Made by a program: the position numbers and the translations under genes. DNA of 32,429 bases. Source: Chloroflexota bacterium. GTDB lineage: Bacteria > Chloroflexota > Anaerolineae > Anaerolineales > Villigracilaceae. The notes under the pieces are model-generated. The model was not told where the DNA came from. It did not search any database and was given only the letters and a program-made list of their open reading frames with translations. Below are positions 1 through 32,429 of this stretch, piece by piece. The stretch is from assembly GCA_021795965.1 (NCBI GenBank), contig JAJYOU010000022.1:1-32429 (forward strand), read 5' to 3'. Within the stretch, counting starts at the first letter, position 1; each line of letters begins with the position of its first letter.

Positions 1-1008
1 CGCCTGCGCCTCGCCGATGGCTGCCTTGAGCTGTTGGCGGCGCTGAGTGATCGCCAGGCTGGTGGTTTTAAGCGCCTGCTCAAAGCGCGCCCATTCCGCT
101 GCCGCGTCTTGCGCCGGCTCACGCGAAATGGCTGGCAGCTGCGCCTGGTAGCGATAGAGCGGTCCGAGGGCGATGCCTTCCGAGATGGGCACGGCTTGCA
201 GTGCGCCTGGCACGGCGGGCTGGTTTCCTTTTGGGGCGATGTTCCCCTGCGGCGCTGCGACCGGCGCGGCGGCTGGCTCGCCGAAGTTCTCCTCCACCAG
301 CGCCTTGAGTGCCTGCAGCGCAGCCTCCGCTTCAGGCCCGGAGGCGCTGACGCGGATCTGGTGTTCTTCCACCGCGCCCAGGGTGGCGACCGCGTTCAAA
401 CTGCGCGCCGAGACGGGTCCCTTGCCCTTGGTCAAATTTTCAACGCTGACTTCAGCCTTGAAGCTGGCAGCGGTTTGGACAAAGCGCGCCGCCGGGCGGG
501 CATGCAGACCGTGCAGGTTGTGGAGTGTCAGCAGGATTTGCTGCCCGGCTGCGGCAGGGCTCGGGCTGGCGGCGCCTGGCGCGGGCTGGCTGCCGGGTAA
601 TTCATCGATTTGTTCCTGCTTGGGCAGCAGGGCAAGGTTGGCTTCGCGGCAAACCGTCTCGATGTCGCTGCCCAGGCTGATTTGCACCGCGGCAGAGATG
701 CAGCCTTCCACCAGGGGGGCTGCGCAAAAACGGACGCGGGCGGCAATTTCAGGCTCCAGGAATTCGAGCGCCATCTTGGCGCTCAAAACAGCGCTGCCGA
801 GGTCCATTAAAACCAGGACGCCGTCCGGCGAATCGACCTCGCGGATGGCGTCGGTAATTTCAATTGCATCGGTGCCAAAATCCTGGCGCTCGTCGCCCAC
901 CCCGGCTGATAACGCGATCGGGATATTCGGCGCTGCCACTTGCCGCACCAGCTTGACCAGGGCAGTCGCCAGCTCCCGGCTGTGTGAGACGATCACCAGC
1001 CCGACCAT
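1..1008 (-). CDS. dhaM: PTS-type dihydroxyacetone kinase phosphoryl-transfer subunit DhaM (3' end outside window)
   Basis: This is the phosphoryl donor of the PEP-dependent dihydroxyacetone kinase: it passes phosphate from the PTS to the ADP bound in DhaL. The visible 336 codons show an N-terminal EIIA-DHA domain (residues 1-130) with the phospho-accepting His9 in VSHS. A Pro/Ala linker follows, then an HPr domain (about 157-242) with the active-site His169 in HGLHARPAA. After a second linker comes the start of an Enzyme I-like domain (from about 270, SEGIALGPLYRY). This three-part layout is that of E. coli DhaM. The reading frame is open to the window edge, so the end of the Enzyme I part is not seen. 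An in-frame stop four codons upstream fixes the ATG at 1008. The gene starts 6 bases after the SdhD-like gene, so it is the last visible gene of the glycerol operon and works with dhaK and dhaL upstream. Confidence 0.93.
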   Translation of the reverse strand, partial: MVGLVIVSHSRELATALVKLVRQVAAPNIPIALSAGVGDERQDFGTDAIEITDAIREVDSPDGVLVLMDLGSAVLSAKMALEFLEPEIAARVRFCAAPLVEGCISAAVQISLGSDIETVCREANLALLPKQEQIDELPGSQPAPGAASPSPAAAGQQILLTLHNLHGLHARPAARFVQTAASFKAEVSVENLTKGKGPVSARSLNAVATLGAVEEHQIRVSASGPEAEAALQALKALVEENFGEPAAAPVAAPQGNIAPKGNQPAVPGALQAVPISEGIALGPLYRYQAQLPAISREPAQDAAAEWARFEQALKTTSLAITQRRQQLKAAIGEAQA

Positions 1009-1014
1009 GGCGAT

Positions 1015-1425
1015 TTACGCCCCTCTCGATGCGATGGTCAGCGCCAGCCAGGTTCCATAAACAACGATCAATATTCCAGCAATCAGGAAAACCCAGTCCA
1101 GGATTTTAAGAAAATTCCGGCTTGGTTTCAAATCCAGGATGATGCCGCGCAGACCCAGCAGCGAGTGGGTCACCACCGATGCCAGGAAACCAATTTCCAT
1201 GATCGGGATGAGCGGGTTCTGATAATAGGCAACGACATCCTTATAGGTCAGCAAACCGGTCTCGCCGATGTAGTGATTGACAATAAAATGAACTGCAAGG
1301 AAGATGACCAGGAGCGGTCCGGTCACAATCTTGAGCAGCCAGAGCCAGGTATTTTCGCCGGATTTGGGAGCCGGTGCGCCGTAAGCCTCGCCTGAAACTT
1401 TTGCGGAAACGCTGGTTTGTGTCAT
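1015..1425 (-). CDS. sdhD: SDH/fumarate reductase-type membrane anchor subunit (SdhD-like)
   Basis: A 136-residue membrane protein with three hydrophobic segments (about 30-50, 75-95 and 107-130). It carries the anchor signature HSLLGLRGIILD (His87 to Arg93), and His46 and His51 lie in or near the first helix; these are candidate heme b ligands. Its size and motifs match the small cytochrome b anchor subunits of succinate:quinone oxidoreductases. It follows the SdhC-like gene by 13 bases and precedes dhaM by 6. In this operon the FAD subunit is a GlpA-like protein, so its likely role is quinone reduction with electrons from glycerol 3-phosphate. The family assignment is firm; the partner is inferred from gene order. 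Confidence 0.85.
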   Translation of the reverse strand: MTQTSVSAKVSGEAYGAPAPKSGENTWLWLLKIVTGPLLVIFLAVHFIVNHYIGETGLLTYKDVVAYYQNPLIPIMEIGFLASVVTHSLLGLRGIILDLKPSRNFLKILDWVFLIAGILIVVYGTWLALTIASRGA

Positions 1426-1438
1426 TTTGAGTTCCCTT

Positions 1439-1819
1439 TCAGGCAGTGAACATCCGGACGGTAAAGAAGAGGATGATCACCAGCGCCAGTGCCATCAGCC
1501 CGTAGAAAAGCTGTTTCTGACGGGTCACGCCGAACCCGAAGGTGGTCAGCACGATCCGGATGCCGTTCAAACCGTGCATGATCCCGGCTGCCACCACCAG
1601 CACCTCGGCACTAATTGAAATTGGATTGCGCATGAGCGCCACGAATTGATCGTAAGCCTGTGGGCCTGTTGCAAGCTGGCTCAGGATTACCAGGTGCAGG
1701 TACAGGTAAAAGGTCAGCCCGAGGGCAGTCACGCGGTTGAGAATGAAAGCCCATCCGCCGGTTTCGCGTCCAACCGGGTTGAACCACGTCCAAAACTTGT
1801 CAGGAGAGGGTTTTTCCAT
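1439..1819 (-). CDS. sdhC: SDH/fumarate reductase-type cytochrome b subunit (SdhC-like)
   Basis: A 126-residue membrane protein with three hydrophobic segments. The first contains RVTALGLTFYLYLHL with His42. The second carries HGLNGIR (His82-Arg88), the classic heme-ligand and quinone-site signature of SdhC proteins. The next gene has the same motif, so the two anchors together offer one HxxxG[IL]R per subunit plus a first-helix histidine each, compatible with a two-heme anchor. It lies 16 bases after the iron-sulfur subunit and 13 before the SdhD-like gene. It anchors the complex in the cytoplasmic membrane. Heme number cannot be settled from sequence alone. Confidence 0.87.
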   Translation of the reverse strand: MEKPSPDKFWTWFNPVGRETGGWAFILNRVTALGLTFYLYLHLVILSQLATGPQAYDQFVALMRNPISISAEVLVVAAGIMHGLNGIRIVLTTFGFGVTRQKQLFYGLMALALVIILFFTVRMFTA

Positions 1820-1835
1820 ATCTTAATTCCTCAAA

Positions 1836-2564
1836 TCATGCCTTGTGAAACAAGCGGCTGAAGCGTTCCGTGAAAACCTGGGTGCGCAGGTTCATGATGC
1901 GCCGCGCCGGGTCGACCAGGGATGGGCAGACCGCGCTGCATTCGAAGGCGCTGTGACAGCGCCAGACGCCATCCTCGGCATCCACGAGCTGGAGAAGTTC
2001 GGGGTTGCGCTTTAATCCATTTGCCTGCGCCCCCGCCAAAACAGCCGGACCGAGGTAACCGCTGGAGGTGGCAGCCGATGGGCAGGCGCTGATGCACAGT
2101 CCACACTCGATGCAGTCTGCCAGCCGGATATATTGCTGGTCAGCAGGGTCCCAGGTGCTGGCAGGCTTTTCGATCTCCGCTTCGGGCACAGGCAGCACCG
2201 AGCGGGCGCCGACTGCCTCCAGGCGGTTGTAGAGCGATCCCATATCCACCGCCAGGTCGCTGATGACCGGGAAATTGCGCAGCGGCTCCACCTTGAGCGT
2301 GCCGCCGTCCTGGCACATATCGCGGATGCTGGTGATGCAAGTCAGTTTTTCAACGTTGTTGACGCGCATGCCGCAGGCGCCGCAGGTGGAGTGGTGGCAG
2401 GCATGCCGGAAGCAAACTGTCCGATCCATGAACGCCCAAACCCGCTCGACCGCGTCCAGGACATATTCATCCGGGTCCACTTCCATTTTATACTCGTCGA
2501 AATGAGGCGTTTCGCCCTCTTTTTGGCGGGAAACCTTAAGCGTGATGTTCCATTTTTCGCTCAT
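1836..2564 (-). CDS. sdhB: SDH/fumarate reductase-type iron-sulfur subunit (SdhB-like)
   Basis: A 242-residue, full-length iron-sulfur subunit. The N-terminal plant-ferredoxin domain has the [2Fe-2S] cysteines Cys56, Cys61, Cys64 and Cys76 (HHSTCGACGMRV). The C-terminal domain has CIECGLCISACP (Cys151, 154, 157, 161) and CHSAFECSAVCP (Cys203, 209, 213), the usual ligand set for one [4Fe-4S] and one [3Fe-4S] cluster. No ligand is missing. It would pass electrons from the FAD subunit to the quinone site in the membrane anchors. It starts 9 bases after glpA, with no sdhA nearby, so GlpA is the most likely electron donor. An alternative is that an SdhA encoded elsewhere uses this module. Confidence 0.9.
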   Translation of the reverse strand: MSEKWNITLKVSRQKEGETPHFDEYKMEVDPDEYVLDAVERVWAFMDRTVCFRHACHHSTCGACGMRVNNVEKLTCITSIRDMCQDGGTLKVEPLRNFPVISDLAVDMGSLYNRLEAVGARSVLPVPEAEIEKPASTWDPADQQYIRLADCIECGLCISACPSAATSSGYLGPAVLAGAQANGLKRNPELLQLVDAEDGVWRCHSAFECSAVCPSLVDPARRIMNLRTQVFTERFSRLFHKA

Positions 2565-2573
2565 GGCAACTCC

Positions 2574-3740
2574 TTAGTTGGGCAGGGAATAGTATTGGCG
2601 ATACGAAAGGAGCAGCACATCTTTTGTCGTACAGGGGGCATTGATGCCAAGCTTCCTACAAACCACATCGGCTGTGCCTTCAGCCATGGCGCGCAGGGTG
2701 GTTGCTTTTCCACCCGTGATCGTGACCAGCCCGTCGACATTGTGTGTCTCTTTATGGTCGTAACATTTAAAAGTCCGCGCTGCGCTGCGCCCCGAGCCGC
2801 TCGAAATCAACGGGCGGGTGGCCATGTACTTTCCGCGCACCCTGGCATTGCGGATGCCCGGGATCAGCTCTGCGCCGCGCTCAAGCATCAGTTTGACATG
2901 CTCTTCGAGCACGGGCACATAATCCAGGTCATCGATTTCGAAGGAGGTCGTGCCGACGACCACCATGCGGCGCTGCGGCAGGACGATATCGCCATCGCCC
3001 GGGGTGTTGAGGCGGTTGATGGCGCGCTCCACAAAGCGCTGGTCATAAGCCACCATGACCCCCGGGCTGGGTTTGACCGGCACACTCGCGCCCGCCATCT
3101 CGGCGATTTCTCCCGCCCAGGCACCTGTGGCGTTGACCAGGATGTCGCCGCGCAGCTCATGAGTCTGGTTGGATGCCCGCTCAAGCACATTCACACCAAC
3201 CACCCCGCCCTGACCATCCAGGATCAGGGATTTGACTTCGCTGTAGGTGCGAAACTTTGCGCCGTTCTTTTTGGCAGTGGCGGCAAAGGAAAGCGCCAGC
3301 CGCAGCGGATCGAAAGTCCCATCCGGCACGAGGAAGGCTGTCAGCAGTTTCGGGTTGATATTGGGCTCCAGGCGCAAAGCCTGTGCGGGGGTGAGTTCTT
3401 CGAGCGGGATATGGCAAGCCTGGCAGCCCGCGATGAATGCATCCCGGTAAGCCAGGTCGCTCTCATTCAGGGCAATAAACAACCCGCCGTTGGGTTCAAT
3501 CACGCCCGGGACAATTTTTCGCAGGATGATATTTTCATCGATGCACTCGATGGCTGATTCCTGGTCCTTGACGGCGTAACGCCCGCCGCAGTGCAGCAAG
3601 CCGTGCGTCCGTCCAGAGGTGCCATTACAAATATCGCCGCGTTCGATCACGGTCACATCAAATCCGCGCAGCGCCAGGTCGTGGGCAGTGGCAGTGCCGG
3701 TAAAGCCCGCCCCCACGATAATCGCATGTGGTTTGCTCAT
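2574..3740 (-). CDS. glpA: Glycerol-3-phosphate dehydrogenase, short GlpA-type FAD subunit
   Basis: A 388-residue FAD enzyme that oxidises sn-glycerol 3-phosphate to dihydroxyacetone phosphate. The N-terminus has the dinucleotide fold GAGFTG (Gly10-Gly15) ending in VIERGD. It continues with the family segments SGRTHGLLHCGGRYAV, VPDGTFDPLRL, VNATGAWAG, VVGTTS and TITGGKATTLRAMAE, which match anaerobic GlpA. E. coli GlpA is about 540 residues. Here the chain stops just after CRKLGINAPCTT and lacks the C-terminal BFD-like [2Fe-2S] domain. The next gene, 9 bases on, is an SdhB-type iron-sulfur protein, followed by two anchors. The missing electron-transfer part may thus be supplied by that module. 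A GGAG site 8 bases before the ATG supports the start. Confidence 0.9.
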   Translation of the reverse strand: MSKPHAIIVGAGFTGTATAHDLALRGFDVTVIERGDICNGTSGRTHGLLHCGGRYAVKDQESAIECIDENIILRKIVPGVIEPNGGLFIALNESDLAYRDAFIAGCQACHIPLEELTPAQALRLEPNINPKLLTAFLVPDGTFDPLRLALSFAATAKKNGAKFRTYSEVKSLILDGQGGVVGVNVLERASNQTHELRGDILVNATGAWAGEIAEMAGASVPVKPSPGVMVAYDQRFVERAINRLNTPGDGDIVLPQRRMVVVGTTSFEIDDLDYVPVLEEHVKLMLERGAELIPGIRNARVRGKYMATRPLISSGSGRSAARTFKCYDHKETHNVDGLVTITGGKATTLRAMAEGTADVVCRKLGINAPCTTKDVLLLSYRQYYSLPN

Positions 3741-3787
3741 AGGGACAACTCCATACTAGAATGTGAACTGGGCTTGGTGTTGCGAAA

Positions 3788-4378
3788 TTACCCTGGCTCA
3801 GCCAGGCAGGCTGGACAACCCGTGACTTCATGAATGATTGCCTCGCTTTCGGGCGTCAGCAACTCAGCGGCACCTTGCTTGAAACCAACCCCGCCGCACC
3901 AGCAGGCGTACCAGCCAACTTTCACTTTTTCGAACAGGATGCGGGGCGCCTGGAGCGGGATGCTTTCAAGCCCCATACGCCAGCGCGCATTCGTGATCAA
4001 CTTTCGACAACCAAGCTTCTTCAATTTTTCCGCGTAAACCTTAAAATGCGTGCAGTGTCTCATCAACAAGACAGCCGTCGTCACGTCAGGTGGAAAATCC
4101 TCAACCAGCGCATCAGCCTGGAGCACGAACAGGTTTGCGGGTAGTCCGCTGCCCAGTCCCTGCCTCAAGACCTTATCGTTAATTTCGATCGCATAAATCT
4201 TTTGGGCTGCGCCAGCCATCCGGCGCGCCAGGCGCAGGTCGCCCGCGCCGATTTCCAGCACCACGTCCTGCGGCAGCAGTTCGTCGAGGACTGCCTGGTA
4301 GGTTCCAGGGTCGTACGGAGCCCATCTCAGTTCCCAATCTTCCTCAGCCGCCGCCAAAATCTGCCCTGATAATACCAT
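3788..4378 (-). CDS. Class I SAM-dependent methyltransferase, substrate unknown
   Basis: A 196-residue Rossmann-type methyltransferase. Motif I is VVLEIGAGDLRLA (about 39-51), and the acidic residue that should bind the SAM ribose lies in IYAIEIND (61-68). The rest does not point to a substrate. Two cysteine pairs near the C-terminus (Cys159/Cys161 in CWCGG, Cys188/Cys191 in CPAC) might bind a metal. The gene starts 15 bases after the small membrane protein and ends 47 bases before glpA, on the same strand, so it sits inside the glycerol operon. Known glycerol operons do not need a methyltransferase, so its role here is open. The fold is fairly sure, the function is not. Confidence 0.75.
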   Translation of the reverse strand: MVLSGQILAAAEEDWELRWAPYDPGTYQAVLDELLPQDVVLEIGAGDLRLARRMAGAAQKIYAIEINDKVLRQGLGSGLPANLFVLQADALVEDFPPDVTTAVLLMRHCTHFKVYAEKLKKLGCRKLITNARWRMGLESIPLQAPRILFEKVKVGWYACWCGGVGFKQGAAELLTPESEAIIHEVTGCPACLAEPG

Positions 4379-4393
4379 TACCTGAAAAACCAG

Positions 4394-4660
4394 TTAAGAC
4401 CGGTTGCGTTTCAAAAGTCGATTGAAAAATATCAGCCCAAAGAAGATCGCCCAGATTAACCCTGCATACAGCAGACCCCAGAGGATGCCTTCCAGCCAGC
4501 CCTTGACCGGGATGACCTGGATGGCTGTCAGCACGCCCATGACGATGCTGGTGAAGACGATGATCAGGCTGCCATTCCGCATGGAAATCCAGGGTTCAAC
4601 CGGCAACGATGGTTTTGCTTCGGACTGCTGACCATCCTGCAATTTCTTTTTCTTTGTCAT
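4394..4660 (-). CDS. Small two-helix membrane protein, unknown function
   Basis: An 88-residue protein with a lysine-rich start (MTKKKK), a short polar stretch and two hydrophobic helices (about 31-51 and 57-79), ending in a basic tail (RLLKRNRS). The frame stays open upstream into glpK, but the ATG at 4660 has a GGAG six bases before it and is the sensible start. It lies between a hairpin behind glpK and the methyltransferase gene, 15 bases from the latter. I do not recognise the family. Its place suggests co-expression with the glycerol genes. Confidence 0.6.
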   Translation of the reverse strand: MTKKKKLQDGQQSEAKPSLPVEPWISMRNGSLIIVFTSIVMGVLTAIQVIPVKGWLEGILWGLLYAGLIWAIFFGLIFFNRLLKRNRS

Positions 4661-4715
4661 GGCTTGCTCCGCCAATAATTTGTTTTTAACCAGGGCTAAA
4701 AAATTCGCACGATAA

Positions 4716-4742
4716 AGGAGGGGTGGATGAACCACCCCTCCT
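4716..4742 (-). terminator. Strong GC-rich hairpin behind glpK
   Basis: A perfect 11-bp stem (4716-4726 with 4732-4742) and a 5-base loop lie 16 bases after the glpK stop. On the minus strand it is followed by TTATCG, a poor U-tract, so it may be a partial terminator, an RNA-stabilising 3' end or an attenuator between glpK and the downstream genes. On the plus strand it is followed by GGTTTTAC. Confidence 0.55.
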
Positions 4743-4757
4743 GGTTTTACTGAAAGG

Positions 4758-6257
4758 TTATTCGACCCAATCGAAAGCGCGGGTGACAGCTTTCTTCCAG
4801 CCCTTGTATTCCTTGTCGCGCAGGGCTGCGTCCATCTTCGGGTGCCATTCCTTGTCCTTCGCCCAGTTGCTGCGCAGGTCTTCCACGTTCTTCCAGAAGC
4901 CGACAGCCAAACCGGCAGCGTAAGCCGCGCCCAGGGCAGTGGTCTCAGCCACCTGCGGGCGGACAACGGGTACGCCGAGGATATCAGATTGGAACTGCAT
5001 CAGGAGTTCATCATAGACCATGCCGCCGTCAACCTTGAGAGCGGTCAGATCCACGCCGGAATCCTTGTTCATCGCATCGAGCACTTCGCGGGTCTGGAAA
5101 GCGGTCGCTTCGAGAGCGGCGCGCGCAATGTGACCCCGGTTGATGAAGCGCGTCATGCCGACGATGACACCCCGGGCGTCGCTCTTCCAGTAGGGAGCGA
5201 AGAGACCCGAGAAAGCCGGGACGAAATAGATACCGCCATTATCGTCCACGGTGCGGGCAAGCGGTTCAATATCCGAAGATTTTTCAATCATCTTCAAGTT
5301 GTCGCGCAGCCACTGTACCAGGGCGCCGGTGATGGCGATCGAACCTTCGAGGCAGTACACGGCAGGTTCGTTGCCGATTTTGTAACCGAGGGTGGTCAGC
5401 AGACCATTCTTGGATTGGACGGGTTTGGTGCCGGTGTTGAGCAGCATGAAGCAGCCGGTGCCGTAGGTGTTCTTGGCTTCGCCCGCGCTGAAGCAGGTCT
5501 GACCGAAGAGAGCAGCCTGTTGGTCGCCCAGGTCGCCCGCGACCGGGATGCCTTCCAGTTCGCCGCCGGAAGCATAGCCGTAAACGGAGGAGGAGGGTTT
5601 GATGGTAGGCAGCATGGCGCGCGGGATGCCCATGATTTTGAGCATATCCGCATCCCAATCCAATGTTTCGAGGTTCATCAACATCGTGCGGGAGGCATTC
5701 GAGACATCTGTCACATGCACGCCGCCCTTGGGTCCGCCGGTCAGGTTCCAGATCACCCAGCTGTCGATGTTGCCGAAGAGCACTTCGCCTTTTTCAGCTT
5801 TGGCGCGGACGCCGCTCACATTGTCCAGGATCCATTTGATCTTGGGACCAGAGAAATACGTGGCAAGCGGCAGACCCACTTTTGTGCGGAAGCGATCCTG
5901 ACCGCCGTCCTTGGAAAGTTCGTTGCAAATCAGATCGGTGCGGGTATCCTGCCAGACGATGGCATTGTAGACCGGCTTGCCGGTGGCTTTATCCCAGACG
6001 ACGGTGGTTTCGCGCTGGTTGGTGACGCCGATCGCAGCGATGTCCTTGGGGGAAACGTTGCTTTTCTTCAACGCACCAGAAATGACTTCCTTCGTGCGAG
6101 TCCAGATTTCGGTTGCGTCATGTTCGACCCAACCAGCCTTGGGGAAGATTTGTTCGTGTTCTTTTTGATCAACTCCCACCACTTTGCCTTCGTGATCGAA
6201 GATCATGAAGCGAGTACTGGTGGTACCCTGATCAACTGCGGCTGAATATTTAGCCAT
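4758..6257 (-). CDS. glpK: Glycerol kinase GlpK
   Basis: A 499-residue FGGY-family kinase, full length, that phosphorylates glycerol to sn-glycerol 3-phosphate with ATP in the cytoplasm. The N-terminal phosphate loop DQGTTSTR (9-16) is intact. The expected glycerol-binding residues are present (Arg82 and Glu83 in NQRETT, Trp102, Tyr134, Asp245). Asp245 in [10 protein letters not shown] is also the expected catalytic base. YGTGCF and VDGG (ATP-binding part) are intact too. An AAGGAG site precedes the ATG by 6 bases. The enzyme sits 130 bases after dhaL and feeds the GlpA-type dehydrogenase encoded downstream. A LacI/CcpA-type operator lies immediately upstream of the ribosome binding site. This is the active counterpart of the degenerate paralogue at 9385-10890. 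Confidence 0.97.
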
Positions 6258-6270
6258 TTTAGACTCCTTG

Positions 6271-6284
6271 TGAGAACGTTTTCA
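6271..6284. promoter_or_regulatory. cre-like / LacI-family operator in the glpK leader
   Basis: On the minus strand this reads TGAAAACGTTCTCA. It fits the cre consensus TGWAANCGNTNWCA at every position and is nearly palindromic around AACGTT. It sits directly upstream of the glpK ribosome binding site, 13 bases before the start codon, so a bound repressor could block initiation or act as a roadblock to transcripts coming from dhaL. The factor could be CcpA-like or a glycerol-specific LacI-family protein; none is encoded in the window. Confidence 0.55.
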
Positions 6285-6387
6285 GAATTGAATATCACGT
6301 GATGTGAAGCGCCTTCGCAGAACGGATCACATTTCCTGCGATCCTTGGCAATCTGGCAAAATTCACCAGAAGATTCGTCTCAACTGC

Positions 6388-7017
6388 TCATTTCCATGTA
6401 TCCGCAGCCACCCTCAACATCAGGTACGAGGAGGTTGCCCCCGGATCCTGGTGCCCGGCGCTGCGTTCGCCAAGATAACTGGCGCGTCCCTTGCGTGCAA
6501 CGAGTGGAATAGTGGCCTCCATGCCTTTTTTGGCTGCCTCGGCAGAAAGTTCAAGCGCCGTGTTGAGCGGTTGGTTCGCTTGAACCGCCTGTTTGAGTGC
6601 GGCTACGGCGGGTGTCAGCGCATCCACCATGGTTTTATCGCCCGGCTCCGCCTTGCCCCGCATGACGATGCCGTTTAGCGCTGCTTCAAGAGCCTCCGAC
6701 CAATCTGCAGGGGTCAGTTCCATCTTGCCTGCTGTTTTCATACCCGCCTGCAGGAACCAGGTCCCATACAACGGTCCGCCAGCTCCGCCCACAGTGGAAA
6801 TTAATGTCATGCCAACGCTTTTAAAAATTGTGCCGATATCCTTGTCTTCAACTTCAGGCAGTTTTTTGATCACGGCTTTAAATCCTCGATCCATGTTGGC
6901 GCCATGATCGGCATCCCCTATATCAGAATCAAGCTGGGTCAAGTAACTGCTATTTTCAGAGATCATTTCAGCGACAGCTTTAATCCAGGCTACCACATCG
7001 TCACGAGGAATTGGCAT
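6388..7017 (-). CDS. dhaL: Dihydroxyacetone kinase ADP-binding subunit DhaL
   Basis: DhaL holds an ADP that is rephosphorylated by DhaM and gives its phosphate to dihydroxyacetone on DhaK. With the start at 7017 the protein is 209 residues, the family's usual length. The magnesium-ADP motif DSDIGDADHG then has Asp30, Asp35 and Asp37 at the same numbers as in E. coli DhaL. The glycine-rich segment TVGGAGGPLYGT and the C-terminal GERSAGHQDPGATSS are also present. A GGAG lies six bases before this ATG, whereas the ATG 12 bases further upstream would overlap that site. It lies 55 bases after dhaK, with a hairpin between them. Confidence 0.95.
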   Translation of the reverse strand: MPIPRDDVVAWIKAVAEMISENSSYLTQLDSDIGDADHGANMDRGFKAVIKKLPEVEDKDIGTIFKSVGMTLISTVGGAGGPLYGTWFLQAGMKTAGKMELTPADWSEALEAALNGIVMRGKAEPGDKTMVDALTPAVAALKQAVQANQPLNTALELSAEAAKKGMEATIPLVARKGRASYLGERSAGHQDPGATSSYLMLRVAADTWK

Positions 7018-7036
7018 ATTCCACTCCATTGCACGA

Positions 7037-7063
7037 GCCAGGGCGGCGAAGAACCGCCCTGGC
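7037..7063 (-). other. Stem-loop between dhaK and dhaL
   Basis: A perfect 10-bp GC-rich stem (7037-7046 with 7054-7063) and a 7-base loop fill the short gap between dhaK and dhaL. No U-tract follows on the minus strand, so a full terminator is unlikely. An RNA-processing or stability element that tunes the DhaK:DhaL ratio would fit. Confidence 0.5.
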
Positions 7064-7072
7064 GATTATTGG

Positions 7073-8074
7073 TCAGATCCCCCAGCGTAAACCAGGTGTC
7101 TTGACCGGGGCATCCCACAACTTGAGCATATCTGCATCCATTTTGAGCAGCGTAATGGATGTTCCAGCCATTTCAAGGCTGGTCATGTACGGACCGACTA
7201 AATTACGAACCACTTTCAGCCCGTGTTTGCTGGCAATTTCGTACGCCTTGCGGTAGACGATGTAAAGCTCGATCAGGGGAGTTCCACCCAGACCGTTGAC
7301 AAACATCAGCACTTCATCGCCGGCTTTGTACGGAATGTCACTGATGATCGGCTCCATCAGCATCTCGGTGATCTCGTCTGCGCTTTTGAGCGGCATGCGA
7401 GTCCGGCCAGGTTCGCCATGGATACCGATCCCAATTTCCATCTGGTCTTCGGGCAAATCAAAGGTGGGTTTCCCGGCATGCGGGACGGTGCAGGAAGTGA
7501 GTGCCATGCCCATTGAGCGACCAAAATTCTTCGCCTTGCGGCAGACATCCGCCACTTCTTTGAGCGAGCGTTTCTGTTCGGCAGCGGCACCGCATAATTT
7601 TTCCGCCAGGACAGTCACGCCCACACCGCGCCTTCCAGCGGTCCAGGTGCTATTCTTTACCGCCACATCGTCGTCGGTCACCACAGATTCAACTTCGATC
7701 CCTTCGGCGCGAGCCAATTCAGCAGCCATGTCGAAGTTCATAATATCGCCAGTGTAGTTCTTGACGATATGCAGAACACCAACACCGCCGTTGACCGCCT
7801 TGGTCGCTTCCAGCATCTGGTCGGGCGTGGGTGAAGTAAAAACAGCACCCGGGCAGGCGGCGTCAAGCATTCCCATCCCCACAAAGCCGCCGTGCATGGG
7901 CTCATGCCCGGAACCACCGCCAGAGATGACCCCAACTTTCCCCTTGATGGGTCCATCAGCTCGAACGATGAAATCAGGAGCATAGTGAACTTTTACGAGG
8001 TTGGCATGGGCAAGAGCGATTCCCTCCAGCTCCTCGCGTACCACGTCTTCAGGTTTGTTAATCAGTTTTTTCAT
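7073..8074 (-). CDS. dhaK: Dihydroxyacetone kinase substrate-binding subunit DhaK
   Basis: A 333-residue DhaK that binds dihydroxyacetone covalently and receives phosphate from DhaL, giving dihydroxyacetone phosphate. The substrate-site segments are intact: GGGSGHEP (His57), KNYTGD (Asp110) and GIGIHGEPG, where His219 is the expected hemiaminal-forming residue. The length equals that of PTS-dependent DhaK, and dhaL and dhaM are separate genes in the same operon, so this is the PTS-driven rather than the ATP-driven kinase. It begins 42 bases after glpF. Its ribosome binding site (GGAGG) lies inside a potential hairpin at 8075-8099. Confidence 0.96.
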
Positions 8075-8099
8075 TTGGATTACCTCCGTTGGTATCCAA
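8075..8099 (-). promoter_or_regulatory. Possible SD-sequestering hairpin before dhaK
   Basis: On the minus strand the bases just before the dhaK ATG form an imperfect 9-bp stem: TTGGATACC pairs with GGTAATCCAA with one bulged base. The GGAGG ribosome binding site lies partly in the loop and partly in the 3' arm. This could reduce dhaK translation unless ribosomes arrive from glpF or a factor opens it. There is no experimental support. Confidence 0.4.
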
Positions 8100-8116
8100 A
8101 AGTCATGCCGGTCGAA

Positions 8117-8899
8117 CTATTTCTGGGGCAGGTAATTGGTCACGAACCAATCATACAGGTAAACACCAATGGCGCCGCCGATGATCGGGGCAACGATCGG
8201 GATCCACCAGTATCCATTCGAGAACAAACCTGTCGTTCCAGAGACGAGTCCAAAGAGGCGTGGACCAAGGTCACGAGCGGGGTTGATCGCATACCCGCTG
8301 GGGCCGCCGAGCGATAAACCTACCGCCAGGACGGTGCCGCCGACCAGGAATGGACCCATGTTATGCATCAAACCGGTGTTCTTGGCGTCACCACTTGCCA
8401 GGATGCCCCACATAAGAACAGCCGTACCGAAAATTTCTGCAACAAATGCGTTCACGAAGCTGTAACCACCACTGGCTGCCACACCTGCGCCAGCGGCTGT
8501 GCCCCAGAAAGCCTGACCAAAGACCGAGCCTGGTCCCGTGCACCAGACGTTCGGCAGGCCGGCGGCTTTCAGACCATCCATGTAAACCAGGTAAACACCC
8601 AGGGCACCCAGGAAAGCGCCGACCATCTGGGCGATGATATAGGGGAATACCTTGCCCCAGGGGAAACCGCGTTTAAGCGCCAGGGCAATCGTCACTGCAG
8701 GATTCAGGTGAGCACCTGAAACACCGGCAGAAACGTAAACTGCAATGATCACAGCGAATGCCCACCCGATGGTGATGGTGTTCCAGTTATAAGCAGCTGC
8801 GCCCAGGCGAGGAGCAAGTCCTACGTTTGCAACCACGCCATCGCCCAACAAAATCAGAATGAAGGTCCCAAAGACCTCGCCAACCAATTGTCCAAGCAT
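8117..8899 (-). CDS. glpF: Glycerol facilitator GlpF (aquaglyceroporin)
   Basis: A 260-residue MIP-family channel with six hydrophobic helices and both half-helix motifs: NPA in SGAHLNPAVTIAL and NPAR in GYAINPARDLGPR. The Asp after the second NPAR marks glycerol facilitators rather than water-only aquaporins. It lets glycerol diffuse across the membrane for trapping by GlpK. An upstream in-frame ATG at 8959 exists, but AAGGAG lies eight bases before the ATG at 8899, and the protein from there (MLGQLVGEVFGTF) starts like other members. It is the first gene of the glycerol operon, and the promoter should lie in the AT-rich region at 8900-9229. Confidence 0.94.
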   Translation of the reverse strand: MLGQLVGEVFGTFILILLGDGVVANVGLAPRLGAAAYNWNTITIGWAFAVIIAVYVSAGVSGAHLNPAVTIALALKRGFPWGKVFPYIIAQMVGAFLGALGVYLVYMDGLKAAGLPNVWCTGPGSVFGQAFWGTAAGAGVAASGGYSFVNAFVAEIFGTAVLMWGILASGDAKNTGLMHNMGPFLVGGTVLAVGLSLGGPSGYAINPARDLGPRLFGLVSGTTGLFSNGYWWIPIVAPIIGGAIGVYLYDWFVTNYLPQK

Positions 8900-9384
8900 T
8901 TTGAATTCTCCTTTTTCAAAAAAATATGGATGGGTGAAAAACGAAATTACGAAGTGCAAAACATTTTCTTTTGGCTCAGTAAGGGACTCCTTTCTTCATA
9001 TCCAAAATGTTGGCATAATACAGGCAGGAAAATAAATTGAAAATGGCTGTCAATGAAGGTGATCAAACAGAGTCCTTTATCGAAATATCCCAAACAATAA
9101 GCATTGCTTAACTCTAGTTTGAAAAACGTATCTTTATTATTGCATGTTCGACGGGTCGAGGAAAATCAGGAAAGCTGCCCAATTTGGATAGGAATTTGGA
9201 TTGGCAGTGTGCCGTGCGGAGAATAAACAATACTCCACTGGCTAATTAGCTTAAGCCAATGGAGTATATAATTTTCAATCCTGGGGAACGATGCCAGCCC
9301 GCAAAGATGCGCTGATTCACGTCGCCCCTGCCTCAGGCAGCCGGCGCCCAGCCATGACGCAGCAATCCTCTCCCGGGAGAAATT
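8900..9384. other. Intergenic region between glpF and the second glpK-like gene
   Basis: About 485 bases without a convincing gene. The part next to glpF (8900-9200) is AT-rich and must hold the glpF operon promoter on the minus strand. A perfect TTGACA (9048-9053) and a TATTAT (9015-9020) are present but 27 bases apart, so they do not form one promoter. The other part holds the terminator-like dyad at 9230-9267, then a GC-rich stretch behind the glpK-like gene with small palindromes (CTGCCTCAGGCAG near 9330, TCTCCCGGGAGA near 9370). Confidence 0.5.
9230..9267 (-). terminator. Dyad between the glpK-like gene and glpF, likely terminator
   Basis: A 14-bp stem (9230-9243 with 9254-9267) with a 10-base loop. 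On the minus strand all positions pair, one as a G-U wobble, and TTGTTTATTC follows. It lies about 117 bases after the stop of the glpK-like gene and separates that operon from the glpF promoter region. Confidence 0.6.
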
Positions 9385-10890
9385 TTAGCCGCGCAGATAG
9401 GGAGTTTTGACCTGCTTGACGGCTTTCTGCCAGCCGTAATAAAGTTCCTCGCGCCTTTCAGCCGAGAAACGCGGCTCGAAATACCGGTCCCGCTTCCAGG
9501 AGGCGCTGATTTCTTCGAGAGTCTCCCAGTAACCCACGGTCAGCCCGGCCAGGTAAGCCGCTCCCAGGGCGGCGGTGTTCGTGAAGACCGGTCGTTCGAC
9601 CGGGATGCCCAGGATATCTGCCTGGAACTGCAGCAGGAAATCGCTTTTCGCAATATAACCATCCACCCGCAGCACCGGCGGCATCAGCTCCGGCACCCGC
9701 TTTTTGATCACTTCGAGAAAATCGCGCGTCTGGTACGCCAGGGCTTCAAAAGCGGCGCGGACGATATGGTGCTTGGTGATGCCGCGTGTCACGCCGATGA
9801 TGGCGCCGCGCGCGTAGGACCCCGTCCCGGTCCGGATTAGATCTGAGCCGCCGAAAGGCGGCACAAAATAGACACCCTGTGTATCGACGACCTGGCTCGC
9901 CAGCCCTTCAGCTTCGCCCAACTCGTCAACAATCCCCAAACCTTCCTTCAACCAGAGGATCGCGTCGCCAGCTACATCCGCCTTGCCTTCCAGCCCGTAG
10001 ACGATGCTGTCGCCGATGGTCCACAAAACCGGTGAAAATAAGCCTCCGCCGGGTGGAATGTACTGGCTGCCGGTGTTGATCAGCACGAAGGAACCGGTGC
10101 TGTAAGTGTTTTTCGCCATGCCTGTTTCCATGCAAGCCTGTCCAAAAACCGCCAGTTGCTGGTTGCCGCCTGCGCTGCCAATCGGCACGCGTACCCCGAA
10201 GAAGGCTTCCGGGTCGGTGTAGGCATATAGTTCACTCGAACGGTTCAGTTCAGGCAAAATTTCGCGGGGAATCCCCAGCTCGTTCAGGATCTCATCATCA
10301 TAGGTCAGGGAATTCGCGTTCTGCAGCAGGGTCACCGATGCATTGGAATGATCGGTGATGTGAACTGCGCCGCCGGAGAGTTTCCAGATCAGCCAGCTGT
10401 CAATCGTGCCGCAAAGTAATTCGCCGCGCGCAATTCCTTTTTGGATCGTCTGGTCATTATCCATCAGCCAGCGGATTTTGGCGCCGGTGATATCTGGCAC
10501 GATCACCATGCCGGTCCGCGCCTCGATGTTGACTTTATCCTTCGCGATCAATTTCTCACAAAGCGGCAGGGTGCGCTGGTCCTGCCAGGCGATCGCCCTG
10601 CCGACCGGTTCGCCGGTTCTTTTGTTCCAGAAGACGGTGGTGTCACGCTGGTTTGCCACACCAATCGCGTCAATCTGCTCCGGGGCGATCCTGCCATTTT
10701 GCAGCGCCTCGGCGATCACGCGCAGGCTCACCCGCCAAATTTCATTCGCATCCTGTTCCACCCAGCCCAGCTGCGGAAAATACTGGGTGATATCCGCGTA
10801 AGCAGATGCGATCACATTTGCTTTCCGATCCAGGATCACAGCCCATGAACCAGTGGTTCTCTGGTTAATACTCAGGATGTAGGTTGCCAT
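9385..10890 (-). CDS. Degenerate glycerol-kinase paralogue (probable pseudokinase)
   Basis: A 501-residue, full-length FGGY protein that aligns end to end with the GlpK at 4758-6257 but has lost key residues. The phosphate loop DQGTTSTR became NQRTTGSW (9-16), with Asp9 to Asn, Gly11 to Arg and Arg16 to Trp. The catalytic Asp245 equivalent is Asn243 (GGNQQLAVFGQ). Glu83 is Asp, and the glycerol-site Tyr134 is Asp133. YGTGCF became YSTGSF, and VDGG became VDGY in the ATP part. The frame is clean, so the gene is under selection for something other than ordinary glycerol phosphorylation. It follows the response regulator gene by 63 bases, in line with a role as a sensor or regulator. It could also be a kinase with altered substrate and mechanism, but loss of the catalytic Asp argues against this. 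Confidence 0.88.
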   Translation of the reverse strand: MATYILSINQRTTGSWAVILDRKANVIASAYADITQYFPQLGWVEQDANEIWRVSLRVIAEALQNGRIAPEQIDAIGVANQRDTTVFWNKRTGEPVGRAIAWQDQRTLPLCEKLIAKDKVNIEARTGMVIVPDITGAKIRWLMDNDQTIQKGIARGELLCGTIDSWLIWKLSGGAVHITDHSNASVTLLQNANSLTYDDEILNELGIPREILPELNRSSELYAYTDPEAFFGVRVPIGSAGGNQQLAVFGQACMETGMAKNTYSTGSFVLINTGSQYIPPGGGLFSPVLWTIGDSIVYGLEGKADVAGDAILWLKEGLGIVDELGEAEGLASQVVDTQGVYFVPPFGGSDLIRTGTGSYARGAIIGVTRGITKHHIVRAAFEALAYQTRDFLEVIKKRVPELMPPVLRVDGYIAKSDFLLQFQADILGIPVERPVFTNTAALGAAYLAGLTVGYWETLEEISASWKRDRYFEPRFSAERREELYYGWQKAVKQVKTPYLRG

Positions 10891-10953
10891 GTTGGCGGCT
10901 CCGTAAAAGAAAAATAATTTCTATTTGAATGATTTTTGATCCAAAAAAATACA

Positions 10954-11619
10954 CTAGATCTGGCTCGTTTTTTTCCGGCTTGGTTTCCCGATGACCAGGC
11001 CGAGTTCGAGGCTGACCCGCACCAGGCTGGCAAGGTTATCCACTTCAAGTTTGCGCATGGCATCGCGCCGTTGTTTCTCAACCGTCTTGACGCTCGTCCG
11101 CAGACCATCCGCAATTTCCCGGGTGGAATAGCCTTCCACAATTTGCTTGACCACCTCGCTCTCGCGCGGAGAAAGCCGGTCCAGCAGATTTTTGGGGCTT
11201 TCTGCAAAAAAATTATTAGCAATGATGCCTGAAATCTCCGAACTTAAGAACATGCTTCCATTCTTTGCAGCTCTCACTGCCGCCAGCAGCTCCTCGGCAA
11301 CCGATTGCTTGACCACGTACCCCAGCGCACCTGACTGCAGCGCCTGCCGGATCATGGTCGGGTCGGCGTGCATCGAAAGCATGACCACCTGCGTCTTGGG
11401 TCGGATTCCCTCCAGCCTGACCAGGGTTTCGAGTCCATCAAATTTGGGCATGGCAATATCCAGCACCATCACGTCTGGATGGAGAGATTTGACCAGTTCG
11501 ATCGCCTGCATGCCATTATCGGCTTCGCCCACCACGCTCAAATCGCCGGCACTTTCCAGCAATTTCACAATACCCTGGCGCACAAGTTGATGATCTTCGG
11601 CAACTACTATGCGAATCAT
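10954..11619 (-). CDS. NarL/LuxR-family response regulator
   Basis: A 221-residue response regulator with an N-terminal receiver domain (acidic pair in AEDH, phosphorylation site Asp54 in VMVLDIAMP, VVMLSMHAD, and Lys in YVVKQS). A LuxR-type helix-turn-helix starts near residue 146 (LSPRESEVVKQIVEGYSTREIADGL, then SVKTVEKQRRDAMRKL). It binds DNA when phosphorylated. It lies 11 bases after the histidine kinase gene, its obvious partner, and 63 bases before the degenerate GlpK. The target promoters are unknown; the nearby glpF and glpK-like promoters are the natural candidates. Confidence 0.93.
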   Translation of the reverse strand: MIRIVVAEDHQLVRQGIVKLLESAGDLSVVGEADNGMQAIELVKSLHPDVMVLDIAMPKFDGLETLVRLEGIRPKTQVVMLSMHADPTMIRQALQSGALGYVVKQSVAEELLAAVRAAKNGSMFLSSEISGIIANNFFAESPKNLLDRLSPRESEVVKQIVEGYSTREIADGLRTSVKTVEKQRRDAMRKLEVDNLASLVRVSLELGLVIGKPSRKKTSQI

Positions 11620-11630
11620 TGACTGACCTC

Positions 11631-12710
11631 TTAATCGCGTTTTTCGGCGTTGACTTCACTTATTCTCGGAGCGAGCTCAGCAGCGCCTGTTTTCAGATTG
11701 ACAATCGGAATCGAACCGTAAATTTTGGTCCCCTTGCCCGGGGCGGATTCGATATCAAAATTTCCATTCAACATCTGGAAGCGTTCGCGCAAACCCTCCA
11801 GTCCCAAACCGTACTCCACTCTCTGTCCAGGGTCAAATCCTTCGCCATCATCCTCAAAGGAGATGTTAATTTCACCCTCGGCATATTCGAGGTTGATCCA
11901 GACCGATTTCGCCCGGGCGTGTTTGACCGCGTTGGTCATGCCCTCCTGCACCAGCCGGTAAAGGGCAGTTGCCTGTGCGTCAGACATGATCGGCAGCTGC
12001 TGCTGGCTGCTGAAAACTGCCCGCAGCCCGGTGGAGAGCGCCAGGGAAGAACACAGGGATTCAAGCACTTTCGCGGGCGAGGTTGTCTCGAAGGATGGCG
12101 GGCGCAGGTCAAACAACACCTGGCGAATATGCCGCATCATCTCTTCAACGATGCGAATTGTTCCCTTGACCTGGTCGCCAATCGTCTTGTGACCTGCCAC
12201 AATCACATCGCTCTGGATTGCCTTGAGGGTCAGGATGAGCGCGGTCATGCTCTGACCAATATCGTCGTGCAAATCCTGGGCAATCCGGCGGCGTTCAGCC
12301 TCCTGGTTGGTTAACAACTGCAGGCTCACTAATTTAAGTCGTTCTTCAGCTTGAATTTGACGGGAAATGTCATGCGTATAAGTGATCACACTTTCGATTT
12401 TGCCGTCCGCCCCTGCAACCGGGTAAATCATCACGTCGCCCCATTGGTCTTCCTGCCGGTCGGTAAACTGGATGGGAATGCCTGAATTGACCGCCTTGTT
12501 GATGACCGTTTTGCGATGGGCTGCCTGCGCAGCCGGGTATAAATTCCAGATATTGGTTCCCAGCAGTTCAGCGGAGGATTTGGAATAGCGCAAACTGGCA
12601 GCTTTATTCAGGTAAAGAATGGTCCCATCCGGCTCGAAAACCTCGAGCGCGTTCGGGATGACATCCAGCAGTTCCCAGGCGAACGTTTCCTTAATCCTAT
12701 CGTTCATCAT
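11631..12710 (-). CDS. Cytoplasmic PAS histidine kinase of the NarL-partner type
   Basis: A 359-residue soluble sensor kinase without membrane helices. It has one PAS domain (about 12-120, ending ITYTHDISRQ) and a HisKA_3 dimerisation domain with the phosphorylated His148 in AQDLHDDIGQS. The HATPase follows, with N box MTNAVKHA, G1 box DDGEGFDP and G2 box GLGLEGLRERF. This kinase class pairs with LuxR-type regulators such as the next gene, 11 bases away. The PAS domain implies a cytosolic signal; no ligand can be named. GGAG eight bases before the ATG at 12710 supports the start. It is the first gene of the unit kinase - regulator - GlpK-like protein. Confidence 0.93.
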   Translation of the reverse strand: MMNDRIKETFAWELLDVIPNALEVFEPDGTILYLNKAASLRYSKSSAELLGTNIWNLYPAAQAAHRKTVINKAVNSGIPIQFTDRQEDQWGDVMIYPVAGADGKIESVITYTHDISRQIQAEERLKLVSLQLLTNQEAERRRIAQDLHDDIGQSMTALILTLKAIQSDVIVAGHKTIGDQVKGTIRIVEEMMRHIRQVLFDLRPPSFETTSPAKVLESLCSSLALSTGLRAVFSSQQQLPIMSDAQATALYRLVQEGMTNAVKHARAKSVWINLEYAEGEINISFEDDGEGFDPGQRVEYGLGLEGLRERFQMLNGNFDIESAPGKGTKIYGSIPIVNLKTGAAELAPRISEVNAEKRD

Positions 12711-13004
12711 ATGAAAAACTCCGCCACTTTCATCGTCCGGCTTCTGGTTAAAAACCGGGAAAGACGTATTTTTTCAGGTTTTGAAATCTTGTGATATTTT
12801 TAGCGTTCGTTAAAAGGTTAACACGAAGTGGCGGCTTTGTAAAGAATGCTGGCGTGAGGTCTTAGCGCCGGGGCTGGATCAGCCAGCCGGCAGCCTGTCT
12901 CCCGAAAAACCTCCCGGGTCAACGCCGCCCAGGCTGGTGACGTCAGCCGTCTGCCGGCGGAAATCGGCTGCGGCGGGAATGCCAGGCTGGAACAGCGGCA
13001 CAGG
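12711..13004. other. Intergenic region upstream of the sensor kinase operon
   Basis: No gene is seen. The half next to the kinase is AT-rich and likely holds its promoter on the minus strand. It contains a short dyad (GTTAA-AAGG-TTAAC near 12810-12822) and a 9-bp inverted repeat with widely spaced arms (12721-12729 and 12826-12834). The other half is GC-rich with small stem-loops (for example 12872-12884), possibly the 3' end of the MFS transcript. Confidence 0.4.
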
Positions 13005-14255
13005 TCAGTTTTTTTCCGCGCGTTGAACCTGCGGCAGCCAGAAAGCCAGCAAGATTGCCGCGATCAAAGCCAGGCTGCCGCCGAAGAGGAAAGGCGCTGC
13101 CGGGCCAAATCCCTGCCACGAACCCGCTCCCTGCCAGAGCAGCCCGGCGATGAACGAAGCCGGGAAAGCCAGGATGCCGATCGTCGCGTTGTAAGTTCCA
13201 TAGGCGGTGCCGCGCAGCTGCTCCGGCACCAGGTCGGCAACCAGGGCGTTCGCGGTGCCAAAAGCCAGCCCGTAATACAACCCGTAGACCACGTACAGCA
13301 CCCAGACTTGCCAGGCAGCCTGCGCAAAGGCAAACCCCAGGTAGATTGCCGCGTACACCAGCCAGCCACCAATGATCAGGCGCCTCCGCCCAATCCGGTC
13401 GGAAAGCGAACCAGCCGGGGTGGAAACCAGCGCATAGATCAGGTTGAACATCGCCAGCATGATCAGGATGCCAGTCACGGTCAAGCCCAGGTTTTGAGCG
13501 CGCAGCACCAGGAAAGCATCCGATGAATTCCCGAGGGTGAAAATGCCGACGATGACCAGGAAAACCAGGAATGGTTTCCCCATCCCGCGCAAAGAAAACT
13601 TCGGCGCAGCCCGTTGCCCCGTCACGGGGACATCTTTTGCCCCGAAAGCGAGCGAAATAACCGCCAGGAAACCTGGCAGCAGGCTGAACAAAACCACGCT
13701 TTGAAAAGTGGCTTTCGACAGGTCCAGCGTATTCTTCTGCGCCAGCCAGACGACCAGCGCCGCGATCAGAATCCCGACCATTGCGCCGGCTGTGTCCATT
13801 GCCCGGTGAAACCCAAACGCCAGTCCGCGGATTTCCTTCGTCACCGAATCCGCCACCAGCGCATCCCGCGGCGCGGTGCGGATGCCTTTGCCCACTCGAT
13901 CTGTCCAGCGCACCCCGGCAATCAACTCCCAGGTATTCGCGAAGTAAAAGAAGGGCTTCGAGACTGCCGATAACCCGTAGCCGGTCACCGCCAGCCACTT
14001 GCGCCCGCCCATTTTGTCTGAAAGCCAGCCCGAGAACAACTTCAAGAGACTCGCGGTCGCCTCTGCAAATCCTTCGATCAAACCGATGATGCTGGTTTGC
14101 ACGCCCAAAACATTGGCGAGGAACAAAGGCAGGATGTTGATCACCATCTCGCTGGATACATCCATAAAAAAACTGGTCAAGCCAACCGCCCAAACATTGC
14201 GCGGCAGATCTCGCACTGAAACACGTTTTGTGGACTTGCCTGTTATTTCTGACAT
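13005..14255 (-). CDS. Major facilitator superfamily transporter
   Basis: A 416-residue transporter with about 12 hydrophobic helices in two halves. The loop 2-3 signatures occur twice: GWLSDKMGGRKW in the first half and GSLSDRIGRRRLIIGG in the second. The segment DRVGKGIRTAPRDALVADS is typical of a group of uncharacterised MFS proteins. The substrate cannot be told. The ATG at 14255 has AAAGGA in front and begins MSEITGKS; an ATG nine codons upstream (14282) lacks a ribosome binding site. It stands alone between two operons of the same strand. A glycerol-related role is possible only by neighbourhood. Confidence 0.88.
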   Translation of the reverse strand: MSEITGKSTKRVSVRDLPRNVWAVGLTSFFMDVSSEMVINILPLFLANVLGVQTSIIGLIEGFAEATASLLKLFSGWLSDKMGGRKWLAVTGYGLSAVSKPFFYFANTWELIAGVRWTDRVGKGIRTAPRDALVADSVTKEIRGLAFGFHRAMDTAGAMVGILIAALVVWLAQKNTLDLSKATFQSVVLFSLLPGFLAVISLAFGAKDVPVTGQRAAPKFSLRGMGKPFLVFLVIVGIFTLGNSSDAFLVLRAQNLGLTVTGILIMLAMFNLIYALVSTPAGSLSDRIGRRRLIIGGWLVYAAIYLGFAFAQAAWQVWVLYVVYGLYYGLAFGTANALVADLVPEQLRGTAYGTYNATIGILAFPASFIAGLLWQGAGSWQGFGPAAPFLFGGSLALIAAILLAFWLPQVQRAEKN

Positions 14256-14530
14256 CTCAATCTCATCCTTTCGAAAGATCATCCATCATTTCGTGATGAT
14301 GGACTCGCGCAGCAAAACCCGCGAAAACCAGCCTGGATCAATCCTGAACAAAGAAAGGCATCTCAACTGCTGAAGGGTATTTTCCTTGTTAGCTAAGTCC
14401 AAACTGAATACCAACATCCAAACAGGTGTTGAAGCAAGTAAAACCTGGTAATCACAGCCTGAAAAGAACGGAATTTTATACATTCTGGCTAAAGTAAATT
14501 AAACAATTGGTCTGGAGAAACTTGGCAAAT
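14256..14530. other. Intergenic region upstream of the MFS gene
   Basis: No gene is seen in these 275 bases. A 7-bp inverted repeat (14283-14289 with 14296-14302) lies about 30 bases upstream of the MFS start and could be an operator or leader hairpin. The rest is AT-rich and carries the 3' end of the DUF190/CBS transcript and presumably the MFS promoter. Confidence 0.35.
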
Positions 14531-15781
14531 TTATCCTGAAGTCATTGCCAGCAGGAGGATATGCCGGTCCACCAGGCCAAGGGGATGATCATTCTCATCC
14601 ACCACCACCAGCCATTTGCGCTTTGGAGACATCATCATTCTGGCAGCCTCCAGCAGAGGTGTATCAGGTTTGGCAGATAGCACACCCGGCGACATGAGCT
14701 TCTGGGCAGTCACTTCGCTGTGTGGTGCAGAGGCTTTTCCCAACAATGCATCCAGCACACCGCGCTGATGTTCAGGTTGAATGCGGGAAACCACATCCGA
14801 ATCGCTGATCAAACCAATCGCTTTGCCGCTGGCATCTGTCACAATGAGACGGTGCGAACCATTTTCAAGAAATGCGTCCACAATGGCAGCCAAATCATCA
14901 TCATAACGCACCGCCGGAATGGTGGTTGACATCACCTCCCGCACACTTTTGGCAGCACCCTGGGGTGGACTAATCTTTTTGGCTTCTTTCGCAGTGACCA
15001 AACGCAATATATCCACCCGTGATAGCATACCAACGATTTTGCCATTATCATTCACTACCGGCAGGCGCTTGATGCCTTCCTTCGCCATCCTGGCGGCTGC
15101 AAAACCAAGCGAATCCCGCGCCCGTACCGTGATGGCTGGTTTGGACATGACATTCGCAACGGTCAGCGAAGAATGAAGAAATCGGGCAGAAGTTTCTCCT
15201 AAAACATTTGAGTCCAGTTTCTGTGCCACCGATAAGCGCTGTGGAACCCCTGCCTTTTCGAGCAAATCTTCATCCGTGAGCATTCCCACCACTTCGCCGT
15301 TCTTATCCACTACGGGGAGGGCTTTCAGCAAGGTCTCAAACATTTTTTGCCAGGCTTCCGCAACCGAGTTTTCAGGGCTGAGCGTGACCACTTCACGAGT
15401 CATCACCTCTTCCACAAGGCGATCGGCGGGCAGCGGGTTGAGGTAGCGATGGGTATAGCGCACCACATGCACATCCTCAACTGTGATCAGCCCTTCATTG
15501 ACCATCGGGCTGACGATTTCAATGGCATGTTCGATTTTCTCCGGGGTATCAACGCTCTGGATGACCAATGGTAAATCTTCCGAGAGCCGCAGGATGGCAG
15601 CTGAATGGATGTGGGAATGTGCGCCAAATCCGGCTACACCTCGCACCACGGTCGCCCCGGCAATTTTCTCCACCTTGAGTGTTTCGATGATGGCTGCGTA
15701 AAGCGGTTTCCCGCGCCATTTATCCGCCTCACCGATATAGATGGACAAAAGTTGTGCTTCCTGACTTAATTTGGGAGTCAT
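14531..15781 (-). CDS. DUF190 + four-CBS-domain protein of the fluoride operon
   Basis: A 416-residue cytosolic protein. Residues 1-110 are a DUF190 domain, a PII-like fold often encoded beside crcB (LSIYIGEADKWRGKPLYAAI, VVRGVAGFGAHS). Four CBS domains follow, each opening with a V..VM or similar motif (VEEVMTREVVTLS, VANVMSKPAITVR, VREVMSTTIPAVR, AQKLMSPGVLSAK). CBS pairs bind adenine nucleotides, so this may sense energy state and adjust the fluoride channel or another target. The frame is open upstream into crcB, but the ATG at 15781 with AAAGGA before it gives a start (MTPKLSQEAQ) typical for DUF190. It lies 14 bases after crcB. Confidence 0.88.
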   Translation of the reverse strand: MTPKLSQEAQLLSIYIGEADKWRGKPLYAAIIETLKVEKIAGATVVRGVAGFGAHSHIHSAAILRLSEDLPLVIQSVDTPEKIEHAIEIVSPMVNEGLITVEDVHVVRYTHRYLNPLPADRLVEEVMTREVVTLSPENSVAEAWQKMFETLLKALPVVDKNGEVVGMLTDEDLLEKAGVPQRLSVAQKLDSNVLGETSARFLHSSLTVANVMSKPAITVRARDSLGFAAARMAKEGIKRLPVVNDNGKIVGMLSRVDILRLVTAKEAKKISPPQGAAKSVREVMSTTIPAVRYDDDLAAIVDAFLENGSHRLIVTDASGKAIGLISDSDVVSRIQPEHQRGVLDALLGKASAPHSEVTAQKLMSPGVLSAKPDTPLLEAARMMMSPKRKWLVVVDENDHPLGLVDRHILLLAMTSG

Positions 15782-15795
15782 TTTTACACCGTCCT

Positions 15796-16170
15796 TTAGA
15801 TCATCCGCCCAAGCAGGATTCCTGCCGTGATGGCCAGCAAACCCAAAATGCTGCTTCCGAACAGGTTTAGCAAGCCTGTCCAAACCTGACCGGTAATGAT
15901 CAAATTTGCACTTTCATAAGTATACGTTGAAAACGTGGTGTAAGCGCCTAAAAAACCAATCGCCACCAACAGCCGCCAACGCGGATCAACAATAAAGCGA
16001 TCGGTAATCAAGGTCATAAAAAGTCCAAGCGCCAGGCTGCCGGACACATTAATGATGAGTGTGCCAAAGGGGAATGTTGTACCGAATTTCTCGGCGACCC
16101 AGCCTCCCAGCCAATAACGGGCATTTGCTCCCAAGATGGCTCCGACCGAGATGATTAAAAACTTATCCAT
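15796..16170 (-). CDS. crcB: Fluoride channel CrcB/Fluc
   Basis: A 124-residue membrane protein of the Fluc family, which forms dual-topology dimers that let fluoride leave the cell. It has four hydrophobic helices and the family motifs GAxxR (GANARYWLGGW), FPFGTLIINVSGS with the conserved pore Asn, and GFLGAYTTFSTYTYE (the TTFST box). It lies 123 bases after the second MutS-like gene and 14 bases before the DUF190/CBS gene on the same strand. I looked for a fluoride riboswitch directly before it and found none. The riboswitch lies at 19381-19430, ahead of the MutS-like pair, and presumably controls the whole unit. Confidence 0.95.
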   Translation of the reverse strand: MDKFLIISVGAILGANARYWLGGWVAEKFGTTFPFGTLIINVSGSLALGLFMTLITDRFIVDPRWRLLVAIGFLGAYTTFSTYTYESANLIITGQVWTGLLNLFGSSILGLLAITAGILLGRMI

Positions 16171-16293
16171 CGATATATGCTTCGCCTTTTCGGTATTTTC
16201 TTGAACTTTCGTACTTTTTAGTTAAAATGTCCATACGTCTTTCCTTATGACAAAATCCCATCGCGCAGTGCTTATGAGAGCATCCGCTGGACT

Positions 16294-17793
16294 TTATGAA
16301 CTTGCGCCAAAAATCTTTTTGTATAAATCAGCGCCATAACTGGTTTGCAGTGGTTCGCCCGGGATCAATTTAAAAGTTCTTTCGCCATCGGGCAGTCTTT
16401 CAGCCCGCAGGAAAACAGCGTTTTCCAGGTCCTGGTCAAAAAAGTCATGCGCAAATTCGAATTGATGCGTCACGAAGAAAACCTTGATTTGTTTTTCCAG
16501 CAGGGCGCTCACCACCTGCCTGGCGATCTCTGAGCCTTCCCGCTCGTTGGTGGCAGCGAAAGACTCGTTAAACAACACCATGCAGTTGGACGAGATATTC
16601 CCGACGATACTGCTCATCCTGCCCAGTTCCTCGTCGAGTTTGCCGCTTTTCATGGAAGCATCTTCCTCGCGTTTGTAATGGGTGAAAAGCCCGCGGCAAA
16701 GATTCGCGGAGAATGTTTCTGCCGCCACGAACATGCCGCACTGCAGCATCAATTGCGCCTGACCGATGCTGCGCAAGAAGGTGGATTTGCCGCCCTGGTT
16801 GGCGCCGGTGATCATCACCAGGTCTTTGCCGTCCGCCTCGAGGTCGTTTCCAACCACGCGCTGATTCATGATGAGCGCCAGGCTGATGTCGTACAGCCCG
16901 CTAAAGGTCTGGCTGCGTTCCGAATCAACCGCCGGCTGGGGAAACGTGAGCGGTTCTCCCAGCCTGGCAAGCTGCCCGGAGAGATTCAAACATCCAATGT
17001 AAAACGCCAGTTCGAGGCGCAGAGTTTTGAGAAAACTGTCAATATGGTCGGCAGATTGGGCGACAACATTGGCAACCTGGTTAATACCGCGATCCTTCAA
17101 TTCTTCGAGCGCCCTGGCGCCGTGATCGTCGCGCGGGTGGATGCTGAAGGAATAGACCCGCGATTTTCTCGGGAGAAACCGCTGGATCCAGTTCAGATCA
17201 CCCCGCCTGGGTTTGCGCAGGGTGTAATTCGTCCCTTCATTTCCCCGCCCCACTTCCCCGCTCAGCAGCACTCCCTCCCGAAATTTCAGCTCCCGCAAGG
17301 TTGTTTCGACCTCGGAAAAATACTCATCGTCGAGTTCTCGCTGAACCATGCCAAAGAAACGCTGAAATCCCTCGGATTCAAATTCCCCGCCGTGTTCATC
17401 AGCCAGCTGCTTCAAATGCCTGAGCAATCCGACGAACATCTCGAGCATCTGCACGCCGCCGCTTAATATCGCCGAGGGATAGCGGCTGAAGATACCCATC
17501 CAGTGTTTTTGCTTGTTTTTAATGGATTGAATCGTGATCTGGTAAATCTCCCTCACGACCGCCGGATTTTTCAGGCAATCCGCGAGAATTTCCTGGCGGT
17601 AGCGGATCGGCGCCGGGTCATCCAGGCTCGACAAAACTGCCTGCCGGGCAACTCCCTCTAAAAATTCGTCTTCCTGCGCCATTTCTTCGAAGAGGATGTT
17701 CAATTCCAGGTCTTGAATCAAATCCGCGGCATTGGGCGGGAGTGGTTGTTTCAGCTCGAAATCCTGCCCGGGATACATCAAAAATACTCTCAT
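16294..17793 (-). CDS. MutS-like ATPase B (second of a tandem pair), fluoride operon
   Basis: A 499-residue protein with the MutS core/lever region and C-terminal MutS ATPase domain but without the N-terminal mismatch-binding domain and without a Smr nuclease domain. The Walker A is TGANQGGKST (329-338, compare GPNMGGKST in MutS). The Walker B region reads MVLFNESFAATN, with Asn409-Glu410 where MutS has Asp-Glu. ATP-domain partner motifs EELGRMSSIV and FFVTHQFEF follow. The start codon overlaps the stop of the upstream homologue by four bases (ATGA, 17790-17793), so the two are translationally coupled and probably make a heterodimer. It is not a classical mismatch repair MutS (about 850 residues). 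Function is unknown; regulation by the fluoride riboswitch is inferred from the operon. Confidence 0.85.
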   Translation of the reverse strand: MRVFLMYPGQDFELKQPLPPNAADLIQDLELNILFEEMAQEDEFLEGVARQAVLSSLDDPAPIRYRQEILADCLKNPAVVREIYQITIQSIKNKQKHWMGIFSRYPSAILSGGVQMLEMFVGLLRHLKQLADEHGGEFESEGFQRFFGMVQRELDDEYFSEVETTLRELKFREGVLLSGEVGRGNEGTNYTLRKPRRGDLNWIQRFLPRKSRVYSFSIHPRDDHGARALEELKDRGINQVANVVAQSADHIDSFLKTLRLELAFYIGCLNLSGQLARLGEPLTFPQPAVDSERSQTFSGLYDISLALIMNQRVVGNDLEADGKDLVMITGANQGGKSTFLRSIGQAQLMLQCGMFVAAETFSANLCRGLFTHYKREEDASMKSGKLDEELGRMSSIVGNISSNCMVLFNESFAATNEREGSEIARQVVSALLEKQIKVFFVTHQFEFAHDFFDQDLENAVFLRAERLPDGERTFKLIPGEPLQTSYGADLYKKIFGASS

Positions 17794-19316
17794 GACCGGA
17801 TGCGCTCCTTGATCTGCTCATAATTGAGAGCATGCTTTTCAGCGAGCGAATGGGCATATGCCAGCCCATCAGCGGGTTTGCGAATGATTTTGAAAGTGCG
17901 TTCAGCCGGGTTTTCAGGCACGACGGTGCTGACCATGCTGACGGTTTTTTCATTGATGGAAGCCATTTCATCCATAAAAGTGACCCAGACACAGCGCAAA
18001 TCCAGTTCCAGCACCCGCGCCATGATCTGCCTGCTCAGAAAAACAGCGTCTTTGAGGGCGGTGGATGAAAATATTTCATTCAGGATCAGGATGCTCTCAG
18101 GAGTTGCCTGTTCAGTGATCGCATGGATTCGCAGCAGGTCATCCTGTAATTTGCCTGCCAGGTTGTGAATTTCTTCCTCGCGCTCAAAATGCGTGAAAAT
18201 CTGGTCGAAAAGATGCAGTCGCGCCTGCCTGCCCGGCACGAGGCAGCCCAGGCTGGCAAGATAATGCAGCTGACCAAATGTGCGCGCAAAGGTGGTTTTT
18301 CCGCCCTGGTTGGGACCGGTCACAACCAGGACGCGCTCGGGATCGTGCAGGACGAAATCATTGCAAATGACTGGCGTCTGTGTAAACAGCAGCGTGCCAG
18401 CCAGGGCGATATCGAACCCCTCTGAAACAAAGACCTCGCGGTTTTCATCAATTTGAGGGCTGCAAAAAGTCAGACCTTTGTCTTTGAAATGATCGATGTA
18501 ATCCAGGAATGCGATATAAAACTGGATTTCCCGCTCAAAAACGCGCAGGGTCTCAGCCACAAACTGGGCATGCCGCTCGCAAAAACGGTCGAGCGCGGCA
18601 AAGGGTTCGGGATGGAGCAGGGCGACGAATTCCAAAATCTGCGCACCGACATGGTTCATGCCCGGCGTATCTTTGATGACGCTCCGATAATCTTCGACCG
18701 CGCCCTGCTTAAATTTTTCAAAGGTTTTCTCAACCTCCAGGCTGTAGTCTGATTCTTCTTCATACTTGCGCACTTTGACCGTGTTGTCCTTGATGATCAG
18801 GCTGTATTTCACGCCTGCCAGCGCGGTTTTGACTTTGTGCGTCTCCGCCGATAGAATCTTGAAATCCTCCGTTTGAACGTAGCTGGTTAAGTACTCGCGC
18901 AGCCCCAAAAACCCGCTCGATTTAACCGGCGCAGCGAGCATATTTTTCGTCAGCTCACTGACAGCCTCACAGTAGACGATTGCAGCTTCCAGGAACCAGC
19001 CCTTTTTATGATGGTTGTAATCCAATTTCTCCGCCATCGCGAGGTAGCGGCGCAGCAAAACCATTTTTTCGGCAAAGGTTTTCATGTTCGCCAGCAGCAC
19101 CCCGTCACCCAGATCCTGCAGTACATCCTGGCGGTAGCGCACAGTTCCGGCATCCTGCAGCGGGCTGTAAAAAAACGGCTTCAAATTGTATTCCTGTTTT
19201 TTCGCCGTGATGGCGTTGACCACCTGGTCAAGATTCAGGTCGCTAAAATAAGCGGGTTGCTCTGCGGTTTCTTTCTGAAGGTCATCCCAGTTAAAAAGAA
19301 TACTGTGGAAAATCAT
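17790..19316 (-). CDS. MutS-like ATPase A (first of a tandem pair), behind a fluoride riboswitch
   Basis: A 508-residue homologue of the next gene. Both share an early YRQ[DE][IV]L motif (about residue 61-66), a helical middle part and a MutS-type ATPase. Here the Walker A is TGPNQGGKTT (333-342), the Walker B region is ILILNEIFSSTA (Asn413-Glu414), and CVWVTFMDE stands where the switch His of MutS is expected, so the His is absent. No mismatch-recognition or nuclease domain is present. The ATG at 19316 is preferred; a TTG one codon upstream is possible, as AGGA lies six bases before it and nine before the ATG. The gene starts about 30 bases after the terminator of a fluoride riboswitch, which makes it the first protein controlled by fluoride in this operon. 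Confidence 0.85.
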   Translation of the reverse strand: MIFHSILFNWDDLQKETAEQPAYFSDLNLDQVVNAITAKKQEYNLKPFFYSPLQDAGTVRYRQDVLQDLGDGVLLANMKTFAEKMVLLRRYLAMAEKLDYNHHKKGWFLEAAIVYCEAVSELTKNMLAAPVKSSGFLGLREYLTSYVQTEDFKILSAETHKVKTALAGVKYSLIIKDNTVKVRKYEEESDYSLEVEKTFEKFKQGAVEDYRSVIKDTPGMNHVGAQILEFVALLHPEPFAALDRFCERHAQFVAETLRVFEREIQFYIAFLDYIDHFKDKGLTFCSPQIDENREVFVSEGFDIALAGTLLFTQTPVICNDFVLHDPERVLVVTGPNQGGKTTFARTFGQLHYLASLGCLVPGRQARLHLFDQIFTHFEREEEIHNLAGKLQDDLLRIHAITEQATPESILILNEIFSSTALKDAVFLSRQIMARVLELDLRCVWVTFMDEMASINEKTVSMVSTVVPENPAERTFKIIRKPADGLAYAHSLAEKHALNYEQIKERIRS

Positions 19317-19347
19317 CAATCCAAATCCTGTTCTTTTGCTCTTAAGG

Positions 19348-19390
19348 AAAACAAAAAGCCTCTACTGAAAGATTCTTTTCAGTAGAGGCT
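19348..19390 (-). terminator. Riboswitch-controlled intrinsic terminator
   Basis: A perfect 14-bp stem (19357-19370 with 19377-19390) with a 6-base loop is followed on the minus strand by TTTTTGTTTT. This is a textbook intrinsic terminator. Its 5' arm begins AGCCTC, the same bases that form the 3' strand of the riboswitch pseudoknot, so the two structures exclude each other. Fluoride binding should prevent termination and let the mutS-like/crcB operon be transcribed. Confidence 0.93.
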
Positions 19391-19430
19391 ATCAGTCCGA
19401 AGGACGGTTGCGGCGAGCCTCATCGCCAAG
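19381..19430 (-). ncRNA. Fluoride riboswitch (crcB motif RNA)
   Basis: On the minus strand the RNA has the core GGCGAUGAGGCUCGCC (from 19427), a CAA linker, a short hairpin GUCC-UUC-GGAC, then CUGAUAGCCUCUACU. This matches the known fluoride aptamer (Thermotoga petrophila form) almost base for base: the GGCG/CGCC helix, the GAUG loop start, the CUGAU segment and the UCUACUG tail. The pseudoknot is GAGGCU (19421-19416) with AGCCUC (19390-19385), six perfect pairs. The terminator overlaps this pseudoknot strand, so it should be a fluoride-ON switch. It controls the two MutS-like genes and, further on, crcB and the DUF190/CBS gene. Confidence 0.95.
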
Positions 19431-19438
19431 TGAGCTTG

Positions 19439-19447
19439 ATTCTACCA
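19439..19447 (-). promoter_or_regulatory. Extended -10 promoter of the fluoride operon
   Basis: On the minus strand TGG-TAGAAT forms an extended -10 element (TGn plus 5 of 6 matches to TATAAT). The predicted start near 19432 lies just before the first base of the riboswitch aptamer, as expected for a riboswitch leader. No good -35 is seen at 16-18 bases, which extended -10 promoters tolerate. Confidence 0.55.
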
Positions 19448-19575
19448 CGAATCAATTCGGCGCGGCAGAGGCGCATATCCGCTCAAATGACCAGCTTCAC
19501 TGCACGAACAGCGCCCTGGCTCAAAGCAGGTGTTGCTTCATTAAAATGGCGCCGGCAAACACATCCGGGCGGGGC

Positions 19576-20349
19576 TCAGGGTAAATATTCAGGATGGACT
19601 TTGAACTTCATGATCATCGTCCGAAAATCATCACCAAAAATCGGGATCAGGTCCAGACCTCTCACCCGCGCGATGTAGCTCGAAGGCTCCTGGATGGGGA
19701 CCACGCTCAGCAGGGAAAACCAACTGTCGGGGACCTGGTTGCACTCATGCAGAACGACCTCCTTGCCGCGATAAAGCTCGTTCTTGAAATCCCATTCTGT
19801 TTTATAAGGATCGGCGCAGAGCTTGAGATAGGCGTCGTAATCCTGGTCCATGAGCTGGATGTAGCCCACCGGCGAGCTTTTTGCAACCGAGATCGAAACC
19901 CCTTCAGCTTGGAACTTCAGGAATTTTTCGATGTCGGTCGAAGCGATGAAGGTCGTGCCGATCTCCCTGCCGTGATCATCCAACCAGTCTTCGCTGCGGG
20001 TATCCGTCCAGAGCAGCGGGATGTTGGCTTCGATCGCGCCGCTGGCATCGCTGACGAAATGGGTATTCTTTTCCGGGTAGGGCGTGGCGGGCGCAGCCGG
20101 GCTGGCTTCGGGTGCGCTCGTCTCGCTTGTGGGCAGGCTCGGCGCCGGCAGGGCGGTCCAGGTTGGACTGGGGGTCGGGTTGGAGGTCGGACTGGGCAGG
20201 CTGGCTGGCGCCGCGGTCACCTCGGCGGGAATCTGCCCGCTGAAGTTCGCGGGGGGTGGCACCTCGCCAAAGATAAAACGCGTCACCGCGCAGGGCAGGA
20301 ATAATAGCAAAATCAGCGCCACCGCGGGCAGGGTCTGGAGGATTTTCAT
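19576..20349 (-). CDS. Secreted or membrane-tethered protein, unknown function
   Basis: A 257-residue protein with a hydrophobic N-terminus (about 7-20, LPAVALILLLFLPC) that is a signal peptide or membrane anchor. Cys20 lies in a poor lipobox context. A Pro/Thr/Ser/Ala-rich linker follows (about 45-90), then a globular domain (from about 95, NTHFVSDASGAIEANIPLLW) of a type I do not recognise. The layout suggests an extracytoplasmic domain carried on a flexible stalk. It stops about 130 bases before the fluoride operon promoter on the same strand, so it is probably a separate transcript. Confidence 0.7.
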   Translation of the reverse strand: MKILQTLPAVALILLLFLPCAVTRFIFGEVPPPANFSGQIPAEVTAAPASLPSPTSNPTPSPTWTALPAPSLPTSETSAPEASPAAPATPYPEKNTHFVSDASGAIEANIPLLWTDTRSEDWLDDHGREIGTTFIASTDIEKFLKFQAEGVSISVAKSSPVGYIQLMDQDYDAYLKLCADPYKTEWDFKNELYRGKEVVLHECNQVPDSWFSLLSVVPIQEPSSYIARVRGLDLIPIFGDDFRTMIMKFKVHPEYLP

Positions 20350-20453
20350 TTTCGTCCGCCTTTCAATGCACGCATCCGAATGGAATTTTCAGACGTATTT
20401 AATGACTCATGTTGATGATAGCACAGCTGAATCTTTAAATAAATAACATTCAC

Positions 20454-20471
20454 CCCCGTCGAATCTATAAG
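20454..20471. repeat. 18-base copy of an rnpB-tail repeat
   Basis: TCTATAAGCCGCAACGCC here is identical to 28591-28608. The first 13 bases are also the 3'-terminal part of the rnpB gene (29045-29057). It marks the far end of the AT-rich stretch and, together with 28591, brackets the sensor operon. Confidence 0.6.
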
Positions 20472-20800
20472 CCGCAACGCCTAAAAACAACTCGCTTATT
20501 TAGGTCCTTTCCTAAAGAATACCATCTTCTCCTTGATCTAGGGTGAAAAGAGTCGTTAATAACTCCCAGCTGGTTCCTTTCCAACGGAATAGCCCGGCTC
20601 TAATTTCTCCGAAGCTTGTACCTGAAAATAGATAACCGTTTAGGAATTTGGCACTCACTCACCGAGATAAAAATAGGTTATTTCGAAAGTTCTCTGGGTT
20701 CTGAATCATTCAATGAATTGACACTTAAAGATTACCTCGTAATCAATTTTTACTCTACTATTGAGCTCCACTCATTAGCGAAAAAATTAAGGGTTGTTAT

Positions 20801-20847
20801 AAGAATCCTCTGGCTACCGAATGCTCAAAACCATACAGAGGATTCTT
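20801..20847. repeat. 12-bp inverted repeat in the AT-rich region
   Basis: Perfect arms AAGAATCCTCTG (20801-20812) and CAGAGGATTCTT (20836-20847) flank 23 bases. On the plus strand TTGAATAAAT follows. It may be a terminator or a remnant of a mobile element; no gene that it would serve is seen. Confidence 0.45.
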
Positions 20848-20977
20848 TGAATAAATATACAGTGAAAATAATAATTTGCCCTGAGAGAAAAAGTAAATTA
20901 ATTTAAATTGAACAATTGGCTGCCTTCCACCTTTTTAACCTTATTACAGACGTGCTGATCATTTTAGAAAAGCTGGT

Positions 20978-23965
20978 TTACTTTTCCATCTTCAAGAAAG
21001 CTTCAACCACTCGGGGATCGAAATGTTTGCCGGATTGGTCCTGTATGTATTGAAGCGCTTTGTGTTGATCCCAGGCTTTGCGATAGGCTCGATCAGAGAT
21101 CAAAGCATCCCATACATCTATCACTGCAAATAAGCGCGCAGCCAGCGGGATTTGATCGCCCTTTAACCCACGCGGGTAACCGGTTCCGTCCCATTTCTCG
21201 TGATGGCAATAGGGAATGTCCAAAGCAGGCTTCAGGTAATTGATCGGTGAGATCATCTGGAAAGCAAAATCCGGATGTTTGCGCATGATGAGCCATTCTT
21301 CATCGGTAAGAGGACCGGGTTTATTGAGGATGCTATCAGGCACCCCTATCTTGCCGATATCGTGCAGGAGAGCTCCATTCTTGATCTGATTCAGGTCCGA
21401 CTCCTTAATATTCAATGCACGAGCCAGGCGCAAGGTTAATTCAGTGACGCGCTGACTATGGTTTTCTGTTTCCATATCACGCAAATCCATTGCTTTCGAC
21501 CAGCCAACAATTGTTTCGTCATAAGCAATGGAAAGTTCCATATTTGCTCTATACAAGCCATCGAATAGTTCAGCGTTATTAATGATAATGGCAGCCTGCC
21601 CGGCCAGCGTTTCCAGATAATCGATCCAAACCTTTTCTGGCTCAATGTAGGAACGGTTGAAGAGTTCCATCACTCCCACCACTTTGCCTTTGGCAATCAG
21701 CGGTTCTCCGAAATAGGAGATAAAACCCTCATTTGCACGAACGCCCTCATTTGAAAATGGATGTACGTTTGTTGAGATAGGGCTGATCCGGATCGGGCTT
21801 CGGTCCAGTGCGATCCTGCCAGCGGAAGCCTCTCCTAACCTCAATTGCATCTGGTTAATGCCACGGTTGCGAAAACCACGGTTGCTTACACAGGTAAGGA
21901 TATAATTGGTCGAATTTAATAGCCAGATGGCAACCGCATCCACTCTCATTTGCGAGACTACCTCTTCCAGCAAGATTTCAAACGTAACCCGGATATCGAC
22001 ACTCCCGGAAATGGCTTTATCAATTTTATGCAAAGCATTCAAGCGTTGGATCTGGAGCTCAAATTTTTCTTCTGCCAATTTACGCCGGGTAATATCGCGA
22101 GCCACCCAAAGCGTGTTGTCTGCCGTCATACGAGAGATGGTGGTAGAGAACCAGACCTGGCGACCCTCGATGGTCAATTCATACTCTACATTACTCGTCT
22201 GCCCGGTTTCCAATACCTGCTGAACAATTTTCAAGAAATGCTCTGCCTGTTGTGAGGGAAAAACATCCATCAATTTTTTCCCCAGTAATTCTTCTGGCGG
22301 CTGAGACAGTAAGGATAGATTGGTGGGGGCGATCTTGCGATATACCCCCTGTTTGTCAATTACCATAACAATATCCTGCATGGAGGCAAACAGTGCGCGC
22401 AGTTCCGCCTCAGATGCAGCCAGTGATTCTTCTACAAACTTGCGGTCGGATATATCGCGGTTAATCGCGATATATCCAATGGGCATTTCATTCAGGTCCT
22501 TGATAAATGAGAGCGTTGTCAACACCGGGAAACGCTCTCCAGACTTACGATTCTGGGTCAATTCCCCTTTCCAGAATCCATCCTCAGAGATCTTTTTTAA
22601 TATCTCCTCGAACGAATCATCCACATACTCGTTCTGGATGAAATTGCTCATCGGGTGTCCGAGCACTTCTTCAGCCTTCCAGCCGTATTGGGTTTGTGCA
22701 GCAGCATTCCAATGCTGAATATTGTATTGCATGTCCATCGCAATGATGGCGTCCGGTACATTGGCAAGCAAGTTGGCTTGATAACGGATCTGTTCTTCAG
22801 CCTGTTTGCGCTCGGTGATATCCTGTGCGATCACCAGGGCAGCCTTGCGTCCGCCAAATTCCAATTCGTGGGAAACAATGTCCACATTGATCACTGAGCC
22901 ATCTTTTAGCACATGTCTCCAATCCTCCGAATGTTGCAAGGACGGACGTTTTTTCTTAACGTTCTCAGCAAGACGGGCATTATCTTCCTGCGGACGGATA
23001 TCGGCGATGCTCATCCCAAAAAATTCAGGACGAGAGTAACCATATTTTTCAATGGCAGCATGGTTGACTTCCAGGAACTTGAGGGTTTGTAAATCATATA
23101 CCCACATGGGTTGGGGGTTGTTGAAAAACAAGTAACGAAATTTTTTCTCGCTGTCGCGCAGGGCAGCCTGTTCACGCCTCACCTGGTACATGTGAAAGGC
23201 ATTTTCAAGCACGACAGGTAACTTATGAAGATAACCAGGATTCTTGACCAGGTAATCGGCTGCACCCAGTTTGATGGCCTGCACAGCCACTTCTTCGGAA
23301 CCCTGACCTGTGATCAGCACGATGGGCACACCTAATCCGCATATCTGGATGGTGTCCTTGAGCAGATCCAGCATGTTCAGGCCAGGCAGGCTGTAATCCA
23401 GCAGGATGACATCGAATTTCTCTTCAATCTTCAGGTCCGAAAGACGTTGAGTGATCTCGAGTGGGGTATTGACCACCTCCAGCCGGATGAAGGGGGCATA
23501 TTGAGCCAGATGACGGCGGGTCAGGTCAATGTCAGAGGTGTGATGTTCACCATATAGTACACGCAGAGGTCGGGCGTGCAGGTTCAGTTCAGCGCGGTGG
23601 CGTTGAAGAGCATTTTCGAGCGTAAGAGGTAGTTGCGCCAGGTATTCCTTATGCTTGACAATATAATCATCCGCGCCTGCCATGAGGGCAGCCACGGCGC
23701 TTTCCTCATCACCCTTGCCGCTGATGACAACCACTGCATAGGGCAAGCCAAGTCCGCGGATGTGCGCCACCAGGGAGAGACCGTCGCCATCCGGCAATCT
23801 CAGGTCCGTCAGGATGAGGTCGTAGTCGCTGGCTTGTTCCAGGCGGGTAACTGCTTTCTGGTATGTAACGACAATTTCAACTGCAACTTCCGGTGCGGAT
23901 TTGGCCAGGGCACGACGGGTTAGATCAGCATCTTTTGGATCGTCTTCTACGTATAAGATTTTCAT
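20978..23965 (-). CDS. Receiver-receiver-PAS-PAS-PAS-GAF-HD-GYP protein (c-di-GMP phosphodiesterase)
   Basis: A 995-residue cytosolic signalling protein. Two receiver domains open it: Asp54 in LILTDLRLPD, and a second near residue 200 in VILLDYSLPG. Three PAS domains follow (about 270-395, 400-520 and 525-645, each ending in a DI[TS][ED]RK or DITRRK motif), then a GAF domain (about 660-800). The C-terminal HD-GYP domain is complete, with HDIGK at 868-872, His921-His922 and GYP at 929-931. HD-GYP enzymes cleave cyclic di-GMP, so the output is probably second-messenger breakdown controlled by phosphorylation and small ligands. It starts 53 bases after the single-receiver gene and is the last gene of the sensor operon. 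Confidence 0.93.
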   Translation of the reverse strand: MKILYVEDDPKDADLTRRALAKSAPEVAVEIVVTYQKAVTRLEQASDYDLILTDLRLPDGDGLSLVAHIRGLGLPYAVVVISGKGDEESAVAALMAGADDYIVKHKEYLAQLPLTLENALQRHRAELNLHARPLRVLYGEHHTSDIDLTRRHLAQYAPFIRLEVVNTPLEITQRLSDLKIEEKFDVILLDYSLPGLNMLDLLKDTIQICGLGVPIVLITGQGSEEVAVQAIKLGAADYLVKNPGYLHKLPVVLENAFHMYQVRREQAALRDSEKKFRYLFFNNPQPMWVYDLQTLKFLEVNHAAIEKYGYSRPEFFGMSIADIRPQEDNARLAENVKKKRPSLQHSEDWRHVLKDGSVINVDIVSHELEFGGRKAALVIAQDITERKQAEEQIRYQANLLANVPDAIIAMDMQYNIQHWNAAAQTQYGWKAEEVLGHPMSNFIQNEYVDDSFEEILKKISEDGFWKGELTQNRKSGERFPVLTTLSFIKDLNEMPIGYIAINRDISDRKFVEESLAASEAELRALFASMQDIVMVIDKQGVYRKIAPTNLSLLSQPPEELLGKKLMDVFPSQQAEHFLKIVQQVLETGQTSNVEYELTIEGRQVWFSTTISRMTADNTLWVARDITRRKLAEEKFELQIQRLNALHKIDKAISGSVDIRVTFEILLEEVVSQMRVDAVAIWLLNSTNYILTCVSNRGFRNRGINQMQLRLGEASAGRIALDRSPIRISPISTNVHPFSNEGVRANEGFISYFGEPLIAKGKVVGVMELFNRSYIEPEKVWIDYLETLAGQAAIIINNAELFDGLYRANMELSIAYDETIVGWSKAMDLRDMETENHSQRVTELTLRLARALNIKESDLNQIKNGALLHDIGKIGVPDSILNKPGPLTDEEWLIMRKHPDFAFQMISPINYLKPALDIPYCHHEKWDGTGYPRGLKGDQIPLAARLFAVIDVWDALISDRAYRKAWDQHKALQYIQDQSGKHFDPRVVEAFLKMEK

Positions 23966-24018
23966 GATTTTCCTTTTGGCTGTGGAAACGGGGAGGAAGG
24001 TTTGTTTCCTGGTTCAAA

Positions 24019-24450
24019 TCAGCGCGGCGGAGTATTCAGCAAGATCCAATACATCTCGATCTGTGAGACCACTTCCAAAAATTTTTCGAAATTCACCGGC
24101 TTGACAATGTAGGAATTGGCGCCCAACTGGTAGGCGGTTTTTACTTCTGCATCTTCTTGGGAGGAAGTCAGCACGATGATGGGGATCACGGCAAACTGGG
24201 GGTGAGATTTGATCTGGCGCAGCACATCCAGCCCGTGGATCTTGGGTAGTTTAAGGTCAAGCAGAATAATGGCGGGCAGGGGTTCCCCGGCCAGCCAGCG
24301 TGGTAAAAATGCCAGGGCTTCCTCACCATTCCGGGCTACCTGGATGGGGTTGGCAACCTTGCTTTTCTTGAAGGCACGCAAGGTCAGATCGACATCCATG
24401 GGATTATCTTCGACCAGCAGGATGGGGCGAGTGGTGTCATTCGTGTTCAT
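24019..24450 (-). CDS. Single-domain response regulator (Rcp1-like)
   Basis: A 143-residue protein made only of a receiver domain, of the type paired with phytochrome and multi-PAS kinases. The acidic pocket is LVEDNPMDVDL, the phosphorylation site is Asp65 in IILLDLKLPK, and the switch residues are in VLTSS and YIVKP. It probably relays phosphate from the upstream kinase to the double-receiver HD-GYP protein. The ATG at 24450 is preceded by GGAGG seven bases away and overlaps the kinase stop codon by four bases (ATGA), so the two are translationally coupled. The frame is open further upstream, but that part lies inside the kinase gene. Confidence 0.92.
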   Translation of the reverse strand: MNTNDTTRPILLVEDNPMDVDLTLRAFKKSKVANPIQVARNGEEALAFLPRWLAGEPLPAIILLDLKLPKIHGLDVLRQIKSHPQFAVIPIIVLTSSQEDAEVKTAYQLGANSYIVKPVNFEKFLEVVSQIEMYWILLNTPPR

Positions 24451-27400
24451 CTCGGAACCTCCAGATAGAAAGTGGCGCCTTGACCAGGTGTGCTGTCTGC
24501 CCAAACCCGGCCTCCCATGCGCTCCATGGCTTTGCGGACGATGGCCAGACCAATACCGGTGCCGGGATATTCCTCGGCGCGGTGCAGGCGCTGAAAGATC
24601 TCAAAGATGCGCTCCTGGTACTTCAATTCAAAGCCAATGCCGTTATCGCACACCTCAATCATATATCCTATCTCGCTTTCGCGCCCGTTGATCTTTATAA
24701 CCGGTTTGGATACATTGACTGTAAACTTAAGCGCGTTGTCTAGCAGGTTACGCAGAGCTAGGCTCAAGCCTTCAGGATCGGCATTAATAATCTTTCTGGG
24801 AATATTAACTGTCACCCTGATGTCACGCTGCTTGATCTCGTCGGAGCGTTCGGCGAGAAGGGACTCGACCAAAGCGCTCAGGTTGACGCTCCCGGAGGAG
24901 ACCTCGCGCCGTTCGAGGCGCGAGTATTGCAACAGGTCTTCGATCAATTGATTCATTTGTCCGGTAGCGGTGCGAACGTTGAACAGGAACTGGCGGCCTT
25001 CCTCATCCAGTTTAGAGTTGTATTCCTCCAACAACAGGCGACTATACCCGTCTATGCCTCGCAGTGGGGCTTTCAGGTCGTGCGAGACGGTATAGGCGAA
25101 GGTTTCCAATTCCTTGTTGGCTGCCTGTAATGCAGCGGTACGCTCAGCGACGCGCTGTTCGAGTCCTTCGATATAATGCTGCAGATCCGCATGCAATTGT
25201 GCCTTGCGAATTCCGCTGGCGACCTGGCTGGCAAGTGTCTCGAGGAAGCCAGCCTGCGGTTCGAAATCGCGTTCCGCATGGTATCCCAGCCCGAGCACGC
25301 CGATGATCTCTTCACCGCTGCGCAAGGGTAGGGCAGCAAAGGAGCGATAACCCGCTTTTTTACACTCCTCCCATGTACAGCGCATATCGGTGAAAATATC
25401 GCGTGAGTAGAGCGGCTGACCTTTGCTCACCGCCAACCCGCAAATGCACTCTCCAACATGGTGCCAGGGCATTTCGCCGAATTTCTTATTTGCTTTCTTT
25501 AAACTGATACCGGCCAGGGTCAGTTTTTCGCCCTTCCGCAGGAAGAGGAAGACCACGTCTGCCTCCACCGTCTTGACCATTTCCTTGACTGCTGTCGATA
25601 CGACCTCATCCAGAATAAGGGTCTGGTTGACCTTTTTCCCAATGCTCAATAAGGCGGCAAGTTCCAGGCTGCTTTGGCGGATCTTCTCTTTAGCCAGCAC
25701 CCGATCCGTGATCACTTCTGAGAATAAAATGATACCCCCGATCTCACCTGTCATCTCGTACCAGGGACGGATCTCCCAACGCACCCAGTCTAACTTTCCA
25801 CCGGCACGCGGGAAAGGATCTTCCTCTGCTCTTTCTGTTGCCCCCGCCAAACAACGCTGGTGGATTTCTTTCCAACGTTCCGGTATTTCCGGGAAGACTT
25901 CATAATGCGAACGACCAGAGATCTCCTGCTTCTCCAGTTCATAATCAATGAGGTAGCGATGGCTGGCAATGATGTATTTCATATCGCAGTCGAACATGGC
26001 AATGGCAGCAGGCGAATTTTCCACGAACAAACGCAGCAAATGCTCATTCCTAAACAACGCCTGCTCCACCTGCTTGCGCTCGGTGATATCCATCAGGCAT
26101 CCACGCACTATCGTACCTTGTCCATCTGGATTACGTTCAACTACTTGTCCAGTTACCATTAACCAATGGATTGTTCGATCGGGATAAACCACACGAAAAT
26201 CAAATTTGTAATGATCAGGACCTCCGGTAGCTACTGACTTTTGAATCATTTCGTTTGAAAACCCTCGATCATCCGGATGTGTTGCGTTCAGGAAAGTATT
26301 AATATCCCACAATTCTTGCCAATCAAGCCCGTATAGTTTGTCGTGATTTTTCGAGCGTGACATAGTATTTGATAGAAAACTATATTCCCAAACAGCCACG
26401 TTTGCCAATTCAGTAGATAATCGCAATCGCTCTTCGCTCTCGATCAGTGCTTCCTCCGCCTGTTTGCGCTCGCTGATATCTTCGATCTGTGTAATGAAAT
26501 GGAAAGGTTGACCGGAGGCGTCTTTTAGCAATGCCGAAGAAACATGAGCCGAAAAAAACTCACCGCTCTTGCGCAAATATCTTTTCTCGAATGAGACGCT
26601 TGGGACTTCATCCAACATCATCTGGCGCACGGCGTCTTGGCCGATCTCGAGGTCATCCGAGTGGGTGATTTCGTTGAAATGTTTCCCTTGCAGAACTTCC
26701 TTTGAAAAACCAAACATCTTGCTCATGGCCTGGTTGACACTGAGCAGTGTCCCCTCCAGACTGGTCAGGCACATGCCACTGGCAGATTGCTCGAATGCAG
26801 TGTGGAAGCGTTCCTCGGATAGGCGCAGCGCTTCCCGATTACGCAAGGAGTCCAAGCCATAAGCCAGGTCGTCAGCCAATTCCACCAACAATTTCTCTTC
26901 TTCCGCGTAGAAAGCCCCCGATACAGTCGAATAGACATTCAATGCCCCCAATATTTGCTCCTTATTTTTTATCGGTAGGGCAATGGACGAGGCATAGCCG
27001 CGCTTGAGAGCTTCACTCCTCCAGGGAGCGAAGTTTGGATCCGTATGGATGCTGCGGGCAATGATGGGTTCCCCTGTGCGGATGGCAGTACCTGTTGGAC
27101 CGTGCCCGCGCCTGGTATCTGACCAGGTAATTTTTAGCGTCTCGAGGTAACCCTGCTCGAACCCTGCCTGGGCGGCAGGACGCACACTCCTGGCTCGGTC
27201 CTGTTCCGCAAAACCGACCCAAGCCAGCTGGTAGCCACCTACATTAACGATTGCCTGACAGATTTCATCCAATAGTGTTTTTTCGTCCTGGGCATGTACC
27301 ATTATCTGGTTGCAGGTGCTGATCATCCGCAAAGCGCGGTTCATGCGCAGGATACTATCCTCGTCATGTTTGCTCTCGGTGATGTCTTCCCCAATACTGG

Positions 27401-27479
27401 TTGTACCTATGATCTTACCCTGGGCATTGTGGAGAATGGTGTTGTTGAAACGAATAAATCGTTCTTCCCCGTTTTTTTG
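24447..27479 (-). CDS. Multi-PAS/GAF histidine kinase, main part (5' part displaced by a frameshift)
   Basis: About 1,010 codons remain in one frame after the frameshift in a homopolymer at 27472-27478. Domains in order: the end of a PAS domain (ERFIRFNNTILHN to GEDITE), a GAF domain (LLDEICQAIVNVGGYQ onward), three PAS domains (from FHTAFEQSASGM, LRLSTELANVAVWEY and LLRLFVENSPAAIAM), a second GAF, and HisKA with the phospho-His in TVSHDLKAPLRG. The HATPase has DNGIGF and GTGIGLAIVRKAMERMGG. The fold is that of phytochrome-like or Rcp1-partner kinases. No natural start codon with a ribosome binding site fits this frame near the break. The real start is the ATG at 27855 in the other frame, so the intact protein would be about 1,135 residues. 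It ends overlapping the response regulator gene. Confidence 0.85.
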   Translation of the reverse strand, partial: QKNGEERFIRFNNTILHNAQGKIIGTTSIGEDITESKHDEDSILRMNRALRMISTCNQIMVHAQDEKTLLDEICQAIVNVGGYQLAWVGFAEQDRARSVRPAAQAGFEQGYLETLKITWSDTRRGHGPTGTAIRTGEPIIARSIHTDPNFAPWRSEALKRGYASSIALPIKNKEQILGALNVYSTVSGAFYAEEEKLLVELADDLAYGLDSLRNREALRLSEERFHTAFEQSASGMCLTSLEGTLLSVNQAMSKMFGFSKEVLQGKHFNEITHSDDLEIGQDAVRQMMLDEVPSVSFEKRYLRKSGEFFSAHVSSALLKDASGQPFHFITQIEDISERKQAEEALIESEERLRLSTELANVAVWEYSFLSNTMSRSKNHDKLYGLDWQELWDINTFLNATHPDDRGFSNEMIQKSVATGGPDHYKFDFRVVYPDRTIHWLMVTGQVVERNPDGQGTIVRGCLMDITERKQVEQALFRNEHLLRLFVENSPAAIAMFDCDMKYIIASHRYLIDYELEKQEISGRSHYEVFPEIPERWKEIHQRCLAGATERAEEDPFPRAGGKLDWVRWEIRPWYEMTGEIGGIILFSEVITDRVLAKEKIRQSSLELAALLSIGKKVNQTLILDEVVSTAVKEMVKTVEADVVFLFLRKGEKLTLAGISLKKANKKFGEMPWHHVGECICGLAVSKGQPLYSRDIFTDMRCTWEECKKAGYRSFAALPLRSGEEIIGVLGLGYHAERDFEPQAGFLETLASQVASGIRKAQLHADLQHYIEGLEQRVAERTAALQAANKELETFAYTVSHDLKAPLRGIDGYSRLLLEEYNSKLDEEGRQFLFNVRTATGQMNQLIEDLLQYSRLERREVSSGSVNLSALVESLLAERSDEIKQRDIRVTVNIPRKIINADPEGLSLALRNLLDNALKFTVNVSKPVIKINGRESEIGYMIEVCDNGIGFELKYQERIFEIFQRLHRAEEYPGTGIGLAIVRKAMERMGGRVWADSTPGQGATFYLEVPR

Positions 27480-27855
27480 TACGAATGAGGTTTTCAAAAT
27501 GAGCAGAAATTTCGCCGGTTCTGAGTCCGCGTGAAAACTCTTCTTTAACGTCCGGGCGAACATCCGGAACGAACTTAGCGAACCAATCGCAACCCAACAC
27601 TTCGTCACTTGAATAACCGGTGATTTGTAATAGGAATTTATTGCAAAAAGTGACACGCCCCTCTAGGTCAAGGATAACCGCGATCAAATGAATATTCTCC
27701 ATTGTCGCGCGCAGGAGATGGTCTGAATTAAATTGATCTGATTCGGGTTGCCTTTGACTGGACGGATTTTTTCCAGATAAGATTTTTTCTTTAGCTGGAT
27801 GGGACGTGTCCAATTTACCCCTGGTTGTTTTGGCTTTTCCTGTTTTTGGATTCAT
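27415..27855 (-). pseudogene. N-terminal fragment of the same histidine kinase, before the frameshift
   Basis: From the ATG at 27855 (GGGAG five bases upstream) this frame reads a basic, low-complexity start and then a PAS domain (TMENIHLIAVILDLEGRV, CNKFLLQITGYSSDEVLG). Up to LIRTKK it is the missing N-terminus of the kinase. After the run of seven T (A on the coding strand) at 27472-27478 the frame turns to nonsense and stops at 27415. Removing one A gives LIRTKNGEERFIRFN, which joins the PAS domain smoothly to the downstream frame. Either the gene is broken, or the run is a sequencing error, or slippage restores it. Confidence 0.8.
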
Positions 27856-28119
27856 AACCACTCCCGAGTGCTTTAAAGGCATCTTTCGAGGTCCAAAAAG
27901 ATGGATCACAATCAATCATAGTATACACTTTTCCGTTCTCATAACTTCAGGAGTTGTGACCTGGGATCATACAAAAAAGGTCTGATTGAATAATTCATCT
28001 TGAGAAGAATGTCCCGTAGTTGTTTCGCACCGATCAGCTCCCGGCTTTAACGGCGATCGTATAAATTCATTGTTCGTTCATAGCGACGCAGTCTTCGACT
28101 TCCAGGTTTACGCTTTGAC

Positions 28120-28413
28120 TTGTTGTGGCTTGGGTGTCGCCTTGGGTCAAATCATCTCATCCCCATGCGCGCCACCCTGGGAAAAACTCTCTCAGATTCC
28201 GGTGCTCCGCCTGCTTTGATTGCCAAGCTCCTGCGACACAAGGACGTAATAACTTCGCTTCTTCATTACACTCAGACGGAGATCGAACAAGTTCGCAGTT
28301 ACCTGATTAACATGGACGAACATATCACTCCGTCGACTTCGGGCATAAAACCCACCATGGGTACTTTGGAAATGCCTGGCTGGATTGCTGACCACGAGAT
28401 GGAGGATGAATGA
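28120..28413 (+). pseudogene. Tyrosine recombinase / integrase C-terminal remnant
   Basis: The frame holds the C-terminal part of a phage-type integrase: ATLGKTLSDSGAPPALIAKLLRHKDV, then HYTQTEIEQVRSYL with the candidate catalytic Tyr. The upstream His-x-x-Arg box is visible only in a shifted frame (SHPHARHPG near 28157), where a small deletion joins the two. The N-terminal three quarters of a recombinase are missing. This is a decayed gene, not an active one. It lies near the repeats derived from the rnpB 3' end and suggests that an integrated element was once here. Confidence 0.7.
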
Positions 28414-28577
28414 ACAGATTTGGACTTACAAGGGGAATGGGTACGATTGTCGTCTCAATTGTTAGCGAATGATGTAAGTGTTTTACACGGTGAAGGATGA
28501 AAATCTATTTCCGTAGCAAGGTTCTGGTTTCTCTTGAGGGATACAGTACCATTAATACTATATCCAGGGAAAGTTTT

Positions 28578-28603
28578 GCCTCAGGTCAGTCTATAAGCCG
28601 CAA
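28578..28603. repeat. Partial copy 1 of the rnpB 3' end
   Basis: 26 bases starting TGCCTCAGGTCAG are identical to the last bases of the rnpB gene (29032-29057). After this point the sequence (ACGCCCCC) departs from rnpB. It is the copy furthest from the true gene on this side. Confidence 0.75.
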
Positions 28604-28659
28604 CGCCCCCTGCAAGCTTTTGATCTGCCCGGCACAAAGTACCGGGCACTATCCGTCAC

Positions 28660-28698
28660 ATGGAGTTTTTTCGCCGACTCTTGGCGAAAAAACTCCAT
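28660..28698. repeat. Perfect 16-bp inverted repeat
   Basis: Arms 28660-28675 and 28683-28698 (ATGGAGTTTTTTCGCC and its complement) surround a 7-base loop. There is no U-tract on either side and no adjacent gene, so it is more like a small palindromic repeat element than a terminator. Confidence 0.55.
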
Positions 28699-28886
28699 AT
28701 AAAATACAGTTCCCCCGCCCACGGGCGGGGGCTAGGGGGTGGGCTGAAATTTATCCGGCAGGGAAAACCAGATTGCCGCGCCGCTGGAACATCACAGCGG
28801 CTAATGACACCATCCGGTACAAAGTACCGAGCATTATCCGGTAAGACCCCCGTATGAACATACCCGCTGCGTCCGCGGAAAGGAGG

Positions 28887-28940
28887 GAAGCACCCTCAAA
28901 GGGTGAAGCACCCTCAAAGGGTGAAGCACCCTGAAAGGGG
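28887..28940. repeat. 18-base tandem repeat, three units
   Basis: Three consecutive units: two identical GAAGCACCCTCAAAGGGT copies and a third with two changes at the end. Each unit contains a small dyad (ACCCT-CAA-AGGGT). A related sequence, CACCTTTTAAGGGTG, appears again at 28994-29008. Confidence 0.75.
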
Positions 28941-28990
28941 GTTCTGTCCTCCATATTTATTTGGTGCCTCAGGTCAGTCTATAAGCCGCA
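28941..28990. repeat. 50-base direct repeat, copy 1 (contains rnpB 3' end)
   Basis: Identical to 29008-29057, giving a period of 67 bases. The unit begins GTTCTGTCCTCC and ends AAGCCGCA, so it holds the terminal bases of rnpB plus flanking DNA. Confidence 0.85.
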
Positions 28991-29007
28991 ATGCACCTTT
29001 TAAGGGT

Positions 29008-29057
29008 GTTCTGTCCTCCATATTTATTTGGTGCCTCAGGTCAGTCTATAAGCCGCA
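29008..29057. repeat. 50-base direct repeat, copy 2 (includes the true rnpB 3' end)
   Basis: The second copy overlaps the real 3' end of rnpB from 29032 on. TTCTGTCCTCC, which opens the repeat, also follows the end of this copy inside rnpB (29058-29068), which suggests that the duplications arose by unequal exchange at that motif. Confidence 0.85.
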
Positions 29058-29377
29058 TTCTGTCCTCCCCTTGCGGGGATGGATGACCATCTCTCTAGGC
29101 GGTCTACCCGGGACTCAAAGAGGCGAGCAGCCTCTCATCCCTGTTTGACCTTGCTCCCGCTGGGGGTTACCTGGCCGCCCGCATTACTGCGAACGCCGGT
29201 GGTCTCTTGCACCACCTTTTCACCATGACCCCGCTTTCACGAGGCTGTTTGTTTCTGTGGCCCTATCCGGCAGATCTCTCCACCCCGGGCTTTCCCCGGC
29301 AGCGCGCTCTTCGGAGTGCGGACTTTCCTCGACCCTGGCTGGCAGAGCCGCGGTCACCCGACCAACCTGAGGCAGCC
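29032..29377 (-). ncRNA. rnpB: RNase P RNA (bacterial type A)
   Basis: The catalytic RNA that removes the 5' leader of pre-tRNAs. On the minus strand it has the conserved GAGGAAAGTCCGCACTCC (near 29330-29313), GGGTAGACC (29109-29101) and ACAGAATGCGGCTTAT near the 3' end. The ends pair in helix P1: TGCCTCAGGT at the 5' end (29374-29365) with ACCTGAGGCA at the 3' end (29041-29032). The length of about 346 bases fits a type A RNA. A strong promoter lies upstream at 29381-29409. Confidence 0.96.
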
Positions 29378-29380
29378 TTG

Positions 29381-29409
29381 ATCATACCTTTTCGCAGCCC
29401 TCCGGTCAA
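29381..29409 (-). promoter_or_regulatory. rnpB promoter
   Basis: On the minus strand TTGACC (29409-29404) and TATGAT (29386-29381) are separated by exactly 17 bases, each 5 of 6 to consensus. The expected start falls at about 29374-29377, at the 5' strand of helix P1. Confidence 0.8.
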
Positions 29410-29426
29410 TATGCCCGCTGCGCCCT

Positions 29427-29454
29427 TTGATAATCTCCCAACGTAAGATAAAAT
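29427..29454 (+). promoter_or_regulatory. coaE-cdaA-cdaR promoter
   Basis: TTGATA (29427-29432) and TAAAAT (29449-29454) are separated by 16 bases, each 5 of 6 to consensus. It points away from the rnpB promoter, and the two -35 elements are only 17 bases apart, so RNA polymerase binding at one may affect the other. Confidence 0.65.
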
Positions 29455-29512
29455 GAAGATACGGTATTTTTTGCCGGTTATTAATATTTAACCCACGGGA
29501 GAGCTGTATTTG

Positions 29513-30640
29513 ATGAGCAAATGGACTGATAAAACCATCATCGGTCTGACCGGGAACATCGCCACCGGCAAAAGCGTCGTCCGAAAAATGCTCGAGCACC
29601 TCGGCGCCTACGGCATTGATGCCGACGCCCTCTCTCACCGCGCCATCGCCCGCGGCGCCCCCGGCTACAAGCCGGTCGTCGAAACCTTCGGGAAATGGAT
29701 CCTCAAGCCCGATGCTGAAATTGACCGCGCCCGCCTGGGACGGATTGTCTTCAACGACCCCGCCGCCATGCTCCAGCTCGAAAGCATCATTCACCCGCTC
29801 GTACGCCAGGCTCTCGAATTCCTGATCCAGCGCACCCGCCAGAAAGTCGTCGTGATTGAAGCCATCAAGCTCCTGCAGGGTGACCTGGTGAACATGTGCG
29901 ATTCGATCTGGGTCGTGACGGTGCCCCAGGAAAAACAGATCACCCGCCTGATGGAAAAGCGCCAGATGAGCCTGCAGGATGCCCTCCAGCGCGTCCAGTT
30001 CCAGGAAGAACAGGCTCAAAAAGTGAAACGAGCCCAGGTGGTCATCGAAAATAAAGGCTCTTTCGAAGAAACCTGGAAGCGCGTCAACGAAGCCTGGAAG
30101 AAGATCACCCCTGCCGAGACGGAAGCCCCCGCTTCGCCGCCCATCCAGGGCGAGTTTGGCGTCCTGCGCGGACGTCCGCGCGATTCCGTCGCGATTGCCG
30201 AACTGATCACCCGCCTCAGCGGCGGGCAGCAAAGCCTGACGCGTGAAGACGTCATGGCAGCCTTCGGTGAAAAAGCCTTCATGCTGCTCCAATTCGGCGG
30301 GAAGAACGTCGGCATCGCCGGCTGGCAGGTTGAAAACCTGGTCGCCCGCACAACCGAATTTTATATTGATCCCCAGGTTGAGCTCGAAAAAGGGCTGAAA
30401 ATCCTGGTCAGGGAAGTTGAACGCGCCTCCCTCGATCTGCAGTGCGAGGCGTCCCTGCTCTTCCTGAACCCTGGCATGGCTGCCAAAAAAGAGACCTGGA
30501 AGGAACTGGGCTACGAATCCCGAAAAGAGGGCTCCCTCGGGGTCTCAGCCTGGAACGAAGCCGCCCGGGAATCAGCCCGACCAGATACCGAGTTGTTTTT
30601 CAAGCAGCTGCGCGTCGACCGCGTCCTGCGTCCCATCTAA
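29513..30640 (+). CDS. coaE: Dephospho-CoA kinase with an extra C-terminal GNAT-like domain
   Basis: Residues 1-200 are a dephospho-CoA kinase, the last enzyme of CoA synthesis: P-loop GLTGNIATGKS (11-21), the YGIDADALSHRAI substrate segment, and the lid and base-binding part around VVTVPQEKQITRLMEKR. Normal CoaE is about 200 residues; this protein has 375. After a Pro-rich linker (near 200-215) comes a domain (RPRDSVAIAELITRLSGG to WKELGYESRKEG) that resembles a GNAT acetyltransferase fold. The ATG at 29513 is chosen; a TTG one codon upstream has the better spaced GGAG. It is followed after 56 bases by cdaA. Confidence 0.88.
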   Translation: MSKWTDKTIIGLTGNIATGKSVVRKMLEHLGAYGIDADALSHRAIARGAPGYKPVVETFGKWILKPDAEIDRARLGRIVFNDPAAMLQLESIIHPLVRQALEFLIQRTRQKVVVIEAIKLLQGDLVNMCDSIWVVTVPQEKQITRLMEKRQMSLQDALQRVQFQEEQAQKVKRAQVVIENKGSFEETWKRVNEAWKKITPAETEAPASPPIQGEFGVLRGRPRDSVAIAELITRLSGGQQSLTREDVMAAFGEKAFMLLQFGGKNVGIAGWQVENLVARTTEFYIDPQVELEKGLKILVREVERASLDLQCEASLLFLNPGMAAKKETWKELGYESRKEGSLGVSAWNEAARESARPDTELFFKQLRVDRVLRPI

Positions 30641-30696
30641 CCAGACGGTCAGGAACATTCCGCTCGTGAATCCTCCTGTCCAACCGCCAAAACGGA

Positions 30697-31560
30697 ATGA
30701 CCGAACTCTTTAGCAACCTGATTTTTATTTTTCAACGCATCAACCCGCTCAGCATCATCGATATCGGGCTGGTGACGCTGGTATTCTTCAGCCTGCTGAA
30801 TTTCCTGCGCGATACCCAGGCCATGGTTCTGGTGCGCGGAGCCATCCTGATCATGGTGCTCCTCTCGGTGCTGACGGCGGTGGTCGATCTGCCGGCATTT
30901 TCCTGGCTGGTGCGCACCACCCTCCCCGCGCTCCTGCTGGCGATCCCGGTCATCTTTGCGCCCGAAATCCGGCGCGCGCTCGAACGGATTGGTCGCGCTG
31001 GCACTTTCATCCGCAGCAACAGCCGCAGCGAGGACGATGAAATTAATGAAGCCATCCAGGCTATCGTCAGCGCCTCTGCCCGGCTCGCCTCGCGCCAGCA
31101 CGGCGCCCTCATCATCCTGCAGCGCCTCGACAGCCTGGATGAATACGTCAGCACCGGTGTCCGCCTGGATGCCCGCCTGACGCCCGAGCTGCTGCTCCAG
31201 GTTTTTTACCCGAATACCCCGCTCCACGACGGCGCAGTCATCATCGATAAAATGCGCGTCCTGGCAGGCGCCTGCGTCATGCCGCTCTCTGCCAGCGGCA
31301 TCCTCACTCACTCCCCCGAACGCCAGATGGGGCTGCGTCACCGCGCCGCGCTTGGAATTTCAGAAGCCTCCGATGCCATTGCCGTGGTCGTTTCCGAAGA
31401 AACCGGCTCCATTTCCATCGCGCATGCCGGGCGGATCATCCGCCGCCTGGATTCGGAACGCCTGGAAAATATCCTGAGCGCCTTTTACCGCCCAACCGAA
31501 CAGCAAAGCAAGGGCTTTTTCCAGCGTCATTTTCCTTACCTCTTCAAGATGGAAGACTAG
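30697..31560 (+). CDS. cdaA: Diadenylate cyclase CdaA
   Basis: A 287-residue membrane enzyme that makes cyclic di-AMP from two ATP. Three N-terminal hydrophobic helices (about 20-35, 42-64 and 68-90) precede the DAC domain with both catalytic motifs: DGA at 178-180 (NTPLHDGAVII) and RHR at 214-216 (GLRHRAALGISE). Cyclic di-AMP governs potassium and osmotic balance and cell wall stability. The order cdaA-cdaR, with a 6-base gap, is the standard one. Confidence 0.95.
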   Translation: MTELFSNLIFIFQRINPLSIIDIGLVTLVFFSLLNFLRDTQAMVLVRGAILIMVLLSVLTAVVDLPAFSWLVRTTLPALLLAIPVIFAPEIRRALERIGRAGTFIRSNSRSEDDEINEAIQAIVSASARLASRQHGALIILQRLDSLDEYVSTGVRLDARLTPELLLQVFYPNTPLHDGAVIIDKMRVLAGACVMPLSASGILTHSPERQMGLRHRAALGISEASDAIAVVVSEETGSISIAHAGRIIRRLDSERLENILSAFYRPTEQQSKGFFQRHFPYLFKMED

Positions 31561-31566
31561 CAGTCC

Positions 31567-32424
31567 ATGATAAAATGGCTCCTTCGTAACACCCGCACTT
31601 TTCTCCTGGCACTGGCACTGGCGCTGATCGTCTGGATTTCGGCAGTGACCGCCGCCGACCCGGATGAAGTCCGCGAATACCCGCAGCAGATCCCGCTCCA
31701 GGTCATCGGGCAGGATCCGGGACTGGTGATCGTGGGGCAAGTCCCGGCGCAAATCTCGGTCACCCTGCGCGCGCCGCGCTCCGTCTGGAACCAGCTCCTC
31801 GCCACCACGGGTGAGGTCAAGGCAGTCCTGGATCTCTCGGGTCTGGATGTCGGCGATCACCAGCTGCGCCTGCAGGTCCAGGTTGGCTTGCATCCGGTCC
31901 AGATTGTTTCGCTCAGCCCGCCCTCGGTCACCATCCGGCTTGAAAAGCTGGCGACCGTCAGCCTGCCCGTTTCGCTCTCGCTGCGTGGAGAACCTGCCGT
32001 CGGCTATTCCGCCGGCACCCCCCAGGTTGTTCCCAATACCATCACCATCTCAGGTCCCCAGTCGCTGGTCAGCAGCGCTGCGCTGGCGCGGGTTGAACTC
32101 AGCATCGCCGGCTTGCGCCAGGATGTCCAGAACACGCTCCAGGTTCACTTCCTCGATTCTGCGGGCAACACGATCACTGGTCTGACCTCCAGCCCCGATG
32201 CCGTGCGGGTCGACCTGCCGATCACCCAGCAGGGTGGTTACCGGGATATCGCCGTCAAGGTCAACGTCCGCGGTCAACAGGCAGGCGGCTACCGCGTCAC
32301 CAATATTTCCGTCTTCCCGCCAGTCGTGACGGTTTATTCACAAAACCCGGCGGTGGTCAACGACCTGCCCGGCTATATCGAAACCGAACCGCTCAACCTG
32401 AACGGCGAATATCGGGGTTGGTGA
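31567..32424 (+). CDS. cdaR: YbbR-domain regulator CdaR
   Basis: A 285-residue protein with an N-terminal membrane anchor (about 11-30, TFLLALALALIVWISAV) and three extracytoplasmic YbbR repeats (near 35-125, 128-217 and 220-275). It acts on CdaA from outside the membrane. The frame ends at a stop at 32422-32424, five bases before the window edge, right after NLNGEYRGW. YbbR proteins are often longer, so the stop may be real or due to a frameshift near 32405. The first repeats and the coupling to cdaA are clear. Confidence 0.85.
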   Translation: MIKWLLRNTRTFLLALALALIVWISAVTAADPDEVREYPQQIPLQVIGQDPGLVIVGQVPAQISVTLRAPRSVWNQLLATTGEVKAVLDLSGLDVGDHQLRLQVQVGLHPVQIVSLSPPSVTIRLEKLATVSLPVSLSLRGEPAVGYSAGTPQVVPNTITISGPQSLVSSAALARVELSIAGLRQDVQNTLQVHFLDSAGNTITGLTSSPDAVRVDLPITQQGGYRDIAVKVNVRGQQAGGYRVTNISVFPPVVTVYSQNPAVVNDLPGYIETEPLNLNGEYRGW

Positions 32425-32429
32425 TTTGC

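Follow-up and report, generated by a model that had tools for sequence, protein, structure and literature searches.

Resistance to fluoride is commonly attributed to export of the ion and to extra copies of the enzymes that it blocks. Enterobacter cloacae FRM owes high resistance to a six-gene fluoride operon, whose gene types also adjoin the gene pair described here (A and B) on Citrobacter and E. coli plasmids; unlike the A-B loci, the FRM island as tabulated in that paper names no mutS or MutS-like gene (PMC5533749). The sole description of such a gene that we found is one clause published in 2010, in which mutS behind the crcB motif is labeled "DNA repair (mutS)", with formate-hydrogenlyase genes also among the listed crcB-motif genes (Weinberg 2010, PMC2864571). 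That clause predates fluoride as the known ligand and gives no pair, family, or role, but it very probably refers to the same association, and it bears out the initial annotation, which had MutS-like genes listed behind crcB-motif RNAs. Among publications on fluoride with MutS or riboswitch, judged by their titles, we found no functional study of the pair.

Three kinds of described proteins come close to A and B. The MutS/MSH proteins (PF00488, TIGR01070) have a C-terminal ABC-type ATPase domain in common with them, and MSH heterodimers are built of related subunits, as A-B may be; A and B, however, are only ~500 aa long, have no mismatch domain by Pfam and an unmatched N-terminal half, read N-E rather than D-E at Walker B, and fall far under the equivalog cut-offs. 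MutS2 (TIGR01069) likewise shares the ATPase domain, but A and B have no Smr nuclease domain, leave the MutS2 core unaligned, and form a clade apart from it in the domain-V tree. KamC, the lysine 5,6-aminomutase reactivase ATPase (NF052383; a function taken here from the NCBIfam name), is, like A and B, a stand-alone MutS-like ATPase of ~500 aa outside mismatch repair, although the likeness is confined to the ATPase domain and KamC retains D-E and resembles the MutS2 core.

The window, that is, the whole stretch of 32,429 nucleotides analyzed, carries on its minus strand a fluoride riboswitch followed by A, B, and, third, crcB (Table 1). This arrangement had been described in the initial annotation, and the RF01734 match, the hairpin, and the open reading frames agree on it. 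The aptamer is the only RF01734 match in its own genome (62% complete, 39 contigs). The terminator hairpin is likewise part of the minimum-energy fold (z -4.24), and the 5' arm of its stem includes the 3' pseudoknot strand of the aptamer, so pseudoknot and terminator would be mutually exclusive. A was listed as an open reading frame at 17790-19319 starting from TTG 19319, for which we prefer the ATG given in the table, and it overlaps B by four bases (ATGA). The start of the DUF190-CBS gene, as derived from the translation, lies 14 nt past the crcB stop, and this gene adjoins crcB in four relatives; it is probably the fourth gene of the operon. The MFS transporter gene, which follows after a gap of 248 nt, groups by BLAST with four MFS genes located directly behind fluoride riboswitches elsewhere and is possibly the last. 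When positions 12800-20900 were scanned, the interval from the aptamer to 20868 had no promoter-like site listed on the minus strand; over both strands the scan gave eight promoter-like sites, where chance predicts 5.1, and eleven terminator-like ones, where it predicts 10.4, and of the latter the riboswitch terminator has by far the longest stem.

Table 1. Features of the fluoride locus, in window coordinates
Feature	Position	Strand	Evidence
Fluoride riboswitch aptamer, RF01734	19376..19436	-	cmscan (covariance model) 40.7 bits, gathering score 34; E 4e-8
Intrinsic terminator hairpin, predicted ON-switch expression platform	19357..19390	-	14-bp stem, then T-run
Gene A, MutS-like ATPase subunit, 508 aa	17790..19316	-	PF00488 MutS_V 68.9 bits, gathering score 30.2
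Gene B, MutS-like ATPase subunit, 499 aa	16294..17793	-	PF00488 67.8 bits, gathering score 30.2
crcB (Fluc fluoride channel), 124 aa	15796..16170	-	PF02537 CRCB 92 bits; TIGR00494 102.4 bits, cut-off 80.45
DUF190 + four CBS domains	14531..15781	-	PF02641, 4 x PF00571
MFS transporter	13005..14282	-	PF07690

Across 36 aptamers that precede A, the window's included, the P1 stem and the long-range pseudoknot are kept with compensatory changes. Paired cells amount to 97.8% (100% in the pseudoknot), with 72 double-change cells and a covariation score of 0.581; none of 500 shuffles reached the observed paired cells, double-change cells, or covariation score, while 14 of 500 reached the number of pairs with a double change and 366 of 500 that of further pair types. 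Covariation together with recurrence across loci rules out a chance riboswitch.

Sequence comparison shows A and B to be paralogues from end to end, homologous over 442 columns, nearly their whole length, and to form a clade of their own within the MutS superfamily. Only the MutS ATPase domain is recognizable in either: MutS_V is the sole Pfam family above cut-off, which bears out the earlier statement that the pair has no mismatch-binding or nuclease domain, and this match and the Walker A columns GxNxGGK[ST] place both proteins among the MutS superfamily ATPases (domain V). Their Walker B motif reads Asn-Glu, Asn replacing Asp, in 72/72 A and 87/88 B sequences versus Asp-Glu in the MutS1 (4 readable motifs from six loci searched), MutS2 (4), and KamC (8) comparison sequences, and the Lys and Glu of the ATPase motifs are conserved. 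This Asn-Glu signature offers a simple annotation marker that separates the A/B family from real MutS. With the profiles used, the N-terminal ~270-310 residues aligned to none of MutS1, MutS2, or KamC.

On the MutS1 equivalog model (TIGR01070), A and B score 68.1 and 63.8 bits against a cut-off of 641.7, MutS_I and MutS_II (mismatch-binding and connector) are absent from both by Pfam, and neither has the D-E of MutS1 at Walker B; on the MutS2 model (TIGR01069), they score 59.9 and 68.5 bits against 400, with no Smr domain found by Pfam. Cut-offs, domains, Walker B, and tree together rule out a canonical MutS or MutS2. Among NCBIfam models, B matches KamC best, but at 69.8 bits (50.3 for A) against a cut-off of 300, whereas eight genes above that cut-off score 479-609 bits; score and coverage exclude membership. 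An anti-phage system was likewise rejected, as PADLOC left A unmatched and matched B only twice, both times marginally (E 0.004 and 0.006). Computed isoelectric points were left unused, as acidic values do not distinguish DNA-binding MutS from other proteins.

The link to fluoride, which the initial annotation had drawn from this one locus, reaches far beyond the window. Among 60 relatives, 12 other genomes encode the pair (in one case as a single chimeric gene), and 10 of these 12 have an aptamer above cut-off. We then compared 80 named loci, the best 80 of at least 580 relatives of B and therefore biased toward close relatives, many of them contigs of metagenome-assembled genomes that may be misbinned. 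In all 80, B has A or part of it upstream; a fluoride riboswitch is present in at least 63 and directly precedes A (within 650 nt) in at least 48, spanning many phyla, whereas seven loci with enough flank have none among the matches listed. These counts combine a hand-made motif check of Rfam matches with matches of at least 18 bits to a second model, R1. The 15 aptamers behind R1 come from relatives of the window and include four below the Rfam cut-off, so that this model favors such aptamers. Some starts of A were extrapolated from partial BLAST matches, and one locus (L059) was counted as having its riboswitch elsewhere although the site precedes a piece of A. Four loci (L035, L043, L045, and L049) seem to be the same contigs as L023, L024, L022, and L025, so that the sets overlap by four; the duplicates were kept in the 80-locus count and in the count of 112 stretches below and left out of the 106-locus neighbor count.

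Because the named loci favor close relatives, a sample of 301 Chloroflexota genomes provides a less biased test. Using Rfam's own model for whole genomes, we found a riboswitch in at least 27 of the 33 genomes with B versus at least 68 of the 268 without it (Fisher p 3.5e-10); riboswitch counts are lower bounds throughout, and stricter filters applied in this run. The riboswitch lies within 10 kb of B in at least 18 of the 33, while the other 15 have no Rfam riboswitch within that distance among the matches listed, and six of these have none genome-wide among those matches. Divergent members of the family are often without a riboswitch; in one such clade (L158-L162), the pair occurs with hydrogenase-like subunits, and the contigs carry no Rfam riboswitch among the matches listed. 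It had been proposed that an occurrence of the pair elsewhere without any link to fluoride genes would speak against a fluoride role: most loci are linked, yet the 15 Chloroflexota members and the seven named loci have no riboswitch nearby among the matches listed.

Plasmids carry the pair in similar settings. A fluoride riboswitch lies within the stretch in all seven plasmid loci opened, which were hand-picked from 15 of 50 records. On one E. coli plasmid, a first cluster runs riboswitch, antiporter, USP, A, B, and an adjoining second riboswitch is followed by a pyrophosphatase-type gene (DHHA2), USP, eno, phosphoglycerate mutase, and crcB. In samples from what appear to be the class of an alphaproteobacterial locus (1/142), the phylum Bacteroidota (1/198), and the class of Formimonas (1/43), B occurred in the center genome only.

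Taken at the level of sequence, then, A and B are paralogous MutS-superfamily ATPase proteins encoded in tandem, repeatedly under fluoride riboswitches and with fluoride-defense genes, and the pair is a module of the fluoride regulon that recurs in many unrelated bacteria and plasmids. We consider a role of A-B in fluoride biology highly likely. Since the pair stands among fluoride-defense genes in so many unrelated hosts, it probably belongs to the means of bacterial fluoride survival, as a part that has gone unstudied; placed immediately after the switch in many phyla, the two ATPases would be a widespread, mobile, further component of resistance. A loose end of 2010 can now be tested with isolates and plasmids; the isolates Anaerolinea thermolimosa IMO-1 (L075) and Thermoanaerobacter wiegelii Rt8.B1 (L056) carry the pair.

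Recurring neighbors of the pair are fluoride-blocked enzymes and transporters. Enolase occurs in 27 of 112 stretches around pairs; counting same-strand genes no more than 700 nt ahead of A or 450 nt past B, we found enolase at 8 and a pyrophosphatase-like gene at 3 of 106 loci. Several pairs with no listed riboswitch also adjoin enolase or pyrophosphatase-like genes. NUDIX genes lie near a few pairs; NUDIX apart, no DNA-repair family was found among the neighbor genes scanned with Pfam, which are a selection, nor was any ribosomal or translation family besides an ABC-F-type gene that adjoins pair L024 on the opposite strand. A single clear client enzyme is ruled out, since the neighbors scatter across the fluoride regulon and outside it.

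We tentatively propose, as the likeliest reading but at somewhat less than even confidence for the explanation as a whole, that a switch-controlled A-B heterodimer frees fluoride-blocked Mg-phosphate enzymes. Rising cytoplasmic fluoride would let the aptamer pseudoknot form and block the terminator, and A, B, CrcB, and the DUF190-CBS protein would then be made together, CrcB lowering free fluoride. A-B, as a putative heterodimer, may bind ATP and hydrolyze it slowly, changing shape and prying open Mg2+-phosphate enzymes locked by fluoride, for which enolase and pyrophosphatase are candidates; the opened enzymes would work again, in analogy to the KamC reactivase, a loose analogy because KamC looks like the MutS2 core. 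The Walker-B Asn might keep A-B itself from a magnesium-fluoride lock. If A-B does revive blocked enzymes, this would be a new stress mechanism, with MutS folds working on proteins. The remodeling mechanism itself is possible, and we hold it with reserve: the Asn may mean very weak hydrolysis, the likeness to KamC is limited to the ATPase domain with scores far under 300 bits, and no single client stands out from the many fluoride-regulon and other genes nearby, all of which count against it. Against the explanation as a whole count the 15 of 33 Chloroflexota B genes without an Rfam riboswitch within 10 kb among the matches listed, and the high resistance of FRM, whose island table names no mutS (PMC5533749).

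A more specific form of this proposal, which we consider doubtful, has A-B as an obligate heterodimer hardened against fluoride by Asn in both subunits, which would let it cycle while magnesium fluoride jams ordinary ATPases, and so reactivate fluoride-trapped enolase, pyrophosphatase, and other Mg-phosphate enzymes. If true, it would amount to a dedicated system, distributed across phyla on plasmids and islands, for repairing enzymes that an inorganic ion has poisoned.

Alternatively, as the initial annotation had suggested, A-B could close ATP-dependently on DNA or RNA as a clamp, like MutS or Msh2-Msh6, and protect or mark fluoride-linked damage, which would reveal an unknown fluoride injury. 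Both proteins have the MutS ATPase domain, they are two paralogues as are Msh2-Msh6 and Msh2-Msh3, and some NUDIX enzymes, such as may lie near a few pairs, clean nucleotide pools. The 2010 clause also filed mutS under DNA repair (PMC2864571). Yet neither a mismatch-binding nor a nuclease domain is found in A or B by Pfam, their N-terminal halves, in which a clamp would be located, align with none of MutS1, MutS2, or KamC by the profiles used, and the relatives' genomes searched have MutS-type frames of ~800-900 aa in addition to the pair; the neighbors, with no DNA-repair family but NUDIX in the selection scanned and with fluoride-blocked enzymes and transporters recurring, also argue against a clamp, and we regard it as unlikely.

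The altered Walker B also suggests altered Mg2+ handling, and A-B might bind ADP with magnesium fluoride as a sensor that signals or sequesters, controlling a channel or stress protein without repairing any enzyme. DUF190-CBS and USP genes adjoin the pair, and CBS and USP domains bind nucleotides in other proteins; fluoride is, however, already sensed by the riboswitch, the conserved Lys and Glu suggest that ATP turnover matters, and a sensor is improbable. In Bacillus, ribosomes that have stalled or collided are a target of MutS2, the PDB matches of the ATPase domain include MutS2 chains (8qpp and 7qv3), and the ABC-F family to which the L024 neighbor seems to belong includes translation factors, all of which would fit rescue of ribosomes stalled or collided in fluoride; but the likeness to MutS2 ends at the ATPase domain, with no Smr by Pfam, and that neighbor is the only one of its kind in the selected scan, which makes translation rescue quite improbable. 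That the pair merely rides on fluoride islands for another need, its riboswitch control being incidental, would suit the Chloroflexota members distant from any listed riboswitch and the hydrogenase-associated clade, but is barely credible given its place directly behind the switch in at least 48 of 80 loci from many phyla, the riboswitch in all seven plasmid settings, and the listing of formate-hydrogenlyase genes themselves behind the crcB motif (PMC2864571).

The tandem MutS-like ATPase genes A and B stand directly behind a fluoride riboswitch, and their genomic company makes a role in the fluoride response very probable. The initial annotation had read the locus as a fluoride aptamer with an overlapping terminator, two translationally coupled MutS-like genes without mismatch-binding or nuclease domains, and crcB only third, and the riboswitch, terminator, gene order and Pfam domains bear it out in every tested respect. 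MutS domain V is the sole family above the Pfam cut-off in A and B, and in the predicted fold the aptamer's 3' strand is reused by the terminator's 5' arm. The window's own assembly (62% complete) yielded no second fluoride riboswitch, and a promoter scan around the locus listed no promoter-like site adjoining this one.

Features of the window and of loci fetched from relatives (L numbers)
Feature	Sequence	Position	Strand	Remark
Fluoride riboswitch (RF01734)	window	19436..19376	-	40.7 bits, E 4e-8
Terminator	window	19390..19357	-	14-bp stem; overlaps aptamer's 3' strand (fold)
Gene A	window	ATG 19316 to 17790	-	MutS domain V
Gene B	window	17793 to 16294	-	MutS domain V; four-base overlap with A
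crcB	window	16170 to 15796	-	third gene after riboswitch
DUF190 gene	window	ATG 15781 to 14531	-	four CBS domains; after crcB
MFS transporter	window		-	248 nt beyond DUF190-CBS gene; last in row
RNase P RNA, bacterial class A	window	29033-29369	-	226 bits
Single A/B-like gene	L033	7729-9252	-	genome G048
~157-aa family	L028	1193-1666	-	just before enolase gene
~157-aa family	L035	11434-11913	-
~157-aa family	L055	2175-2639	+
~157-aa family	L081	4413-6179	-	fused to enolase front (588 aa)
~490-aa family	L031	2692-4146	+
~490-aa family	L034	7276-8766	+
~490-aa family	L032	11820-13292	-
~490-aa family	L154	1353-2822	-
~490-aa family	L149	5813-7087	+

A profile-profile alignment of A and B spans 442 columns (probability 99.95, E 1.5e-37, 21% identity), so the two are paralogous almost from end to end. 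In comparisons with PDB, MutS1, MutS2 and KamC (a MutS-like ATPase, NCBIfam NF052383) sets, similarity is confined to the C-terminal ATPase region plus, at most, a short stretch ahead of it, and the first 270-310 residues have no match in these sets. In a domain-V tree rooted on MutS1 (24 A, 30 B, 8 KamC, 4 MutS2 and 4 MutS1 sequences), A and B share a clade (support 0.989; 0.998 for A, 0.693 for B) that excludes MutS2 and KamC. Walker A is intact in both, and Asn replaces the Walker-B Asp in 72/72 A and 87/88 B, with Glu invariant. This N-E contrasts with the D-E of the readable MutS1 (4 of six loci), MutS2 (4) and KamC (8) sequences, among which the motif read for KamC of L173 is offset but still ends in LDE. 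Divergent and plasmid members read also have N-E, except B of L166, for which the motif search gave other segments.

Among 60 relatives searched, A was found at E 1e-100 or better in 12 other genomes, in 11 of which A and B lie side by side; the remaining genome, G048, has behind a fluoride riboswitch one gene that resembles A at its front and B at its end, as would a pair fused into a chimera. An aptamer scores above cut-off in 10 of the 12. The other two have weaker sites: G049 has a 29.7-bit match directly before A plus a second, divergent match of 30.5 bits, G060 a 25.9-bit match far upstream with three genes between, and a thirteenth genome, G051, a decayed pair with an adjoining 30.7-bit site. 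Since crcB adjoins B in 4 of the 12, it is a frequent but not constant neighbour. When 36 aptamers before A, the window's included, were aligned, 97.8% of the P1 and pseudoknot cells were paired and 72 showed a double change; none of 500 shuffles, and no slid version, reached the cells paired, the double changes or the covariation score, although coarser measures were less distinct (pairs with a double change reached by 14/500 shuffles, further pair types by 366/500).

A B-profile scan of 84,980 species genomes gave at least 580 relatives, of which the best 80 (judged by record title, from Chloroflexota, Bacillota, Desulfobacterota, Spirochaetota, Pseudomonadota, Bacteroidota, Thermotogae and others) were kept. 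A or a piece of it, in some loci split or cut by a contig end, lies upstream of and adjoining B in all 80. The check proposed initially, a search for the pair beside crcB-motif RNAs in other genomes, came out positive: with a family-derived model on the stretches and the Rfam model over whole genomes, a fluoride riboswitch was present in 63 of these 80 stretches among the matches listed (in 48 no more than 650 nt before A, in 12 farther upstream but on the same strand, in 3 elsewhere). The other 17 comprise, among the matches listed, six cut at A, four with less than 700 nt upstream and seven with none; of these seven, L040 and L112 have enolase, L096 a pyrophosphatase-like gene and MFS, and L044 MFS, and the other three have none of the searched genes.

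The less biased test was a sample of 301 Chloroflexota genomes, with B called at E 1e-60 or better in 33 and a fluoride riboswitch in at least 95. Among the matches listed, 27 of 33 genomes with B have a riboswitch vs 68 of 268 without (Fisher p 3.5e-10, odds ratio 13). Of these 33, again among the matches listed, 18 have an Rfam match no more than 10 kb from B, nine have one only elsewhere in the genome and six have none. Three of the nine show a weaker site just before A (G703 27.3, G505 25.5, G608 20.9 bits, the last partial) by a covariance model built from 15 aptamers of the window's relatives. B genes unlinked to a riboswitch are mostly divergent members. L149 (pyrophosphatase-like gene, A, B, enolase), L155 (enolase about 1 kb before A) and L154 (pyrophosphatase-like gene after B) still sit with fluoride-type genes; in another five, L158-L162, the genes lie downstream of hydrogenase-like Proton_antipo_M subunits, and L150, L151, L153, L156 and L157 have no such neighbour among the searched genes. 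In a small control compared by eye (G000, G014, G026, G027, G036 and G048), 0 of 11 other frames of at least 800 aa matched by A, mostly MutS/MutS2 by size, lie within 10 kb of a riboswitch among the matches listed.

The pair is also mobile. Matches to B occur in 50 plasmid records (Klebsiella 20, Rhodococcus 6, Citrobacter 6, Enterobacter 5, Burkholderia 3, others), 22 of them predicted conjugative, and all seven plasmid loci opened contain a fluoride riboswitch: directly before A (L180, L184), before an antiporter-USP-A-B run (L179, L183), about 2 kb before B (L185, unannotated), before a divergent antiporter gene (L181), or solely ahead of crcB genes about 4 kb beyond B (L182). Complete E. 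coli genomes (5,426 searched) gave one near copy, on a wastewater plasmid, where an annotated riboswitch is followed by a cation:proton antiporter, USP and two 'MutS-related' proteins. An adjoining second annotated riboswitch leads into genes for DHHA2, USP, eno, phosphoglycerate mutase, crcB and a P-type ATPase; a third stands before a chloride-channel-type gene. In its gene types the second group matches the proved Enterobacter cloacae FRM fluoride operon, whose table names no mutS (PMC5533749).

Of 112 stretches, four of them duplicates that lack enolase, 27 contain an enolase gene. On the strand of the pair, up to 700 nt before A or up to 450 nt after B, 106 loci gave enolase (8), crcB or DUF190 (about a dozen), dynamin-like (5) and pyrophosphatase-like (3) genes, besides MFS and hydrogenase-like subunits (superfamily-level matches). 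Near the pair there are also unrelated-looking families such as amidase, aminotransferase, ABC-F-type, CofD, RCC1 and more. Fluoride inhibits enolase, pyrophosphatase and kinases, typically in the ~100 micromolar range; genes for pyrophosphatase and formate hydrogenlyase rank with those most commonly linked to the riboswitch, and enolase genes are a frequent sight as well (PMC11139923).

The switch, the gene order and the partnership of A and B suggest a heterodimeric ATPase that would be made when fluoride enters the cell. We tentatively favour a remodelling, driven by ATP, of enzymes that fluoride has blocked, because such enzymes and exporters, not DNA genes, recur among the neighbours, because MutS-like KamC is already named a reactivase (an NCBIfam name only), and because the altered Mg2+ site in A and B would, as a conjecture, suit an ATPase running in fluoride. 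In other P-loop ATPases, Asp-to-Asn at Walker B usually slows hydrolysis. The main rival, that A-B is a nucleic-acid clamp, seems less likely. The initial annotation's statement that mutS is listed among crcB-motif genes was correct: Weinberg 2010 has the motif precede genes 'involved in DNA repair (mutS)' (PMC2864571), very likely this pair. 'MutS' and 'DNA repair' are absent from the main text of PMC11139923, and the literature searched yielded no functional study of A-B. This analysis adds that A and B form a tandem paralogue family, separate from MutS, MutS2 and KamC and marked by Asn-Glu at Walker B, that they occur as a pair in each named locus examined, and that the pair is statistically associated with fluoride riboswitches across phyla as well as on plasmids.

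Two further families were seen. Members of ~157 aa directly follow fluoride riboswitches; that of L028 has no Pfam or NCBIfam match, and the family is possibly an enolase-protecting domain. Those of ~490 aa lie behind fluoride riboswitches or beside A-B; in two scanned members the N-terminal domain is weakly pyrophosphatase-like, and the rest of the protein has no assigned domain. Riboswitches can be numerous: at least 20 matches, with two B copies, in G132 (L108, Hyphomicrobiales MAG), at least 13 in G127 (L103), and a dense cluster of seven sites in Formimonas warabiya (L048), preceding enolase, DUF6062, antiporter, A-B, crcB-DUF190, a dynamin-like GTPase and one unassigned gene.
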